Assembly (NCBI RefSeq): GCF_024345395.1 | Contig: NZ_JAGQBA010000001.1 | Location: 310,001 to 374,000 of the forward strand | Source: Cyanobium sp. Tous-M-B4 | GTDB lineage: Bacteria > Cyanobacteriota > Cyanobacteriia > PCC-6307 > Cyanobiaceae | DNA length: 64,000 nt | Direction of reading: 5' to 3' | Shown here: one piece after another, positions 1 to 64,000 of the stretch | How the letters are laid out: each line of letters starts with the position of its first letter | Numbering within the stretch: the stretch's first letter is position 1 | Notes under the pieces: model-generated | Database searches by the model: none | Told to the model about the DNA's origin: nothing | Seen by the model: the letters and a program-made list of their open reading frames with translations, nothing else | Translations under genes and position numbers: made by a program

Positions 1-614
1 CGATGGGAAAGCTCCCGGCTGATCCGCCGCATCTTCGACAGCTTTTCGCTGATGTGAATCGGCAAACGAATCGTGCGGGCGCTGTTGTCGATCGCCCGGG
101 TCATCCCTTGACGGATCCACCAATAGGCGTAGGTCGAAAATTTGTAGCCCATTGCTGGGTCGAACTTGTCAACAGCTCTCTCTAGGCCGATCGCCCCTTC
201 TTGCACCAGATCCAGCAGCTCCAGCCCCTGGTTTTGATATTTCTTGGCGACGCTCACCACCAGGCGCAGGTTGGCGGCCATCATGCGATCGCGGGCCCGC
301 TGGGCCATGCGCAGCTGGCGCTTGTGCTTGGGGGTGTGCTCCCCTGCAGGCAGCTCCAGCAGGCGTTTGCCGGCCTGCACGTGGTGGGCCAGCTCAATTT
401 CTTCGGCGGCCGTGAGCAGCGGCACCCGGCCAATGGTGCCTAGATACCAGCCAATTGAATCGGCACTAAGCCGGCCTCCGGCTTTTGGGCCTGTGGCGCG
501 TGCCTTTGCAGACGCAGATTTGCTAGCAGCAGCATTTGGCGCCATCAAAGATGGCGACTGCTTCGAGGCGTTGCTGTCAACAACGTCTGAAGCGGATTGC
601 AAAGGCGTCCCCAC
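1..614 (-). CDS. group-2 RNA polymerase sigma-70 factor, C-terminus cut by window edge
   Basis: Alternative sigma factor of the cyanobacterial group-2 type, which directs RNA polymerase to a subset of promoters. About 204 codons are inside the window. After an Ala/Ser-rich N-terminus comes a region 1.2 segment ([18 protein letters not shown]), then region 2 with [29 protein letters not shown] and the -10 recognition helix [14 protein letters not shown], and the start of region 3. Regions 3 and 4 lie beyond base 1. I chose the GTG at 614-612 because a perfect GGAGG lies 7 bases upstream; an internal ATG at 545 lacks this. It lies downstream of ppk on the same strand after a gap of about 96 bases. 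A different, complete group-2 sigma gene is at 61-62 kb. The family is certain; which paralogue (sigB, sigC, sigD...) cannot be told. Confidence 0.93.
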
Positions 615-621
615 ACCCCAG

Positions 622-626
622 CCTCC
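622..626 (-). promoter_or_regulatory. ribosome binding site deciding the GTG start of the sigma factor
   Basis: The minus strand reads GGAGG, then 7 bases, then GTG at 614-612. This is the best Shine-Dalgarno match in the 5' part of the open frame and adds 23 residues before the first ATG. Confidence 0.7.
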
Positions 627-710
627 GTATTGGATTTGGCTGGAATGTAGCACTGTTGCGTTGGTTGTAACTCCTTGATTTGGAAGAATTCCTGTATGGA
701 TTGCTGCTGA

Positions 711-2849
711 TTAAGCCACCAAACCGCCGCGCCAGCGACGCATCATCTCCCGCTGAACCAGATGTTGTTCGCCTTCGAGCTGTCGTTGACTGAACTTTCC
801 TTGATTGTCCATGTGCCAGGCACTGGTGTCATTCAGGTAGAGATCGATGACCTGCTCAAGCTGATGGCGCAGTTTTGGATCTTCGATCGGGGCTACCGCT
901 TCAACTCGTCTGTCCAGGTTGCGTGACATCCAGTCGGCGCTGCCAAAGAAAAGTTCGGGCTCGCCGCCATTGCAAAACCAAAACAGTCGCGAGTGTTCAA
1001 GGAAGCGACCGATCACACTCACAACCTGGATGTTGTCGCTGATGCCCTCCAGTTGGGGCCGCAGGCTGCACATGCCACGCACCACCAGCTCGATCATGAC
1101 GCCGGCCTGAGAGGCCTCGTAGAGCAGGGCGATGATCGCCGGATCCACCAGGGCATTCATTTTTGCTCGGATATGGCCGCCCCTGCCGGCCTGGGCATGT
1201 TCGATTTCGCGGCGGATCAAGCCTTCCATGCGGCTGCGCAGCGTCACTGGAGCCACCAGTAGGCGGCGGAAGCTTTGCTGTTTTGAGAAGCCGGTGAGGT
1301 AGTTGAACAACTCCACTAGGTCGGCGCCGAATTCCGGCCTGGCCGTGAGCAGGCCGATATCGGTGTAGAGGCTGGAGGTTTTGGAGTTGTAGTTGCCCGT
1401 ACCTATATGCACGTAGCTGTTGAGGCGCTCCTTCTCCTTGCGAACTACCAGCAGGATTTTCGTGTGGGTCTTCAGGCCCAGCACGCCGTAGACGACGTGC
1501 ACCCCAGATGCCTCCAACTGCTTAGCCCACTGGATGTTGTTGTCTTCATCGAAGCGGGCTTTTAATTCAACAAGGGCCATCACCTGCTTGCCGTTTTCGG
1601 CGGCCCGGATCAGTGCTGCCACCACCGCTGAATCCTTAGAGGTGCGGTAGAGGGTCATCTTGATGGCCAATACCGAGGGGTCATCGGCGGCCTGGTTGAG
1701 GAATTCCTCTACCGATGTGGAAAACAGGTCGTAGGGGTGATGCAGCAGCACATCTCCCCGGCGGATCACCGAGAAGATGCTTTCAAACTCCTCCGCCTTG
1801 ATAGAGCCGTCTTCCAGCTGGCTCTTCTGGGTGCGGGCCAGGGCTGGTGTGGTGCGGCCCTTGTGGGCCTTCTCCTTGAGCTGGGGCAAGGGAATGGCCA
1901 GCAGGCTCATCAGATCGTCGAGACCCAGGGGTCCGTTGATCCGGTAAACGTCTTCCGCCTCGACGGCGGTGCCTTCCATCAGCAGCTGCACCACCGCTTC
2001 CGGCATCTCATCGGCCACCTCCAGCCGCACCACCTCACCGCCTCGGCGGCGTTTGCGTAGGCCCTCCTCAAGAGCCTCCATCAGATCGTCGGCCTCTAGG
2101 TCGCGCAACTCCAGGTCGGCGTCGCGGGTGACGCGGAAGAAGTAATGCCCCTCCACATGCATGCCTGGGAACAGCAGGCCGAGGTTGAACGCCACCACCT
2201 GCTCGAGAGGCACGGCCGTGTAGACGGCTTCGGGTTGCTTGCCGCTCAGGTGGGGGGGGATCTGGACGAAGCGGGGCAGGTTTTTCTGCGGCACCTTCAC
2301 CCGGGCGAATTCCTGCTGACCCGTATCGGGGTCGCGCACCAGGGCGGCCACGTTGAGGCTCAGGTTGCTGATGAAGGGAAAGGGGTGGGAGGGATCTACC
2401 GCCAGGGGGGTGAGAACCGGGAAAATGGCGCCCTGGAAGTAGGCGTTGAGCCAATCGCGTTGGGCTGCGTTGAGGTTGGCGTAGTCGGTGAGGTGAACGC
2501 CGTAGTCGGACAGATGGCTTTTAAGGGAATGGCGGTAGTGCTGCTGCTGCATTTCCAGCAGGGGGCGCAGCTTGGTGCGAATCGCCTGAAGCTGTTGTTG
2601 GGCGGTGAGTCCGTCATCACTGAGACTGCTCACCCCGGCATCTATCTGGGATTTCAGCGAGGCCACCCTCACCATGAAGAATTCATCGAGGTTGTTGCTG
2701 AAAATGGCGCTGAACTTCGCCTGCTCAAGTAGCGGCGTGCGCTCGTCTAGGGCTTGTGCCAGCACCCGGTAGTTGAACTCCAGCCAGCTCAGTTCTCGGT
2801 TGATATAAAGCTCGGGAGCTAGCTGGGTTTCAGCCGTTGATTCCGCCAT
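711..2849 (-). CDS. ppk: polyphosphate kinase
   Basis: Polyphosphate kinase 1 reversibly polymerises the gamma-phosphate of ATP into inorganic polyphosphate, the main phosphate store of cyanobacteria. The 712 residues match the family length. Visible marks are the N-terminal YINRELSWLEFNYRVL and NNLDEFFMVRV, HHPYDLF in the core, the catalytic-histidine motif HIGTGNYN (His481, matching E. coli His435), the preceding KTHTKILLV strand, and the second phospholipase-D-like half with LEHSRLFWF and FGSADWMSRNLDRR. It lies 38 bases downstream of the MFS gene and upstream of the sigma factor on the same strand, so co-transcription is possible. The start ATG has an AGGGTG about 5 bases upstream. Confidence 0.97.
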   Translation of the reverse strand: MAESTAETQLAPELYINRELSWLEFNYRVLAQALDERTPLLEQAKFSAIFSNNLDEFFMVRVASLKSQIDAGVSSLSDDGLTAQQQLQAIRTKLRPLLEMQQQHYRHSLKSHLSDYGVHLTDYANLNAAQRDWLNAYFQGAIFPVLTPLAVDPSHPFPFISNLSLNVAALVRDPDTGQQEFARVKVPQKNLPRFVQIPPHLSGKQPEAVYTAVPLEQVVAFNLGLLFPGMHVEGHYFFRVTRDADLELRDLEADDLMEALEEGLRKRRRGGEVVRLEVADEMPEAVVQLLMEGTAVEAEDVYRINGPLGLDDLMSLLAIPLPQLKEKAHKGRTTPALARTQKSQLEDGSIKAEEFESIFSVIRRGDVLLHHPYDLFSTSVEEFLNQAADDPSVLAIKMTLYRTSKDSAVVAALIRAAENGKQVMALVELKARFDEDNNIQWAKQLEASGVHVVYGVLGLKTHTKILLVVRKEKERLNSYVHIGTGNYNSKTSSLYTDIGLLTARPEFGADLVELFNYLTGFSKQQSFRRLLVAPVTLRSRMEGLIRREIEHAQAGRGGHIRAKMNALVDPAIIALLYEASQAGVMIELVVRGMCSLRPQLEGISDNIQVVSVIGRFLEHSRLFWFCNGGEPELFFGSADWMSRNLDRRVEAVAPIEDPKLRHQLEQVIDLYLNDTSAWHMDNQGKFSQRQLEGEQHLVQREMMRRWRGGLVA

Positions 2850-2887
2850 GCCGCACCCTGGCTGTGATTAGCGGCAACGTAGCAATC

Positions 2888-4159
2888 TCAACTGTCCGAT
2901 CCGTGTAGTCCTGCTGTCATTGCCGCGTTTCGGCCCGGAAGACCACCGGCCACCAGCAGGGCCACCCCCACTAGCAAGGCGATGCCAAGCCAGAAGGGGC
3001 TTTGGCGTCCGGTGGTTTCGTAGGCCAGGCCCGCCAGCGGTGGGCCAACAAAGCTGCCCAGGCTCTGCAGCCCCTGGAGGCTGCCCAGGGCGGCGCCCTG
3101 GCCTTCGCTGTCGAGTCGGCGAGATACCAGGCTGCGCAGGCAGGGGGTGACCAGTCCGGTGCCGAGGGCCAGGATCGCCACGGCGCTGAATACCACCGGT
3201 TGAGCGTTGGCCCGGGTGGCCAGGGGAATCAGCAGGCAGCCGGCGATCACAAAGCCCAGGCCTGCCAGGGTGAGGCGCCATTCGCCGAAGCGCTTCACCA
3301 GCGGGCCGATCAGGCCGCCCTGCACCACGGTGGCGACTACTCCCACCACCAGGAAAGCTGAGGCCGCGAGGCCGGGGCCCCAGTTGAAAGCCTGCTTGAA
3401 ATAGAGCACCAGCACGGCGGTGAAGCCGTTGAAGGCAAGGAAAAACAGAAAAAATGCCACGCAAAGGCGCCGCACCTGGGGGTTGGTGAACACCCGTTGC
3501 AAGGCGGCAAAGGGGTTGAGATCCCGTTTGCGCGGCATGGCCCGGCGTGCTTCTGGAGGGTGGGTTTCCGGCAGCACGGTGAGCACCAGCACCAGGTTGA
3601 GCACGGCGATCGCTACGGCAACGAGCAGCGGCAGGGTGACGTTGATCTGGCCGAGCAGCCCGCCTAGGGCGGGGCCAAGAATGAAGCCAAGGCCAAAGGC
3701 CACCCCGATTAGGCCGAAGGCCTTAGCCCGTTTTTCCGGTGGCGAGATGTCGGCGAGCACGGCGCTAGCTGTGGCGGCGGTGCCGCCGCTCACCCCATCG
3801 ATCAGCCGAGCGCCGAACAGCAGGGCCAGGGGCAACCCGGCGGCCTGGGCGGCGGGCCAGAGGCTGGCCCAGGGCAGGCTGATGGTGAGGGCAAACAGGG
3901 CCAAGCCCAGCACCGAGCCCGCCACACAGACACTGATTACCGGTTTGCGGCCGTAGCGATCGCTGAGGGCACCGATCAGGGGCGTGAAGGCGAACTGGGC
4001 TATGGCGTAGCTGCCCGCCAGCAGGCCCAGCACCCGGCCATCGCTGGTGAAGCCCGCCAGCAAAAAGGGCAGCAGCGGAAACACAATGCTTTCCCCCAGC
4101 CGGTCGTTCAGCAGGGTGAGGAAGGCGCAGAAGAAGGTGGAGGGGCGGCTCCAGCGCAT
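2888..4159 (-). CDS. MFS transporter, TetA-like drug/metabolite exporter
   Basis: Inner-membrane antiporter of the major facilitator superfamily, 423 residues with about 12 hydrophobic segments. The loop after helix 2 carries the MFS motif A variant GALSDRYGRKPV, and the order of helices resembles the TetA/multidrug (DHA1) group: the N-terminus reads FFCAFLTLLNDRLGESIVFPLLPFLL. Proton-driven export of a small molecule is inferred from the family; nothing shows the substrate. The start ATG at 4159 has GAGG about 8 bases upstream. It is divergent from the thioredoxin-fold gene at 4211 and precedes ppk. Confidence 0.85.
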   Translation of the reverse strand: MRWSRPSTFFCAFLTLLNDRLGESIVFPLLPFLLAGFTSDGRVLGLLAGSYAIAQFAFTPLIGALSDRYGRKPVISVCVAGSVLGLALFALTISLPWASLWPAAQAAGLPLALLFGARLIDGVSGGTAATASAVLADISPPEKRAKAFGLIGVAFGLGFILGPALGGLLGQINVTLPLLVAVAIAVLNLVLVLTVLPETHPPEARRAMPRKRDLNPFAALQRVFTNPQVRRLCVAFFLFFLAFNGFTAVLVLYFKQAFNWGPGLAASAFLVVGVVATVVQGGLIGPLVKRFGEWRLTLAGLGFVIAGCLLIPLATRANAQPVVFSAVAILALGTGLVTPCLRSLVSRRLDSEGQGAALGSLQGLQSLGSFVGPPLAGLAYETTGRQSPFWLGIALLVGVALLVAGGLPGRNAAMTAGLHGSDS

Positions 4160-4210
4160 GGGGCAAGCCTCAGGGCACTGCCTACAGTTGAACCCATCAG
4201 CTGTTCCGAT

Positions 4211-4849
4211 GTGTCACCCCAGCCGCTGGAACTGCCGCCGGAACTGCAGAGCAGCCGGATCGTGGTGATCTCAGACTTCAACTGTCCCTACTGCTTCACC
4301 CTCAACGAGTGGCTGAATCAGCTGGGGGTGGCTGAGCGGGTGTACTGGGTGGGGGTGGAGCACAAATCCCACCTGCCGTTCGATTTCTCCGCCACCAACC
4401 AACCGGACGATCACACCACCCTGCTCAAGGAGGTGGCCGACGTGCAGCGCCGCGCGCCTGAGGTGGAGGTTCAGCTGCCGCCGGTGTGGGTCAACTCCCA
4501 CCAGGCGCTGCTGCTGCAGGCTGCCGTGGAAGCCGATGAACCCGCCCTGGCGGCGCCCCTGCGCACGGCGATCTTTCGCTCCTTCTGGCGCGATCAGCGC
4601 AACATTGCCAACGCCCAACAGCTCCACCACTGCCAGCAGCAGGCAGGGGTTGAGCCCGATCCGGAGCGGTTTCTCGACCCCAAAGCCTTGGCTCGGCTCA
4701 GCACCTGGTGGCGTCAGGAGCTCGACCGCATTCCCTGCATGCTTGCCCCCACCGGCGCGCGTCACCTGGGGCTGCAGGACCGGGCGGCCGTTGAGGCGTT
4801 TGTGCTGGGGGCCCTTCACGATCCCCCCGCCGGTCCTGCCTGCCGATGA
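4211..4849 (+). CDS. DsbA-family thioredoxin-fold protein with CPYC motif
   Basis: Cytoplasmic protein (no signal peptide) of 212 residues with a DsbA/FrnE-like thioredoxin fold. An early beta strand (RIVVISDFN) leads straight into CPYC at residues 25-28, the usual redox-active CxxC site, followed by a long helical insertion and a late IPCMLAPTGARH segment where DsbA-like proteins have their cis-proline loop. It could be a disulfide oxidoreductase or act like 2-hydroxychromene-2-carboxylate isomerase, which shares this fold. The start is GTG at 4211; no in-frame ATG is close upstream. Its stop overlaps the next gene by 4 bases (ATGA), so the two are translationally coupled. Confidence 0.7.
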   Translation: MSPQPLELPPELQSSRIVVISDFNCPYCFTLNEWLNQLGVAERVYWVGVEHKSHLPFDFSATNQPDDHTTLLKEVADVQRRAPEVEVQLPPVWVNSHQALLLQAAVEADEPALAAPLRTAIFRSFWRDQRNIANAQQLHHCQQQAGVEPDPERFLDPKALARLSTWWRQELDRIPCMLAPTGARHLGLQDRAAVEAFVLGALHDPPAGPACR

Positions 4850-7035
4850 GCGCCTGTTCTGCCGAGGATCGGCAGCGCCTGGAGCGGGAGATCCGGCGGC
4901 TGCGCCATGAACTCCAGCAGGCGGTTCATGCGTTACCCCACCTGCGCCAGATGGTGCAGTTCAGCGGCGACCTGCTGATCCTGGCAGGGGCCGGTGGGCG
5001 GATCCTGGAGGCCAATGGCCGTCTGGCCGAGGCCCTGGGGGTGCCCCAGCACGCGCTCTACGGCCAGTCGCTACAGCAGTGGATGCCCAATCCTGGCCAG
5101 GTCCGCCTGTTGGAGGAGCGGCTGGCGGCCACGGCTGAGCCCGTGCCGCTGCGGATGGAGCTGGACCTGCAGCCCTTGCAGGGGGAGCCGCTGGCCCTGG
5201 AGCTCGAAGCCCACCCGCTGCTCCAGCAGGGTGAACCCCGCTGGACCCTGGCGCTGCGCGACATCGGCGTGCGCCGCCAGCTCGAGAGCAGCGAAACGGC
5301 CCGTCAGGTGCAGGCCAGCCTGCTCGCCTCGCTGGGTAGCAGTGAGGCTCGCTACAGGGCGTTGGTATCCCAGCTGGCGGATGGTCTCGGCCAGATCGAT
5401 TCGGGAACCAGGCTGTTGTTCGCCAATCCCGCTCTGCATCGCATCCTGGCGGTGGCGCAAGGGGAGCTGCAGGGTCGGCGGCTGCTGGAGTTCCTCACGC
5501 CCCAGGGGCGGGGGGCCTTCGAGCAGATCTGGGGAGCGGTGCTGGCTGGCCAGGAGCGTCGGATCACCCTGCCGCTGCTGGCGGCCGACGGCAGGGCGCA
5601 TCAGGTTGAGATGACCCTGCAGCCTCCCCCCCCCGGCGACACGGAGCCGGATCGAACCCGGGCGGTGGGCCTCTTGCTTCGAGATGTCACCGACCTGACC
5701 CGCGCCCTCGACGAGCTGACCGCCCTCGCCTTTCACGACCCTCTGACGGGTCTGGTCAATCTGGAAGGCTGCCGTCGCGAGTTGGAGCCCCGGTTGGCCC
5801 AGGCCGGGGGCCCTTCGTGGTTGGTGCTCTGGCTCGACCTCGATGGCTTCCGCCGGGTCAACCACAGCTTCGGGCGGGAGGTGGGCGATGGGTTGCTGCA
5901 GGCCGTGGCCAACGGTCTGCGGGCCTGGGCAGGGCCCTCCGATCTGCTGGCTCGACTCGGTGGGGATGAGTTTGCGCTGGTGCGGGAGCTTCCAGGCCCT
6001 GCCGATGATCCGGTGGCCCTAGGCCGCCAGGCCGAAGCGGTGCTGGGCGAGCTGCGGGTTGTCCTCAGCCAGCTGCCGGTTGGGGATGAGCTGGCTCCCA
6101 TGGCCCTGGGATTCAGTGCCGGTTACAGCCTGGCGCCGCTCCATGGCGACCAGGTTGAAGCGCTCTTGCAGGGGGCGGCCACCGCTCTCAGCCGCGCCCG
6201 TGAGGTGGCCCCGGGCACCGCCCTGGCCTATGAGCCCAGGTACACCACCCGCCTGCGTCGGGAGATGGCGCTGGAGGCGCGCCTGCATCGGGCCTTGGGC
6301 GACGGGGCGTTGCGGTTGGTGTACCAGCCCCAGTACGACGGCAGTGGTTGTTTCCTGGGCGCGGAGGCCTTGTTGCGCTGGGACGACCCGATCCATGGAG
6401 CCGTGCCCCCGGCGCGGTTTGTGGCCCTGGCTGAGCGCACCAACCTGATCCATCCGCTGGGCCAGTGGGTGCTGGAGGAAGCCTGCCGGCAGCTGCGGGC
6501 CTGGCTGGATGAGGGCCTGCAGATCCCCCGGCTGGCTGTGAATCTCTCGCCGCGCCAGTTTGAGCTCACCCTGCCGCCCTTGGTCGATCAGGTGACCGCC
6601 CTGCTAGCTCGCCATCGCCTGCCAGCGGGACTGCTGGAGTTGGAGATCACCGAAACCTGCATCCTGCCGGCGGCGGGCGTGACCGCCCAAGTGCAGGACC
6701 TGGCGGCCCTGGGCGTGAGGCTGGCCCTCGATGACTTCGGCACCGGTTATTCCTCCCTGTCGGTGCTTAATCGCCTGCCTCTGCACAAGTTGAAGATCGA
6801 CCGCAGCTTCATCCAGCACCTCGAAACCAGTGACTCAGCCCGCACGATCGTGAGGACTGCCCTCGCCATGGGTCGGGGCCTCGGCCTGGAGACCCTGGCA
6901 GAGGGCTTGGAGACCGCCGGCCAGCTGGCGGTACTGGAGGCGTTGGGCTGCGATGTCTACCAGGGGTACTGGTTCAGTCATCCCCTTGAGGTGGAGGCCT
7001 TTGAGGCGCTTTTGCGAACCCCCATGCAGGCTTAA
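4846..7035 (+). CDS. PAS-PAS-GGDEF-EAL bifunctional c-di-GMP protein
   Basis: Signalling protein of 729 residues with no membrane segment. Order: N-terminal coiled-coil (about 1-25), PAS-like domain (30-140), second PAS (170-270), GGDEF (290-450), EAL (465-725). The GGDEF signature is intact at residues 372-376, but the I-site RxxD upstream is GPSD, so feedback inhibition by c-di-GMP is probably lost. The EAL domain keeps EAL at 507-509, LEITET, and DDFGTGYSS from 629, the metal and catalytic residues of a working phosphodiesterase. It may therefore make and degrade c-di-GMP in the cytoplasm, with the PAS domains sensing light, redox or a ligand. Coupling to the upstream CxxC protein suggests, but does not prove, a redox input. 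Confidence 0.9.
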   Translation: MSACSAEDRQRLEREIRRLRHELQQAVHALPHLRQMVQFSGDLLILAGAGGRILEANGRLAEALGVPQHALYGQSLQQWMPNPGQVRLLEERLAATAEPVPLRMELDLQPLQGEPLALELEAHPLLQQGEPRWTLALRDIGVRRQLESSETARQVQASLLASLGSSEARYRALVSQLADGLGQIDSGTRLLFANPALHRILAVAQGELQGRRLLEFLTPQGRGAFEQIWGAVLAGQERRITLPLLAADGRAHQVEMTLQPPPPGDTEPDRTRAVGLLLRDVTDLTRALDELTALAFHDPLTGLVNLEGCRRELEPRLAQAGGPSWLVLWLDLDGFRRVNHSFGREVGDGLLQAVANGLRAWAGPSDLLARLGGDEFALVRELPGPADDPVALGRQAEAVLGELRVVLSQLPVGDELAPMALGFSAGYSLAPLHGDQVEALLQGAATALSRAREVAPGTALAYEPRYTTRLRREMALEARLHRALGDGALRLVYQPQYDGSGCFLGAEALLRWDDPIHGAVPPARFVALAERTNLIHPLGQWVLEEACRQLRAWLDEGLQIPRLAVNLSPRQFELTLPPLVDQVTALLARHRLPAGLLELEITETCILPAAGVTAQVQDLAALGVRLALDDFGTGYSSLSVLNRLPLHKLKIDRSFIQHLETSDSARTIVRTALAMGRGLGLETLAEGLETAGQLAVLEALGCDVYQGYWFSHPLEVEAFEALLRTPMQA

Positions 7036-7065
7036 GGCCACACCGATCAGGCGGCCGGCTGCCGC

Positions 7066-7536
7066 TCATGGAGCCTTGATTTGTGGACAGGGGTTGGGGC
7101 CGAACATGCCGCTCAGTTTCTGGCTGCCCATCGCATAGATCTGCTGGGCCTGGGCCGGGTTGCCCTGGGCGCCCTGCAGCTTGCTCGCAAACTCCTGGCA
7201 TGCCTGAGCCTGCTGGGGATTGGTGGGCTTGGTGGTGACTGGTGAGGTGGCTGGTGCAGGTGCCGGGGTAGCTGGAGCAGCTGCGGTGGGTGCAGGAATG
7301 TCGCCACAGGGGTTTTCGCCGAAGGTTTCGACCAGCTTCAGCACTCCCTGCTGGTACACCAGTTGGGCCTGCTGGGGATTGCTGGATGCGGCCTGGAGTT
7401 TGCCGGCGAATTCCTGGCAGGCCTTGCGTTCCTGGGCGCGGCGCAGCAGCGGGCCGGCCTGGGCGTTGGGTGGCGCCAGGGGGGCGAGGCCGGCGGCCAG
7501 GAGTAGCAGGACCGGGATGGTGCGGCGAGCGGTCAT
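7066..7536 (-). CDS. secreted protein with duplicated 38-residue Cys-bounded module
   Basis: Unrecognised protein of 156 residues. Residues 1-27 form a signal peptide ending near NAQA. The mature part holds two copies of one module, Cys40-Cys77 and Cys113-Cys150, both starting CQEFA.KLQ and ending FG.NPC, joined by a Pro/Ala/Thr-rich linker. By eye 23 of 38 positions are identical. Each module has one Cys at each end, which suits one disulfide per module. No enzyme motif is visible, so a small periplasmic binding or structural role is likelier than catalysis. It is convergent with the PAS-GGDEF-EAL gene and divergent from moaC. Confidence 0.75.
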
Positions 7537-7635
7537 TACGAGGGGGAAGCGACCCTCACGTTATGGGGGGAGGTGAGGACGGTTGGCGCCGGGCCATCCA
7601 TGCTTGGGCCTGGCTCCCGGTTTGAAGAGGAGGAG

Positions 7636-8121
7636 ATGACAGCACCCCAGTTGAGCCACCTCAATGCCGCCGGCGAGGTGCACATGGTGGAGGTGGGCGA
7701 GCGCCCGGCCAGTCGCCGCGAGGCCACGGCTGAGGGGTTCATCAGCATGGAGGCGGCCACCCTGGCCCTGGTGCTGGAGGGCCGCGCCCCCAAGGGGGAT
7801 GTGCTGGCGGTGGCGCGGGTGGCGGCGATCCAGGCTGCTAAGCGCACCTGGGAACTGATTCCGCTCTGCCACCCGATCGCCCTCAGCGGCGTGAGTGTGC
7901 AGCTCGAGCCCGCCGCCAATGGCAGTGGCCTGCGGCTGCTAGCCACCGCCCGCACCATCGGCCCCACCGGCGTGGAGATGGAGGCGCTCACGGCCGTGCA
8001 GGTGGGCCTGCTCACCCTCTACGACATGCTCAAATCCGCCGATCCAGCCATGACCATCGGTCCGGTGCGGCTGCTGGCCAAGAGTGGCGGCCGCGGTGGG
8101 GAGTGGCAACGGCATGGGTGA
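7636..8121 (+). CDS. moaC: cyclic pyranopterin monophosphate synthase
   Basis: MoaC converts the MoaA product (3',8-cyclo-7,8-dihydro-GTP) into cyclic pyranopterin monophosphate, the first stable intermediate of molybdenum cofactor synthesis. The 161 residues match the family length. Diagnostic stretches are [10 protein letters not shown] and [16 protein letters not shown], followed by TLYDMLK, and the C-terminus reads SGGRGGEW. I chose the ATG at 7636 because an AGGAGG tract directly precedes it and the [10 protein letters not shown] start fits the family; an in-frame GTG at 7573 would add an unconserved tail. The stop overlaps moeA by 8 bases. Confidence 0.96.
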
Positions 8122-9349
8122 ACCCTTCGGCCCGGAGGGCCTGCCGCTGGAGCTGGCCCGCGAGCGGATTCTGGAGCAGCTGCAGCCCCTGGGGCTGGTG
8201 GAACAGCTGCCCTTGGCGGCCTGTCTGGGCCGTATCACCGCTGAACCTGTGCTGGCGGCGGCAGCCGTGCCTGGTTTCTGGGCTTCGATCATGGATGGCT
8301 ACGCCATTGCCGGATCCGAGCAGCCGCTGGTGGGTGCCCGCTGGCGCCTGCGGGGCACTTCGGCCGCTGGTGCCCCCTATGGCGCGGCTTTGGCAGCGGG
8401 TGAGGCGGTGCGGATCCTCACCGGCGCCGTGGTGCCCCAGGGCAGTGGCCGGGTGCTACCCCAGGAGTTGGTGGGGGTGGAGGGGGATCAGCTGGAGCTG
8501 CTGAAACCCTGTGGTGCTCCCGTTTGGATCCGCGGGCCCGAGGAGGAGGCTGCTGCGGGGCAGGAGCTGGTGGCGGCGGGCCAGCGGCTGGGGGTGGCGG
8601 AGCTGGGACGCCTGGCCAGTTGCGGGGTGTGCCAGTTGACGGTGACCCAGCGGCCGCGGCTGGGTTTGCTGATCAGTGGTGATGAATTGCTCAGTCCCGG
8701 ATTGCTTCGGGGCCCCGGCCAGATCTGGGAGAGCAATTCGGTCCTGCTTGCCGCTTTGCTGGAGCAGCTGGGTTATGGGGTAACGCAGCAGCGGGTGGTA
8801 GCCGATCAGCCCGAGCCCCTGCGCCAGGCCCTGCGGGAGCTGGCGGCCGGCTGCGATGTGGTGGTGAGCACCGGCGGCGTCTCCGCTGGCGACAGCGACT
8901 GGATCCGTCAGTTGGTTGGGGAGCTGGGGGAGGTGCGCTTCTGGAAGCTGTTCCTTAAGCCCGGCCGGCCCTTTGCCTGGGGAGAGGTGGTCGGGGTGCC
9001 CTTTTTTGGGTTGCCGGGTAATCCGGTGGCGGCGGCGATCACGGCCCTGCAGTTGCTCTGGCCGGCGCTGCAGCGGTTGGAGGGTGGCGCGATTCAGGTG
9101 CTCCCCCGTCTGCGGGTGCGGCTGGATCAGGAGCTGCGGCGTGGCGCTGGGCGACCGGAGCTGGCCCGCGCCCGGTTGGTGGTGGCGGCCGATGGGGCTC
9201 TGCTGGCCAGGGTGGAGGGCTCCCAGGCCTCCTCCCGCATCGGCTCGCTGCAGGGGGCCGATCTGCTGCTGGAGATCCCGGCGGAGCTGGGCAATCTTGA
9301 GGCGGGAACGCAGCTCTGGGCCCAGCTGCTGCGGTTGCCGATCTTCTGA
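8114..9349 (+). CDS. moeA: molybdopterin molybdenumtransferase
   Basis: MoeA inserts molybdate into adenylylated molybdopterin. The protein has 411 residues. Marks of the family are SIMDGYAI near residue 55, [24 protein letters not shown] (the nucleotide-binding loop), KPGRPFAWG and [11 protein letters not shown]. The ATG at 8114 was preferred over the in-frame GTG at 8084 because it gives a normal N-terminus and has GGGGAG 11 bases upstream. It is translationally coupled to moaC by an 8-base overlap. Since narB is nearby, nitrate reductase is the obvious client of the cofactor. Confidence 0.96.
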
Positions 9350-9377
9350 GCCGCGTGCCGGCCGCGGCCCCAACTGC

Positions 9378-9665
9378 TCAGCTGGCCGGCAGCACGGAGT
9401 AGTGATCCACTACCAGCCCTTTGCGTTGTTCCGGGCGACCGTCCATGCCCCCTGGAAGATCGATCTGGGGCAGGAGGGTGGCTTCAGCCCAGCTGTCGTA
9501 TTGCGCCTGCCCTTCCCAAAGGGACACGATCATCAGACCCCCTTCCACCTCCGCCACCGTGCGCAGCAGCTGGGCCTGAGGTTGCTCCTTGCCCTCCAGC
9601 TGAGCTAGTTCCACCTGGAATTGCTCCAGCGTGGCTCCGGGCCAAAAATTCGCCACCATGTGCAC
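9378..9665 (-). CDS. small dimeric alpha/beta-barrel (monooxygenase-like) protein
   Basis: Protein of 95 residues beginning VHMVANFWPGATLEQFQVEL and containing GGLMIVSLWEGQAQYDSWAE. The pattern of one strand, a helix and a WEG/SLWE strand resembles the antibiotic-biosynthesis-monooxygenase or EthD-like dimeric ferredoxin-fold families, but no catalytic residue is diagnostic and I do not assign a reaction. The start chosen is GTG at 9665, because GGAGAG lies 6 bases upstream; a GTG at 9704 would give 108 residues. It sits inside the Moco gene group, downstream of moaE on the same strand and convergent with moeA. Confidence 0.6.
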   Translation of the reverse strand: MHMVANFWPGATLEQFQVELAQLEGKEQPQAQLLRTVAEVEGGLMIVSLWEGQAQYDSWAEATLLPQIDLPGGMDGRPEQRKGLVVDHYSVLPAS

Positions 9666-9671
9666 GGCCAG

Positions 9672-9677
9672 CTCTCC
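9672..9677 (-). promoter_or_regulatory. ribosome binding site for the 95-residue protein
   Basis: The minus strand reads GGAGAG, then 6 bases, then the GTG at 9665-9663. This favours the shorter product over the frame's upstream GTG at 9704. Confidence 0.5.
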
Positions 9678-9752
9678 AAGTTTTTCTGCCCATGAATGTG
9701 GCACAGACAGTTGGGGTCTGCTGAGTCGCGGACTTCTTCCTGGGCCCGAGCT

Positions 9753-10199
9753 TCATAGAGGCGTATTGCCCGTGATCCAGCTGCCCACCCCCTGGCTCCA
9801 TTCCCGTTTCCAGAAGGGGGCTTCGTGCTTGAGGGCCTCCAGCAGCTCCTGGCAGCAGCGCTGGGCCGGGCCGCGGCGATCGGCCGCTACAGCCACCAGC
9901 ACGATTGCGTCTCCCGGCAACACCAGGCCGATCCGATGTCTCACCAGCACTGCAGTCGCCCTGTGCCGGCCAGCGGCGGCGGCCGCCAGGGAGGCGATGC
10001 AGGCCTCGGTCATGCCCGGGTAGTGCTCCAGCTCCAGAGCTGTGAGGGGCGCGTCGTTGGCGCCGCTGGGGCGCACTCGGCCCACGAAATGACTCTCGGC
10101 TGCTGGCCGTATTCCCAGCCCTGCAGCCAGCAATTGATGCCACTCGGCCAGGGCCGACAGCGGCTCGAACGGCTCCGCTTCCAGCTGGATTGCCAACAT
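9753..10199 (-). CDS. moaE: molybdopterin synthase catalytic (large) subunit
   Basis: MoaE, with thiocarboxylated MoaD, adds two sulfurs to cyclic pyranopterin monophosphate to make molybdopterin. The product has 148 residues. Family marks are HFVGRVRPSG, LELEHYPGMTE, the VRHRIG strand, and a C-terminal ALKHEAPFWKREW containing the conserved lysines. The ATG at 10199 lies 4 bases after the moaD stop, so the two subunits are made from one transcript; an alternative GTG further upstream would overlap moaD. Confidence 0.95.
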   Translation of the reverse strand: MLAIQLEAEPFEPLSALAEWHQLLAAGLGIRPAAESHFVGRVRPSGANDAPLTALELEHYPGMTEACIASLAAAAAGRHRATAVLVRHRIGLVLPGDAIVLVAVAADRRGPAQRCCQELLEALKHEAPFWKREWSQGVGSWITGNTPL

Positions 10200-10203
10200 C
10201 GCG

Positions 10204-10488
10204 TTAGCCACCACTGATCGGCGGCAGGAAGGCCAGCTCATCGCCAGCGGCCAGGCTTGAGTCCCAGGTGGCGAACTGCTGATTGATTGCCACCCGCACG
10301 CCGGTCGGGGGATGGTCGGGCTGCAGACCCAGCTGCCGCCAGAGCTGTTCAGGTGTGGTGCCAGCAGGGTCGGCTCCTCCTGCGGCTGGGGCCAGCTCGA
10401 CGAGTTGCTCGCTCCAGCCCATCGCTTCTCGCAAGCCGGCGAAAAGGCGCACCCGCACTTGCGATGCCGGATCAGCGGAGACGGCCAT
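10204..10488 (-). CDS. moaD: molybdopterin synthase sulfur carrier subunit
   Basis: MoaD is a ubiquitin-like sulfur carrier whose C-terminal Gly-Gly is adenylylated and thiocarboxylated. The product has 94 residues and ends FLPPISGG, the required diglycine. The core reads VRVRLFAGLREAMGW and VRVAINQQF, as expected for the beta-grasp fold. The ATG at 10488 gives the usual length; an upstream extension of 24 codons is open but unconserved in character. It is upstream of moaE and divergent from moaB. No adenylyltransferase (moeB) is in the window, so that step must be encoded elsewhere. Confidence 0.93.
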   Translation of the reverse strand: MAVSADPASQVRVRLFAGLREAMGWSEQLVELAPAAGGADPAGTTPEQLWRQLGLQPDHPPTGVRVAINQQFATWDSSLAAGDELAFLPPISGG

Positions 10489-10577
10489 GGCCTGTAGCAG
10501 CAGGGTTCGGGTCAAGTGATCGCTAGGTAGCGCCCAGCTCCGCCGCCCAGAATGCCCCAAACGCCTGAGCCCTGCCC

Positions 10578-11078
10578 GTGAGCCTCGCCATCGCTCTGCT
10601 CACGGTGTCGGACACGCGCACACTTGCTGAGGACTGCAGCGGTGATGCCCTCCAGCAGCGCCTTGAGGCTGCCGGCCACCGGCTGGTGGGGCGCCTGCTG
10701 GTGCCAGACGACCGCTACCAGATCCGCTCTGAAGTGAGCCGCTGGATTGCCGATGCAGGCGTGCAGGTTGTGATCAGCAGTGGCGGCACCGGGCTCACCG
10801 GCCGCGATGGCACCCCGGAGGCGGTGGCGCCCCTGCTCGATAAGACGATCGATGGTTTTGGTGAGTTGTTTCGGGTGCTCTCCTTTGAATCGATCGGCAC
10901 CAGCAGCTTGCAGAGCCGTTGCCTGGCGGGGGTGGCTAATGGCACCGTGATTTTTGTGCTGCCGGGTTCCCTCGATGCGGTGCAGACAGCCTGGGATCGG
11001 CTGATTGCTGCCCAGCTCAATGCCGATACCCGCCCTTGCAATCTGGTGCAGCTGCTGCCGCGGTTGCGGGAGGTATGA
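10578..11078 (+). CDS. moaB: molybdopterin adenylyltransferase family protein (MoaB/MogA)
   Basis: MoaB/MogA-family protein that adenylylates molybdopterin before metal insertion by MoeA. It has 166 residues, starting with GTG (SLAIALLTVSDTRTL). The nucleotide- and pterin-binding motifs are LTVSDTR near the N-terminus and VVISSGGTGLTGRDGT in the middle, followed by FRVLSFESIGTSSLQSR and GTVIFVLPGS. MoaB and MogA cannot be separated by eye; with moaA, moaC, moaD, moaE and moeA all nearby, it probably supplies the adenylylation step. It is divergent from moaD with 89 bases between. Confidence 0.93.
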   Translation: MSLAIALLTVSDTRTLAEDCSGDALQQRLEAAGHRLVGRLLVPDDRYQIRSEVSRWIADAGVQVVISSGGTGLTGRDGTPEAVAPLLDKTIDGFGELFRVLSFESIGTSSLQSRCLAGVANGTVIFVLPGSLDAVQTAWDRLIAAQLNADTRPCNLVQLLPRLREV

Positions 11079-11117
11079 GTCTTGGCCTTAAGTGTCTGAC
11101 AAGACGGGTGTTTTTAC
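11079..11117 (+). terminator. possible weak hairpin terminator after moaB
   Basis: GTCTTG at 11079-11084 pairs with CAAGAC at 11100-11105, and a run of five T follows at 11110-11114. The 15-base loop and short stem make this a weak candidate that would separate moaB from the Nif11-like gene. Confidence 0.3.
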
Positions 11118-11175
11118 TCACCTCTGAACTGAATCAGACTTCTTAGCCTGGGTACAGATAGTTGAGGAAAGTGAG

Positions 11176-11391
11176 ATGACTACCTGCCAAACCCAATCCA
11201 CCGTTGCTCTGCACGATCTCAAAGAGCTGGCCCGGCGCGATCCTGCATTCACTGCCGCTCTACTGGCTACTCGGTCGACCCAGGAGGCCGTCAAGTTGGC
11301 AGCCGCTAACCACATCTCCGTCACTCCCGAAGCGCTATGGCGCCATCGGGGCACCTTGATGGCTGGAGGTATGCCCACTTGGCGAGGCTGA
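11176..11391 (+). CDS. Nif11-like small peptide ending in Gly-Gly plus six residues
   Basis: Small protein of 71 residues. The helical part (ALHDLKELARRDPAFTAALL, then QEAVKLAAANHISVTPEALW) follows the Nif11 leader pattern: a helix, a DPAF/L turn, a second helix with vkLA and vTpEal. The C-terminus reads TLMAGGMPTWRG, so a Gly-Gly at residues 64-65 is followed by only six residues. In RiPP precursors a double glycine after a Nif11 leader marks the leader/core border, but a six-residue core without Cys would be unusual, and PTWRG could equally be part of a non-processed Nif11 protein. GAGGA lies 7 bases before the ATG. It is convergent with moaA. I saw no modification enzyme nearby. Confidence 0.7.
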   Translation: MTTCQTQSTVALHDLKELARRDPAFTAALLATRSTQEAVKLAAANHISVTPEALWRHRGTLMAGGMPTWRG

Positions 11392-11409
11392 TGCTGTCTG
11401 GTTATCCAT

Positions 11410-12456
11410 TCAGCCCCCTAGGTAAGCCATCTCGGCGTGTGCGCTGTTGGCAGATTTTGCAGTGTTTCGCTCTTCGCTATAGCGGTCGCTTCGTTGATTC
11501 CAGAGGCTGGCCATGGCTAACTCGAGTTTTGCGGCGCCTGACTCCTCCTGCAGCCATGGTTTGAGATCCAAGCCGCTGCCCGGGGCGGCAAAAAGGCAGG
11601 AGTACGCGACGCCATCTGCGGTAACCCGCAGACGGTTGCAGTCGCCGCAGAAAGGTGCACTCACCGATGCCACCACCGCCAGGCTTCCGCCTCCATCCCG
11701 GTAGCGCCAGCGGCTCGCGGTGCCGTGGGCGGTGCGACCCAGCGGCTCAAGCGGCCAGCTGCCGCCGATTTGCTCCAGCATTTCGGCGGCACTCAGCACC
11801 GCCTCGGACTGCCAGCCGTTGCGGCTGCCCACGTCCATGAACTCGATCAGCCGCAGCTCCAGTCCCCGCTTCCTTGCCAGAGCCGCTAGGGGCAGCACCT
11901 GATCATCGTTGGCGCCCCGCTGAATCACAGCGTTGAGCTTGAGGGCGCCGCGGGCGGGATCAAAGCCGGCGGCGCGGGCGTGCTCGATCGCCGCCAGCAC
12001 CGCCGCCAAGGCCCGCTCGCCAGCGGCGGCATCTGGCAGGCCAGCCATGTGGGCAACCGACCCAGCCGTGGTGCCATCGAGGCTGAGGGTGATCCGGTCG
12101 AGGCCGGCGGCGTGTAGCTGCTGGGCTCGCTCAGCGCTTAGCAGCAGGCCATTGCTGGTGAGGGCGATCTCGCGTAGGCCGGGACGCTCCGGGTGTGTGG
12201 CGCGCAGGGGCTGCACGGCGGCGATCAGTTCTTCCAGGCCGCCGTGCAGGAGGGGTTCGCCGCCGGTCAGCCGCAGGCTCCGGGCTCCCAGGCTCACCGC
12301 CGCCCCGATCACCTGCAGCCGCTGCTCCAGCGTGAGTAGGCCGGGTGGCTCCACCCCATCCGGCAAGCAGTAAGGGCAGGCCAGGTTGCAGCGGGCCGTG
12401 AGCGACAGCCGCAGCACCCCCAGGGGCCGGTTGAGCTGGTCGGTGGCACTGGCCAT
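11410..12456 (-). CDS. moaA: GTP 3',8-cyclase (radical SAM)
   Basis: MoaA rearranges GTP in the first step of molybdenum cofactor synthesis. The product has 348 residues. The radical SAM cluster motif is Cys23-x3-Cys27-x2-Cys30 (CNLACPYC); the second 4Fe-4S site is Cys270, Cys273 and Cys287 (CGDCNRLRVTADG...SC). The C-terminal Gly-Gly needed for GTP handling is present (AYLGG). TGGEPLLHGG is the SAM-binding loop. I chose the ATG at 12456; the frame stays open upstream across the divergent nucleotidyltransferase gene, but that extension looks like non-coding shadow. Confidence 0.95.
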   Translation of the reverse strand: MASATDQLNRPLGVLRLSLTARCNLACPYCLPDGVEPPGLLTLEQRLQVIGAAVSLGARSLRLTGGEPLLHGGLEELIAAVQPLRATHPERPGLREIALTSNGLLLSAERAQQLHAAGLDRITLSLDGTTAGSVAHMAGLPDAAAGERALAAVLAAIEHARAAGFDPARGALKLNAVIQRGANDDQVLPLAALARKRGLELRLIEFMDVGSRNGWQSEAVLSAAEMLEQIGGSWPLEPLGRTAHGTASRWRYRDGGGSLAVVASVSAPFCGDCNRLRVTADGVAYSCLFAAPGSGLDLKPWLQEESGAAKLELAMASLWNQRSDRYSEERNTAKSANSAHAEMAYLGG

Positions 12457-12505
12457 GGCGATCACGCTATGGCGGGCAACAGGTCGACGGGGGTAGCGTT
12501 TCAGC

Positions 12506-12925
12506 ATGGACGCCTCCGCTGCCGAGCGTTTCACGCCGCCCACCATCCCCTGGCGCCATCCCCTGGCGCTGGAGCCGGCTCCTGAGCTGGGTCCGGGGGT
12601 GGATCCCCAGAGGTCTGGGGAAGCCTTGGCGCGTCTGTGCGCCGAACCCGATGTGCAGGCGGTGATCGCGTTTGGTTCCCGGGCCAGGGGTGAGGCACGG
12701 CCCGACTCAGATCTGGATCTAGCGGTGATCGTGGGCCAGCCCCAGCTCACGCCGGCCGAAAAGATGGCTTGCTGGAAGCGTTTCAACCGAGCGCTGGGTC
12801 GGCAGGGAGTGGCTGTCGACCTAGTGGTGGCGGGCAGCTCTGATGCCGAGCGCCTGAGTGGCTCCCGTTGGCATGTGTTCGGTGATGTGGCTCGTGAGGG
12901 TCGGGTGCTGTATGTCGCCCGCTGA
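12506..12925 (+). CDS. MNT-type nucleotidyltransferase (putative antitoxin partner)
   Basis: Minimal nucleotidyltransferase of 139 residues. The family signature runs FGSRARGEARPDSDLDLAVI, giving Gly57-Ser58 and the metal-binding Asp69-x-Asp71; a third acidic residue lies in AVDLVV. About 40 N-terminal residues precede the usual domain. In many prokaryotes such proteins pair with HEPN proteins, and in MntA/HepT systems the nucleotidyltransferase modifies and silences the HEPN ribonuclease. Here the HEPN gene follows with a 14-base overlap, so the two are surely co-expressed. Whether this pair acts as a toxin-antitoxin module is an inference. Confidence 0.85.
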   Translation: MDASAAERFTPPTIPWRHPLALEPAPELGPGVDPQRSGEALARLCAEPDVQAVIAFGSRARGEARPDSDLDLAVIVGQPQLTPAEKMACWKRFNRALGRQGVAVDLVVAGSSDAERLSGSRWHVFGDVAREGRVLYVAR

Positions 12926-13295
12926 AGACGCCTTGCTGCTCCTGGCGATTGTGCGCCGCCATGTGCGCAGCCTGGGGCTGACCCTTGACCTTGCCTATCC
13001 CGACGAAGACTGGGGCTTCACCGCCCAGCAGGCGGTGGAGAAACTGCTCAAAGCCTGGATTGTGCTGGCTGATCGCCAGCCGCCCCGGGTCCATGACCTC
13101 GAAGATTTGGTTGCTCTGGCTGGTCAGCAGCTTGATCCCCTTCTGCTTGAGCTGCAGGTGTTTGCGGTGGAGGCCCGCTATGAGGAGGGACCCTTCCCGC
13201 TGCCGGCACCGCGGCAGGAGCTGCTGGCACTGGTCGAGGCGGAGCTGGAGCGGTGCGAGCGCATGGTGGCGGCGCTGGGCGAATCGGCCAACTGA
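12912..13295 (+). CDS. HEPN-domain protein (putative toxin partner)
   Basis: HEPN-domain protein of 127 residues. The all-helical family pattern is seen in WGFTAQQAVEKLLKAWIVL followed by RQPPRVHDLEDLVAL, where Arg55-x5-His61 fits the RX4-6H ribonuclease motif. The Tyr that follows in the RX4HXY form targeted by MntA is replaced (His-Asp-Leu), so regulation by AMPylation at that site looks unlikely. It overlaps the nucleotidyltransferase by 14 bases and is convergent with mobA, inside the Moco block. It may be an active toxin, a substrate-binding partner for the nucleotidyltransferase, or a domesticated pair. Confidence 0.82.
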   Translation: MSPAEDALLLLAIVRRHVRSLGLTLDLAYPDEDWGFTAQQAVEKLLKAWIVLADRQPPRVHDLEDLVALAGQQLDPLLLELQVFAVEARYEEGPFPLPAPRQELLALVEAELERCERMVAALGESAN

Positions 13296-13301
13296 CTTGG
13301 C

Positions 13302-13916
13302 TTAGGGCCGGTTCACGTTGCGGATGGCGCGGGGATCCAGCGGCACCGCCTGGTAGGGCAGCGAGGCCAGCCAGCTCTGCAGGCGCCGTTCGCCCAGCCC
13401 CACCGCCGCGGCCAGGTGGGCCCGGATCGGTGGGCTGCTCGGATACAGGCCCAGCAGCGGTTGCAGCCGCTCACCGTCGTGGGCCAGCTGGAGCCTGGTC
13501 GGGCTCCCTGTTGCTGCGCTCGCCAGCAGGGTTTGCATGGCGGCCAGGCTGAGATCAGGCATGTCCACCGGGCAGAGCAGCAGCAGCTCGTCGGGGTGCT
13601 GCTGCATCAGCCGGTGCAGGGCCAGCAGCGGCCCCTCCCAGGGCGGTGGTTCGGTCAGGGCCGTCATCGGCGAGCCCGGGGCCAGCTCGAGGGCCAACTC
13701 TTCTGCCAGCTCCAGATGCGCCCCATGGCGGCTCAGCAGGGTGATTGGCGTCTCCAGCTGGGCCAGCAGGCGCAAGCTGCGCTCCAGCCAGGTGCCGCCT
13801 TCAGGGTGGGGCAGTAGCGCCTTGTCGCTGCCCATGCGCCGGCTCTCACCACCGCTGAGCAGACAGGCGCGTAGGGGCAGGCCTGGTTCAGCGGCCGGCA
13901 GCCTTCGCGAGCTCAC
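13302..13916 (-). CDS. mobA: molybdenum cofactor guanylyltransferase
   Basis: MobA attaches GMP to molybdopterin to make the guanine dinucleotide form used by the DMSO-reductase family, to which NarB belongs. The product has 204 residues. The nucleotide-binding loop is LLSGGESRRMGSDKALL near residues 19-35, the metal site is CPVDMPDLS, and the C-terminus ends NVNRP as in the family. Its start overlaps the narM stop by 4 bases, so cofactor maturation and the nitrate reductase accessory protein are translated together. Confidence 0.93.
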   Translation of the reverse strand: MSSRRLPAAEPGLPLRACLLSGGESRRMGSDKALLPHPEGGTWLERSLRLLAQLETPITLLSRHGAHLELAEELALELAPGSPMTALTEPPPWEGPLLALHRLMQQHPDELLLLCPVDMPDLSLAAMQTLLASAATGSPTRLQLAHDGERLQPLLGLYPSSPPIRAHLAAAVGLGERRLQSWLASLPYQAVPLDPRAIRNVNRP

Positions 13917-14410
13917 GCCAGCAGCCCGAACTCCGCCAGGGCCCGCGGCAGGTTGCGGTGCTCGTGGCCCGGGTGGCTGAGCTTCACCAGGGCGAAGCGC
14001 TGCAGTTCGTTCAGTTCCGCCCAGCCGCCGCAGCGCAGCTCAAGGTTCAGCTGGGCGCAGGAGGCGGCCAGCACTTCTGGCAGTTGGTCGGCCTGCTGCC
14101 AGGGCTCAGCGTCGGCTCGGGGCAGGTCCTTGGCCTGGCCGGCGCTGAGGGCGTTGGTGCGCGCCTGCAGGTGCTGGCGCAGTGCCTCGATGGCGACGGG
14201 GTCGTCAGCCCAGGCCAGCAGCTCAGCGCGCTCGGCCTCGCCCAGCTCGCTCCAGTGCTGCAGCTTCAGCTTGATGCCGGCCAGATCGAGCTTGCGCCGC
14301 ACGGCCATCGGAATGCAGCGCAGGTCGGCGCTGAAGTCGGCCTCGAAGTCGAAGCAGGTGCTGGCCAGGGGGGAGCCCAGGGGAACTGCGGTAACAACTG
14401 CCACCATCAT
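13913..14410 (-). CDS. narM: nitrate reductase-associated protein NarM
   Basis: Small cytoplasmic protein of 165 residues, containing CFDFEADFSADLRCIPMAVR followed by KLDLAGIKLKLQHW, the signature of the cyanobacterial nitrate-reductase-associated family. NarM is reported to be needed for active ferredoxin-nitrate reductase in cyanobacteria; its exact step is unclear. The frame starts with two Met codons at 14408-14410 and 14405-14407, and the conserved part begins near residue 19. It is divergent from narB with 29 bases between, and co-translated with mobA. Confidence 0.92.
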   Translation of the reverse strand: MMVAVVTAVPLGSPLASTCFDFEADFSADLRCIPMAVRRKLDLAGIKLKLQHWSELGEAERAELLAWADDPVAIEALRQHLQARTNALSAGQAKDLPRADAEPWQQADQLPEVLAASCAQLNLELRCGGWAELNELQRFALVKLSHPGHEHRNLPRALAEFGLLA

Positions 14411-14439
14411 GGGGCGCTCCGGCTTGATCCAATGGCCCC

Positions 14440-16578
14440 ATGGCCAGTGATCCCGCCAGCCCGGCCGCCAGTCCAGCTGCCCTAGCCCAGTGCCCCTACT
14501 GCGGCGTGGGCTGCGGCCTGGAGCTGAAGGCTCCGGCCGAACCCGGCGGCCTCTGGACCGCCCGCGGCGACCGCCACCATCCCTCGTCGCTGGGCCAGGT
14601 GTGCATCAAGGGCGCCACGGTGGGTGAAACCCTGCACCACAACCGCCTCACCACGCCCCTTTGGCGCGCGCGAACCGACCAGCCCTTTGAGCCGATCAGC
14701 TGGCAGCGGGCTTTCACCATCCTGGTGGAGCGCATCCAGGCCACCCTGGCCACGAAGGGGCCGCAGGCGTTGGCGATCTATGGCTCCGGTCAGTTCCTCT
14801 CTGAGGACTACTACGCAGCCAACAAGCTGCTCAAGGGCGCCCTGGGCAGCAACAACTTCGACGCCAACTCGCGCCTGTGCATGAGTTCGGCGGTGGCCGG
14901 CTATGCCCGCAGCCTCGGCTCCGATGGCCCGCCCTGCTGCTACGACGACCTCGATCTGGCCGATTTGGTGCTGCTGATCGGCACCAACACGGCCGAGTGC
15001 CATCCGGTGCTTTTCCAGCGGCTGCTCAAGCGCCGGCGCAAGGGGGCCGGGCCGCGCCTGGTGGTGGTGGATCCGCGCGCCACCGCCACCAGCGACGCCG
15101 CCGATCTGCACCTGGCGATCGCCCCCGGCACCGACCTGGCCCTGCTCTGCGGCCTGGGTTATCTGTTGCTGGAGCATGGCGGTGTGGATCAGGCCTTCGT
15201 GGAGGCCCGCACCGAGGGTTTTGCCGAGCTGGAGACCCTCTGGCGGGGCTGGCAGCCGGCGCGGGTGGCGGCGGTATGCGGCATCGCCGAAGCTGACCTG
15301 CGCCAGCTGGCCGACTGGTGGATCGCCAGCCATGCGGCGCTCAGCCTCTGGTCGATGGGGGTGAACCAGAGCCGCGAGGGCAGCGCCACCGTGGCCGGGA
15401 TCTGCAACCTGCACCTGGCGAGTGGCCAGATCGGCCGCCCTGGCGCCGGACCTTTCTCGCTCACCGGCCAGCCCAACGCCATGGGCGGCCGCGAGGTGGG
15501 CGGGCTGGCCCAGCTGTTGCCTGGTTACCGCGCCGTAGGTGATCCAGCGCACCGGGCCGAGGTGGAGAGCCACTGGGGCTTTGCTGCTGGCTCGATTTCG
15601 CCAGAGCCCGGTTTGGCGGTGTGGCAGCAGATCGAGGCGATGGAGCGCGGCGAGCTCGACCTCTGGTGGGTGGCCGCCACAAACCCGCTGGTGAGCATGC
15701 CCAGCCTCGATCGGGTGAGGGCGGCGGTGGCGCACTGCCCGCTGGTGGTGCTGAGCGAGGCCTATGCCGGCACGGAAACCGAGGCCCTGGCCCACCTGGT
15801 GCTGCCGGCGGCCCAGTGGAGTGAGAAGGCTGGCGTGATGGTGAACTCCGAGCGCCGCGTCACCCTCTGCTCTGCCTTCCGCCAGGCCCCCGGCGAAGCC
15901 CGGCCCGACTGGGCGATCTTTGCGGAGTTGGGCCGGCGCCTCGGTTTTGTCGATCAGTTCAGCTACGTCTCCGCCGCAGAGGTGTATGCCGAATTTGTGG
16001 CACTCACGGCCGGTCGGCTCTGCGATAGCAGCGGCCTCAGCCACAGGCTCCTGGCCGAGCACGGCCCCCAGCAGTGGCCCTTCCCCGCCGGCACCGCCCC
16101 CGGCGGCGGCGCAGCGCGCCTCTATGTCGATTTGGCCTTCCCTACCCCTTCCGGCAAGGCACGCCTCTGGGCTGATCCGCCCCTGGGCCTGGCCGAACCC
16201 CCCTGCGACTCCTATCCCCTGGTGCTCACCGTGGGTCGGCTGCTGGGCCACTGGCACACCATGACCCGCACGGCCCATGTGGCGCGGGCGCTTAAGGCCC
16301 ACCCCGAACCGCTGCTGGAGGTGCATCCAAGCGATGCGACCCGGATGGGCTTGGTGGATGGGGCCCGGGCCCAGGTGCGGTCGCGCCGCGGTGCGGTGTC
16401 GGTGAAGGTGCAAATCACCGATCGCATTCGGCCCGGTACCGTGTTTTTGCCGATGCACTGGGGCGCTTCCCAAGGCGAGCTGGCCTGCGAGGCCAATCGA
16501 CTGATGCATGAGCTGGGCTGCCCGATTTCGAAGCAGCCGGAGCTCAAGGCAGCGGCGGTGGCGCTGACGCCGGCCTGA
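14440..16578 (+). CDS. narB: ferredoxin-dependent assimilatory nitrate reductase
   Basis: NarB reduces nitrate to nitrite with electrons from photosynthetic ferredoxin, using a bis-MGD molybdenum centre and one 4Fe-4S cluster. The product has 712 residues, normal for the cyanobacterial enzyme. Cluster ligands are Cys18, Cys21, Cys25 (CPYCGVGC) and Cys55 (QVCIKG). Cys147 in NSRLCMSSAV is the expected Mo ligand. The pterin-binding parts include LIGTNTAECHPVLFQRL, WSMGVNQSREG and the C-terminal TVFLPMHWG. No signal peptide is present, consistent with a cytoplasmic enzyme. narM and mobA diverge upstream. Confidence 0.97.
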   Translation: MASDPASPAASPAALAQCPYCGVGCGLELKAPAEPGGLWTARGDRHHPSSLGQVCIKGATVGETLHHNRLTTPLWRARTDQPFEPISWQRAFTILVERIQATLATKGPQALAIYGSGQFLSEDYYAANKLLKGALGSNNFDANSRLCMSSAVAGYARSLGSDGPPCCYDDLDLADLVLLIGTNTAECHPVLFQRLLKRRRKGAGPRLVVVDPRATATSDAADLHLAIAPGTDLALLCGLGYLLLEHGGVDQAFVEARTEGFAELETLWRGWQPARVAAVCGIAEADLRQLADWWIASHAALSLWSMGVNQSREGSATVAGICNLHLASGQIGRPGAGPFSLTGQPNAMGGREVGGLAQLLPGYRAVGDPAHRAEVESHWGFAAGSISPEPGLAVWQQIEAMERGELDLWWVAATNPLVSMPSLDRVRAAVAHCPLVVLSEAYAGTETEALAHLVLPAAQWSEKAGVMVNSERRVTLCSAFRQAPGEARPDWAIFAELGRRLGFVDQFSYVSAAEVYAEFVALTAGRLCDSSGLSHRLLAEHGPQQWPFPAGTAPGGGAARLYVDLAFPTPSGKARLWADPPLGLAEPPCDSYPLVLTVGRLLGHWHTMTRTAHVARALKAHPEPLLEVHPSDATRMGLVDGARAQVRSRRGAVSVKVQITDRIRPGTVFLPMHWGASQGELACEANRLMHELGCPISKQPELKAAAVALTPA

Positions 16579-16579
16579 C

Positions 16580-17386
16580 CTAATCCACGTCGTGGGCGAA
16601 GCGGCGATATAGAAAATCGAGGGCGTGGTTGCGCAGCTGGCCGTAGCGGGGGTCGTCTTGGATGGCTTCGTAGCGACGGGGCCGCTCAAAGGGCACCTCG
16701 AGAATTTCGCCGATGCCGGCGGCAGGGCCGTTGGTCATCATCACGACCCGATCGGCCAGAAACAGGGCCTCGTCGATGTCGTGGGTGATCATCAGCACGG
16801 TGGGTTTCTGCTCGCGCCAGATCGCCAGCAGCTCTTCTTGGAGCTCCTCCTTGGTGATGGCATCAAGGGCACCGAATGGTTCATCCAGCACCAGCACCGC
16901 TGGTGACACGGCTAGGGCGCGGGCGATCGCCACCCGCTGGCGCATGCCCCCCGAAATCTGCCCAGGTCGTTTGGTGTGCGCCTCCATCAGGCCCACCATC
17001 TCTAGGTGGTGAGTCACAACCTCGCGCCGGCTGCCGGCAGCCAGTTCGGGCCGGGCCGCTTTGACGGCCATCTCCACGTTTTGCCACACCGTGAGCCAGG
17101 GCAGCAGGGAGTAGTTCTGAAACACCACCATCCGGTCGGGGCCGGGCCCTGTGATCGGCTTGCCGTGCAGCGTCACCGAACCGTGGCTGGGCTGCAGAAA
17201 GCCAGACACCATGTTGAGCAGGGTGCTCTTGCCGCAACCGGAGTGGCCGATCACACAGAGGAATTCCCCCTGACGTACCTGGAGATTGATGTCACGCAGG
17301 GCCTCAAATGGCCCGCGCCGAGTCTGGAACACCTGGCCTACGTCCCGAAACTCGAGGAAGGCAGGGCTAGAGGCAGCGGTGGTCAT
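16580..17386 (-). CDS. nrtD: nitrate ABC transporter ATPase, NrtD-like
   Basis: ATP-binding subunit of a nitrate/nitrite-type importer, 268 residues. It contains Walker A GHSGCGKST, the Q-loop region MVVFQNYSLLPWLTV, the signature ISGGMRQRV, Walker B VLVLDEPFGALD and the switch His in MITHDIDEAL. The C-terminal VPFERPRRYEAIQDD is typical of the nitrate/sulfonate/taurine family. The ATG at 17386 overlaps the stop of the upstream ATPase gene by 4 bases; the open frame upstream of it is shadow. It is convergent with narB, leaving 1 base between them. Nitrate is the inferred substrate from narB and nirA nearby. Confidence 0.92.
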   Translation of the reverse strand: MTTAASSPAFLEFRDVGQVFQTRRGPFEALRDINLQVRQGEFLCVIGHSGCGKSTLLNMVSGFLQPSHGSVTLHGKPITGPGPDRMVVFQNYSLLPWLTVWQNVEMAVKAARPELAAGSRREVVTHHLEMVGLMEAHTKRPGQISGGMRQRVAIARALAVSPAVLVLDEPFGALDAITKEELQEELLAIWREQKPTVLMITHDIDEALFLADRVVMMTNGPAAGIGEILEVPFERPRRYEAIQDDPRYGQLRNHALDFLYRRFAHDVD

Positions 17387-18198
17387 CGCGAGGTGGCGGC
17401 TAGTTGCTTGAGCCGGCGCTGCTCCTGCAGGAAGTGGATCAGCTCGGCGCGTAGCTGGTAGTAGGCGGGGTGGTCCATCACCGTGAGCCTGTCCCGGGGG
17501 CGCGGCAGGGGCACCTTCAAGATGTGGCCGATGCCGGCTGCTGGTCCGTTGCTCAGGCACACGACCCGATCTGAGAGCAGCAGGGCTTCGTCAACGTCGT
17601 GGGTGACCATCACGGCGGTGAGCCCCGATTCCTGGCATATCTGCATCAGCTGCTGTTGCAAATTGCCGCGGGTGAGGGCGTCGAGGGCGCCAAAGGGTTC
17701 ATCGAGCAGCAGCAGCTTGGGCCGTATGGCCAGGGCCCGAGCAATCGCCACCCGCTGCTTCATGCCGCCAGAGAGTTCGGCCGGAAATTTGTTAGCGGCG
17801 GCGCTGAGATTCACCGTCTGGATGTTGCGCTCAACGATTTCGCGCCGCTCCTGGTTGCTTTGGGAGGGGTAGACGGTGTTTACGGCAAGGGCGATGTTTT
17901 GGCGCACCGTGAGCCAGGGCAACAGGGAATAGTTCTGAAACACCACCATGCGATCAGGGCCTGGATCGGTCACTTGACGGCCATTCATCAAGATGCCGCC
18001 CTCGCTGGCCTGGTCGAGCCCGGCTAACAGGTTGAGCAGGGTGCTCTTGCCGCAACCCGAGTGGCCAATCAGCGACACAAATTCGCCTGCGGCGATATCG
18101 AGATTGATGCCCTGCAGAGCTACGTAGCGGCCGCCGTCATCGAGGGGAAATACCTGGGTTACGGCATCGACGCTGATCAATCCAGCTGGAGTGGTCAT
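17383..18198 (-). CDS. nrtC: nitrate ABC transporter ATPase, NrtC-like but without the C-terminal domain
   Basis: Second ATPase of the same importer, 271 residues, with GHSGCGKST, LSGGMKQRV, LLLLDEPFGALD and VTHDVDEALLLSD. In the well-studied cyanobacterial NrtABCD system, NrtC is about twice as long because a NrtA-like regulatory domain is fused behind the ATPase. Here the protein ends just after the ATPase (LKQLAATSR) and the next gene starts at once, so that domain is missing. The two ATPases therefore form a plain heterodimer. It lies directly after nrtB in the operon order A-B-C-D. Confidence 0.9.
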   Translation of the reverse strand: MTTPAGLISVDAVTQVFPLDDGGRYVALQGINLDIAAGEFVSLIGHSGCGKSTLLNLLAGLDQASEGGILMNGRQVTDPGPDRMVVFQNYSLLPWLTVRQNIALAVNTVYPSQSNQERREIVERNIQTVNLSAAANKFPAELSGGMKQRVAIARALAIRPKLLLLDEPFGALDALTRGNLQQQLMQICQESGLTAVMVTHDVDEALLLSDRVVCLSNGPAAGIGHILKVPLPRPRDRLTVMDHPAYYQLRAELIHFLQEQRRLKQLAATSR

Positions 18199-19032
18199 TT
18201 AGGCGGCTCCCTTGCTCACCTTGCGACCCACCCAGGCCACTAGGCGATCCAGCAGCAGGCCCACCACGCCCACATAAATGATCGCCAAGATTATTTGGCT
18301 GGAGCTGGCATCGCCGCCGGCGTTGTAGGCATCCCAGATGAAGTAGCCAATGCCGCCGTCGGCCTTCAGCATCTCTGCGGCCACGATTGCCAGCCAGGCC
18401 AGGCCCACGGCGATGCGCAGGCCGGTGAACACGTAGGGCACCGTGGCTGGAATCACGATGTTGCTGATGTAGGCCCGCTTGCTAAGGCGCAGCACCCGGG
18501 CCACGTTGGTGTAGTCCTGGGGGATCTCCTGGATACCCACAGCCGTATTGATAATGATCGGCCAGATCGCCGTGATGAAGATCACAAATACCGCCGAGGT
18601 ATTGGCGTCTTGAAACACCATCAGTGAAATCGGAAACCAGGCCAGCGGAGGCACGGTGCGCAGCACCTGCACCACCGGATCAAACCCTTTGCCGGCGAAG
18701 CGATTTAATCCCAGCAGGCCGCCGACCGCAACTCCTACTACGGCCGCTAGGCCGTAGCCCACAGCTACCCGTTGCAACGAGATCAGGATCTGCCAGCCCA
18801 GGCCCTTGCTGGTGCCACCGTCATCGAAAAACGGCTGGCTGATGTAGGGATCCCAGGTATCAACCAGCACGTTGATCGGGCCGGGCAGTCGCGCAGCGCC
18901 AAGGGCGCCCGAAAGCAACTGCCAAACCAGCAGAAAGGCACCGATGCAGAGCAGGTAGGGCAGGATCTGGGGCAGTGCCGGCAGCAGCCGGCGCCGGCGG
19001 GAGCGCCGGCCCGGGGAAGCGGTGGGGGTCAC
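18199..19032 (-). CDS. nrtB: nitrate ABC transporter permease
   Basis: Inner-membrane permease of 277 residues with about six hydrophobic segments. The cytoplasmic loop that contacts the ATPases reads EIPQDYTNVARVLRLSKRAY, followed by IVIPATVPYVFTGLRIAVGLAW, the EAA-loop region of the nitrate/sulfonate/taurine family. The N-terminus is basic ([16 protein letters not shown]). Its stop directly abuts the start of the NrtC-like gene, and it lies 43 bases downstream of nrtA, so the four genes form an operon. Confidence 0.92.
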   Translation of the reverse strand: MTPTASPGRRSRRRRLLPALPQILPYLLCIGAFLLVWQLLSGALGAARLPGPINVLVDTWDPYISQPFFDDGGTSKGLGWQILISLQRVAVGYGLAAVVGVAVGGLLGLNRFAGKGFDPVVQVLRTVPPLAWFPISLMVFQDANTSAVFVIFITAIWPIIINTAVGIQEIPQDYTNVARVLRLSKRAYISNIVIPATVPYVFTGLRIAVGLAWLAIVAAEMLKADGGIGYFIWDAYNAGGDASSSQIILAIIYVGVVGLLLDRLVAWVGRKVSKGAA

Positions 19033-19075
19033 GGATGGCGGGAGTGGGAACGGGGAAGTTGCTGGGCGTTGGAGC

Positions 19076-20389
19076 TCACTTCATCGCCTTGATTGCCAGG
19101 GCGTTTAGGTAGGCCTTGGGATTTTCCGGGTCGAACACCACACCGTCGAAGAAGGTTTCCTTGCCGCGCGAATCGCTGCTGGGAATGGCCTTTTCTTGAC
19201 CGATTGCAGTGGCAGCCTCCTTCCAGAGATCAGCCCGGTTCACCTTGTTCACCAAGGCATCGATATCGGTGTCCGAGGGTAGGTAGCCCCAGCGCATATC
19301 TTCGGTAACGAACCACTGGTCGTGGCTCTTGAAGGGGAAGGAGGCGTTTTCGCTCCAGAAGCGCATTCTTAGGGGGCTGTTTTTAACTACGCGGCCATCG
19401 CCGTAGTCGATGTCGCCGGCCAGACGGGGTTTAATGTCTGCCACGTTGGCTTTGAAGTATTTGTCCTTGGCAGTGATTTCAGAGAGCTCATCAAGGTTTG
19501 CTGGGTCTTCACACCAGATCTGAGCCTCCTGAACGGCCATCAGCAGGGCTTTGGCGGCCTTGGGATTTTTATCAACCCAGTCGGCGCGCATCGAGAAGGC
19601 TTTCTCGGGGTGGTTTTTCCAGAGTTCGCCGGTGACGGCGGCGGTGTAACCCAGCTTCTTATTGACCAGGCGCTGATTCCAAGGTTCACCAACGCAGAAG
19701 GTGTCCATGGTGCCGGTCTGCATGTTCGCCACCATCTGGGGGGGTGGCACCACTACCAGGTCGGCATCCTTATTGGGATCGATGCCATTGGCGGAGAGCC
19801 AGTAGCGCATCCATAGGTCGTGGGTGCCGCCGGGGAAGGTAACGGCCGCCTTGAACTTCTTGCCCTTAGCGCTGGCCTGTTGCGTTGCTTTTGCAAGGCC
19901 CTCTTTGTTGTCGATGCTGAGCTTGTTAGCCAGGTAGTCCTTCGACACCGACAGCCCCTGGCCCTGCAGGTTGAGCCGCGCCAGGGTGTACATCGGCAGG
20001 GGCTGTTTGGTCTTGGTGATCGTGCCGGCAGTTAGCAGCAGCGGCATTGGCGAAAGGATGTGGGCGCCATCAATGCCGCCGCGGCTGCTGCCTAGCTCCA
20101 GGTTGTCGCGGGTGGCGGCCCAGGAGGTTTGCTTCACCACCTTCACCTCGGGCATGCCGTGCTTGGCGAACAAACCCTTCTCCAGGGCAATGATCAGGGG
20201 CGCGGCGTCGGTGAGGGCGATGAAGCCCAAGGTGGCAGTCTTCAGCTCAGGCGCATCAGCACCGCCGGTCTGACTTGTTGGTTGATTTTCAGATTTTTTG
20301 TTGGGGCTGCCACAGGCAGCTAGCCAGATGGCTCCAGCTGCCGAACCGGCGGCGGTGATCAGAAACTTGCGGCGCGAAAGGTTGGACAT
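19076..20389 (-). CDS. nrtA: nitrate-binding lipoprotein of the ABC transporter
   Basis: Periplasmic nitrate/nitrite-binding protein, 437 residues. The N-terminus has a twin-arginine-like SRRKFLI followed by a lipobox LAAC with Cys26 as the lipidation site, then a Ser/Asn-rich tether. The binding domain begins KTATLGFIALTDAAPLIIA; downstream features include HDLWMRYWLSANGIDP and a conserved FCVGEPWNQRLV stretch. The ATG at 20389 was chosen because it puts the RR signal at residues 6-7; an upstream extension of 22 codons is unlikely. It is the first gene of the nrtABCD operon. Confidence 0.94.
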   Translation of the reverse strand: MSNLSRRKFLITAAGSAAGAIWLAACGSPNKKSENQPTSQTGGADAPELKTATLGFIALTDAAPLIIALEKGLFAKHGMPEVKVVKQTSWAATRDNLELGSSRGGIDGAHILSPMPLLLTAGTITKTKQPLPMYTLARLNLQGQGLSVSKDYLANKLSIDNKEGLAKATQQASAKGKKFKAAVTFPGGTHDLWMRYWLSANGIDPNKDADLVVVPPPQMVANMQTGTMDTFCVGEPWNQRLVNKKLGYTAAVTGELWKNHPEKAFSMRADWVDKNPKAAKALLMAVQEAQIWCEDPANLDELSEITAKDKYFKANVADIKPRLAGDIDYGDGRVVKNSPLRMRFWSENASFPFKSHDQWFVTEDMRWGYLPSDTDIDALVNKVNRADLWKEAATAIGQEKAIPSSDSRGKETFFDGVVFDPENPKAYLNALAIKAMK

Positions 20390-20542
20390 GGCTGGATTGG
20401 GATGGGCCGGAGTGGCGGCAACTGCACTCCGGACGGGCTCCACAAAGAAGCGCACCGAACCGGTCTAAAAATCGAGCCGGCGCTCAAGCTGACCGACCCA
20501 ATTACAAGACCACGGCTGGCTTCAAGTTGAGGGTTGCAATTG

Positions 20543-21664
20543 CTACCAATTGCCGCTTTTGCTGGGATCGGCAAGGGTTTGCCGCAGTCGCTCGCCGCAT
20601 CTCGAGGCCAGCAGAGCCTGCGCTTGCTCGAGGGCATCTGCAAGGCTTTCGAAGCGATCGGCTAGCCAGAGGTAGGCCCCCAGATTCCAGAGCAGCGGCC
20701 CAGCCAGGGGGCCTTCACCACCGAGGGCGGCCAGTGCTTGCTGCTGCCAGGTTTCTAGGTTTTCCCAGGCGATTTCATCGCCGTGGAGGCCGTGGTCCCG
20801 GGGGTGCACGAGCAGCCGCTCCAGGGAGCCCTGGCGGACCCGGGCGGTGATGCCGGCCCGGCTGGTGGGCAGGTCTGTTGACCCCTCCAGGCCCTTCACC
20901 GTGAGCACTTCGCTTTCACCAGCGGCGGCCAAGGCCTCCCAGGCCCGCTTTTCGGTGGGGGGATGGACAAAGCCACTCACCAGTAGGTGGTCGCCGCAGT
21001 GGGGTGTCCAAAGCAGTTCCAGGCTGGCCACGGGGGGGCGCTTGCCAATTTCATCGCGTACCGGCAGCAACCTTTCCGCTGCGGGGAAGTGGTCGGGCTG
21101 GTGGGTGAGGGCCAGGTGGTGGGCGTTTAGCCGTTGCTGCAGAGCGGCGAGGTTGAGCCCACGCCACTCAATGCCGAGGGCGGCGAACAGCTCGGCCAGG
21201 GTGACGCCGTATTTCACCGGCATCGGGTCTCCGCCGTGCAGCACCACCGGTATTTCGGCGCCGGCCAGCACTAGGGCAAGCAGGGGCAGCAGGGGGGCGG
21301 TGCGGCTGCGGCCGTCGTAGGGCACGCCAAAACAAATGGCCTGGCGGCCAGGGGTTTCCAGCTTTGGACCGTGGTTGCGGTAGCTGTCGAGCATGCCGGT
21401 CAATTCGATCGGCAGTGGCCGGCGAATCCGGTGGGCGATCAAAAATGCTCCCAGCTGGGCTTCGCTCGCCTGACCCTGAAGCATCAGGTCCATGGCGTCA
21501 CTGGCCTCATCGCGGCTGAGGCCAGTGCTGGTGTGTTCGCCGCTGCCGACCTTGGCAATTAGTTCACGAAAGCGGGCCCGCTCCGGGCCGAGGGCTTCGA
21601 GGCGCTGCAGGCGTCTGGGCTCTGCCACCGCCGCTGCTGGTGCGGGTTGTAGCGGTTGCGACAC
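20543..21664 (-). CDS. TrpD2-type anthranilate phosphoribosyltransferase-like protein
   Basis: Protein of 373 residues with the fold order of nucleoside phosphorylase/AnPRT enzymes: helical N-domain (LSRDEASDAMDLMLQGQAS), then an alpha/beta domain. The PRPP-binding GTGGD loop of true TrpD is replaced by FGVPYDGRSRTAP, and HGGDPMPVKYGVT follows, as in the TrpD2/YbiB-like group, whose reaction is unsettled. I therefore do not call it a tryptophan enzyme. The start is GTG at 21664. It is divergent from nirA, a neighbourhood that hints at a role in nitrogen metabolism, but this is inference only. Confidence 0.82.
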   Translation of the reverse strand: MSQPLQPAPAAAVAEPRRLQRLEALGPERARFRELIAKVGSGEHTSTGLSRDEASDAMDLMLQGQASEAQLGAFLIAHRIRRPLPIELTGMLDSYRNHGPKLETPGRQAICFGVPYDGRSRTAPLLPLLALVLAGAEIPVVLHGGDPMPVKYGVTLAELFAALGIEWRGLNLAALQQRLNAHHLALTHQPDHFPAAERLLPVRDEIGKRPPVASLELLWTPHCGDHLLVSGFVHPPTEKRAWEALAAAGESEVLTVKGLEGSTDLPTSRAGITARVRQGSLERLLVHPRDHGLHGDEIAWENLETWQQQALAALGGEGPLAGPLLWNLGAYLWLADRFESLADALEQAQALLASRCGERLRQTLADPSKSGNW

Positions 21665-21683
21665 AGGAAGCGACCCGCACTGC

Positions 21684-21701
21684 AGACAATTCCAATTGTC
21701 T
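21684..21701. promoter_or_regulatory. 18-bp perfect inverted repeat between trpD2 and nirA
   Basis: AGACAATTCCAATTGTCT: two 8-base arms that match perfectly around a CC spacer. It lies 20 bases from the trpD2-like start and 135 bases from the nirA start, in the divergent promoter region. The form fits a dimeric regulator. It is not the NtcA consensus GTAN8TAC. Confidence 0.5.
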
Positions 21702-21836
21702 CCCTGCGGGGAGCTGTTTCTCCATTTCTGTTATCCGGCGGCGTAGCTCTCATCGGCGCTTGCTCGGACCCCCTTGCACCTCTGTGGCGGCAGGGAGGGC
21801 AAGCCGAGGTTGTTCCGTGTTCCGAGCGTCCGCCCC

Positions 21837-23375
21837 ATGACGAGCCCCACCATTTCTGCGGCCAGCCAGCCGGAGCTCAGCAAAATCGAGCAGGCCAAGG
21901 TCGAGCCATGTGGGCTGGAGCTGGCGCCTCGCCTCGAGGAGCTGGGCCGCCAGGGCTGGGAATCGCTCGACGAAGCCACGCTCACGATCCGGCTCAAGTG
22001 GCTGGGGATCTTCTTCCGTCCGGTGACCCCGGGGCGCTTCATGGTGCGGCTGCGGCTGCCCAACGGGGTGATCTCGGCCGACCAGCTGGAGCTGCTGGCC
22101 GAGGCGATCGATCGTTGTGGCGATCAGGGCAGTGCCGACATCACCACCCGCCAGAACCTGCAGCTGCGGGGCCTGCTGCTGGAGGACATGGCGCCCCTTT
22201 TGCAGGCCCTGGAGGCTGGGGGTCTGACCAGCCTCCAATCGGGTCACGACAACCCTCGCAACATCACCGGCAACCCGCTGGCGGGCATTGACCCGGAGGA
22301 GATCGTCGACACCCGCCCCCTAGTGGAGGCGATTCAGGCCGCCCTGTTGGGGCCGGCCGGTCCTCGCAACCTGCCGCGCAAATTCAATGTGGCCGTGGGG
22401 GGCGCTCCAGATAGCTTCCTGCTGCACAACGACTTGGCCTTCCTGCCGGCTAAGCACAACGGTGAGCTGGGTTTCACGGTGCTGGTGGGGGGCTTTTTCT
22501 CAGCCCAGCGCAACGAGTTGGCGGTGCCCCTGGGCCTGTGGCTGCGGGCTGAGCAGCTCGCCGACTTCACCCTGGCCTTGCTGTGCCATTTCGAGCGCCA
22601 CGGCAACCGCCACCAGCGCAATAAGAGCCGGCTGATGTATCTGATCGACCAGCTCGGGATCGATGCTTACCGGGCTGAGCTGGTTGAAGTCTTTGCCGAA
22701 CCCGTGCTCTCCCACGATGGCTCCCACCTGGTAAACCGGGCCCCCCGCTCGGGCCTGGGCGTGCAGGCCCAGAAGCAGGAGGGGCTCCACTGGGTGGGGC
22801 TGCACGTGCCGATGGGCCGGCTGGACGCAGCTTCGATGCTGGAGCTTGCAGCTTTGGCGCGCACCTATGGCAGCGGCGAGCTGCGTCTCACCGAGGCCCA
22901 GAACGCCTTGATCGTTGATGTGCCCGGCGATCGCCTCGAGGCCCTGTTGGCCGAACCCCTTCTCCAGCGCTTCCGCCCCGACCCCTCGACCCTGCAGGCC
23001 GAAGCGGTGAGCTGCACCGGCAACGCCTACTGCAGCTTCGCTTTGATCCCCACCAAGGGCGTGGCCCAGCAGGTGCTCGAAGATCTGGAGCGGCGCATCG
23101 AGTTGCCTGAGGCGGTGCGCATGCACTGGACCGGCTGCCCCAATGCCTGCGGCCAGCCCTACATGGGTCAGATCGGGCTGATGGGTGCGAAGGCCCGTAA
23201 GGATGGTCAGATGGTGGAGGCGGCCAAGATCTTTCTTGGCGGCTCCATGGGCGCCGAGCCCAAGCTGGCTGAGCTGCATGAAAAAGGCGTACCCCTCAGT
23301 GATCTTGCCGATGTGCTGGAGCTGCTGCTGCTGGAGCAATTTGGAGCCCGGCGCCGTGAGCCGGCGGGCTCCTGA
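21837..23375 (+). CDS. nirA: ferredoxin-nitrite reductase
   Basis: NirA reduces nitrite to ammonium with six electrons from ferredoxin, using siroheme bridged to a 4Fe-4S cluster. The product has 512 residues, the normal size. Cluster and siroheme ligands are Cys393, Cys399, Cys434 and Cys438 in SCTGNAYCSF and TGCPNACGQ. The first half-repeat shows DITTRQNLQLRGL and GHDNPRNITGNPLAG. I chose the ATG at 21837; an upstream in-frame ATG at 21774 would add an unconserved tail. Genes for two siroheme-related enzymes follow directly, 16 bases and one 4-base overlap away. Confidence 0.97.
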   Translation: MTSPTISAASQPELSKIEQAKVEPCGLELAPRLEELGRQGWESLDEATLTIRLKWLGIFFRPVTPGRFMVRLRLPNGVISADQLELLAEAIDRCGDQGSADITTRQNLQLRGLLLEDMAPLLQALEAGGLTSLQSGHDNPRNITGNPLAGIDPEEIVDTRPLVEAIQAALLGPAGPRNLPRKFNVAVGGAPDSFLLHNDLAFLPAKHNGELGFTVLVGGFFSAQRNELAVPLGLWLRAEQLADFTLALLCHFERHGNRHQRNKSRLMYLIDQLGIDAYRAELVEVFAEPVLSHDGSHLVNRAPRSGLGVQAQKQEGLHWVGLHVPMGRLDAASMLELAALARTYGSGELRLTEAQNALIVDVPGDRLEALLAEPLLQRFRPDPSTLQAEAVSCTGNAYCSFALIPTKGVAQQVLEDLERRIELPEAVRMHWTGCPNACGQPYMGQIGLMGAKARKDGQMVEAAKIFLGGSMGAEPKLAELHEKGVPLSDLADVLELLLLEQFGARRREPAGS

Positions 23376-23379
23376 GCGC

Positions 23380-23385
23380 GGAGGG
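23380..23385 (+). promoter_or_regulatory. ribosome binding site deciding a TTG start
   Basis: GGAGGG lies 5 bases before the TTG at 23391. No ATG or GTG in this frame has a comparable signal. Confidence 0.55.
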
Positions 23386-23390
23386 CGGCT

Positions 23391-24725
23391 TTGAGATCTG
23401 CCCTGCCTCAGCGCAAGCCGGCCCAGCTGCCGGCTTGCGGCTCCCCGGCACGCTGGGGCTGGCTGCAACAGCTGCGCAACCAGCCCGAGCTGGATCCTGA
23501 ACCCTGGCTGCTGGCGCTGGAAAACGGCAGCTTCAGCGCCGACCAGGACCTGCTTGCCGTGCTGGCGGAGCGGCTGGATCCGCCTTCCCAGCGGCGTTTG
23601 CTGCGTTGGTGGCGCCAGCAGCCCGATCCGGATCCCGGCCTGCCCAGCCAGGTACTGCGCCACCGGGATGGGGCAAGTGCCGCCTGGCTGCTGCAGCAAT
23701 TGGCCCCCGGCCCTGGCGCTCTTGGCCAGGCCCTGCCCCTCTCGGCCCTGCCCCAAGCCGTCGCGCTAGCCCTCCTGCCCCTGCTGGGTCACCAGCGCCA
23801 GGTTGCGGCCTGGCCCGTGCTCCTGAGCTGGATGCGGGCCCCAATCGCCACCCCATTGCGGCGCGCCGCTCTCGAAGGGGTAGCCCGTGGTTTGTCGGTG
23901 TGGCCCCGGCACCAACTGGTGGCTGGCCTCAGCGCCCTGGCCGGCGACATCGATCCCCAGCTGGCTGCCCCGGCGGTGGATCTGCTGGCTCGCCTGCCCG
24001 GAGCCCGCCGCGCCCTTGTGCCCCTGCGGCACCGCGAGCTCGATCCCCAGGTGGCCGAGCGTCTCGGCCGCCGCCTCTCTGCTACGCCTGTCCAACCCCT
24101 GCTGCTGGTGGTGCACGGCCGCGCGGGCGGCCAGCTGCCTGCCGAGTTGGTGGCCCTGGCCGCCGAGCTGGAGTGCCGCCGTGGTGCGCCCGTGCGGCTA
24201 CAGGCCCTTTCGGCTGCGGCGCCGCCGGCGGCGACCGAGCTGCTGCAGCCGGGTCAGGTTCTCGGCTTGGTGCCGCTGCTGCTGCTGCCCGGCGGCCATG
24301 TGCGCCACGATTTGCCGGCGATCGTGCGCCATTGGTCGGCTTTTGCCCGCGTGCAGCACTGGCCCTTCCTGGGGGCCTGGCCCTGCTGGCAGGCCGCCCT
24401 CGCTAAGGAGCTGGCCGGATTGGCTATGCAGGATGCCCGGCCCTTACTGCTGCATCACCCCCTGGAGGGTCCCCTGGCAGCGCGTTATCTCACCACTTTG
24501 GAGCGGCGCACCGGCGCCCACTGCGTCGCCACTCCATACAGTGCAGAGCACCTCGCGGAGCTGAAGCTGACCCTTGCTGCTCCAGCCCTGGCCGCTCCAG
24601 CCTTGGCCCTTGCTCTGGCCGCCAACCGGCTCACCGACCAGCTAGCCGAGCAGGTGGGTCCGCCGTTGCTGCAGCGGCCTGGCCTGCGCCAGCTGCTGCT
24701 GGCTGAACTCGAGGCCCTGCCATGA
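23391..24725 (+). CDS. CbiX-type sirohydrochlorin chelatase with HEAT-like N-terminus
   Basis: Protein of 444 residues in two parts. Residues 1 to about 235 are Leu/Ala/Pro-rich helical repeats (for example PLRRAALEGVARGLSVW, DPQLAAPAVDLLARLPG) resembling HEAT repeats. Residues 240-444 look like a CbiX/SirB domain, beginning PLLLVVHGRAGGQLP and containing VPLLLLPGGHVRHDLPAIV, the His-bearing metal-insertion loops of class II chelatases. It probably inserts Fe(II) into sirohydrochlorin to make siroheme for NirA, supported by its place between nirA and cobA. The TTG start is set by GGAGGG. The stop overlaps cobA by 4 bases. The N-terminal half is more than twice the usual chelatase length; its role is unknown. 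Confidence 0.8.
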   Translation: MRSALPQRKPAQLPACGSPARWGWLQQLRNQPELDPEPWLLALENGSFSADQDLLAVLAERLDPPSQRRLLRWWRQQPDPDPGLPSQVLRHRDGASAAWLLQQLAPGPGALGQALPLSALPQAVALALLPLLGHQRQVAAWPVLLSWMRAPIATPLRRAALEGVARGLSVWPRHQLVAGLSALAGDIDPQLAAPAVDLLARLPGARRALVPLRHRELDPQVAERLGRRLSATPVQPLLLVVHGRAGGQLPAELVALAAELECRRGAPVRLQALSAAAPPAATELLQPGQVLGLVPLLLLPGGHVRHDLPAIVRHWSAFARVQHWPFLGAWPCWQAALAKELAGLAMQDARPLLLHHPLEGPLAARYLTTLERRTGAHCVATPYSAEHLAELKLTLAAPALAAPALALALAANRLTDQLAEQVGPPLLQRPGLRQLLLAELEALP

Positions 24726-25510
24726 ATGCCCCAGCCCAGCTCGGCACGGTTTACCTGGTGGGGGCGGGTCCCGGTGATCCGGAGCTCCTCACCCTCAAGG
24801 CCCACCGGCTGCTGCGGCACTGCGACGCCCTCGTCTACGACTCCCTGGTGCCGCAGGCCCTTCTGAATCTGGTGCCCGAGGGCTGCGAGCTCCACTTTGT
24901 CGGCAAGCGCCGCGGTCACCATTCCGTGCCGCAGCCAAGCACCAATGCGGTGCTTGTGGAACTGGCCAGCCGCCATCGCCTGATCGTGCGGCTTAAGGGG
25001 GGTGATCCCTTTTTGTTTGGCCGCGGCGGTGAGGAGGCCGCCCACTTAGCTGCCAAGGGCGTGCCGGTGCAGGTGGTGCCAGGCGTAACCGCTGGCATCG
25101 CTGCTCCTGCCTATGCGGGCATTCCTGTTACCCACCGCCGCGCCGGCTCCAGCGTCACTTTTGTGACGGGCCACGAGGAAATCGATAAGGGCCGCCCAGG
25201 GGTGAACTGGCGCGGCCTGGCCCAGACCAGTGATGGCTTGGTGATCTACATGGGCCTGCATAACCTGCGCCGCATCGCCGAGGAGCTGATGGCGGGTGGC
25301 CTGGCGGCAGACACTCCGGCGGCGGTGATCCAGCAGGGCACCGTGCGCGGTCAGCGCCAGCTGGTGACCGTGCTGGGTGAGCTGGCCGACCGGGCTGAGG
25401 AGCAGGATTTTGCTTCGCCCTCAATCGTGGTGCTGGGCGAAGTGGTGGCCCAGCGGGTGCCGGTGTGTGCCCCCGAGCCCGCTGATGTGGAGATGCCGAT
25501 CCCCTTCTGA
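24722..25510 (+). CDS. cobA: uroporphyrinogen-III C-methyltransferase
   Basis: SUMT transfers two methyl groups from SAM to uroporphyrinogen III, giving precorrin-2, the branch point to siroheme and cobalamin. The product has 262 residues. Family motifs are VYLVGAGPGDPELLTLKAHR, ALVYDSLV, RLKGGDPFLFGRGGEEA, VPGVTAGIAAPAYAGIPVTHR and the closing PSIVVLGEVV. It is the last gene of the nirA-chelatase-cobA operon, coupled by ATGA. A precorrin-2 dehydrogenase, needed between this enzyme and the chelatase, is not in the window. Confidence 0.96.
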   Translation: MNAPAQLGTVYLVGAGPGDPELLTLKAHRLLRHCDALVYDSLVPQALLNLVPEGCELHFVGKRRGHHSVPQPSTNAVLVELASRHRLIVRLKGGDPFLFGRGGEEAAHLAAKGVPVQVVPGVTAGIAAPAYAGIPVTHRRAGSSVTFVTGHEEIDKGRPGVNWRGLAQTSDGLVIYMGLHNLRRIAEELMAGGLAADTPAAVIQQGTVRGQRQLVTVLGELADRAEEQDFASPSIVVLGEVVAQRVPVCAPEPADVEMPIPF

Positions 25511-25638
25511 GCCAAGCCAGTTTCCTTGATGGGTAGTGGTTGCGACGGCCGGCCCCCCGGTGGTGAGTTTCATTAGGCCTTGATCTGGCAGTGCCTGCTG
25601 CCCTTCCCCGAATGTCTGCCCTTCCCCGGCTAGCGCCG

Positions 25639-26115
25639 ATGTTTGAGCTGATTCCCTACGAGAAGTTCCGCGATACTCCCGCTGTTCGTTTCTTTGATAT
25701 CACCGTCGCCAGCTCCAATGCCCGCGATTTGGTGATCCATGCCGGTCCAGCCGTGAGCCCTCCGGATGAGGAGAAGACTGGTGCTTGGCAGTTTTATCTG
25801 CACCCCCACCAGGAAGATAATCTGTTGGCCCTGCATGGTGGCCGAACTTTTTACTTGGTCAATTTGGGCTGGAATTATCCATATCACATTGTTCGCCTAG
25901 AAACAGGTGGCGACATCCTTCGCATTCCTCCGGGAACTTTTCATCGCTCCGTTTCTGATCACGATGGCTCGGTGGTGCTTAATCAGGCTGTGCGCGAGGA
26001 GGGCGCCAGCGTTGTGCGGGAGTTTCGGGTATACAACAGCCGCCTTATTCCCCGTTTATTTGCTACAACCTTTAAAACCGCTCCCCTGCCTAAGTTGCAC
26101 GGGGTTAGCTGGTAG
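25639..26115 (+). CDS. cupin-like conserved protein of unknown function
   Basis: Protein of 158 residues, unrecognised beyond its fold. A beta-rich pattern with FYLHPHQEDNLLALHGGRTFYLVNL, then GGDILRIPPGTFHRSVSD, matches the two cupin motifs (His-x3-Glu-like and PPGxxH), so a metal-binding RmlC-like barrel is likely. No substrate can be named. The start MFELIPYEKF at 25639 is preferred; in-frame GTG at 25591 and ATG at 25612 are alternatives, none with a clear ribosome binding site. It is convergent with the GAF-EAL gene, only 4 bases apart. Confidence 0.65.
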   Translation: MFELIPYEKFRDTPAVRFFDITVASSNARDLVIHAGPAVSPPDEEKTGAWQFYLHPHQEDNLLALHGGRTFYLVNLGWNYPYHIVRLETGGDILRIPPGTFHRSVSDHDGSVVLNQAVREEGASVVREFRVYNSRLIPRLFATTFKTAPLPKLHGVSW

Positions 26116-26119
26116 CTTC

Positions 26120-27979
26120 TCAGTGAATGTTGGCTAAGTGGTGGCTTGCAGCAGCCACCGACATTGGCCGACTGAATAGGTAACCCTGGCCATGCTTATA
26201 TCCGTTTTGCAGCAACCAGGTGCGTTGAGATTCGGTTTCGACCCCTTCAGCTGTGCTTTCCAGGCCTAAATCGGCGCAGAGATTTTGGATGGTTTTCAGT
26301 AATTGATTGGTGGGATTGCTCTTGGCATCGATGCGTTTAATAAAGCTAGAATCAACTTTGACCGTGCTCACAGGATAGTTGTGGAGGCGGCTGAGTGAGG
26401 AATAGCCCGTGCCAAAGTCGTCGATGGCGATGGCTACACCTTGGCGTCGCAGTGTGTTGAGGAAGGCTCCCAGTTCCGAGCCGTTGTCTTGTAAGTAATC
26501 CTCTACCAGCTCCACTTGCAGCTGCCATTTATTTGGCAAAGGGTTGGAGCGAACCAGCTGTAGTAATCGGTTGCGCTGACCTTCATTTTCCAGCAGAAGG
26601 GCAGAGAGGTTAACCGAGAGTTGCAGCGGCCGCCCTGGCGCAGCGGTTGCTAGTTCATGGCTGGCTTGGATTGCTTTTTGGATGATCTGGAGGTCGAGTT
26701 CACCGCTGAGCCCGGCCAGATGGGATATGGGCAAAAATTTGTCGGGCAGCAGCATCTCGCCGCTGTCGGTGCGCCAGCGCATCAGGCATTCCATGCCTAC
26801 GGGTTTGCCCGTGGCTAGATCAACAATCGGTTGAAGATAGGGGGTGATTTCGTTGCGTCGAATGGTGCGGCGCAGGTCTGTCTCCACTTGATAGTGATGC
26901 TGCGCCGCCAGTCGTGCGGCTAGGTTGATGAAGTTGAAGTTGCTATTTTCTGAGCGATCAGTGATGGCTATGCGTTGGGCGATGCTGGCGTCAGAGAGTA
27001 GAGAATCAATATCGCTGTAGTTGTTTTTGAAGATCGCAATGCCCATGCTTATGCCTAGCTCAATATCGCGGTCATTTAGTTTTAATGGTGCCTCGAGACT
27101 GTCTATACATCTTTCTGCGATCTCTGTGATAGCCCCTTCTTCTGAGAGGTGGGGGAGCACAATTACTAATTCGTCATCTGAGAAGCAGGCGGTTGATGCT
27201 TGAACCGGTAAACAGCTGCGTAGGCGCTCCAAGCCCGTTTGGACCAGGCTGTTGGCTGCGGCAGCCCCAAGGGTGGCGTTAACGCGGGAATACTCCTTAA
27301 ATTTGCAGCGTGCCAGTGCAAAGCAGGGTGGTTGATCTAGTTCAAGCAGCAGGCTCAGCATCTGTTGCAACTGCTCTCGATCCATTACTGGATTGATGTC
27401 ACTAAGCAGCTGGATGCCTGGCGTGGCCTCTCCGTTTCCACCTTGAGATTGAAGTGCCAATTCGGCAGATTGCAGTAGATGGGCTTCTCGCCGCAGTTCC
27501 ATCTGGCTTACCACTTGGCGAGCCAGTCGCTCTAGGGAGGTGATCTGCCGGGGCGTGAGCGCCCTCGGCTCCATGTCAATGGCGCAAAGGCTGCCCAACG
27601 CCATGCCGTTGGCGGCGATTAGGGGGAAGCCGGCGTAAAAACGGATGCGAGGCTCACCTTGAACAAGTGGATTATCGGCAAAGCGATCATCTTCAAGGGC
27701 GTCGTTTATAATTAAAGGCCGGCGCTGAACGATTGTGTGGCCGCAAAATGAAATATTTCTCGGCGTTTCCTTGGGGGCGTCTTCGAGGCCAACGCAAGAC
27801 TTAAACCACTGACGATTCTCGTCAATAAGGCTTATAACTCCTATTTTTGCGCCAGTAATATCTTGAACTAAGTAAGTGATGTCGTCGAATATAGCTTCAG
27901 ATGGTGTATCAAGTACGCCGTAGCTATGCAGTTCCTTGAGGCGAGCCGAATCCTCTTCGGGTATGGGCGCTTCTTGCAC
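26120..27979 (-). CDS. GAF-domain protein with degenerate GGDEF and EAL-type phosphodiesterase domain
   Basis: Cytoplasmic protein of 619 residues: GAF domain (about 10-165, with ISFCGHTIVQ and FYAGFPLIAANGMALGSLCAID), short helix, GGDEF-like domain (200-350), EAL domain (375-615). The GGDEF signature is SDDEL at residues 267-271, so cyclase activity is not expected. The EAL motif reads Glu397-Cys-Leu, keeping the metal-binding Glu; DDFGTGYSS starts at 520 and KVDSSFI, VELVEDY and AEGVET are present, so c-di-GMP hydrolysis is plausible, perhaps tuned by GTP at the dead GGDEF site. The start is GTG. It follows the membrane diguanylate cyclase gene on the same strand, 35 bases downstream. Confidence 0.9.
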   Translation of the reverse strand: MQEAPIPEEDSARLKELHSYGVLDTPSEAIFDDITYLVQDITGAKIGVISLIDENRQWFKSCVGLEDAPKETPRNISFCGHTIVQRRPLIINDALEDDRFADNPLVQGEPRIRFYAGFPLIAANGMALGSLCAIDMEPRALTPRQITSLERLARQVVSQMELRREAHLLQSAELALQSQGGNGEATPGIQLLSDINPVMDREQLQQMLSLLLELDQPPCFALARCKFKEYSRVNATLGAAAANSLVQTGLERLRSCLPVQASTACFSDDELVIVLPHLSEEGAITEIAERCIDSLEAPLKLNDRDIELGISMGIAIFKNNYSDIDSLLSDASIAQRIAITDRSENSNFNFINLAARLAAQHHYQVETDLRRTIRRNEITPYLQPIVDLATGKPVGMECLMRWRTDSGEMLLPDKFLPISHLAGLSGELDLQIIQKAIQASHELATAAPGRPLQLSVNLSALLLENEGQRNRLLQLVRSNPLPNKWQLQVELVEDYLQDNGSELGAFLNTLRRQGVAIAIDDFGTGYSSLSRLHNYPVSTVKVDSSFIKRIDAKSNPTNQLLKTIQNLCADLGLESTAEGVETESQRTWLLQNGYKHGQGYLFSRPMSVAAASHHLANIH

Positions 27980-28014
27980 GCGATCTAGATGATAAACCCA
28001 ACCACAATATTAGA

Positions 28015-29793
28015 TCAGATGTTCCCATTTTGTCTGGCCTGGCGCATGTCCGCATCCGAGCGGGCCAGCAGGGTATCGGGTTTGAGTTCATCACCCTCTA
28101 GGCTGCTGATTCCAGTGGTGATGCTGGTGGGCACTGGGTCCTGCTTGCTGCCTAGCTCCAGCTGGCTCACCAGTGCTTGTAGATCTGCAGCCATTTCCTG
28201 GGCGGCAGCCCCATTGCAATCGGTGGCCACCACTACGAATTCATCCCCGCCGCTGCGGAAGAAGTGGTCGGTGATGCGCAGCCGTTGGCGTACCGCACTG
28301 GCCACTCGTTTCAGAACTAAGTCGCCGATTTCATGGCCAAAGCGGTCATTGATTTTGGTGAGACCATCCACGTCGATGGTGATGCAGCTGAGGGGCTCGC
28401 CGGTGCGGCGGCAGCGCAGGCATTCCTCTTTGAGCCTTAGGAACAGGGCATTGCGATTACCGCAGCCGGTGAGTAAGTCGCTGGTATTGATCTGTTCGAG
28501 CTCGTCGCGTGATCGGCGCAGAGCTTGGTTGGTCTCTTGCAGATCAACGGTCAGCCAGCGCACCTGCTGGATCCTTTGGTTGATCAACAGCACCATTACG
28601 CGCAGTTCGTTGATCAGAGAGGGGGCAAGTGTGCTCAGACCGTCTGGGCTTGTAAGCATCGGCTGCAGCACTTTATTGATTTCGCGCTCAAACAATGTGC
28701 CAATTGTCATGCTGGCGGCAGTTCCAAGCAGCAGAGTGATCAGAACAACCATCAACAGCTGCGAGCTTTGATCTTGCATCCGTTTCACCAGTGTGCCAGC
28801 GGGCTGCACTACCTGGATCAATAAGGACGGCTGGCCTTGGCTGGCATGCAGCTGGCTGTAACTCCAGTAGCCATTTACCCATTTCTTCAGCGCGGGTAGG
28901 GGTTGCTTGGAGATCAGCACCGCCAACTCGGGGGGATGCACATAGGTGCGTCCCCCATCGGTGAAGTTCTTGTCGAGCTGACTGAACAGTTCAGGATCGG
29001 AGCTGGTGCTCTTGCCATTGGCCTCGACACGTCGGTAGGCCACATTCCCGCCCGGTATCTCAGACCAAGGTCTGGATGCGGCAACAGATCGATTTACTAC
29101 TTTTAGATTGTCAAGCTCCGCTTGCTGTATCGCCAGCTCCAGCTGATAGCCGGAGCTCATAGTGATGATTAGGGTTGGCACGGTCATGGTGATCAGCACC
29201 AGCCCTACAATCACCCCCCGCAACGAGATGCCATTGCCATGGCCCTTGCGGTTCTGAAAGGCGCTGATTACCATGAACAGCACGAATGCAATGGTGGCGT
29301 TAAGGACCCCATTGACAACTTGTTTCAGTGCCGTGACGGCTACGTTGCTGGGGTCTATTCGAAGTATTAGGCCATAAAAAATGGCCACCATGGGCGCCCC
29401 CAGCAGAAGCCAGTAGCCGATCGCCAGGGGGATAACTGCGCCAGTGCTTACTTGATCATTGCGGCGGCTCAGGCGTTGTAGGCCGAGGGTTAGCCAGGTG
29501 ATTTCGGCGCTGAAGATCACCACCGCCCAAGGATGTCCCCATGCCTGCCAGGTCACCAAGCTGGCGATGCAGCCCACCGGAATTACCCAGCCGGTGCGCC
29601 AGAGCAGCAGGGCCAGGATCGGCAGGATCGAACCCAGCAACACCTGGATGCCATAAAAGAGTGGCAGGGGCTGCAGGTTCAGGAGCACGGCCAAACCAGT
29701 GGTCAGGGCAAGAACAAGCCCTTGCCTACGAGTAGGAGGCGCAAACAGCGGGCTCCACGGGGACGGGGTAGGAGAACCGGTTATCGATGCCAT
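28015..29793 (-). CDS. membrane diguanylate cyclase with multi-helix N-terminal sensor
   Basis: Protein of 592 residues. The first ~210 residues hold six to seven hydrophobic helices resembling a MASE-type sensor; a further helix near 225-245 leads into a periplasmic segment of about 130 residues with YVHPPELAVLIS and WVNGYWSYSQL; another helix (SQLLMVVLITLLLGTAASM) returns inside, followed by a linker and the GGDEF domain. The signature GGDEF is at 515-519, with an intact I-site (RITD) five residues before, so it should make c-di-GMP and be product-inhibited. The ATG at 29793 was chosen; a TTG at 29856 is possible. It is divergent from the two binding-protein genes and upstream of the EAL gene. 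Confidence 0.88.
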   Translation of the reverse strand: MASITGSPTPSPWSPLFAPPTRRQGLVLALTTGLAVLLNLQPLPLFYGIQVLLGSILPILALLLWRTGWVIPVGCIASLVTWQAWGHPWAVVIFSAEITWLTLGLQRLSRRNDQVSTGAVIPLAIGYWLLLGAPMVAIFYGLILRIDPSNVAVTALKQVVNGVLNATIAFVLFMVISAFQNRKGHGNGISLRGVIVGLVLITMTVPTLIITMSSGYQLELAIQQAELDNLKVVNRSVAASRPWSEIPGGNVAYRRVEANGKSTSSDPELFSQLDKNFTDGGRTYVHPPELAVLISKQPLPALKKWVNGYWSYSQLHASQGQPSLLIQVVQPAGTLVKRMQDQSSQLLMVVLITLLLGTAASMTIGTLFEREINKVLQPMLTSPDGLSTLAPSLINELRVMVLLINQRIQQVRWLTVDLQETNQALRRSRDELEQINTSDLLTGCGNRNALFLRLKEECLRCRRTGEPLSCITIDVDGLTKINDRFGHEIGDLVLKRVASAVRQRLRITDHFFRSGGDEFVVVATDCNGAAAQEMAADLQALVSQLELGSKQDPVPTSITTGISSLEGDELKPDTLLARSDADMRQARQNGNI

Positions 29794-29947
29794 CAAGAAA
29801 ATGTAGTCGCAGTAGCTGTCAGCGTGCGAGATATGAAGTTTTTGGCAACAAGCCAATTATTTTCATAGGCAGATCGTGGTTAAATGCCTTTCCCGGGCTA
29901 GCCCTTAGCTTGCATGAGTTTGTCGTTTTTTCTTTAATTTTGCGCTA

Positions 29948-30943
29948 ATGGGCATCTCGGCGCCAAGGGGCTTGTGTCGCGAGTCGTTCGGCCTGGCTGT
30001 AATTGGCTTCGTCTGGGCGGCGGTGGCAGGTTGCACTGCCAAGCCTGAGCAGGTCAAGGTGCCCGTATCGAGCTGGCCGGGGTATGAATATTTTTATTTG
30101 GCTGAGAGGCAGGGCCTGGCTGAGCGTTACGGCTTCAAATTAGTAACATCTCAGTTTACGGATCCCCAGGAAATAGTTCATTCCTATCTGCGGGGTGAAC
30201 TCAATGTGGCTCAACTCACTACTGTAGAGCTCATTGATATCTGCGCTAGGAAGCCAGAGCGCTGCCCTGTGGTGGTGCTGATTCTGGATGAATCTCGTGG
30301 TGGCGATATTATTGCGGCGCGCAATGGTATTGATTCTTTGCAGGCCCTAGCGGGTAAGAGTATTGGTACAACTTTTTCAACCCTTGGCCCCTATTTTGTT
30401 AGTCGGGCTTTACAGAGTTTCGGGTTGAGCCTAGATCAGGTGGAGATCCGTAATATGCCGATGGCGGAAATGCCCGCTGCCTTGGCTAAGGGCAGCATTG
30501 ATGCAGTCGCCTTTTACCCACCGTTTAGTGACTTTGCAGCGCGAGATGGCCATTCCAAGGTGCTATTTGACAGTCGGCAAACCCCGGGCGAAATCTTTGA
30601 TGTATTGGCTGTTGATCCTTCGTATCTTCATAGCCATTCCGCTGCTCTGGCAAAGCTTGTAAAGGTCTGGCAAGACGCTCACCAATTGGCCCAGACCCGT
30701 CCAAAGCAGTCGATAGGCCTGATGGCTGATCGGCAGAAAGTGAGTGCCAAGGAATTTCAGCAGGCTGAACGAGGCTTGGTTTATTATGGACTTGTTGAGC
30801 AGAAGGAAATGTTGGCTCCGGGGGGTGCGATGGAGCGCAATCTCAAGTCTGTCCAAAAGGTGCACGAGGATTTGGAACTGGTGCGGATTGGCGCCCAGCT
30901 GCCTTCAGTAACTAACCGCTTGGTGGAAGCAGCCCTGCGATGA
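29948..30943 (+). CDS. orphan periplasmic substrate-binding lipoprotein (NMT1/SsuA-like)
   Basis: Lipoprotein of 331 residues with lipobox VAGC (Cys29). The mature part begins VPVSSWPGYEYFYLAERQGL, then YGFKLVTSQFTDPQEIVHSYLRGELNVAQLT, and ends the binding lobe with VAFYPPFSDFA and GEIFDVLAVDP. This is the nitrate/sulfonate/thiamine-precursor (NMT1-like) periplasmic binding fold. No permease or ATPase gene lies near. It overlaps the next, related gene by 4 bases and is divergent from a membrane diguanylate cyclase, so a sensory rather than transport role is my inference. Its ligand cannot be read from the sequence. Confidence 0.85.
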   Translation: MGISAPRGLCRESFGLAVIGFVWAAVAGCTAKPEQVKVPVSSWPGYEYFYLAERQGLAERYGFKLVTSQFTDPQEIVHSYLRGELNVAQLTTVELIDICARKPERCPVVVLILDESRGGDIIAARNGIDSLQALAGKSIGTTFSTLGPYFVSRALQSFGLSLDQVEIRNMPMAEMPAALAKGSIDAVAFYPPFSDFAARDGHSKVLFDSRQTPGEIFDVLAVDPSYLHSHSAALAKLVKVWQDAHQLAQTRPKQSIGLMADRQKVSAKEFQQAERGLVYYGLVEQKEMLAPGGAMERNLKSVQKVHEDLELVRIGAQLPSVTNRLVEAALR

Positions 30944-31992
30944 CAAGTCAGCGTCCGAGTCTCCAGCGTCCGAGTCTCCAGCATCTCAAGCTTCAGAGTC
31001 CTTGGGTTTTGGCTTTGGTTGGCTTGGTTTCGTTGGTAGGCTCATTGGCTGCCTGGCGAATCCTGAATTCCCAGCCAAGGCTTTCTGTGGCGATTACCAG
31101 TTGGCCTGGCTTCGAGTATCTGTATTTGGCTGAGCAGCGGCGGCTGGGTCACCGCTATGGGCTCGATTTGCGTGTCCAGCAATACACCTCTATTGAGGAC
31201 CAGCGGCTTGCTTATGGCCGTGGGGACGTTGAGGTCATCGCTACTAATCTTCCGGATGCAATCACGATTTGCCAGGAGGTGCCAAAGCGCTGCCCTGAGT
31301 TGTTTTTAGTGATTGACCAGTCCGAGGGTGCGGATGTGATTATAAGCAAGAGCGATATTGGAGATGTACGTGGTTTGGTTGGTCAGACTGTGGGGCTGGA
31401 GCGCACTGTGCTTTCTGAATATCTGCTTTTGCGTGCTTTTGAAACCAAGCAAGTTCCATTTGACCAGGTGCACCTCATGCACGAAGGGCCCAGCGCCCTT
31501 GTTAGCGCGCTGAGCAAGGGCAAGGTTGCCGCCATTGTTACCTATCCACCTCATTCGAATCTCCTGCGTGAGGATTCTCGCTATCGGGTTTTATTTAGTT
31601 CTGCTCAAATACCCGGGGAGATTGTTGATATCTTGGCTGTAAATCCTGCTTTTGCTAAGCGCCATCCGGGCATGATTAGGGCACTAGTGCGCACTTGGTG
31701 GGCAGCTCAGGCCCTGGCCAGGGCCGAACCAATTTCCTCCCAGGCCCTGATGGCTAAACGAGAGCAGGTAAGCCCGGCAGAGTTTGTGGCTTCTGAGCGC
31801 GGCATTCGTTATCCAACATCAGCCGATCAGGCGGAAATGCTTGCTCCAACTGGCTCGGTTGCTCGCGTGCTCGCCCGCATGGCAGGCCAGATGATTTCCG
31901 CAGGTCGCCTTTCGGCCAAGACGCCACTGCCAACCCCCACCCAGGCTTTTCTGCCAAAACCAGAAAAAATGGTTACCTTTTTAGTGAAATAG
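30940..31992 (+). CDS. membrane-anchored orphan substrate-binding protein, paralogue of the preceding one
   Basis: Protein of 350 residues. After a basic N-terminus with two copies of QRPSL comes one hydrophobic helix (WVLALVGLVSLVGSLAAWRI) with no lipobox, so it probably stays anchored in the membrane. The periplasmic domain parallels its neighbour: SWPGFEYLYLAEQRRLGHRYGL, AIVTYPPHSNLL and GEIVDILAVNP match SWPGYEYFYLAERQGL, AFYPPFSDFA and GEIFDVLAVDP. The pair thus arose by duplication. It is coupled by ATGA to the first binding protein and followed after 57 bases by a diguanylate cyclase gene. Confidence 0.83.
   Translation: MTSQRPSLQRPSLQHLKLQSPWVLALVGLVSLVGSLAAWRILNSQPRLSVAITSWPGFEYLYLAEQRRLGHRYGLDLRVQQYTSIEDQRLAYGRGDVEVIATNLPDAITICQEVPKRCPELFLVIDQSEGADVIISKSDIGDVRGLVGQTVGLERTVLSEYLLLRAFETKQVPFDQVHLMHEGPSALVSALSKGKVAAIVTYPPHSNLLREDSRYRVLFSSAQIPGEIVDILAVNPAFAKRHPGMIRALVRTWWAAQALARAEPISSQALMAKREQVSPAEFVASERGIRYPTSADQAEMLAPTGSVARVLARMAGQMISAGRLSAKTPLPTPTQAFLPKPEKMVTFLVK
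30949..30978 (+). repeat. perfect 15-bp tandem duplication
   Basis: CAGCGTCCGAGTCTC occurs twice in a row at 30949-30963 and 30964-30978, encoding QRPSL twice at the cytoplasmic N-terminus of the anchored binding protein. Being in frame, it does not break the gene. Confidence 0.95.
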
Positions 31993-32040
31993 TCCAACTG
32001 GCGGATATTTCTTATAAGCTTAAGCCTCCTAACTTGGCCT

Positions 32041-32044
32041 GGAG
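32041..32044 (+). promoter_or_regulatory. ribosome binding site for a TTG start
   Basis: GGAG lies 5 bases before the TTG at 32050, the probable start of the second diguanylate cyclase. Confidence 0.45.
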
Positions 32045-32049
32045 TCTAA

Positions 32050-33264
32050 TTGTCAGGAGCGTCTCTGCTCAAGGGCCGGATTAACCGTCAGCTTTGGCTG
32101 TTGGTGGCTCTCACCGGAGCTGTTGGATCAGCACTAATGGCGCTTCTGGCTGGTGCCTTGGTGCTCTCCTACAACGCTAGGGAGATTGAGCGGAGTGCCA
32201 CCAACCTGGAGCGCATCCTCAGCGTGAGCATGACTGGCTACCGTCCGTTGCATGATCTGCAGCGTGATTTGCAGCGGGCAACTGTCAATCAGGGTTTAGA
32301 GAGTGCCCTAGTTGTAGATACTCGCGGGGTCGTGCTGGTGGCCTCCAACAATGCCCTGGTGAACCTGCCCCTGCCCCATGTGTTGCAGCTGGCAGGTGAG
32401 CAGCCTTTGAGGGCGCTGTTTGCTGATTGCCCCAGCAAAGACGGGGTGGTGAGCTGCCTCAACCAGGACCGGCGCGTTTTTGTTGGTCCCCTGCCCTGGC
32501 TTGGTGGTGATTTCCTAGTGACGATGCGGCAGTCACCCCTGGCCCTGGAGGATCGGGGGGGTGGATTTGGCGATCGGGCCACCCTGATCACTGTTGTCAA
32601 CCTGGACACCCAGCGCAATGAAGCGCTCACTTTTGTGCTGTTGGTCTTTATTGCCGGCACCCTGCCCCTGATCTTTGGCTCCCTGGGTTTGTTGTTGATG
32701 CTGCGTCGTCACTTGCTGCCCGAGTTGCTCAATATGGCTCAGATTGATGCCCTTTCCGGTATCTTTAATCGGCGCACTTTCATGGAGACTGCTAGGGAAG
32801 TGCTCGCCAAGGCGCAGCAAGTGGGTGTGCCTTGCTCCATGGCCTTGATCGATGTTGATCACTTCAAGGCCATCAATGACAACAATGGTCATGAAGTGGG
32901 GGATCAGGTGATTCGCCACGTCTCTAAGTTCTTGGCTGGTGCGGGCCGCAGCTCAGATCTGGTGGGGCGATTGGGTGGGGACGAATTCATAATCCTGCTG
33001 CAAAACCCCCGCGAACGCGCTGTGCAGATGTTGGATCGAACTCGTCAGCAGTTGCAGGTGAGCCCGCTGCACAAGGACGACGGCGGCGTGGTGGAGGTGG
33101 AGCTTTCCGTTGGAGTTGCCTCCACGGCAGGAGCGAGCGGCTACGACTTGGAGTTGTTGATGGCCGCCGCCGACGGCGCGCTTTACGTGGCTAAGGGTCG
33201 CGGCCGCCATCAGGTGGTTTGTTTGGAAATGGAGGGCACCCAATTGCAGGTACCTTTTGCTTAG
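32050..33264 (+). CDS. membrane diguanylate cyclase with periplasmic sensor loop
   Basis: Protein of 404 residues. Helix one (LLVALTGAVGSALMALLAGALVL) and helix two (FVLLVFIAGTLPLIFGSLGLLLML) enclose about 150 periplasmic residues including VVDTRGVVLVASNN, which resembles a dCache/sCache-like strand. The GGDEF domain is intact: GGDEF at 309-313, I-site RSSD at 300-303, and IDVDHFKAINDNNGHEVGD. It should make c-di-GMP with product feedback. The start is TTG with GGAG 5 bases upstream. It is the third gene of a plus-strand run behind the two binding proteins, and convergent with the transglutaminase gene (4-base overlap). Confidence 0.9.
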   Translation: MSGASLLKGRINRQLWLLVALTGAVGSALMALLAGALVLSYNAREIERSATNLERILSVSMTGYRPLHDLQRDLQRATVNQGLESALVVDTRGVVLVASNNALVNLPLPHVLQLAGEQPLRALFADCPSKDGVVSCLNQDRRVFVGPLPWLGGDFLVTMRQSPLALEDRGGGFGDRATLITVVNLDTQRNEALTFVLLVFIAGTLPLIFGSLGLLLMLRRHLLPELLNMAQIDALSGIFNRRTFMETAREVLAKAQQVGVPCSMALIDVDHFKAINDNNGHEVGDQVIRHVSKFLAGAGRSSDLVGRLGGDEFIILLQNPRERAVQMLDRTRQQLQVSPLHKDDGGVVEVELSVGVASTAGASGYDLELLMAAADGALYVAKGRGRHQVVCLEMEGTQLQVPFA

Positions 33265-34142
33265 GCGGACTGCATGGTTGCGGCTGGCTCTTGGATGTCT
33301 GCCTCAATGCCCCATTCCAGCAGGCTTTCGACGCCATTCGGCCCTGAAAAGCTGCCGGTGACTGCGGCGGTCAGCTCCGGCTTGGAGGAAGTGGCCAAGG
33401 TGATGTAGCGATCGTCGATTACGCCTATGCCGCTGGGATCAAAGCCCCGCCAGCCTGCACCTGGCAGATACACCTCGGCCCAGGCGTGCAGGTCGTAGCT
33501 CTCCGGCTTTGGTTCTACCAGGTGGTAGCCGCTCACGAAGCGAGCCGGTAAACCCACGCAGCGGCAGGCTTCCACCATCAGCATCGCCAGGTCTCGGCAG
33601 GACCCCACCCTTTCCTTGAGGGTGCGGCCGGCGGGCCAGGCCGGACCCACGTGTCGCTGGGTGTACTTGACCCGGTCTTGAATGATCTCCACCAGCTGTT
33701 GCAGAAACATCAGCGCCCGTTGATCGCTGCCCATCAGCGCTTCTTGGGCCATGTCCACCGCGGCTGGATCGTGCTGGCCATTGGGTAGCCAGCCCTCGAG
33801 GCTGCCGGCCAGGTCACCGTTCAGCTGGCCCACCGGGTATGGCAGCATCGGTTCGCTGCCCTCCAGGCAAATCTGCAGCAGTGGTGCCGTTTCCGTTTCC
33901 ACCAGGCTGCTGGCCCGCACGATGAACGCATCTGTTGGCCCGTTGAAACGGGCCCGCAGAATTTCATCGCCGCTGGCTGCCACCAAGGGGTAGAGCCGCC
34001 CTGGCTCAGGCGTCACTACCAGCTGGAAGTCCAGCAGCCGCTGAAAGCCGTGGCCCCGGGGCTTCAGGCAGAACCGGTGCGGACCCAGCAGCACCGGAGC
34101 GCTGTAGCGGTAGGTGAAGGTGTGGGTTACGCGGGCACGCAT
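33261..34142 (-). CDS. transglutaminase-like cysteine protease family protein
   Basis: Protein of 293 residues. The N-terminal part is the beta-rich region seen in this family (THTFTYRYSAPVLLGPHRFCLKPR). The transglutaminase core carries the triad Cys in VGSCRDLAMLMVEACR, His in DLHAWAEVYLPGAGWRG and Asp in FDPSGIG. In bacteria this subfamily is regularly found with alpha-E and circularly permuted ATP-grasp proteins, as here, and a role in making or trimming a peptide is suspected but unproven. It overlaps the alpha-E gene by 16 bases at its start. Confidence 0.92.
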   Translation of the reverse strand: MRARVTHTFTYRYSAPVLLGPHRFCLKPRGHGFQRLLDFQLVVTPEPGRLYPLVAASGDEILRARFNGPTDAFIVRASSLVETETAPLLQICLEGSEPMLPYPVGQLNGDLAGSLEGWLPNGQHDPAAVDMAQEALMGSDQRALMFLQQLVEIIQDRVKYTQRHVGPAWPAGRTLKERVGSCRDLAMLMVEACRCVGLPARFVSGYHLVEPKPESYDLHAWAEVYLPGAGWRGFDPSGIGVIDDRYITLATSSKPELTAAVTGSFSGPNGVESLLEWGIEADIQEPAATMQSA

Positions 34143-35086
34143 GCGTGGTCGGCGATGAAGTAGCGCTGTTCGATCAGATCATGGAGCCGGTTGAGGTCGC
34201 TCTGCAGGCCGTCGATCGACTCGTGCAAGCCTCCCGCAATCAGCTCGTCGATGCGGCTGTAGCTCCAGCGGGCCAGGGTGAGGCCGCTGAGGCATTCGAG
34301 CTCGTCTGGAGCTCCTGGCACCGCCTGGCCGCGCACGATTCTCAAGGTTTCGTGGATGCGCTCCAGGCAGTAGCGCACCGAGCGCGGAAAGATCGGGTCG
34401 AGCAGCAGGAAGCTGGCCACCGCCTTGGGCTCGATCGCCTGCTGGCGCGACTGACGGAACATTTGATAGGCACCGGCGCTACGCAGTAGCGAAATCCACT
34501 GCAGTTCATCGAGCACGCCGCCCACCTCATCAGGTGAAGGCAGCAGCAGGAAGTACTTCACATCGAGGATGCGGGTGGTTTTTTCAGCCCGTTCCAGCAC
34601 CCGCCCCAGGCGGCTGAATTGCCAGGAGAGGTCGCGGCTGAGGGTGGCATCCGTGATGCCATAGAAAAGTTGGCAGGACCGGCGGATGTCGCGAAGTTGC
34701 TCCTGGGGCGGCTGATCCCAGAAGCCCTTGTTGTCGAACAGCGTCCAATAGATGTCGTTGAGCTGTTCCCACATTTCGGTGGTGATTACATCGCGGATCT
34801 GGCGAGCGTTTTCGCGGGCGATGGCGATGCAGCTCACCACGCTGTTGGGATTGGCCTCGGCGCGCACCAGAAACTCCACCACCTGCTCCGGGCGTCCTTC
34901 TGGATAGAGACGGTCAAATAGTTCCCGATCGCCACTGGCATCAACCAGCGGTAGCCAGGGTTCGGCGCTGCCGGGTGGGCAGTCGAGGGCCATCGCTTCG
35001 CTCACCTCCACAAAGCGGGAGATGTTTTCGGCCCGCTCCACATAGCGGTTGATCCAATAAAGGGAGTCGGCGACGCGGCTCAGCAT
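34127..35086 (-). CDS. alpha-E domain protein
   Basis: All-helical protein of 319 residues beginning MLSRVADSLYWINRYVERAENISRFVEV, the standard opening of the alpha-E family, with DISWQFSRLGR-like and RSLRYCLERI-like segments (here DLSWQFSRLGRVLERAEKT and FPRSVRYCLERIHETLR). Its biochemical role is unknown; it always travels with a circularly permuted ATP-grasp gene. It overlaps that gene by 7 bases upstream and the transglutaminase gene by 16 bases downstream, so the three are one translational unit. Confidence 0.93.
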   Translation of the reverse strand: MLSRVADSLYWINRYVERAENISRFVEVSEAMALDCPPGSAEPWLPLVDASGDRELFDRLYPEGRPEQVVEFLVRAEANPNSVVSCIAIARENARQIRDVITTEMWEQLNDIYWTLFDNKGFWDQPPQEQLRDIRRSCQLFYGITDATLSRDLSWQFSRLGRVLERAEKTTRILDVKYFLLLPSPDEVGGVLDELQWISLLRSAGAYQMFRQSRQQAIEPKAVASFLLLDPIFPRSVRYCLERIHETLRIVRGQAVPGAPDELECLSGLTLARWSYSRIDELIAGGLHESIDGLQSDLNRLHDLIEQRYFIADHACVPA

Positions 35087-36519
35087 GGTTGTTCACTCAC
35101 GATCCAGGTGTCCTTGCAGCCGCCACCTTGGGAAGAGTTGACCACCAGGGAGCCCCGGCGCAGGGCCACCCGGGTGAGACCGCCCGGGCTTACCCAGGCC
35201 CCCTTGCCGCGAAGCACATAGGGCCGTAGATCCACATGGCAGGGGAACAATTCGCCCTCGCTCAGCGAGGGCACGGTGGAGAGCTCGAGGGTGGGCTGGG
35301 CTATGTAGTTGCGGGGATCGGCCTGGATCTTGACGGCAAACTCGGCGATCTCCGCGCTGCTGGCGTGGGGGCCGATGAGCATGCCGTAGCCACCGGCCTC
35401 GGCCACCGCTTTCACCACCAGCTCACTGAGGTGGGCTAGCACGTAGGCCCGGTCGTCCTCCCTGGCGCAGAGGTAGGTGGGCACGTTTTCAATTATTGGA
35501 TCTTCGCCGAGGTAGTAGCGGATCATCTCCGGCAGGTAGGCGTAGATCAGCTTGTCGTCGGCTACGCCGGTGCCTGGTGCGTTGGCGATTGCCACCCGGC
35601 CGGCCCGGTAAGCGGCCATCAGGCCTCTCACCCCAAGCATCGAATCGCTGCGGAATACGGCTGGGTCGAGGAAGTCGTCGTCGATGCGCCGGTAGATCAC
35701 ATCCACCGGTTCGGGCCCGGCCGTGCTGCGCATCCACACCCGGTCGTCCTGGCAGATCAGGTCGCGGCCCTCCACCAGCTGGATGCCCATCTGCTGGGCC
35801 AGGTAGCTGTGCTCGAAGTAGGCGCTGTTGAACACCCCGGGGGTGAGCAGCACCACCTTGGGGGTATCGGTCCAAGGGGCTAGCTCCCGCAGGGTTTGCA
35901 GCAGGTGGGAGGGGTAATCGTCGATCGGTTGCACGGTGCGGCCGGCAAACAGGCTCGGGAACATCCGCTTCATCACCCGGCGGTTTTCCAGGAAGTAGGC
36001 GACGCCGGAGGGACAGCGCAGGTTGTCTTCCAGCACACGCCAGGTGCCCTCGCCGTCGCGCACCAGATCAAGGCCGGAGATATGGCACCAGCGTCCCAGG
36101 GGCGGCTGGAAGCCCTGCAGTTGGGGCCGCCAGCCCTGGGAGCTCTCCACGTCCTGCCGCGGAATCACACCGTCGTTGAGGATTTTTTGGGGTCCATAGA
36201 CATCGGCCAGAAATAGGTCGATCGCCTCTAGCCGCTGGAACAGGCCTGCTTCGAGGCGTTGCCAGTCCGCGCTACCGATCAGCCGCGGCAGGGGGTCGAA
36301 GGGCAGGATGCGCTCACCCCCCTGGCTGCCGGAGCCATTGAGGCGAAAGGTGGCCCCCAGCCGCCGCAGCAACACACCGGCTGCTGCGTGATTGCGGTTC
36401 AGTTCATCGAGGCCCAGCTGGCCTAGGGAGGAGAGCAGAGGGCGTAGGGCAGTGCGAGGCTGATCAGGGGCGCTGAAATATTCGTCGTAGCCCCGATTTG
36501 GTCTGTATTCGGTAAACAT
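35080..36519 (-). CDS. circularly permuted ATP-grasp type 2 protein
   Basis: Protein of 479 residues starting MFTEYRPNRGYDEYFSA. Typical parts are FDPLPRLIGSADWQRLEAGLFQRLEAIDLFLADVYG in pieces, WRVLEDNLRCPSG (the ATP-grasp acidic loop), VLLTPGVFNSAYFEHSYLAQQMG and GKGAWVSPGGLTRVAL. Members are predicted ligases that join a carboxylate to an amine using ATP, which with the transglutaminase-like partner suggests formation of a short peptide; the product is unknown. It is the first gene of the trio and is divergent from the PilZ gene. Confidence 0.92.
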   Translation of the reverse strand: MFTEYRPNRGYDEYFSAPDQPRTALRPLLSSLGQLGLDELNRNHAAAGVLLRRLGATFRLNGSGSQGGERILPFDPLPRLIGSADWQRLEAGLFQRLEAIDLFLADVYGPQKILNDGVIPRQDVESSQGWRPQLQGFQPPLGRWCHISGLDLVRDGEGTWRVLEDNLRCPSGVAYFLENRRVMKRMFPSLFAGRTVQPIDDYPSHLLQTLRELAPWTDTPKVVLLTPGVFNSAYFEHSYLAQQMGIQLVEGRDLICQDDRVWMRSTAGPEPVDVIYRRIDDDFLDPAVFRSDSMLGVRGLMAAYRAGRVAIANAPGTGVADDKLIYAYLPEMIRYYLGEDPIIENVPTYLCAREDDRAYVLAHLSELVVKAVAEAGGYGMLIGPHASSAEIAEFAVKIQADPRNYIAQPTLELSTVPSLSEGELFPCHVDLRPYVLRGKGAWVSPGGLTRVALRRGSLVVNSSQGGGCKDTWIVSEQPC

Positions 36520-36664
36520 GCCGCGCCACCTGCCATGGCGGGATCATGTCCACCCGCTGGGGTTGACGCCGGTGTGGATTGATACGGATGGCCAGCTCCG
36601 TCTCTGGCGGCTTCCTTCCTCGGCCATTAAGGTGAGACAACGGCAGCTCTTTGGGGCTTTTGTG

Positions 36665-37176
36665 ATGCCCAGCCATCTCCCCAATCTTGCTGGCGATGCC
36701 TCCAGAGCGCCTGGGGTCTCCTGGTCCGAACCCTTCAGTAAAGATCCAGGGCGTTTTGAGGCAGAAACAATCCTCACCGGGGATGAATACCTAGAAATCC
36801 TGGGTCCCGACGATGGTCAGCGCCGCTTTGAAAGGTTGGTGGCGCCACCTTGTCGTCCGGTGCCGATTCAGCTGCTCAGCCCAGATGGCGAACCCCGCAC
36901 CGAGTGGTTTTATGCCGACATCCTCGATATCAGCCTCGGTGGCTTGTGCCTGTTGATCACCGAAAACCATGAGTTACAGGTAGGTCAAAGACTGCTGGTT
37001 GATTTCAAGGTGCATCGGGCCACCGACTTGCATCGGGTGGCTGGCTTGGTGCGTTGGTTTGTGCGCTCCGGCACCGTTACCACCATGGGATTGGGCTTCA
37101 GCGAACCCCTGTCCCTGCTTCCCCAGCTGCTGCCGGAGCGGCGCAATCGCCTGCGCGACCCCAACACGGTGGCCGA

Positions 37177-37180
<4 letters not shown>
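36665..37180 (+). CDS. PilZ-domain c-di-GMP receptor
   Basis: Protein of about 171 residues. The c-di-GMP binding motif is complete: RRFER (RxxxR) followed about 40 residues later by DISLGG (DxSxxG). Beta strands of the PilZ barrel follow ([30 protein letters not shown]). No second domain is evident. I chose the ATG at 36665 (GGGG about 8 bases upstream) because the earlier ATG at 36518 would overlap the start of the divergent ATP-grasp gene; the longer form of 220 residues is possible. With four cyclase/phosphodiesterase genes in the window, this is the only recognisable c-di-GMP receptor. Its stop overlaps the ureC stop region by 4 bases. Confidence 0.85.
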
Positions 37181-38901
<1,721 letters not shown>

Positions 38902-38925
38902 GGGGTGGGGTTGCCGGGATGGGCG

Positions 38926-39243
38926 TTAATCGAGCGGTCCGTTGACCAAGCCGTTGAAGCCGAAGATGCGGCGCTCGCCGGCGAAGGGCACCAGCTGCAC
39001 CTCGCGGCTGTCGCCGGGCTCGAAGCGGATAGCCGTGCCGGCGGGGATGTCGAGCCGCAGGCCGCGGGCCGCGTCGCGGTCGAATTTGAGTGCGCTGTTG
39101 GCCTCAAAGAAATGGAAGTGGGAGCCCACCTGCACGGGCCGGTCGCCGCTGTTGGCCACCAGCAGCGTTGTCACGGGCCGACCGGCGTTCAGCACGATTT
39201 CGCCGGGCTCGGGCAGTAGTTCACCAGGGATCAGGGGGGGCAT
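38926..39243 (-). CDS. ureB: urease beta subunit
   Basis: Small structural subunit of urease, 105 residues, starting [21 protein letters not shown]. The family's [21 protein letters not shown] and [19 protein letters not shown] are present. It lies 24-26 bases from ureA and ureC on the same strand. Confidence 0.97.
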
Positions 39244-39269
39244 GGCGGATCGGGGTTGTGGGGCAGCGA

Positions 39270-39572
39270 TCAGCGGATCGGGTCGTGCAGGGTCACAAGC
39301 TTGGTGCCGTCGGGAAACATCGCCTCGATCTGCACTTCGCTTACCAGCTCCGGAATGCCCTCCATCACCTGTTCACGGCTCAGCCAGGTGCTGCCCTCGG
39401 CCATCAGGGCGGCAACGGTCTTGCCGTCGCGGGCGCCTTCGATCACCTGAAAGCTGAGCCAGGCCACCGCCTCAGGGTGGTTGAGCCGCAGGCCGCGGTT
39501 GAGCCGCCTCTCTGCCAGCAGGGCGGCGGTGACTATCAGCAGCTTGTCCTTTTCCTGGGGGGTTAGGTGCAT
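39270..39572 (-). CDS. ureA: urease gamma subunit
   Basis: Smallest urease subunit, 100 residues, with [40 protein letters not shown] and the closing [18 protein letters not shown], a textbook UreA. It lies 37 bases after ureD and 26 bases before ureB. Confidence 0.98.
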
Positions 39573-39609
39573 GAGCCAACTTTGGCAGCTTTAGGGCGCC
39601 TTGACCCGT

Positions 39610-40536
39610 TCAGCCTGAACCCAAGGGCTGTTCCTGGAAGGGCCATACCCGCGGCAGTTCCGGGGCGCTGAGGCCGCGTGCGGCCCGGATCCGGGCCCAT
39701 ACACTGGTGAACCAAAACCGGGCCGCCTGACTGGAAGGGCCGCGGTAGCGAGCGATCAGGCCCTGGTCTAGGGCTCCGCAGGCCAGGTCGCCCTCCAGGC
39801 CCTGGCGGTCGCTGCGGCAGTCGGCCAGCAGCTGGGCCAGGGCAGCGGCCCCCAGGGGCTGCGGCGCCGCCCACACCAGCGATCCCAGCACCGGTTGGCT
39901 CGCCATGCCGTGTTCTGCAGCGAGGCTGGCGCCGCTGATTTCCAGGGGATCCACCAGCTCCCAGCGGCGACCTTCGGGGCCGCGGCGACACACCTGCAGC
40001 CGTGAGCGCCAGCAGCCCTGGCCCAGGGTTTCACCAGCGGCACTGCGGCCCAGCCGTACGACGTCCATGCCCAGCCAGCTGGCCCCCGCTGCTAGCTCCA
40101 CCGTGATGTTCTGCTCCAGCAGTCCGCCGGCAAACAGCACCAGCTCCTGGGGCAGCCATTCCAGGTCGCTGCCGGCTTCAAGGCTGAAGTGCAAACTCTG
40201 GCGGGCCCACTGGCCCTGCGGCACCAAGCGGGAGCGCCCCACCGAGCCATACACCTTCTGGGCCGCCACGCTGGTTAGCAGGGCCTGGCTACCTGGGGCT
40301 AGGTAGGCCCGCACCGTCAGTTGGTCGCCCCCCACCAGGCCGCCGGCGGTGTGCAGGAGGGGCAATTCGCAGCGGCCGTCTGCCTGGGGGTAGGCCCGCT
40401 GCAATTTCAGGGGGGAGGTGGCCCAGCCCTGATGCACCGTGACCAGCGGCTCCCCCGGACTGCCCTGCCTGGCCTTGAACTCCAGCTCAGCGGAGCCGTG
40501 CCAGCGGCCTGCCGCAATGGTGTTGGGATGATTCAC
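39610..40536 (-). CDS. ureD: urease accessory protein UreD
   Basis: Urease maturation chaperone, 308 residues, that binds apo-urease and recruits UreF and UreG for nickel insertion. Family marks are LPLLHTAGGLVGGDQLTVRAYL, TSVAAQKVYGS and LEWLPQELVLFAGGLLEQ. It is the first gene of the minus-strand urease run and is divergent from ureE, with 21 bases between them that must hold parts of both promoters. Confidence 0.95.
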   Translation of the reverse strand: MNHPNTIAAGRWHGSAELEFKARQGSPGEPLVTVHQGWATSPLKLQRAYPQADGRCELPLLHTAGGLVGGDQLTVRAYLAPGSQALLTSVAAQKVYGSVGRSRLVPQGQWARQSLHFSLEAGSDLEWLPQELVLFAGGLLEQNITVELAAGASWLGMDVVRLGRSAAGETLGQGCWRSRLQVCRRGPEGRRWELVDPLEISGASLAAEHGMASQPVLGSLVWAAPQPLGAAALAQLLADCRSDRQGLEGDLACGALDQGLIARYRGPSSQAARFWFTSVWARIRAARGLSAPELPRVWPFQEQPLGSG

Positions 40537-40557
40537 CAGGCATGCTGTTTAAAGACC

Positions 40558-41058
40558 ATGGTGCACCCGGCGATGGCCAGCTCCGAGCCTGCTGCCCAGC
40601 CTTTGGTGCTGAGTGAGCGCGGGCTGGCGGCAAGTCCGGGGGATGTTCCTGCCTTGGTGCTGGCCCTTTCAGCGGCGGAGCGCACCCAGCTGCGGGGGTT
40701 GCGTTGCACTGTCTGTGGCAGGCAGGTGCTGCTGCAGCTGCGCCGGGGAGCAGCCCTAGAACCCGGTGAGTGGCTGGCCGCCACGGCTGCCGAACCGCTG
40801 GTGCAGGTGCGAGCGGCGCTGGAGGAGCTGATGCAGGTGCGCAGCGCCGATCCCCTGGCCCTGCTCCAGGCCGCCTATCACCTTGGCAATCGCCACGTGG
40901 CGATGGAGATCAGGGCTGGTGAACTGCGCCTGCTCGCCGATTCCGTGCTGGCCCATCTGCTGGAGCATCGCGGCCTGCAGGTGGATCAGCTGCAGGCTCC
41001 CTTTCAGCCCGAGTCTGGTGCCTACGGCTCCGCTCATAGCCACAGCCATGACCACTAG
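40558..41058 (+). CDS. ureE: urease accessory nickel carrier UreE
   Basis: Nickel-binding metallochaperone of about 166 residues. The C-terminal domain has LLQAAYHLGNRHVAMEIRAGELRLL and ends with the His-rich tail SHSHDH that holds nickel. The N-terminal domain includes LVLALSAAERTQLRGLRC. The start may be ATG 40558 or ATG 40573; neither has a clear ribosome binding site. It overlaps ureF by 11 bases. Confidence 0.93.
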   Translation: MVHPAMASSEPAAQPLVLSERGLAASPGDVPALVLALSAAERTQLRGLRCTVCGRQVLLQLRRGAALEPGEWLAATAAEPLVQVRAALEELMQVRSADPLALLQAAYHLGNRHVAMEIRAGELRLLADSVLAHLLEHRGLQVDQLQAPFQPESGAYGSAHSHSHDH

Positions 41059-41689
41059 CCGGTTGCGGTTGTTTCAACTGATCAGCCCGGCGCTGCCGGT
41101 GGGGGCCTTCAGTTATTCGGAGGGCTTGGAGGTGCAGGTGCAGCGCGGGCTTTTGCTGGACGGGGCTGGGGTGAGGGCCTGGCTGGAAGCTGAGTTGCAG
41201 CGCGGCACCTTGGCGCTGGAGGCGGCCAGTTTGCCCGGTTTGCTGCTGGCTGAACCAGCCGAATTGCGCGAGCGCGATAGCTGGTTGCTGGCCCTGCGGG
41301 AGGCGGCGGAGGTGCGCGCCCAGCAGCGCCAGATGGGGGCGTCGCTGCTGGGGCTGCTGGCCGATCTGGGCTTCAATCCGCCTGCCTTGAACCTGGCTTG
41401 GCCGGCAGCCTTTGCCCTGGCAGGCCGCGCCCTGGAGGTTGCCGCCACCGAGCTGGTGGAGGCCTACTTGTATGGCTGGGTGGCCAACCAGCTCAGTGCG
41501 GCGTTGCGGCTGGTGCCCCTAGGACCCACCGAGGCCCAGCGCCTGCAGCTGGGCCTGGCACCTTTGATTGCCGAGCGGGCCCTGGAACTGGTGGCTGCCG
41601 ATCCCGATCAGCTTTGGAGCGGTGGTGTGGGTGCGGGTCTGGCCCAGTTGCGCCATGCCGAGCTGTACTCCAGGCTGTTTCGCAGCTGA
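41048..41689 (+). CDS. ureF: urease accessory protein UreF
   Basis: UreF, 213 residues, bridges UreD-urease and the GTPase UreG and controls fidelity of nickel insertion. It starts MTTSRLRLFQLISPALPVGAFSYSEGLE, the family hallmark, and has WLEAELQRGTLALEAASLPGLL and YLYGWVANQLSAALRLVPLG. The ATG at 41048 overlaps the ureE stop by 11 bases; ureG starts 9 bases after its stop. Confidence 0.96.
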   Translation: MTTSRLRLFQLISPALPVGAFSYSEGLEVQVQRGLLLDGAGVRAWLEAELQRGTLALEAASLPGLLLAEPAELRERDSWLLALREAAEVRAQQRQMGASLLGLLADLGFNPPALNLAWPAAFALAGRALEVAATELVEAYLYGWVANQLSAALRLVPLGPTEAQRLQLGLAPLIAERALELVAADPDQLWSGGVGAGLAQLRHAELYSRLFRS

Positions 41690-41698
41690 GCGGATCGG

Positions 41699-42295
41699 AT
41701 GAGCAAGCTGCGGGTGGGCGTGGCTGGGCCGGTGGGCTCGGGCAAAACGGCCCTGGTGGAGGCCCTGTGCCGGCGACTGCGCGATCGTCTGCAGCTGGCG
41801 GTTGTTACCAATGACATTTACACCCAGGAGGATGCCCAGTTCCTCACCCGAGTTGGGGCCTTAGAACCCGAGCGCATCCGCGGCGTCGAAACCGGTGGCT
41901 GCCCCCACACCGCCATCCGCGAGGACTGTTCGATCAACCGGGCGGCGGTGGCTGAGCTGGAGGCGGCCTTCCCCGATCTGGATCTGGTGCTGGTGGAGAG
42001 CGGTGGCGACAACCTGGCTGCCAGCTTCAGCCCGGAATTGGTGGATCTTTGCATCTATGTGATCGATGTGGCCGCTGGCGACAAGATCCCTCGCAAGGGC
42101 GGCCCGGGGATCACCCGCTCCGATCTGTTGGTGATCAACAAGATCGACCTGGCTCCCATGGTGGGAGCAAGCCTTGAGGTGATGGCAGCCGACACCGAAT
42201 GCATGCGCCCTGGGCGCCCTTGGTGCTTTACCAACATCCGCAGCGGCGAAGGACTGGAGGCGGTGGAGAAGTTTTTGTGGGCTCAGCTGCCCTGA
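41699..42295 (+). CDS. ureG: urease accessory GTPase UreG
   Basis: SIMIBI-class GTPase of 198 residues that powers nickel delivery to urease. The P-loop is [14 protein letters not shown] at residues 10-23, followed by [12 protein letters not shown], the metal-binding [15 protein letters not shown] (Cys-Pro-His) and the NKIDLAP specificity motif. It ends the ureEFG run; the urtA promoter region follows. Confidence 0.97.
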
Positions 42296-42316
42296 TTAGC
42301 TTGTATTTACTGAATC

Positions 42317-42359
42317 GTAGCAACCACTACAAAGCCAAAGTGTGACAACTGGATACCTT
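42317..42359 (+). promoter_or_regulatory. NtcA-activated promoter of urtA
   Basis: A perfect NtcA site GTAgcaaccacTAC (GTAN8TAC) at 42317-42330 is followed after 23 bases by a -10 element TACCTT (TAN3T) at 42354-42359. This is the standard layout of a class II NtcA promoter and ends 54 bases before the urtA ATG. It predicts activation under nitrogen limitation, when 2-oxoglutarate is high. Confidence 0.88.
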
Positions 42360-42413
42360 CCAGTGACCGCTAAATAGCAGCGGAACATTCAGCGGTTTCC
42401 CGTAGGAGTTTTT

Positions 42414-43706
42414 ATGAAGTCTTCCCTGATGCGCAAAACCACCATGCGTTATGTCGCTGGTGCTACGGCGATGGCAGCCAGCCTCTCGTTGGTGGCCTGC
42501 GGCGGCGGCGAAAAAGCCTCTGGCGATTTTGACGGTGAAGTGAAGGTGGGGATTCTGCATTCCCGCTCCGGCACCATGGCCATCTCCGAAAACACGGTGG
42601 CTGAAGCCGAGTTGATGGCGATCGAGGAGATCAACGCCAAGGGCGGGATCACCATCGATGGCAAGAAGCTGAAGATTGTTCCCGTCGAAGAAGATGGTGC
42701 CTCTGACTGGCCCACCTTTGCTGAGAAAGCTAAAAAACTGATCGATCAGGATCAGGTGGCTGTTGTGTTTGGTGGCTGGACCTCAGCTAGCCGCAAGGCG
42801 ATGTTGCCGGTGTTTGAGGCCAAGGATCACTTCCTCTTCTACCCGATTCAATACGAAGGTCAGGAGTGCTCCAAGAACATCTTCTACACCGGTGCCACCC
42901 CGAACCAACAGGCTGAGCCGGCGGTCTCCTGGCTGCTCAAGAATAAGGGCAAAGACTTCTTCCTAGTGGGCTCCGATTACGTGTATCCGCGCACTGCGAA
43001 CACGATCATGAAGGAGCAACTCAAGGTTGAGGGCGGTAATCTGGTGGGTGAGGACTACCTGCCACTTGGCAACACCGAGGTGGCGCCGATCATTGCCAAG
43101 ATCAAGCAGGCCCTGCCCAAGGGTGGTGTGATCGTTAACACGCTTAATGGCGACAGCAATGTCGCCTTCTTCAAGCAGATGAAGGCTGCTGGCATCACCC
43201 CTGCCAATGGCTACTCGATCATGAGCTTCTCAATTGCTGAGGAGGAGGTTGCGGCAATTGGCCCCGAGTATCTTGAAGGCACCTATGCGGCCTGGAACTT
43301 CTTCCAGAGTCTCGACACCGCGGCTTCCAAGAAGTTCACTACTGATTTCAAGGCCAAGTACGGCGAGAATCGGGTCACCAACGACCCGGCTGAATCCGCT
43401 TACAACATGGTCTACCTCTGGGCCGCTGGAGCGGAGAAGGCCAATAGCGTTGATGACAACGCAGTGCGCAAGGCGCTAATCGGTGTGACTTTCGATGCCC
43501 CCCAGGGCAAGATCGAGGTGCAGCCCAATCACCACACCACCGAGCTGGTGATGATTGGTGAAGTCCAAAAGGACGGCATGTTCAAGATCATCGAAGACAA
43601 GGGTGTGCTTAAGCCAATTGCCTGGAACCAGTTTGTTCCAGAAACCAAGGGTTACACCTGCGATTGGACCCAGGATCGTCCTGATGCTGGCAAGTTCAAG
43701 ATGTGA
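42414..43706 (+). CDS. urtA: urea-binding lipoprotein of the Urt transporter
   Basis: Periplasmic urea-binding protein of 430 residues. The signal peptide ends in the lipobox LVAC (Cys29). The mature protein starts VKVGILHSRSGTMAISENTV and has GGWTSASRKAMLPVFE and LLFYP-like LFYPIQYEGQECSKNIFYTGA, the urea/amide-binding branch of the branched-chain amino acid receptor family. TAGGAG lies 5 bases before the ATG. An NtcA promoter precedes it and a hairpin with a T-run follows it, which would give more UrtA than membrane subunits. Confidence 0.96.
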   Translation: MKSSLMRKTTMRYVAGATAMAASLSLVACGGGEKASGDFDGEVKVGILHSRSGTMAISENTVAEAELMAIEEINAKGGITIDGKKLKIVPVEEDGASDWPTFAEKAKKLIDQDQVAVVFGGWTSASRKAMLPVFEAKDHFLFYPIQYEGQECSKNIFYTGATPNQQAEPAVSWLLKNKGKDFFLVGSDYVYPRTANTIMKEQLKVEGGNLVGEDYLPLGNTEVAPIIAKIKQALPKGGVIVNTLNGDSNVAFFKQMKAAGITPANGYSIMSFSIAEEEVAAIGPEYLEGTYAAWNFFQSLDTAASKKFTTDFKAKYGENRVTNDPAESAYNMVYLWAAGAEKANSVDDNAVRKALIGVTFDAPQGKIEVQPNHHTTELVMIGEVQKDGMFKIIEDKGVLKPIAWNQFVPETKGYTCDWTQDRPDAGKFKM

Positions 43707-43735
43707 GCCTTCGGCTTGCCCATTGACTTCAGATC

Positions 43736-43758
43736 GGGGGAGCTTGTCTCCCCCTTTT
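43736..43758 (+). terminator. intrinsic terminator/attenuator between urtA and urtB
   Basis: A perfect 7-bp stem GGGGGAG (43736-43742) and CTCCCCC (43748-43754) with a CTTGT loop is followed by TTTT. It ends 45 bases before urtB, so it probably acts as a leaky terminator inside the operon. Confidence 0.8.
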
Positions 43759-43803
43759 CACTTCGTTTTTATTTTTTCCTCTTGCCGAGCCCTGTTGGGC
43801 GCC

Positions 43804-44961
43804 ATGGATCTTCTTTACGACACACTCTTCAATGGCCTAGCCATCGGTTCTGTACTGGTGCTGGCCGCCCTTGGCTTGGCCGTTGTCTTTGGCTTGATGG
43901 GGGTCATCAACATGGCCCACGGCGAGTTGATGATGCTCGGCGCTTACACCACCTTCGTGGTGCAAAACCTATTTAAAAATGGACCCCTGGAGGGTCTTTT
44001 CCCCATCTACATTTTGGTGGCGATACCACTTGCTTTTTTAGTGAGTGGCCTGGCGGGCTTGCTGCTGGAAAAAACCGTGATTCGGCGCCTTTATGGCAGA
44101 CCGCTGGAAACTCTCTTGGCCACCTGGGGGGTAAGCCTGATTTTGCAGCAATTTGTGCGCTCGGTTAGCAGTGCTTTTGTTGTGGGGCTTGTGGTGGCCG
44201 TGGCTCTTGGCTTGGTAGTGCCACGGTTGTGGCCCAGCTCCTGGGCTCAACGGCGCTGGACCCCATTGCTTGGAGTGGCTAGCTGGGTTATTTCTGGCCT
44301 GCTTGGCATCATTCTGGCCTCCGGACTGGGTGGTGTTCGGGTGCTGGATCAGCCCTGGTTTAGCGCTCGCAACCTAGACGTCACTGCTCCCCTGTGGTTG
44401 CGTGGCTCGGTTGAACTTGGCGGTGTCAATATGCCAACGGCACGCCTGTTCATTGTTGCTCTTACGGCGATTTCACTTGTGGCGGTGCATTGGTTTCTGC
44501 AGAAGAGCGTCTGGGGTATTCGCATCCGGGCCGTTACCCAAAATCGCTCAATGAGTGACTGCTTGGGTATTCCCACCGAAACCGTAGATGCACTCACCTT
44601 TTTGGTGGGATCGGGCTTGGCTGGAGTGGCTGGAGTGGCTGTGACTTTGCTTGGCTCGGTGGGCCCAAACCTCGGCGGCAACTACATCGTTGACTGCTTC
44701 ATGGTGGTGGTGTTGGGAGGGGTTGGCAAACTTCTCGGCACGGTTGTAGCGGCCCTGGGTATCGGAGTGCTCAGTTATGTGATCGGTTCAGGCTCCCTAC
44801 TGCTGCTCTGGCCAGCCATGCCAGCCGGCCTCAATGAGCTGATCACATTTTTTGCCACCACCTCGATGGCAAAGGTGCTCGTGTTTGCCCTGATCGTCGT
44901 GTTCCTGCAGTTCAGGCCCGCTGGCCTGTTCCCGCAGAAGGGACGGCTGGTGGAGGCCTGA
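43804..44961 (+). CDS. urtB: urea ABC transporter permease UrtB
   Basis: Inner-membrane permease of 385 residues of the LivH family. It starts MDLLYDTLFNGLAIGSVLVLAALG and has VFGLMGVINMAHGELMMLGAY, the family hallmark. An extra hydrophobic insertion around residues 125-180 follows LLATWGVSLILQQFVR, as known for urea-type LivH proteins. The C-terminal loop LGGVGKLLGTVVAALGIG contacts the ATPases. The ATG at 43804 was chosen over the open upstream frame that runs through the urtA terminator. Confidence 0.94.
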   Translation: MDLLYDTLFNGLAIGSVLVLAALGLAVVFGLMGVINMAHGELMMLGAYTTFVVQNLFKNGPLEGLFPIYILVAIPLAFLVSGLAGLLLEKTVIRRLYGRPLETLLATWGVSLILQQFVRSVSSAFVVGLVVAVALGLVVPRLWPSSWAQRRWTPLLGVASWVISGLLGIILASGLGGVRVLDQPWFSARNLDVTAPLWLRGSVELGGVNMPTARLFIVALTAISLVAVHWFLQKSVWGIRIRAVTQNRSMSDCLGIPTETVDALTFLVGSGLAGVAGVAVTLLGSVGPNLGGNYIVDCFMVVVLGGVGKLLGTVVAALGIGVLSYVIGSGSLLLLWPAMPAGLNELITFFATTSMAKVLVFALIVVFLQFRPAGLFPQKGRLVEA

Positions 44962-44964
44962 ACC

Positions 44965-46107
44965 ATGGCGAAATTGCGCACCTGGTTGCCTTGGCTGCTG
45001 CTTGTGGCAGCAGCGTTGGTCTTGCCGGCAATCCTGCCGCCCTTCCGGCTCAACCTGCTGGGTCGGTTTTTGTCGCTTGGAATCGTAGCCCTGGGTATAG
45101 ACCTGATCTGGGGTTTTACTGGCATGCTGAGCCTGGGTCAGGGCATCTTCTTTGCCCTAGGTGGCTATGCCATTGGCATGCATTTGCAGCTTTTATCTCT
45201 AGCGCCTGGGGAGTTGCCAGAGTTTTTCGGGCTTTATGGGGTCAAGCAAATCCCTGTTTTTTGGCAGCCGTTTCAGTCGTTTCTGTTTACGGGATTGTGC
45301 ATTTGGGTGTTGCCTGCCCTAGTGGCTGGTGTGCTTGGTTATCTGGTTTTTCGCAATCGCATCAAAGGGGTCTATTTCTCGATTCTTACCCAGGCGGCCC
45401 TGCTGGTCTTTTTCAACTTTTTTAATGGCCAGCAGAAGCTGATTAATGGCACTAACGGCCTCAAAACCGATACCGCCCGGATCTTGGGTGAGCTGGTGGG
45501 CAGTGATGTCATGCAGCGCAATCTTTTTTGGCTCACTGTGGCGTTGGTGATCGCTGCGTGGTTGCTCTGCCGCTGGCTCACCCGTGGTCGCTTCGGCGAT
45601 GCCTTGATCGCCATCCGTGACGACGAGCCGCGGCTGCGTTTCACCGGCTACAACCCCACTGCCTACAAAACCCTGGTGTTTGCCATTGCTGGAGCCATGG
45701 CTGGCGTGAGTGGTGCGCTGTACACCGTGCAGTCCGGCATTGTGTCGCCCCAATACATGGCCGTGCCTTTCTCGATTGAGATGGTGATTTGGGTGGCAGT
45801 GGGTGGCCGCGGCACCTTGATTGGAGCCGTGCTTGGTGCCGTTTTGATCAACTACGCCAAGAGCTTGGTGAGTGAACAACTGCCGGAAACCTGGCTGTTT
45901 ATCCAGGGTGGTTTGTTCCTATTGGTGGTCACGGCGCTGCCTGATGGGTTGGTGGGCTGGTGGCGTCAGGGTGGCCCGCGCCATATCCAGGCCATGGTTG
46001 GCTGGCCACCATTGGCGCCCACCTATCCAGGCTTGGATCTCGACCCTGCGGCGCAGGCGGAGCGCCAGGCGTTTCGGTCCGATCTTCCTCCTGGAGGTGC
46101 TCCATGA
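44965..46107 (+). CDS. urtC: urea ABC transporter permease UrtC
   Basis: Second permease, 380 residues, LivM family. The hallmark reads LGIDLIWGFTGMLSLGQGIFFALGGY; downstream are GRFGDALIAIRDDEPRLRFTGYN and WVAVGGRGTLIGAVLGA. It starts 3 bases after the urtB stop and overlaps urtD by 4 bases. Confidence 0.95.
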   Translation: MAKLRTWLPWLLLVAAALVLPAILPPFRLNLLGRFLSLGIVALGIDLIWGFTGMLSLGQGIFFALGGYAIGMHLQLLSLAPGELPEFFGLYGVKQIPVFWQPFQSFLFTGLCIWVLPALVAGVLGYLVFRNRIKGVYFSILTQAALLVFFNFFNGQQKLINGTNGLKTDTARILGELVGSDVMQRNLFWLTVALVIAAWLLCRWLTRGRFGDALIAIRDDEPRLRFTGYNPTAYKTLVFAIAGAMAGVSGALYTVQSGIVSPQYMAVPFSIEMVIWVAVGGRGTLIGAVLGAVLINYAKSLVSEQLPETWLFIQGGLFLLVVTALPDGLVGWWRQGGPRHIQAMVGWPPLAPTYPGLDLDPAAQAERQAFRSDLPPGGAP

Positions 46108-46877
46108 CTGCGTCTAATAGCGCTCAATTGGTCGCCCCGTTGCTGGAGCTACGCGGGGTAAGCGTCAGCTTCGATGGTTTTTGGGCCCTCAACGATCTCA
46201 ACCTCTCCCTGGCACCCGGTGAGCTGCGGGCCGTGATCGGCCCAAATGGGGCGGGTAAAACCACCTTCCTTGATGTGATCACAGGCAAGGTGCGCCCCAC
46301 CAAAGGCGACGTGGTGTTTCGGGGGCGCTCGTTGTTAGGCATCGCTGAGCACCGCATCGCTCGGCTAGGCATTGGGCGCAAATTTCAGACGCCGCGCGTC
46401 TACCAAAACCTCAGCCCTCGCCGCAATTTGGAGCTGGCTGTTAAAGGCAGCCACTCACCCTTCAAGCTGTTGTTTGGCAGCCTCGATAGCCGTCAGCGCC
46501 AGCGCGTTCAAGAGTTGCTGGCCGTGGTTGGCCTCGAGGCCCATGCCTCCCGGCGGGCCGGCAGCCTTTCCCACGGCCAGAAGCAGTGGCTTGAGATCGC
46601 CATGTTGCTGGCCCAAGACCCTTATGTGCTGCTGGTGGATGAGCCGGTGGCCGGCCTTGCCGAGGAGGAGACCGAGCGCACCGGTGCATTGCTGCGCAGC
46701 CTTGCTGGCGACCACACCGTGCTGGTGATCGAACACGACATGGACTTCATCCGTGAGCTCGATTGCCCTGTGACCGTGCTTCATGAGGGTCACGTGCTTT
46801 GTGAGGGCACGATGGAGACGGTGCAGAGCGATCCCCGCGTGATCGAGGTTTATCTCGGTGTTGAGGACGACGTATGA
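46104..46877 (+). CDS. urtD: urea ABC transporter ATPase UrtD
   Basis: ATPase of 257 residues, LivG type. Walker A GPNGAGKTTF, signature LSHGQKQWLEIAM (a urea-type variant of LSGGQ), Walker B VLLVDEPVAGL and switch His in VIEHDMDFI are present. GGAGG lies 6 bases before the ATG, which overlaps the urtC stop (ATGA). It ends in a 4-base overlap with urtE. Confidence 0.95.
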   Translation: MTASNSAQLVAPLLELRGVSVSFDGFWALNDLNLSLAPGELRAVIGPNGAGKTTFLDVITGKVRPTKGDVVFRGRSLLGIAEHRIARLGIGRKFQTPRVYQNLSPRRNLELAVKGSHSPFKLLFGSLDSRQRQRVQELLAVVGLEAHASRRAGSLSHGQKQWLEIAMLLAQDPYVLLVDEPVAGLAEEETERTGALLRSLAGDHTVLVIEHDMDFIRELDCPVTVLHEGHVLCEGTMETVQSDPRVIEVYLGVEDDV

Positions 46878-47626
46878 CTGCTTCTGCCACCATGACCACC
46901 CCAGCCCAGGGCGAATCCAGCCGCTTGTTGAGCGTGCGCGGGCTCAATGTTTATTACGGCGAGAGCCACATCCTGCGCAACGTCGATCTATCGATTGCGC
47001 CTGGTCAGATGGCCTGCCTGATCGGGCTCAATGGAGTTGGCAAAACCACCCTGCTGAAGTCGATCATCGGCCTAGTGCCCCAGCGCAGCGGTTGCATCGA
47101 GCTGGCAGGCAGCGACTGCGGCGGCCTGGCCCCCCACCGCCGCGCCCGGGCTGGCATTGGCTATGTGCCCCAAGGGCGGGAGATCATTCCCCAGCTCAGC
47201 GTGCGCGAAAACCTGCTGCTGGGTCTGGAAGCCCTGCCGGGGGGTATGGGTCGCCATCGCCATATTGACCCGCTGGTGTTTGAGCTGTTCCCGGTGCTGG
47301 AGAAGTTTCTGGCCCGCCGTGGCGGCGACCTCTCCGGTGGTCAACAGCAGCAGCTGGCCATCGCCCGGGCCCTGCTCGGTAAGCCCCGTCTGCTGCTGCT
47401 CGATGAACCCACTGAGGGCATTCAGCCATCGGTGGTGCTCGACATCCAGCGGGCAGTGAGCCGGATCATTCGAGAGACGGGGATTTCGGTGTTACTGGTG
47501 GAACATCACGCCAGCTTTGTGCGCCAATCCGACTCTTATTACGCCATGCAGAAGGGCGGCATTGTGGCCAGTGGCGCCACGGCCGATCTCAGCTCGGAGA
47601 TGATCCAGCGCTTTTTGAGCGTTTGA
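46874..47626 (+). CDS. urtE: urea ABC transporter ATPase UrtE
   Basis: ATPase of 250 residues, LivF type, with LNVYYGESHILRNVDLSI, Walker A GLNGVGKTTL, signature LSGGQQQQLAIARAL, Walker B LLLLDEPTEGIQ and switch HIS in VEHHASFV. An alternative Met at residue 7 exists. It is the last gene of the urt operon. Confidence 0.95.
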   Translation: MTASATMTTPAQGESSRLLSVRGLNVYYGESHILRNVDLSIAPGQMACLIGLNGVGKTTLLKSIIGLVPQRSGCIELAGSDCGGLAPHRRARAGIGYVPQGREIIPQLSVRENLLLGLEALPGGMGRHRHIDPLVFELFPVLEKFLARRGGDLSGGQQQQLAIARALLGKPRLLLLDEPTEGIQPSVVLDIQRAVSRIIRETGISVLLVEHHASFVRQSDSYYAMQKGGIVASGATADLSSEMIQRFLSV

Positions 47627-47664
47627 GGCTAGAAAGAGGCTGATCAAAGTCATACAGAAATTTG

Positions 47665-48138
47665 ATGCGCGCTTCCCTTGTGGCGGCCTTCGCGGCCGGT
47701 CTGTGCAGCACCACCCTGGTTGCTGGTTTGGCGCCAGCCCAGGCCCAAACCTGCCAGTTCTTAGCGCCGGTGGGTGGCGATGGCGTCACCAACGTCATCA
47801 CCAAAACGATTGGTGCAGGCAATCCCTTTGGCCGGCCCAATTGGAACACTGATTTCTTTGTGACCCAGCCCTACGGCAGCTACAAGTTTTTCTTCACCGC
47901 CAACTCCTCGGTGAGCGCCACGTACCCTATTCAGGGCTATCTCAAGTTCACTGACGGCTCCAGCTTGCAGGTGATCAATGAGTCGTTTGCACCCCAGATG
48001 GGCACCGGCCGCATGTGGGGCCCCTTCCCCGCCATTCCCGGCAAAACCGTGAGCCAGCTCAATTTTAAGATTGGAGCCAGCGCAGACCAGGCGGCTACTG
48101 GTTTCACCTATCGCATTTCCACCATGGGTTGCAACTGA
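47665..48138 (+). CDS. secreted protein of unknown function
   Basis: Protein of 157 residues with a signal peptide ending near PAQAQ. The mature part is rich in Gly, Asn and aromatic residues (WNTDFFVTQPYGSYKFFFTAN) and predicted mostly beta; two Cys (in TCQF near the N-terminus and MGCN at the C-terminus) could form one disulfide. I do not recognise a family. It follows urtE by about 38 bases on the same strand and its last 31 bases overlap the 3' end of the convergent permease gene. The ATG at 47665 is preferred over an adjacent TTG. Confidence 0.7.
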   Translation: MRASLVAAFAAGLCSTTLVAGLAPAQAQTCQFLAPVGGDGVTNVITKTIGAGNPFGRPNWNTDFFVTQPYGSYKFFFTANSSVSATYPIQGYLKFTDGSSLQVINESFAPQMGTGRMWGPFPAIPGKTVSQLNFKIGASADQAATGFTYRISTMGCN

Positions 48139-49628
48139 GCTAGTCGGGAGCTGGTGGCGATCGGAAATACCACTAAGGCCCAGCTAGCTAGCGCAGCCAG
48201 CTGGGCCAAGAGACCCAGCGGCACTGAGGTGATGGCCACGATGCCGCCGAGGTACAGAAACCACCAAAGTCCATGACGTAGCTGCTGACGATCGGCAAGG
48301 GCAAACAGCCCGGCCGGCACCAGCACGATCAGGCTGGCTCCTCGCAGGGCGCTGGTGCCGCACCAGCTGATCGCCCAGGTGGCCAGCACGAAGGCGGAGC
48401 TGCACCAGACACCGGCCCATGGCAATCGGTAGGCCCGTTGGGTATCGGGCAACTGCTGGCGCAGGGCTATCAGGCTTACCGGGCCCATGGCCAGGGCGAT
48501 CACCAAGGTGGCGGTGAGGAAGCTCACCACGGTTTGCCAGCTGGGGCCGTTGAGCAGCATCAACACCCCCATGGCCAGGCTCACTAATAGGGCAACTGAG
48601 GGCACGGCCTGGCGGTTGAGCCGCCCAAAGCTGCTGGGCAGCAGCCCGCAGCGCCCCATCATCCAGCTCACCCGCGCCGAGGCGCCCATGTAGGCCATGG
48701 CCGTGGCGCTCGGGGAGATCACCGCATCTAGCAGCAGCAGCCGCGCCACCCAGCCCAGACCCAGGCCCATGGCCAGGGCCACCAGGGGTCCGCCGTGGGC
48801 GGTGAGCTCAAGCCGGCCCCAGCCGCCAGCTAGTTGGTCGGGGGGGATGGATACCAGGAAGGCCAGCTGCAGGATTAGGTAGATGCCAAGGGAGATGGCG
48901 AGACCAAGGGCCATGGCCAGGGGCACGGTGCGCTGGGGCCGGCGGGTTTCGCCGGCCAGATCCATGGCGGTGCGAAAACCCAGCAGCGAAAACAAAATTC
49001 CGCCGCTGCTGATAGCCGTCACCATGCCCCGCAGGGTTTCGCCCGGGGGTAGGCGGCTGGCGGCGAGATTGCCCCAGTGGCCCGAAGCCAGCATCAGCGT
49101 GACCGAGATCACCAGGGGTATGGCCAGCTTCCAGGCGGTGAGCCCGTCGATCCAGCGGGCTAGCCAGCCCACCCCTGCCAGGTTGATCCAGGCCAGCATT
49201 GCCAGCAGGGCCGTGGCCAGGGCTAGGCCCGGACCGCTGAGCACCTGGCCGCTGCCCCCATCGGCCGTCAGCCAGGGGAAGCTGCTGGCTAGGTATTGCA
49301 TCACCGCCAGCACCTCGATGGTGGGCAGGGCCAGGTAGGCGATCCAGGCGCTCCAGCCGCCGATGAAGCCGGCGGTGCGGCCGTGACTGAGCAGGGGGAT
49401 CTGGGCCAGGGCGCCGGAACTGCTCACCAAGGAGCCCAGTTCGGCAAATACCAGGGCCAGGCTGAAGGCCAACATTCCGCCCAGTAGCCAGGCGCCGAGG
49501 GCTGCTGGGCCGGCACTGCGGGCGGCGTAAAAGGGGGCAAACAGCCAGCCTGAGCCAATAGTGCTGGTCACTACGGCGAGGGTGAGGCTGCGCAGCCCCA
49601 GCTGGCGCGAGAGTTCGGAGTTGGTCAT
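48108..49628 (-). CDS. APC-superfamily amino acid permease
   Basis: Inner-membrane transporter of 506 residues with about 13-14 hydrophobic helices. The start LTLAVVTSTIGSGWLFAPFYAA is the helix-1 motif (GSGWLFAP, with the unwound Gly-rich stretch) of amino acid/polyamine permeases, and GGILFSLLGFRTAMDLAGETRRPQRTVP is the conserved helix 6-loop segment. The substrate is unknown. It starts 7 bases after the pabC-like gene ends, so it is likely the last gene of the queC-pabB-pabC operon. Confidence 0.87.
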   Translation of the reverse strand: MTNSELSRQLGLRSLTLAVVTSTIGSGWLFAPFYAARSAGPAALGAWLLGGMLAFSLALVFAELGSLVSSSGALAQIPLLSHGRTAGFIGGWSAWIAYLALPTIEVLAVMQYLASSFPWLTADGGSGQVLSGPGLALATALLAMLAWINLAGVGWLARWIDGLTAWKLAIPLVISVTLMLASGHWGNLAASRLPPGETLRGMVTAISSGGILFSLLGFRTAMDLAGETRRPQRTVPLAMALGLAISLGIYLILQLAFLVSIPPDQLAGGWGRLELTAHGGPLVALAMGLGLGWVARLLLLDAVISPSATAMAYMGASARVSWMMGRCGLLPSSFGRLNRQAVPSVALLVSLAMGVLMLLNGPSWQTVVSFLTATLVIALAMGPVSLIALRQQLPDTQRAYRLPWAGVWCSSAFVLATWAISWCGTSALRGASLIVLVPAGLFALADRQQLRHGLWWFLYLGGIVAITSVPLGLLAQLAALASWALVVFPIATSSRLAQLQPMVEMR

Positions 49629-49635
49629 CGACGGG

Positions 49636-50502
49636 TCATGGGCTGGCCTGCAGGAGTTGTCGCCAGAACGTCTCTGGCTTCTGATTGCCGCCGCCAGATG
49701 GAGCGGAGTTAGCTATCGGCAGGGCGCCCAGGTGGCTGATCGGCCGGCAGCCCAGGCTGTTGATCAACATGGCCGCCTCCCAGCTGGCCAGATCTTGCTC
49801 GTTGACCGGGGCTTCAGTGATCAGGCCCCGATCCAGACCCCGCTGCCGCATCACCCCAGGCAGGCAGCCGCTGCTCAGGGGCGGGGTGATCCAGGAGCCC
49901 CCGCTGCACACCAGCAGGTTGGCGCTGGTGCCGCAGCAGAGGCCGCCGGCGGAGCTGGCCAGCAGGGCGTCGTCGGCGCCGGCCTCCAGGGCCTGGCGGC
50001 GGGCCTGGATCGAGGCCCCGTAGGCGAAGCTCTTGCAGCGGCTCAGCAGGCTGGTGGCGCTGCGGGTTTCGGTGGCACTAACGATCACTCGCACCGGCTC
50101 AAAACACGGTTTGAAGGCACTGAGCTGCAGCCAGAAGCTGGGGCTGTTGATGCAGGGCGGGTCGATGCCCCGTGCACCGCTGCCGCGGCTCCAGTTGAGC
50201 CGCAGGGCGCCGCTGCTGCCAGGGGCCTTGCCGATGCCGCTGCGCTCGATCGCTGCGGCGATCAGGGGCTGCACGGTCGCCGCTCCTGGCGGTGGCGGCA
50301 GCCCCAGCAGCGCCGCCGAGCTCTGCCAGCGACCCAGGTGTTCCCCCAGCAGCCAGGCTTGACCTGCTTCCACCAGCAGGGTTTCAAACAGGCCATCGGC
50401 CAGCAGCAGGCCCCGGTCGCTGATCGGCAGGGTCAGGGTCTGCGGTGTGCCCCAGCGCCCTTGCCCGGTGCCGTCGCCCAACCAGGCGATCGGGGCGCTC
50501 AT
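49636..50502 (-). CDS. pabC: aminodeoxychorismate lyase-like class IV aminotransferase
   Basis: PLP-dependent fold-type IV enzyme, 288 residues. The PLP lysine is the Lys in RCKSFAYGASIQARRQAL; SDRGLLLADGLFETLLVEAG is the typical N-terminal stretch, and GTSANLLVC plus ITPPLSSGCLPGVMRQ form the phosphate cup. Its 4-base overlap with pabB makes 4-amino-4-deoxychorismate lyase, giving p-aminobenzoate for folate, the best assignment; a branched-chain or D-amino acid transaminase is the alternative. Confidence 0.85.
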   Translation of the reverse strand: MSAPIAWLGDGTGQGRWGTPQTLTLPISDRGLLLADGLFETLLVEAGQAWLLGEHLGRWQSSAALLGLPPPPGAATVQPLIAAAIERSGIGKAPGSSGALRLNWSRGSGARGIDPPCINSPSFWLQLSAFKPCFEPVRVIVSATETRSATSLLSRCKSFAYGASIQARRQALEAGADDALLASSAGGLCCGTSANLLVCSGGSWITPPLSSGCLPGVMRQRGLDRGLITEAPVNEQDLASWEAAMLINSLGCRPISHLGALPIANSAPSGGGNQKPETFWRQLLQASP

Positions 50503-51836
50503 GCCAGGGCCTCCAGCAGCGGTTGCAGTTTCCAGCCCAACTCCTCGGCTTCGGCGGCGGGGTCGGAGTCGGCCACGATGCCGCAGCCGGCGTGGGCCCG
50601 TAGGCGCTGGCCGCGCAGCAGCAGCGAGCGGATCAGGATGTTGCTGTCGAACTGGCCGTCGACCCCAAGCCTGAATAGGGAGCCGCAGTAGGGCCCCCGC
50701 GGCACCGGCTCGAGGCCATGCAGGCGCTGGCAGGCGCGGATCTTGGGGGCGCCGGTGATCGACCCGCCTGGCCAGCAGGCCCGCAGCAGATCAACCGTGT
50801 CGAACCCCGGCTGCAGCTGGCCCCGCACCACCGAGGTGAGGTGGTGTACCTGGCGGTAGCTCTCCAGCCCCACCAGCTGGGGCACCTGAATCGAGCCTGG
50901 CTTGCACACCCGGCCCAGGTCGTTGCGCAGTAAGTCGACGATCATCACGTTCTCGGCCCGGTCCTTGGGGCTGGTCACCAGGTCGGCGGCGGCGTCGGCA
51001 TCGGCGTCGGTATCGCCATGGCGCGGCCGGGTGCCCTTGATCGGCCTGGTTTCCACCTGCCCGCCCTCCCCCACCCGTAGGAACCGCTCCGGTGAGGCCG
51101 ACAGCACCGCCTCCCCCGCCGCCGCGCCGCCGGCGATCGCCAGGCCAGCAAAGGGGGCGGCGCATAGCTCGCGCAGGCGGCCGTAAAGGCCGAGGGGATC
51201 GGCGGGGCTTGTTAAGGAGTGCTCGCAGCAGGCGGTGAGATTGGCTTGGAAAAGATCGCCGGCGGCGATCCAGGCCAACACTTGCTCCACCTGGGCGGCA
51301 AAGCGCTCCGGTGGGGTGTGCCAGTGCCAGGAGGCTGGCGCGATCGCGGCCGGGGATTGGCTCGCTGGCGCGGTGCCTAGATCAAGCCGCTCCAACAGGG
51401 CAGCGAAGCTGCTCAGCCGCGCTGGGTCTTGACCCTCGAGCCACTGCTGCTGGCTGCCATGGTCAAACACCAGCACCGGGTCGTGGCGGGCAGCCCAGAG
51501 CAGGGCCATGTCGGGCGACTGCCAATGGGGTGCCGGCTCCACCCAGGCCCCGGCTTCGTAGCTGAGCCAGCCCATCCAATGGCCGCCGCCAGCGGCTAGA
51601 TCGGCCAGCAGCGCAAAGGGATCACTGGCGCCGGCCTCCCCCGGCAGGCCGCGGCAGATGCGCTGCTCCAGGGGCGCCAGGCCAAGGCGGCTGCAGGGGC
51701 CCTGGGCGCTGCCATCGCTATCGAGCCACACCAGACCTTCCCTACCCAGCTCGGCCGCCAGGGCTTGCACTAGGGGCCAGGGATCCCGCCAGGGCAAGGG
51801 GTGATATTGGGGCTCGCGGTGCCGGGGCGGGCTCAT
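50499..51836 (-). CDS. pabB: aminodeoxychorismate synthase component I
   Basis: Chorismate-using enzyme of 445 residues that adds ammonia to chorismate in p-aminobenzoate synthesis. It contains [16 protein letters not shown], the PIKGTRPR motif with the PabB-type Lys, [14 protein letters not shown], and [14 protein letters not shown]. TrpE (anthranilate synthase) is the close alternative; the pabC-like neighbour and the PIKGT motif favour PabB. No amidotransferase component is adjacent. The ATG at 51836 overlaps the queC stop by 4 bases. Confidence 0.88.
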
Positions 51837-52489
51837 GCCCCAGCTGCCAGCAGGGCGGCATCGCGGATGCGGCAGCTGTCGCACACGCCACAGGGCCGCT
51901 CGCCGCCCTCGTAGCAGCTCCAGGTGCGCTCGATCGGCACGCCGAGCCGCCGGGCCTCTTGCACGATCCGGGTTTTGCTCCAGGTCACCAGGGGTGCCCA
52001 GAGCTGGGCGCCGTGGCCTTCGCGGCCGGCCTTGCTGGCAAGATCAGCCAGGCTCTGGAAGGCTTCGAGGTAGTCGGGACGGCAGTCGGGGTAGCCGGAG
52101 TAGTCGACAGCATTTACGCCCAGCACCAGCTTCTGGGCGCCGCGGGCCTCAGCCAGGCTCAGCGCCAAGGCGATGAACACGGTGTTGCGTCCCGGCACAT
52201 AGGTGCTCGGGATCACGCCCGCCTCAACCCCGGCGCTGGGCACGGCGATGGCGGTGTCGGTGAGGGCGGAGCCACCCCAAGCGGCCAGATTGACGGCGAT
52301 GGTGTGGTGTTCAGCCAGCCCCAGGAGCGGTGCCAGTTCGGCGGCGGCTTGCAGTTCGCGGCGATGGCGTTGGCCGTAATCCAGCGACAGCCCGATCACC
52401 CGGTAACCGGCTTCGATCGCCAGGGCCGCGGCGGTAGCCGAATCCAGGCCGCCGGAGAGCAGGGCGATGGCGAGGGGTGGGCCAGGCAT
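51833..52489 (-). CDS. queC: 7-cyano-7-deazaguanine synthase
   Basis: QueC converts 7-carboxy-7-deazaguanine to preQ0 with ATP and ammonia in queuosine synthesis. The product has 218 residues. The ATP-binding PP-loop is [11 protein letters not shown] near the N-terminus, followed by [11 protein letters not shown]; the zinc site is [20 protein letters not shown] placed the start at the ATG 52489, which fits the family length; the frame is open 35 codons upstream. It is divergent from the ecotin gene and heads the queC-pabB-pabC-permease run. Confidence 0.94.
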
Positions 52490-52612
52490 GGGTGCGGCAG
52501 ACACGGCTACTGGGCTGGCGATGGCGTTGAGGAGCTTGTACAGAAGTACATCTTCCCCAATGCCAGCGCCGCTTGCGGCCGCCACGATGGCCATAACCGT
52601 TGATATGGGGAT

Positions 52613-53131
52613 ATGGATTTGGCCAGGGGCATCAAGAACGCGGCGCTTGTTTTGCTGCTCGCTGCGGCGCCCGTCTCGGCGGTACCCCGGCTCGATCTCT
52701 CCAGTTACCCGAAAGTCGCTGCCGGCGACCGGCGCTGGGTGATTCAGCTGCCGGGGGTGCTGCCCCCCAACTCCGATGCCGCCCTGTCGTCAAACCCCGC
52801 CGACTGGCGGGTGCAGTTGCTGGTGGGACAAATGGTGCAACTGGATTGCAATCGCCAGATGTTCGGCGGCAAGCTCCGCGCCGTGAAACCCGCCCAGAAG
52901 GGTGGACCGGTGATCTATCGGGTCACGGATGTGGGGCAGTTGGCCTCCACCCGCATGGCCTGCCCGGCGGACCAGCCGCGCCGCCGCGGCTTTGTGCCGA
53001 TGGCCGGTAAGGCGTTTGTGGTGCCCTACAACGCCAGTCGCCCGATCGTGGTCGATGCCCCCCGGCCGCTGGAGCTGCGCTGGCGTCTGTGGAAGGCGGA
53101 GGTCCAGGAGCGCCCGGCCAACCTGCTCTGA
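52613..53131 (+). CDS. ecotin-family periplasmic serine protease inhibitor
   Basis: Secreted inhibitor of 172 residues. The signal peptide covers residues 1-23 or so (ending VSAVP). The mature protein follows ecotin closely: [34 protein letters not shown], then the reactive loop [26 protein letters not shown] and a closing LRWRLWKAE. The disulfide Cys79-Cys117 that fixes the loop is present. The P1 residue is Arg114, where E. coli ecotin has Met84, so trypsin-like proteases should be preferred. It lies between queC (divergent) and queE (convergent, directly abutting). Ecotins usually inhibit foreign proteases in the periplasm. Confidence 0.92.
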
Positions 53132-53878
53132 TCAGCGCAATCCCAGCAACTTGTGGCTCTGCAGGCTGAGCCGCCATTGGGGGTTGCGGCGCACGTAATC
53201 GATCGCCAGGGTCTGGCCGGCTGGGCAGTCCCAGCCCGGTTGCAGCAGCAGTTGGGGGCCAGGGCTCCCGCCGCGCGCCTCCCGGGCCTGGGCGGCCATG
53301 GCTTGGGCGAAGGCCAGATCGGCGGCCTCGTGCACCACCACCTTGAGCTCCTGGCAGACGGCCAGCAGCTCTGCGGTGGGAGGGCGGTGGCGCTTTGGCG
53401 AAAGGGTGATCCAGGCGAAGCGGCCGCTGAGTGGATCCACGCCGCTGGTTTCCAGGTGCAGGGGCAGGCCCGAGGGCTCCAGGGTTTGGCAGAGCGGGCC
53501 AAGGTTGTGGTGCAGCGGTTCACCGCCGGTGATGACAACAAAAGCGGCACCGGCTTCGGCGGCGGCCGCGGTTGCGGCGGCTAGTGCGGCCAGGGATTGC
53601 TGGGGGTGCGCTTCGGCCGGCCAGGAGTGTTTGGTGTCGCACCAGGGGCAGGCCACCGCGCAGCCCCCCAGGCGGATGAAGAAGGCGCTGCGGCCGGCGT
53701 GCAGGCCTTCACCCTGCAGGGAGTGGAAGGTTTCCACCACTGGCAGGGCACTTGCTGGCAGCGAATCGGCGGCCAGGGGCTGGGGCACCGGGCTTAGGGG
53801 AATGGAATTGCCAGATTGGTCTAGCGCTTGGCTTTCCTTTTGGTGTGGAGTGCTTGTGTGCGGGGGAGCCCAAGCCAA
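53132..53878 (-). CDS. queE: 7-carboxy-7-deazaguanine synthase (radical SAM)
   Basis: QueE contracts 6-carboxytetrahydropterin to 7-carboxy-7-deazaguanine, the step before QueC. The product has up to 248 residues. VVETFHSLQGEGLHAGRSAFFIRLGGC leads into the cluster motif CAVACPWCDTKHSW (Cx3Cx2C), followed by VVITGGEPLHHNLG (SAM loop). The N-terminal ~45 residues are unconserved and the true start may lie further in. It abuts the ecotin stop exactly and faces the AT-rich region before the secretion operon. Confidence 0.92.
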   Translation of the reverse strand: MAWAPPHTSTPHQKESQALDQSGNSIPLSPVPQPLAADSLPASALPVVETFHSLQGEGLHAGRSAFFIRLGGCAVACPWCDTKHSWPAEAHPQQSLAALAAATAAAAEAGAAFVVITGGEPLHHNLGPLCQTLEPSGLPLHLETSGVDPLSGRFAWITLSPKRHRPPTAELLAVCQELKVVVHEAADLAFAQAMAAQAREARGGSPGPQLLLQPGWDCPAGQTLAIDYVRRNPQWRLSLQSHKLLGLR

Positions 53879-54042
53879 TGGCGCTTTATTTGCATCTGTT
53901 TGTAATTAGGACTTGTTAGAGCTGAGCAAAGCCATAAACTATATTGATAGAATAATTGATATGCATTGGATAGCTTTGTGCGGTTTCGCAAAGTCGCGCA
54001 ACCGCTTTATTCTTTCTAAATCGCTCAAGAGCACGCTTATTT
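53879..54042. other. AT-rich intergenic region upstream of the secretion operon
   Basis: 164 bases much richer in A and T than the surrounding DNA. Possible promoter parts are TTGTTA at 53913 and TAAACT at 53935 (16-base spacer), both weak. An inverted repeat GCGGTT (53980-53985) and AACCGC (54000-54005) with a 14-base spacer lies 37 bases before the next ATG and may be an operator. Confidence 0.4.
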
Positions 54043-54813
54043 ATGTCTGCTGAGTCTCAAGAGAGTCCTACCGTTTCGCTCCAAGACTTGGCTCGCCTCG
54101 GTTTGCTTGAGCCCTACGTGCAAGCTAATTTGCTGGCCTTGGCGGCTAGCGATGTTGCTTTAAGCGATGAGCAAATAGATGCGGCTAGGCAGGCTTTTTG
54201 TCGTCAGCACCAAATCCGCGACGGTGAGGCCCTCAAGGCCTGGGCTATAGCCCGCATGCTCAGCCCCGCCGCCCTTGAGGCGCAGATGCGGCAGCCCCTG
54301 CAGCTGCAGCTTCTCTGCCAGCGTGATTTCTCCGCCAAGGCAGAAGCTCGCTTTCTGCAGCGCAAGAACCAGCTCGATCGCGTTGTCTACAGCCTGCTGC
54401 GTCTCCGCGATGGTGGTCTCGCCCGCGAGCTCTACTTACGTATTGATGATGGCGATGCCAACTTCGCCGATCTAGCGGCCCGCTACGCCGAAGGCCCCGA
54501 GCAGGCCACCCGCGGCATTGTTGGCCCGGTGCCCCTCACCCAAGCCCACCCTGCCTTAGTTGATCGTTTGCGCACCGCTCCCCCTGGCGTAGTGCTCGAG
54601 CCCTTCCAAGTCGAATCCTGGTGGCTGGTGGTGCGGCTCGAAAGCCTTACTTCCGCCACCTTCGATGAGGCCACTGCCGCCCGCATGGCTCAAGAGCTGT
54701 TCGAGCAGTGGATCTCAGAGCAAGTTGAACGACGTCTTGCCGATCTGCGACCCCTGACTGAATTGGCCGTGTCCGGCGATGCGGGCCAGAACGCCAGCCC
54801 AGGCTCATCATGA
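54043..54813 (+). CDS. parvulin-like peptidyl-prolyl isomerase of a type I secretion operon
   Basis: Cytoplasmic protein of 256 residues without signal peptide. The N-terminal half is helical (SurA/PrsA-like). The C-terminal half has the parvulin shape: DDGDANFADLAARYAEGPEQATRGIVGPVPLTQAHPALVDRL, then a strand VESWWLVVRLESL; this is a rotamase-type core, though the catalytic Cys/His pair is not clear, so it may act as a chaperone. In cyanobacteria such proteins are seen beside peptidase-type ABC exporters. It overlaps the exporter gene by 4 bases. It probably holds or folds the exported protein before secretion; this is inferred. Confidence 0.75.
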   Translation: MSAESQESPTVSLQDLARLGLLEPYVQANLLALAASDVALSDEQIDAARQAFCRQHQIRDGEALKAWAIARMLSPAALEAQMRQPLQLQLLCQRDFSAKAEARFLQRKNQLDRVVYSLLRLRDGGLARELYLRIDDGDANFADLAARYAEGPEQATRGIVGPVPLTQAHPALVDRLRTAPPGVVLEPFQVESWWLVVRLESLTSATFDEATAARMAQELFEQWISEQVERRLADLRPLTELAVSGDAGQNASPGSS

Positions 54814-57752
54814 ATGCCATGGACGATTCCGCCCCTTTGCAGCTGCCCGCCCATCCCGCCTTTGCCGGGTTGTCGCACGCCAGCGCCGAGCGTTTGCAGC
54901 TGCAGCTCAGCCTGCGTCGGTTTGCTGTTGGTGATCCCCTTTGTCTTGGGGGCTTGATTCCATCTGAGATTCTGCTGATCCAATCCGGCACAGCTCGCTT
55001 GCTGGTGCGGGACCAGGGCCGCCTGCGCACCGCAGAAAAGCTGGGACCGGGCAGCTTTGTGGGCCTGGCCTCCCTGTTGCGAGCTGCTCCCTGTGAGGAG
55101 GTGAGCGCTGGCTCCGAAGTGGAGGCCCTGGTGCTGGCCGATTCCCTGATCCTGGAGCTGCTGACCAGCGAACCCTCCTTCGCCCAGTGGTGTGGCTCCC
55201 ACTTATTTACCGCTGAATTGGCAGCCCTACTGGCCCTGCTGCTTGAGCAGCACCCCCAGGCCCGCACTTCGATCCAGGAGTTGCTGGATCAGGCCCGCCC
55301 CCAGGCCCGACTGGTGCCGCCTGAGCCTGCTGCCCTAGCTGCCCTGCCGATTGAGTTCAGCTTGCTGGCCGCTAGCCACAACTTGCTCGATCACCCCCTC
55401 GGGGCAGCGCTCAATCCCCGCCAGGGTGTGCCGGCTGCCACCCCACCACTAGCGCCACGCCTGATCGCCCTGCCTGCGGAGCTGCTGGCGCCGGTAGCTC
55501 CAGTGCTGGAAGCAGAGCTGATGCCGGAGGGTTCCGGCAGCTCCGGCCAACCTGCCGGCTCCAATCCGCCTTTGGCTTCAGCCCTGGATCTGGGCCAGCG
55601 GGACCGCACGGCTCTGCAGCTGCTGCGCGGCAATGGCCCCCTCGAGGAAACCCTCGCCTGTTTCCAGATGCTGGCGGCGGAGCTCAAGCTGCCCTTCCGC
55701 CGCGATGCGATCGAGAAGATCCTGCGCGATGTGCTGCGCCGCGGCCAGACGCCCGACCTGCAGCTCTGCGGCAATCTCGCCGCGATGATGGGTTTGCACG
55801 TAAGCGGCGTGCGGGTGCCTGCCAATCAGGGCACGCGCCTGCAGACCCCGGCCCTGATCCCATGGCAGGGCGGGTTTGCCGTGGTCCGGGGCGCCAATGC
55901 GCGAGGTTTGCTGCTGGCCTCCCCGCGGCAGGGCTGGGTGGAAATTCCCCCCGACCAGCTTCCTGAGGCTTTCCCAGACGGCATCGATGTGCTGATGCTG
56001 GAGCGCAGCTCTGCCACCCCCGAGCAGCGCTTTGGTTTTGCCTGGTTCTGGCCAGCTCTGCAGCGCTACCGCGGCATCCTCACCCAGGTGCTGATCGCCT
56101 CCTTTGTGGTGCAGCTGTTCAGCCTGGCCAACCCCCTGCTGATTCAGGTGATCATCGACAAGGTGATCAACCAGCGCAGCCTCGATACTTTGCAGGTGCT
56201 GGGCTTTGCCCTGGTTGTGGTGACCTTGATGGAGGGTTTGATCGGCGCCCTGCGCACCTTCCTATTCAGCGAAACCACTAATCGCATCGATCTGCGTCTC
56301 GGCGCCGAGGTGATCGACCACCTGCTGCGGCTGCCGCTCAATTACTTCGACCGCCGTCCCGTGGGTGAACTCGGCACCCGTATTGCTGAGCTGGAGAAGA
56401 TCCGTAATTTCCTCACCGGTCAAGCGCTCACCACCCTGCTCGATACGGCCTTCTCGGTGATCTATATCGCCGTGATGCTGCTTTACAGCTGGGTACTCAC
56501 CTTGATCGCCCTGTGTGTGCTGCCGATTCAGATCGGTCTCACCGTGCTGGGCGCGCCCCTGTTCCGCCGTCAATACCGCGATGCGGCCCAGGAGAACGCC
56601 CGCACCCAGAGCCACCTTGTTGAGGTGCTCACCGGCATCCAGACGGTGAAGGCCCAGAACGTGGAGATGATCAGCCGCTGGAAGTGGCAAGACCTCTACG
56701 GCAAATACATCTCCCGTACGTTTGAAAAAACCATCACCGGTACGGCCCTTACCGAAACCTCCCAGGTGCTGCAGAAGCTCTCCCAGCTGCTGGTGCTCTG
56801 GGTAGGCGCCTCTTTGGTGCTCTCCGGCGACATGACCCTGGGCCAATTGATCGCCTTCCGGATCATCTCTGGCTACGTCACCCAGCCTTTGTTGCGGCTC
56901 TCTTCGATCTGGCAGAGCATCCAGGAGCTCAAGGTTTCCTTTGAGCGCCTTGCTGATGTGGTCGACACCCCGGAGGAATCAGATGAGGCTGATAAGCAGA
57001 AGATTCCTCTGCCGCCCATCGCCGGCGAGGTGCGTTTCGACGACCTCTGCTTCTCCTTCACCCCAGGCGGCGCCCAGGTGTTGCGTCACATCGACTTCAC
57101 CATCGCCGCCGGTACCTTTGTGGGGGTGGTGGGCCAGAGCGGTAGCGGTAAGAGCACCCTCACCAAAATGCTGGCTCGCCTCTATTCACCAGGCAGCGGC
57201 CGGATCCTGATCGACAACTACGACATCGACAAAGTTGAGCTCTATTCGCTGCGGCGCCAAATCGGCATTGTGCCCCAGGAGCCCCTGCTTTTCACCGGCA
57301 CGGTGGCAGAAAATATTGCCCTCACCGATCCCGATGCCAGCAGTGATTCGATCGTGCAGGCGGCACGGCTGGCCTGCGCCCACGATTTCATCATGGAGCT
57401 TCCTGCTGGCTACAGCAGCAATGTGGGTGAACGCGGCGCCGGCCTTTCCGGCGGCCAGCGGCAGCGGCTGGCCCTGGCCCGCACCCTGCTCTCCCAGCCG
57501 CGGCTGCTGGTGCTCGATGAAGCAACTAGCGCCCTCGACTACGACACCGAGCGGCGCGTTTGCGACAACTTGCTCGACAACCTCAAGCACTGCACCGTTT
57601 TCTTCATCACCCACCGGCTCTCCACCATCCGCCGGGCCGATCTAATCGTGATGATGCACGAAGGATCCATCGTGGAAACAGGCACCCACGATGAGTTGAT
57701 GGAGCGCCGAGGTCGCTATTACGCCCTTTACCGCCAGCAGGAGGTCAACTGA
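54810..57752 (+). CDS. type I secretion ABC exporter with N-terminal cyclic-nucleotide domain and degenerate C39 domain
   Basis: Protein of 980 residues. Order: cNMP-binding-like domain (about 15-125, LSLRRFAVGDPLCLGG, LGPGSFVGLASLL), linker, C39-like domain (262-385), six-helix membrane domain (415-715), ATPase (730-980) with Walker A GQSGSGKST at 775-783, signature LSGGQRQRLAL, Walker B LLVLDEATSALD and ITHRLST. In active C39 domains a Cys and a His-Tyr/Phe pair cut leaders at Gly-Gly; here the His region reads GGFAVVRG, so it is likely a non-cleaving C39-like docking domain as in HlyB. Whether c-di-GMP, cAMP or nothing binds the first domain is unknown. No substrate gene is adjacent. Confidence 0.92.
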   Translation: MNAMDDSAPLQLPAHPAFAGLSHASAERLQLQLSLRRFAVGDPLCLGGLIPSEILLIQSGTARLLVRDQGRLRTAEKLGPGSFVGLASLLRAAPCEEVSAGSEVEALVLADSLILELLTSEPSFAQWCGSHLFTAELAALLALLLEQHPQARTSIQELLDQARPQARLVPPEPAALAALPIEFSLLAASHNLLDHPLGAALNPRQGVPAATPPLAPRLIALPAELLAPVAPVLEAELMPEGSGSSGQPAGSNPPLASALDLGQRDRTALQLLRGNGPLEETLACFQMLAAELKLPFRRDAIEKILRDVLRRGQTPDLQLCGNLAAMMGLHVSGVRVPANQGTRLQTPALIPWQGGFAVVRGANARGLLLASPRQGWVEIPPDQLPEAFPDGIDVLMLERSSATPEQRFGFAWFWPALQRYRGILTQVLIASFVVQLFSLANPLLIQVIIDKVINQRSLDTLQVLGFALVVVTLMEGLIGALRTFLFSETTNRIDLRLGAEVIDHLLRLPLNYFDRRPVGELGTRIAELEKIRNFLTGQALTTLLDTAFSVIYIAVMLLYSWVLTLIALCVLPIQIGLTVLGAPLFRRQYRDAAQENARTQSHLVEVLTGIQTVKAQNVEMISRWKWQDLYGKYISRTFEKTITGTALTETSQVLQKLSQLLVLWVGASLVLSGDMTLGQLIAFRIISGYVTQPLLRLSSIWQSIQELKVSFERLADVVDTPEESDEADKQKIPLPPIAGEVRFDDLCFSFTPGGAQVLRHIDFTIAAGTFVGVVGQSGSGKSTLTKMLARLYSPGSGRILIDNYDIDKVELYSLRRQIGIVPQEPLLFTGTVAENIALTDPDASSDSIVQAARLACAHDFIMELPAGYSSNVGERGAGLSGGQRQRLALARTLLSQPRLLVLDEATSALDYDTERRVCDNLLDNLKHCTVFFITHRLSTIRRADLIVMMHEGSIVETGTHDELMERRGRYYALYRQQEVN

Positions 57753-58894
57753 TGTCGATTGTGCGCCGCGCTCAAAACGCTATCGAGCGCCGGGTTCAGA
57801 CCAGCCATGAGGAGATGGCGCTGCAGCAGTCGCGCTTTTTAGCGCGTGCTATCACCTGGGCCCTAGTGGGCACCACAGCTGCTGGCCTGGCCTGGCTGGC
57901 TTTCGCCAAAACCGACGAGGTGGTGGTGGCCTCAGGCAAGCTCCAGCCGATTGGTGATGTCAAAACCATCCAGATGCCGGTGGGCGGTGTGCTGGAAACC
58001 ATGCTGGTCAAGGACGGGCAGCGGGTGACGAAGGGGCAGGTGCTGCTGCGCCTCGACAACGAGGCCACCCTCGATCGTCAGGGGAGCCTGCGTACCACCA
58101 TCATCGCCAAGCAGGCCCAGCTGCGCCTCAAGGAGGTGGAGCTGGCTCGCTATCTCAACCTCAACGACACCGAGCAGACGGTGACACGCCAGAACCTGGT
58201 GCTTGAAACCGAAATCCTGCAGCGGCTTGAGGTCCTTAAGGCGGTTGGGGCATCTGCTGAGTTGCAGTATCTGCAACAGCGCAACAAGGTGCGTGAGGTT
58301 GATGGCGAGCTCGCCAAGCTCAAGGTAGATCGCTTGCGTCAAATTGCGATCATCGAGCAGGCGCTGGAGCAGATCAAAGGAGAGCTGGCCGATCTAGGCA
58401 GCAAGCTCACTGAGCTCCAGGTCAATATCCGCTACCAGGATGTGCGCTCCCCGGTGGATGGGGTGGTATTTGATCTCAAGCCAACAGGCCCAGGCTTTGT
58501 GGCCCAAGGCAGTGAGCCGGTAATGAAGATTGTTCCCTTTGATGCGCTCCAAGCCAAAGTGGAGATTGAGAGCAGCGATATCGGCTTTGTGCGAGTTGGT
58601 CGCCCTGCTGATATCAGTATCGATTCCTTCCCGGCTACCGATTTCGGCGTGCTGCTTGGCACCGTTAAGGGCATTGGCTCCGATGCCTTGCCTCCAGATG
58701 AGCGCAACCAGACCTACCGCTTCCCAGCCACGATTGCCCTCGATTCTCAGCAGCTCAAGCTGAAATCTGGCAAGAGCCTGCCTTTGCAGGTGGGTATGTC
58801 ACTTACGGCCAATATCAAGCTGCGCAAGGTTACTTACTTGCAGCTTTTACTTGGAGAATTTAAAGACAAAACAGATTCACTCAAGCAAATCTGA
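57752..58894 (+). CDS. HlyD-family membrane fusion protein
   Basis: Periplasmic adaptor of 380 residues linking the ABC exporter to a TolC-like outer-membrane channel. One transmembrane helix (LARAITWALVGTTAAGLAWLAF) is followed by a lipoyl-like half motif GGVLETMLVKDGQRVTKGQVLLRLD, an alpha-helical coiled-coil hairpin (about 110-240), the second lipoyl half SPVDGVVFDLKPTGPGFV, and a beta barrel. Its start overlaps the exporter stop by a single base (TGATG). No TolC gene is in the window. It ends directly against the pyrG stop. Confidence 0.93.
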   Translation: MSIVRRAQNAIERRVQTSHEEMALQQSRFLARAITWALVGTTAAGLAWLAFAKTDEVVVASGKLQPIGDVKTIQMPVGGVLETMLVKDGQRVTKGQVLLRLDNEATLDRQGSLRTTIIAKQAQLRLKEVELARYLNLNDTEQTVTRQNLVLETEILQRLEVLKAVGASAELQYLQQRNKVREVDGELAKLKVDRLRQIAIIEQALEQIKGELADLGSKLTELQVNIRYQDVRSPVDGVVFDLKPTGPGFVAQGSEPVMKIVPFDALQAKVEIESSDIGFVRVGRPADISIDSFPATDFGVLLGTVKGIGSDALPPDERNQTYRFPATIALDSQQLKLKSGKSLPLQVGMSLTANIKLRKVTYLQLLLGEFKDKTDSLKQI

Positions 58895-60523
<1,629 letters not shown>

Positions 60524-60559
60524 TCAATGTACCGGGCGCTGCCAGCGGGGCTGGCTCCT

Positions 60560-60632
60560 TGCGGGGTTGGCTGGGTTCGGCGGTCACGCCTGCGGCGCGG
60601 GCAACACCGCGCTCACCGCAGCCAACCTCGCA
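60560..60632. repeat. nested hairpin between dps and pyrG
   Basis: An outer stem of 14 bases with one mismatch pairs TGCGGGGTTGGCTG (60560-60573) with CAGCCAACCTCGCA (60619-60632). Inside it GCGCGG (60595-60600) pairs with CCGCGC (60607-60612) around a GCAACA loop. On the minus strand it lies after the dps stop and before pyrG, so it may end dps transcripts or form a pyrG leader structure; no T-run follows. Confidence 0.55.
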
Positions 60633-60669
60633 GCGGGCGCCGACCGGCCGATCTCAGCGGCACCAGGGA

Positions 60670-61146
60670 TTACGCCTCGAGCAAGCTGCGCAGCATCCAA
60701 GCGGTCTTCTCGTGGATCTGCAGCCGTTGGGTGAGCAGGTCGGCGGTGGGTTGGTCGTTGGCCTCTTCGGCGGTGACCATGACGCCGCGGATGGTGCGGG
60801 CTACAGCCTCGTGGCCCAGCACCAGCTCGCGCACCATCTCCAAGGCCGCCGGGATGCCCTGGGTTTCGGCGATTGAGGAGAGCTGGCCGTAGGTGGCACC
60901 GCCAAAGGGAGCTGGGCAGCCAAGGGCGCGGATGCGCTCGGCGATGGCGTCTAGGGCGTTCCAGAGCTCGGTGTACTGCCCCATAAACATCAGGTGCAGG
61001 GTGTTGAACATCGGCCCGGTGACGTTCCAGTGGAAGCCGTGGGTTTTGGCGTAGAGCACGGTGCTGTCGGCCAGCACGCGGCCCAGACCTGCGGCGATCT
61101 CCAGCCGCTGGGCTTCCGGGATGCCGATGTCAATGTCGGTTGCCAT
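60670..61146 (-). CDS. dps: Dps-family ferritin-like protein
   Basis: DNA-protecting iron-storage protein of 158 residues, forming a 12-mer that oxidises Fe(II) with hydrogen peroxide. The ferroxidase ligands are seen in [37 protein letters not shown] and the C-terminal helix [10 protein letters not shown]. It is flanked by the sigma factor gene upstream and pyrG downstream on the same strand. Confidence 0.95.
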
Positions 61147-61191
61147 GGCAACTTATCCGTAGTGACTTCGTTTTAGCCCGGATGGGCTGGT

Positions 61192-62145
61192 TTAGTCGAG
61201 GCTGCCCAGATAATCCTTCACGCGGCAGCGGTTCTGGGGTTGGCGCAGTTTCAGCAGGGCCCGGGATTCGATCTGCCGCACCCGCTCCCGGGAGAGCTGC
61301 ATGGCAGCGCCGATCTCAGTCAGGCTGCGGGGAGTGTCGTCTATTAGCCCGAAGCGTTGACGGATCACCTCGGCTTCGCGGCTGCTCAGGTCTTCAAGCA
61401 GGGCCTCGAGGTCGTTGTGCAGCTGCTCGCGGGCGAGTTCCTGCTCAGGTGTGCCGTGGCCGTCTTCCAGCAGGTCGCCGAGCTGCATTTCGTGCTCCTT
61501 GCCCACCCGGGCCTCCAGGGAGACGGGTTTGGGCAGCTGCAGCAGCATTTCGCGGATCAGCGCTTCGCTGAGATTCAGCTCCTGGGCGATTTCAGCCACG
61601 CAGGGCAGGCGGCCTAGCCGGGCGCTGAGTTCACCCTGGGCCCGTTTAATGCGGTTGAGCTTCTCGGTGATGTGCACCGGCAGCCGGATCGTGCGGCTCT
61701 GGCTGGCAAGGGCCCGGGTGATGCCCTGGCGAATCCACCAGTAGGCGTAGGTGCTGAAGCGAAACCCCCGGGTCGGGTCAAAGCGCTCCACGGCCCGCTC
61801 CAGTCCCAAGGTGCCCTCCTGCACCAGATCCAGCAGGTCCATGCCCCGGCGCTGGTACTTCTTGGCCACTGACACCACCAGGCGCAGATTGGCCTGGATC
61901 ATCCGCTCCTTGGCCCTTTTGCCTCGGTGCAGGGCCAGTCGTCGCTCTTTGGCGGCCACTTCGTCCAGTTCACCTGCGCCCGGTTCGTCTTTGTCCGGTT
62001 CGCCCTGGCGCAGTAGCTGTTCTCGCCGCTGCACCAGCCGGGCCAGGATGAGCTCCTGCTCCTGGGTAAGCAGGTCCACCCGACCGATGTCCTGCAGATA
62101 AAGCCGCACCGGATCGGTGCTGGTGGGGGTGTGGGGCACGCCCAA
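61192..62145 (-). CDS. group-2 RNA polymerase sigma-70 factor
   Basis: Complete alternative sigma factor of 317 residues. Region 1.2: TSTDPVRLYLQDIGRVDLL; region 2: [26 protein letters not shown] and [15 protein letters not shown]; region 3: RLPVHITEKLNRIKRAQGEL; region 4 with the helix-turn-helix SLTEIGAAMQLSRERVRQIESRALLKLR. There is no long region 1.1, so it is not the main sigma. The start may be TTG 62145 or GTG 62139; neither has a good ribosome binding site. An unusual 13-bp tandem repeat lies upstream. Confidence 0.93.
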   Translation of the reverse strand: MGVPHTPTSTDPVRLYLQDIGRVDLLTQEQELILARLVQRREQLLRQGEPDKDEPGAGELDEVAAKERRLALHRGKRAKERMIQANLRLVVSVAKKYQRRGMDLLDLVQEGTLGLERAVERFDPTRGFRFSTYAYWWIRQGITRALASQSRTIRLPVHITEKLNRIKRAQGELSARLGRLPCVAEIAQELNLSEALIREMLLQLPKPVSLEARVGKEHEMQLGDLLEDGHGTPEQELAREQLHNDLEALLEDLSSREAEVIRQRFGLIDDTPRSLTEIGAAMQLSRERVRQIESRALLKLRQPQNRCRVKDYLGSLD

Positions 62146-62208
62146 TGCATAAGTGGTGCTTCACCGTTGCTGCGCTGGGCAGCTGCGGCGCCAAATGCCC
62201 CGTTTTGT

Positions 62209-62260
62209 TTTGGCTTTGGGTTTTGGTTTTCAGTTTTATTTTTCAGTTTTGGCTTTCAGT
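62209..62260 (-). repeat. four 13-bp tandem repeats upstream of the sigma factor
   Basis: On the minus strand the unit is ACTGAAAGCCAAA. Four copies in exact 13-base register read, on the plus strand, TTTGGCTTTGGGT, TTTGGTTTTCAGT, TTTATTTTTCAGT and TTTGGCTTTCAGT. The tract lies between the aspS stop (62275) and the sigma start (62139/62145). It is strongly A/C-skewed on the transcribed strand of the sigma gene. Confidence 0.9.
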
Positions 62261-62274
62261 TGTGTCTTTGGGCT

Positions 62275-64000
62275 TCAGCTGTCGTCTTCCTCAACCCAGG
62301 TGCTGGCCACATGCAGCTCGTCGAGTTGTTTGGTGGCCACACCGCCAGGGGCGCCGGTCATCAGGCAGCGGGCCTGCTGGGTCTTGGGGAAGGCGATCGT
62401 GTCGCGGATCGACTCCTCACCCGCCAGCAGCATCACGATCCGATCTACGCCGTAGGCCAGGCCGCCGTGGGGTGGGGCACCCATGTCGAGGGCGTCCATC
62501 AGGAAGCCGAATTGCTGGTTGGCCTCCTTCAGGGGCAGACCAATGGTTTGCAGCACCTGGCGCTGCAGGGCCGAATCATGAATGCGCAGCGAGCCGCCGC
62601 CTAGCTCGAGGCCGTTGAGCACTAGGTCGTAGGCCTGGGCGCGGGCCGTGGGCAGGGTGGTGGCCCAGGCGGCGGGGTCTGCCCCAAGGTCGTCTGCGTT
62701 GGGGGCGCAGAAGGGGTGGTGCAGGGCCTCGAGGCGGTTTTCGCCGGCGTTGAACTCAAACATCGGAAAATCCACCACCCAGAGGAAATTCCACTGGTCG
62801 TTGTCTCGGTCGGCCGGCACCAGGCCGAGCTCGCGGGCCAGAAATTGGCGCACCCGATCGAGGGCCTTATTCACCGTGGCGGTGTCGCCGGCGCCGAACA
62901 GCAGCAGGGTGCCGGGGCTGGCACCGGTGCGCTCCAGCAGTTCCGCCTTCGTGGCCTCAGAGAGGTTGTCCTTGATGGCGCCGATCGTGTCGATCTCGCC
63001 GCCCTCGCGCACCCGGATGAAGGCCAGGCCGCCTGCCCCAGCCTTCTGAGCCTCGGAAAACACATCGCCGCCGGGCTTGATGCGCACGTTGCTAATGGCG
63101 TCGTTGCCACCAGGCACGGCGATGCACTTCACGGAGCCGCCGGCGGCCACTGCGCCGCTGAATACCTTGAAGCCCATGCCGGCCACCAGGTCGGAGACAT
63201 CGGTGAGCTCCAGGCCATAGCGGGTGTCGGGGCGATCGGTGCCGTAGCGGGCCATGGCCTCATGCCAGCTGAGCCGCGGGAAGGGACGGGGCAACTCCAC
63301 CCCTTTCACGGCCTTCCAGATCGAGGCGATCAGGGCCTCGTTGAGCTCCAGGATCTGCTCCTGGTCCATGAAGCTCATTTCGATGTCCAGCTGGGTGAAT
63401 TCCGGCTGGCGATCGGCGCGCAGATCTTCGTCGCGGAAGCAGCGGGCCATCTGGTAGTAGCGCTCCAGGCCGCCCACCATCAGCAGCTGCTTAAACAGCT
63501 GGGGCGATTGGGGTAGGGCAAACCACTCACCACCGCAGACCCGGCTGGGCACCAGGTAGTCGCGGGCGCCCTCGGGGGTGGAGCGGGTCAGCACCGGCGT
63601 TTCCACCTCGATAAAGCCCTGGTCTTCCAGGAAGCGGCGCATCGCCTGCACGGTGCGGTGGCGCAGGCGCAGGTTGCTGTTCATGCGCTCGCGGCGCAGG
63701 TCGAGGTAGCGGTGGCGCAGCCGCAGCTCTTCGCGGGTGTTCTCTTCGTCGTGCACCGACACGGGGAAAGGCAGGTTGCCCTTCACGGCGTTGAGCACGG
63801 TGATGGCGCTGGCCAGCACTTCGATGCGGCCGGTGGCTAGTCGGTCGTTGATGGCATCGGCGGGTCGCTCCCGCACCTTGCCTGCCACCTGAATCACCGT
63901 TTCGTTGCGCAGGTGCTCCGCTATGGCGAACATCTCGGCGCCATTGTCGGGATCGACAGTGATCTGCACGCTGCCGCTGCTGTCGCGCAGGTCGACAAAA
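62275..64000 (-). CDS. aspS: aspartyl-tRNA synthetase, N-terminus cut by window edge
   Basis: Class II synthetase that charges tRNA-Asp; 574 residues are inside the window and the first part lies beyond base 64000. The visible N-terminal OB fold reads [13 protein letters not shown]. Motif 2 is [20 protein letters not shown] and motif 3 [21 protein letters not shown]. The bacterial insertion domain ([30 protein letters not shown]) is present. Many cyanobacteria use one non-discriminating AspRS for both Asp and Asn tRNAs; this cannot be judged here. It ends 14 bases before the tandem repeat tract. Confidence 0.95.

Follow-up and report, generated by a model that had tools for sequence, protein, structure and literature searches.

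The best-known Nif11 proteins are precursors of RiPPs, and the family is commonly filed under that heading. In the N11P precursors (TIGR03798), as described in parts of Haft et al. 2010 (PMC2887384), family-wide similarity stops at a Gly-Gly, a variable core follows, and the motif ELSDEELEAVAGG (from Table 3 of that paper) precedes the cleavage site. The Nif11 peptides of group F, according to the section on them in Arias-Orozco et al. 2023 (PMC10783134), have instead a conserved C-terminus, GEYH/N, and their function is unknown. In a field study, a Nif11 domain-like transcript was among the abundant Synechococcus transcripts that were raised on iron addition (PMC9723758; the passage concerned does not specify the Nif11 gene).

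Here we describe a small cyanobacterial protein that is related to Nif11 and ends in PTWRG. The string TWRG is absent from the main text of PMC10783134, and within the literature that we searched, we found no text with PTWRG and no paper that joins Nif11, cyanobacteria, and NtcA.

The PTWRG gene and its family

We analyzed a stretch of 64,000 nucleotides from Cyanobium sp. Tous-M-B4 (the window). It contains an ATG-initiated ORF that encodes a protein of 71 amino acids, MTTCQTQSTVALHDLKELARRDPAFTAALLATRSTQEAVKLAAANHISVTPEALWRHRGTLMAGGMPTWRG (Table 1). The initial annotation of this ORF, which was made from the sequence without database searches, was accurate about its anatomy. The protein ends in ...ALWRHRGTLMAGGMPTWRG*, that is, Gly64-Gly65 and then just MPTWRG. 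The gene has its own ribosome-binding site, whose GAGG ends 8 nt before the ATG (in L050, the seventh close relative, the site is GGAG, as compared to GAGG in the other six). And the gene lies between moaB (10578-11078, + strand) and moaA (about 11410-12480, opposite strand).

Table 1. Features of the PTWRG gene and of its upstream region (positions in the window)
Feature	Position	Strand	Evidence
71-aa orphan Nif11-type protein, PTWRG family	11176..11391	+	71-member alignment; dN/dS 0.07-0.27
Ribosome-binding site GAGG	11164..11167	+	Sequence; conserved in 6/7 close relatives
Conserved promoter element GTGTTTTTACTCAC (family consensus GTRnTWnnRCYYAY)	11108..11121	+	Pattern at -60 to -68 in 26/71
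Putative -10 hexamer TAGCCT, exactly 22 bp past the element	11144..11149	+	Spacing of 22 and TAnnnT in 26/71; function presumed
Nif11-like helical domain, residues 12-59, ending LWRHRG	11209..11352	+	hhalign 92%, E 6.6e-7; AlphaFold2, four helices
C-terminal tail TLMAGGMPTWRG, whose final five residues (PTWRG) hardly vary	11353..11388	+	PTWRG end in 61/71; W invariant

Because codon usage by itself does not show that the ORF is coding (score -0.8, which is neutral), the case for a real gene rests on conservation. In a search of 60 genomes (including its own), seven congeners gave full-length homologues (86-94% identity), and other genomes gave more distant ones. The dN/dS ratios between the gene and seven close relatives indicate strong purifying selection. 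A profile search found matches with E <= 0.001 in 81 of 400 genomes from the taxonomic family, from 16 of its 59 genera, and 67 of the 81 were strong, which disposes of the suggestion that this might be a spurious ORF with no homologues at all. In a class-wide draw of 388 genomes, all 10 with a match at E <= 1e-6 fall in the same taxonomic family. The named records with close homologues are those of Cyanobium usitatum Tous, Synechococcus sp. CS-1330 and CS-1331, and two MAGs. Judging from sequence conservation, this is a genuine gene for a conserved small cyanobacterial protein.

We used an alignment of 71 family members. Weak, partial, or broken copies (L059-L062, L141, L142, and L143) are not in it; two of these, L142 and L143, were within the E threshold and had to be removed by hand. 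L134 was left out because our script found no start codon, and we adjusted the starts of L123 and L125 manually. In a tree of the family, the window's group (8 rows) comes together with support of 100/99.

The relationship to Nif11 is clear with the whole family and weak from the window's sequence alone. The window protein by itself matches Pfam's Nif11 family (PF07862) with E = 0.068 and 13.9 bits, which is under the cut-off of 23.8, so the label of "Nif11-like" was right but weak when given to a single sequence. Across the family, 50 of the 71 members match Nif11 at E <= 0.1 (the best at 1.6e-6), and when we compared the family to 11 Nif11-type proteins with hhalign, residues 12-59 aligned at the significance given in Table 1. 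By profile comparison, the PTWRG family is a divergent branch of Nif11.

In an AlphaFold2 model of the protein (built on 6 close sequences, with a mean pLDDT of 75 and a pTM of 0.59), helices span residues 3-21, 23-31, 35-44, and 51-62. The model's pLDDT is under 50 for residues 67-71, which are probably free. A fold search of the model against the PDB matched no solved fold (best E 3.4), and the best match in a sequence search of the PDB with the family profile was a designed protein (E 0.2).

The most striking feature of the family is its C-terminus. The alignment shows the Nif11-type domain, then a short fixed tail that ends GxPTWRG. The ten members that do not end in PTWRG (the family sequences are all different) have PTWPG (4) or else KTWRG, LTWRG, PAWRG, PSWRG, PTWRA, or PTWSA (one each). 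Three residues never vary (W69, R58, and G59). G65 is conserved in 70 members, P67 and T68 in 69 each, and the first glycine of the pair in 52. The Gly-Gly pair is present in 51 members (our script's pattern detected 50 and overlooked one, which ends in PSWRG) and absent from 20, including a group that ends RNRG(R/K)(H/N)GLP(T/A)WR(G/A). We also looked for other proteins in the genome that end in PTWRG. There are three matches at the DNA level: one is the family gene itself, and in another, the frame is open for just 14 codons ahead of the stop. The remaining match (C8) contains an AGC codon and so reads PTWSG.

Genomic neighbors, the promoter element, and nitrate assimilation

Given its location, the protein might be dedicated to nitrate assimilation or to the synthesis of Moco, and the gene might have been placed in this block for that reason; a role in nitrogen metabolism was among the initial suggestions. 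Using NCBIfam, the window's neighboring genes include moaC and moaB (above the cut-offs), while the products of the others have MoaE, MoaD, MoaA, and MobA as their best matches, under the cut-offs. In the window and in six congeners (L044-L049), the PTWRG gene is flanked by moaB and moaA; two of these congeners (L046 and L048) have further sequence in between. (In L048, from G015, another Nif11-type ORF follows moaB and lies just upstream of the PTWRG gene; it scores 42.8 bits with TIGR03798, which is above the cut-off.) In two further congeners, the gene is near cobA (L051 and L052). Furthermore, narB is present in 57 of 67 family-positive genomes, versus 152 of 333 others (P = 1.2e-9, Fisher exact test, uncorrected for genome size or kinship). 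These 67 are what remains of the 81 genomes with E <= 0.001 once the 14 whose matches are weak or partial are set aside.

Nevertheless, we consider a dedicated nitrate or Moco role to be unlikely. A moaA-type neighbor was found for just 6 of the 71 copies that we fetched. At the threshold that we applied, narB is missing from 10 of the 67 positive genomes (G007, G009, G011, G014, G105, G256, G308, G347, G366, and G383), and four of these (G007, G011, G014, and G308) are 99-100% complete. G007, G011, and G014 have no moaB match either. For example, G011 (99% complete) keeps the PTWRG gene, and neither narB nor moaB was found there. No moa gene was detected around the PTWRG gene of G011 (locus L050), and a short stretch upstream aligns with the 3' end of moaB, as if the PTWRG gene had outlived the moa block. 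G013, a congener that has narB but has no family match at E <= 0.001, has moaB and moaA just 118 nt apart. Because the gap in G013 exists without the gene, and because positive genomes without narB or moaB keep the gene, the location among Moco genes is no clue to its role. As for the association with narB, genome reduction may be the explanation, since many of the genomes that are listed as lacking a match in both searches have a size of just 1.3-1.9 Mb.

Six other genomes that lack the gene here (G174, G232, G024, G002, G101, and G200) have different sequence between moaB and moaA, with a gap of 262 to 1334 nt. The convergent gap ranges from 118 to 1334 nt across relatives (L154, L155, L156, L157, L160, L162, and L164), and its content differs, as though this were a landing site that tolerates insertions.

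Away from moaB and moaA, the gene's neighbors differ between lineages. We annotated 30 neighboring ORFs from 14 loci: 25 match varied Pfam families, and 5 match none. Some copies are near DJ-1/PfpI, glyoxalase, and GGDEF proteins, or near PhoX and a cupin, or near rRNA adenine dimethylase and a GHMP kinase; others are near DUF4912, Coq4, a Na/H exchanger, RPE65, DnaJ, and so on. So, of the two comparisons across homologues that had been proposed, the C-termini proved to be fixed and the neighbors proved to be variable. Judging from these comparisons, the gene's place among the nitrate genes appears to be a local accident.

We noticed two other features of the window. At 12506-13295 (+ strand) there are two adjacent small ORFs, which we take to resemble a nucleotidyltransferase and its HEPN-type partner; similar proteins, at 35-39% identity, are encoded in L056. 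And 38460-38746 (+ strand) matches Rfam's 5_ureB_sRNA (125.6 bits). This is the window's only Rfam match at the gathering threshold, so no riboswitch or sRNA was found at the PTWRG gene by this approach. Folding of the gene's 5' and 3' flanks gave nothing beyond what was seen for shuffled sequences (z of -0.46 and 0.32).

When we aligned the upstream regions of family members, we found the same block in two unrelated contexts. We summarized it as GTRnTWnnRCYYAY, then 22 bp, then TAnnnT, at the distance given in Table 1; this pattern was derived from the same sequences on which it was counted. In 1.42 Mb of fetched loci (both strands), the full pattern has 25 matches, and the same number precede the gene there; the window's is the 26th. 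The core alone has 36 matches in the fetched loci, and 26 of those are before a PTWRG gene (the window is counted apart). A looser pattern is found for 28 of the 71 members. (Sites in L123 and L125 may have escaped these counts, which used the uncorrected starts of both.) Within the window, a related pattern, with up to two mismatches allowed, has a single match, which is at the PTWRG gene; 0.05 were expected. For the 26 of 71 members that have the full pattern, the comparison shows that this promoter-like element stays with the gene while the neighbors change. The pattern is absent from all 20 copies of a second clade, which is discussed below.

The element is not shared with seven neighboring nitrate and Moco genes, which also argues against a role specific to them. 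We did not find it within 260 nt upstream of narB, nirA, nrtA, moaC, moaB, moaA, or moaE/D (the starts of nirA and nrtA are estimates). Overall, the gene's position and its co-occurrence with narB fit the suggested role in nitrogen metabolism, but the persistence of the gene in G011 and the lack of its element at these seven nitrate and Moco genes do not. We also considered a wider regulon: the core GTRTTTNYACTYAY has three matches in the genome, versus one for a reversed control, and the other two lie inside longer open frames, so we rejected this idea.

The geometry of the putative promoter is familiar. Promoters that are activated by NtcA have GTAN8TAC centered at around -41.5 (as summarized in a portion of PMC3898017). 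Similarly, the PTWRG gene has a 14-bp element whose ends are GT...A(C/T), followed by 22 bp and TAnnnT, which is the same arrangement. The element differs in having GTG/GTA...CAC/CAT and a conserved center, instead of GTA...TAC. The strict site GTAN8TAC occurs twice in the window, at 1389 and 42317, and neither is at the PTWRG gene; since these matches lie elsewhere, the nitrate genes do not have a strict site either. With 4 matches to CRP-type helix-turn-helix proteins (3 of them above the cut-off), the genome offers several candidates for the activator of the element.

Leader tests, maturation enzymes, and gene copies

If the protein were a precursor of the N11P type, then conservation should end at Gly-Gly and a variable core, rich in Cys, Gly, or Ser, should follow. 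We found otherwise. PTWRG is kept in more members than Gly-Gly is, and because G65, P67, T68, and W69 are kept more than the first glycine is, conservation rises beyond Gly-Gly, whereas it would fall if a leader were followed by a variable core. None of the 71 members has the motif ELSDEELEAVAGG or L[ST]..EL..GG before the cleavage site, and none has a cysteine in its last six residues. At E <= 10, the PTWRG protein matches no NCBIfam family, and hence not the N11P model TIGR03798. It had been proposed that homologues that all share PTWRG without Gly-Gly would speak against a leader: this holds in part, for 20 of the 71 members, and the other 51 do have Gly-Gly. With its fixed end, the lack of the leader motif, and the loss of Gly-Gly in those 20, the family supports the other reading in the initial annotation, a Nif11 protein with a non-RiPP role.

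Potential processing enzymes are not consistently present. Among 56 near-complete family-positive genomes, 36 have a match to the C39 peptidase family (there is one in the window's genome) and 20 have none, while 20 have a SPASM match and 36 have none, including the window's genome. (C39 and SPASM are the classes of processing enzymes that this genome-wide search covered.) There is no maturase or peptide exporter among the 30 annotated neighbors. The adjacent radical SAM gene was a candidate for a maturase, but its best match in NCBIfam is MoaA, over its full length (273.8 bits, as compared to a cut-off of 284.05), so we rejected it. The lack of a neighboring enzyme is not conclusive, given that a RiPP maturase may be encoded elsewhere and act in trans.

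This leaves room for a different kind of precursor, one with a constant core. A distant maturase would recognize the Nif11 part and modify the fixed PTWRG end (its Trp and Arg). There are precedents for invariant cores: PQQ and mycofactocin are peptide-derived cofactors whose core residues are not known to vary. The family's relationship to Nif11, a tail that is probably free (in the AlphaFold2 model), the invariant Trp in a short C-terminal segment, and the TIGR03798-like gene that adjoins the PTWRG gene in part of one clade (see below) would all fit. However, neither Gly-Gly nor the leader motif is kept, no maturase was seen among the neighbors, and both SPASM and C39 are missing from many of the positive genomes, so we think a constant-core precursor is rather improbable. 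Slightly more doubtful is the further proposal that the invariant Trp and Arg are modified in trans to give the same cofactor-like small product in all of these picocyanobacteria. If this were true, the product would be a cofactor-like molecule rather than a variable antibiotic.

The adjoining gene is found in the second clade. In 10 of its 20 copies, the PTWRG gene is just downstream of a small Nif11 gene that ends in PGEYN, or of pieces of one; where the end of that gene could be aligned, the spacing is 56-57 nt. The window's genome also encodes a protein of this type (L001), which scores 58 bits with TIGR03798 (the cut-off is 32.3). The PGEYN gene aligns over its full length in L087, L092, L054, L098, and one copy from L093 (61-83% identity to L001). 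In L088, L089, L091, and the other two copies from L093, only pieces of it align (the contig of L091 begins close by). By these alignments, the PGEYN gene looks decayed in half of those copies; the PTWRG ORF is open in all ten. More broadly, the window's genome (G000) has 12 places that score above Pfam's cut-off for Nif11, several of them with other tails.

Some aspects of the family might suggest a selfish or semi-mobile cassette with no role in the cell. The distribution is patchy, the neighbors change, and several genomes contain further copies that are broken or partial, which implies that loss of the gene is tolerated. G128 (L093) has three copies within about 12 kb, and the closest pair shares the region from -128 to +294 (about 420 bp) at 95% identity. 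(The three copies share blocks of about 420-520 bp at 89-95% identity, a local duplication of a compact unit.) But selection on the protein is strong and its end is conserved, our searches of phages, plasmids, and viral contigs found no relatives, and under general annotation, none of the 30 neighbors is a mobility gene, so we consider a selfish cassette to be very unlikely.

Finally, the minimal peptide signal of the initial annotation, with a leader cut at Gly-Gly to secrete MPTWRG, is hardly credible: a Gly-Gly does precede the short tail of the window protein, and its genome does have one match to C39 peptidases, but 20 homologues keep the tail without Gly-Gly, all 71 lack the motif before it, and C39 is absent from 20 of the 56 positive genomes.

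Proposed role and comparison to known Nif11 proteins

We give about even chances to the following reading: a stand-alone, unprocessed protein that descends from Nif11, with the PTWRG tail as its working end, which is probably a regulatory adaptor, and whose site between moaB and moaA is specific to one lineage. Under this proposal, an activator of the CRP/NtcA class would bind the element at around -41, and the protein would be made. Its Nif11-type domain would fold as a small helical bundle, and the protein would not be cleaved. The LWRxRG and PTWRG segments would dock onto a conserved cellular partner, and judging from this anatomy, the protein may act as a regulatory adaptor or inhibitor. 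The gene's position in the window would be particular to its lineage; in relatives, this convergent gap contains different sequence.

Because the PTWRG branch fails the tests for a leader, it is a clean case for asking what non-leader Nif11 proteins do. With a nearly invariant tail of five residues and a single promoter element, a non-leader role is directly testable.

How does the PTWRG family compare to the two most similar known groups of Nif11 proteins? It resembles the N11P precursors, as portrayed in the portions of Haft et al. 2010 that describe them (PMC2887384), in being cyanobacterial, in its Nif11-type domain of about 50 residues, in having Gly-Gly near the end of most members, and in that one genome can contain several Nif11 genes. 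Unlike those precursors, it lacks a motif like ELSDEELEAVAGG, and its conservation runs to the end of the protein. Its C-terminus is fixed, short, and free of cysteine, and no transporter or maturase was seen beside the gene.

As far as the section on group F in PMC10783134 describes those peptides, the PTWRG protein is like them in being a small Nif11 protein with a conserved, rather than variable, C-terminus. The gene ending in ...PGEYN, which immediately precedes the PTWRG gene in some members of the second clade, has the look of group F. The PTWRG protein differs from that group in its tail (PTWRG instead of PGEYN), and L001 scores above the cut-off for TIGR03798, while the PTWRG protein does not. 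A small Nif11-type protein with a fixed C-terminus was already known, in the GEYH/N group, and the PTWRG family forms a branch of its own that differs in both its tail and its promoter.
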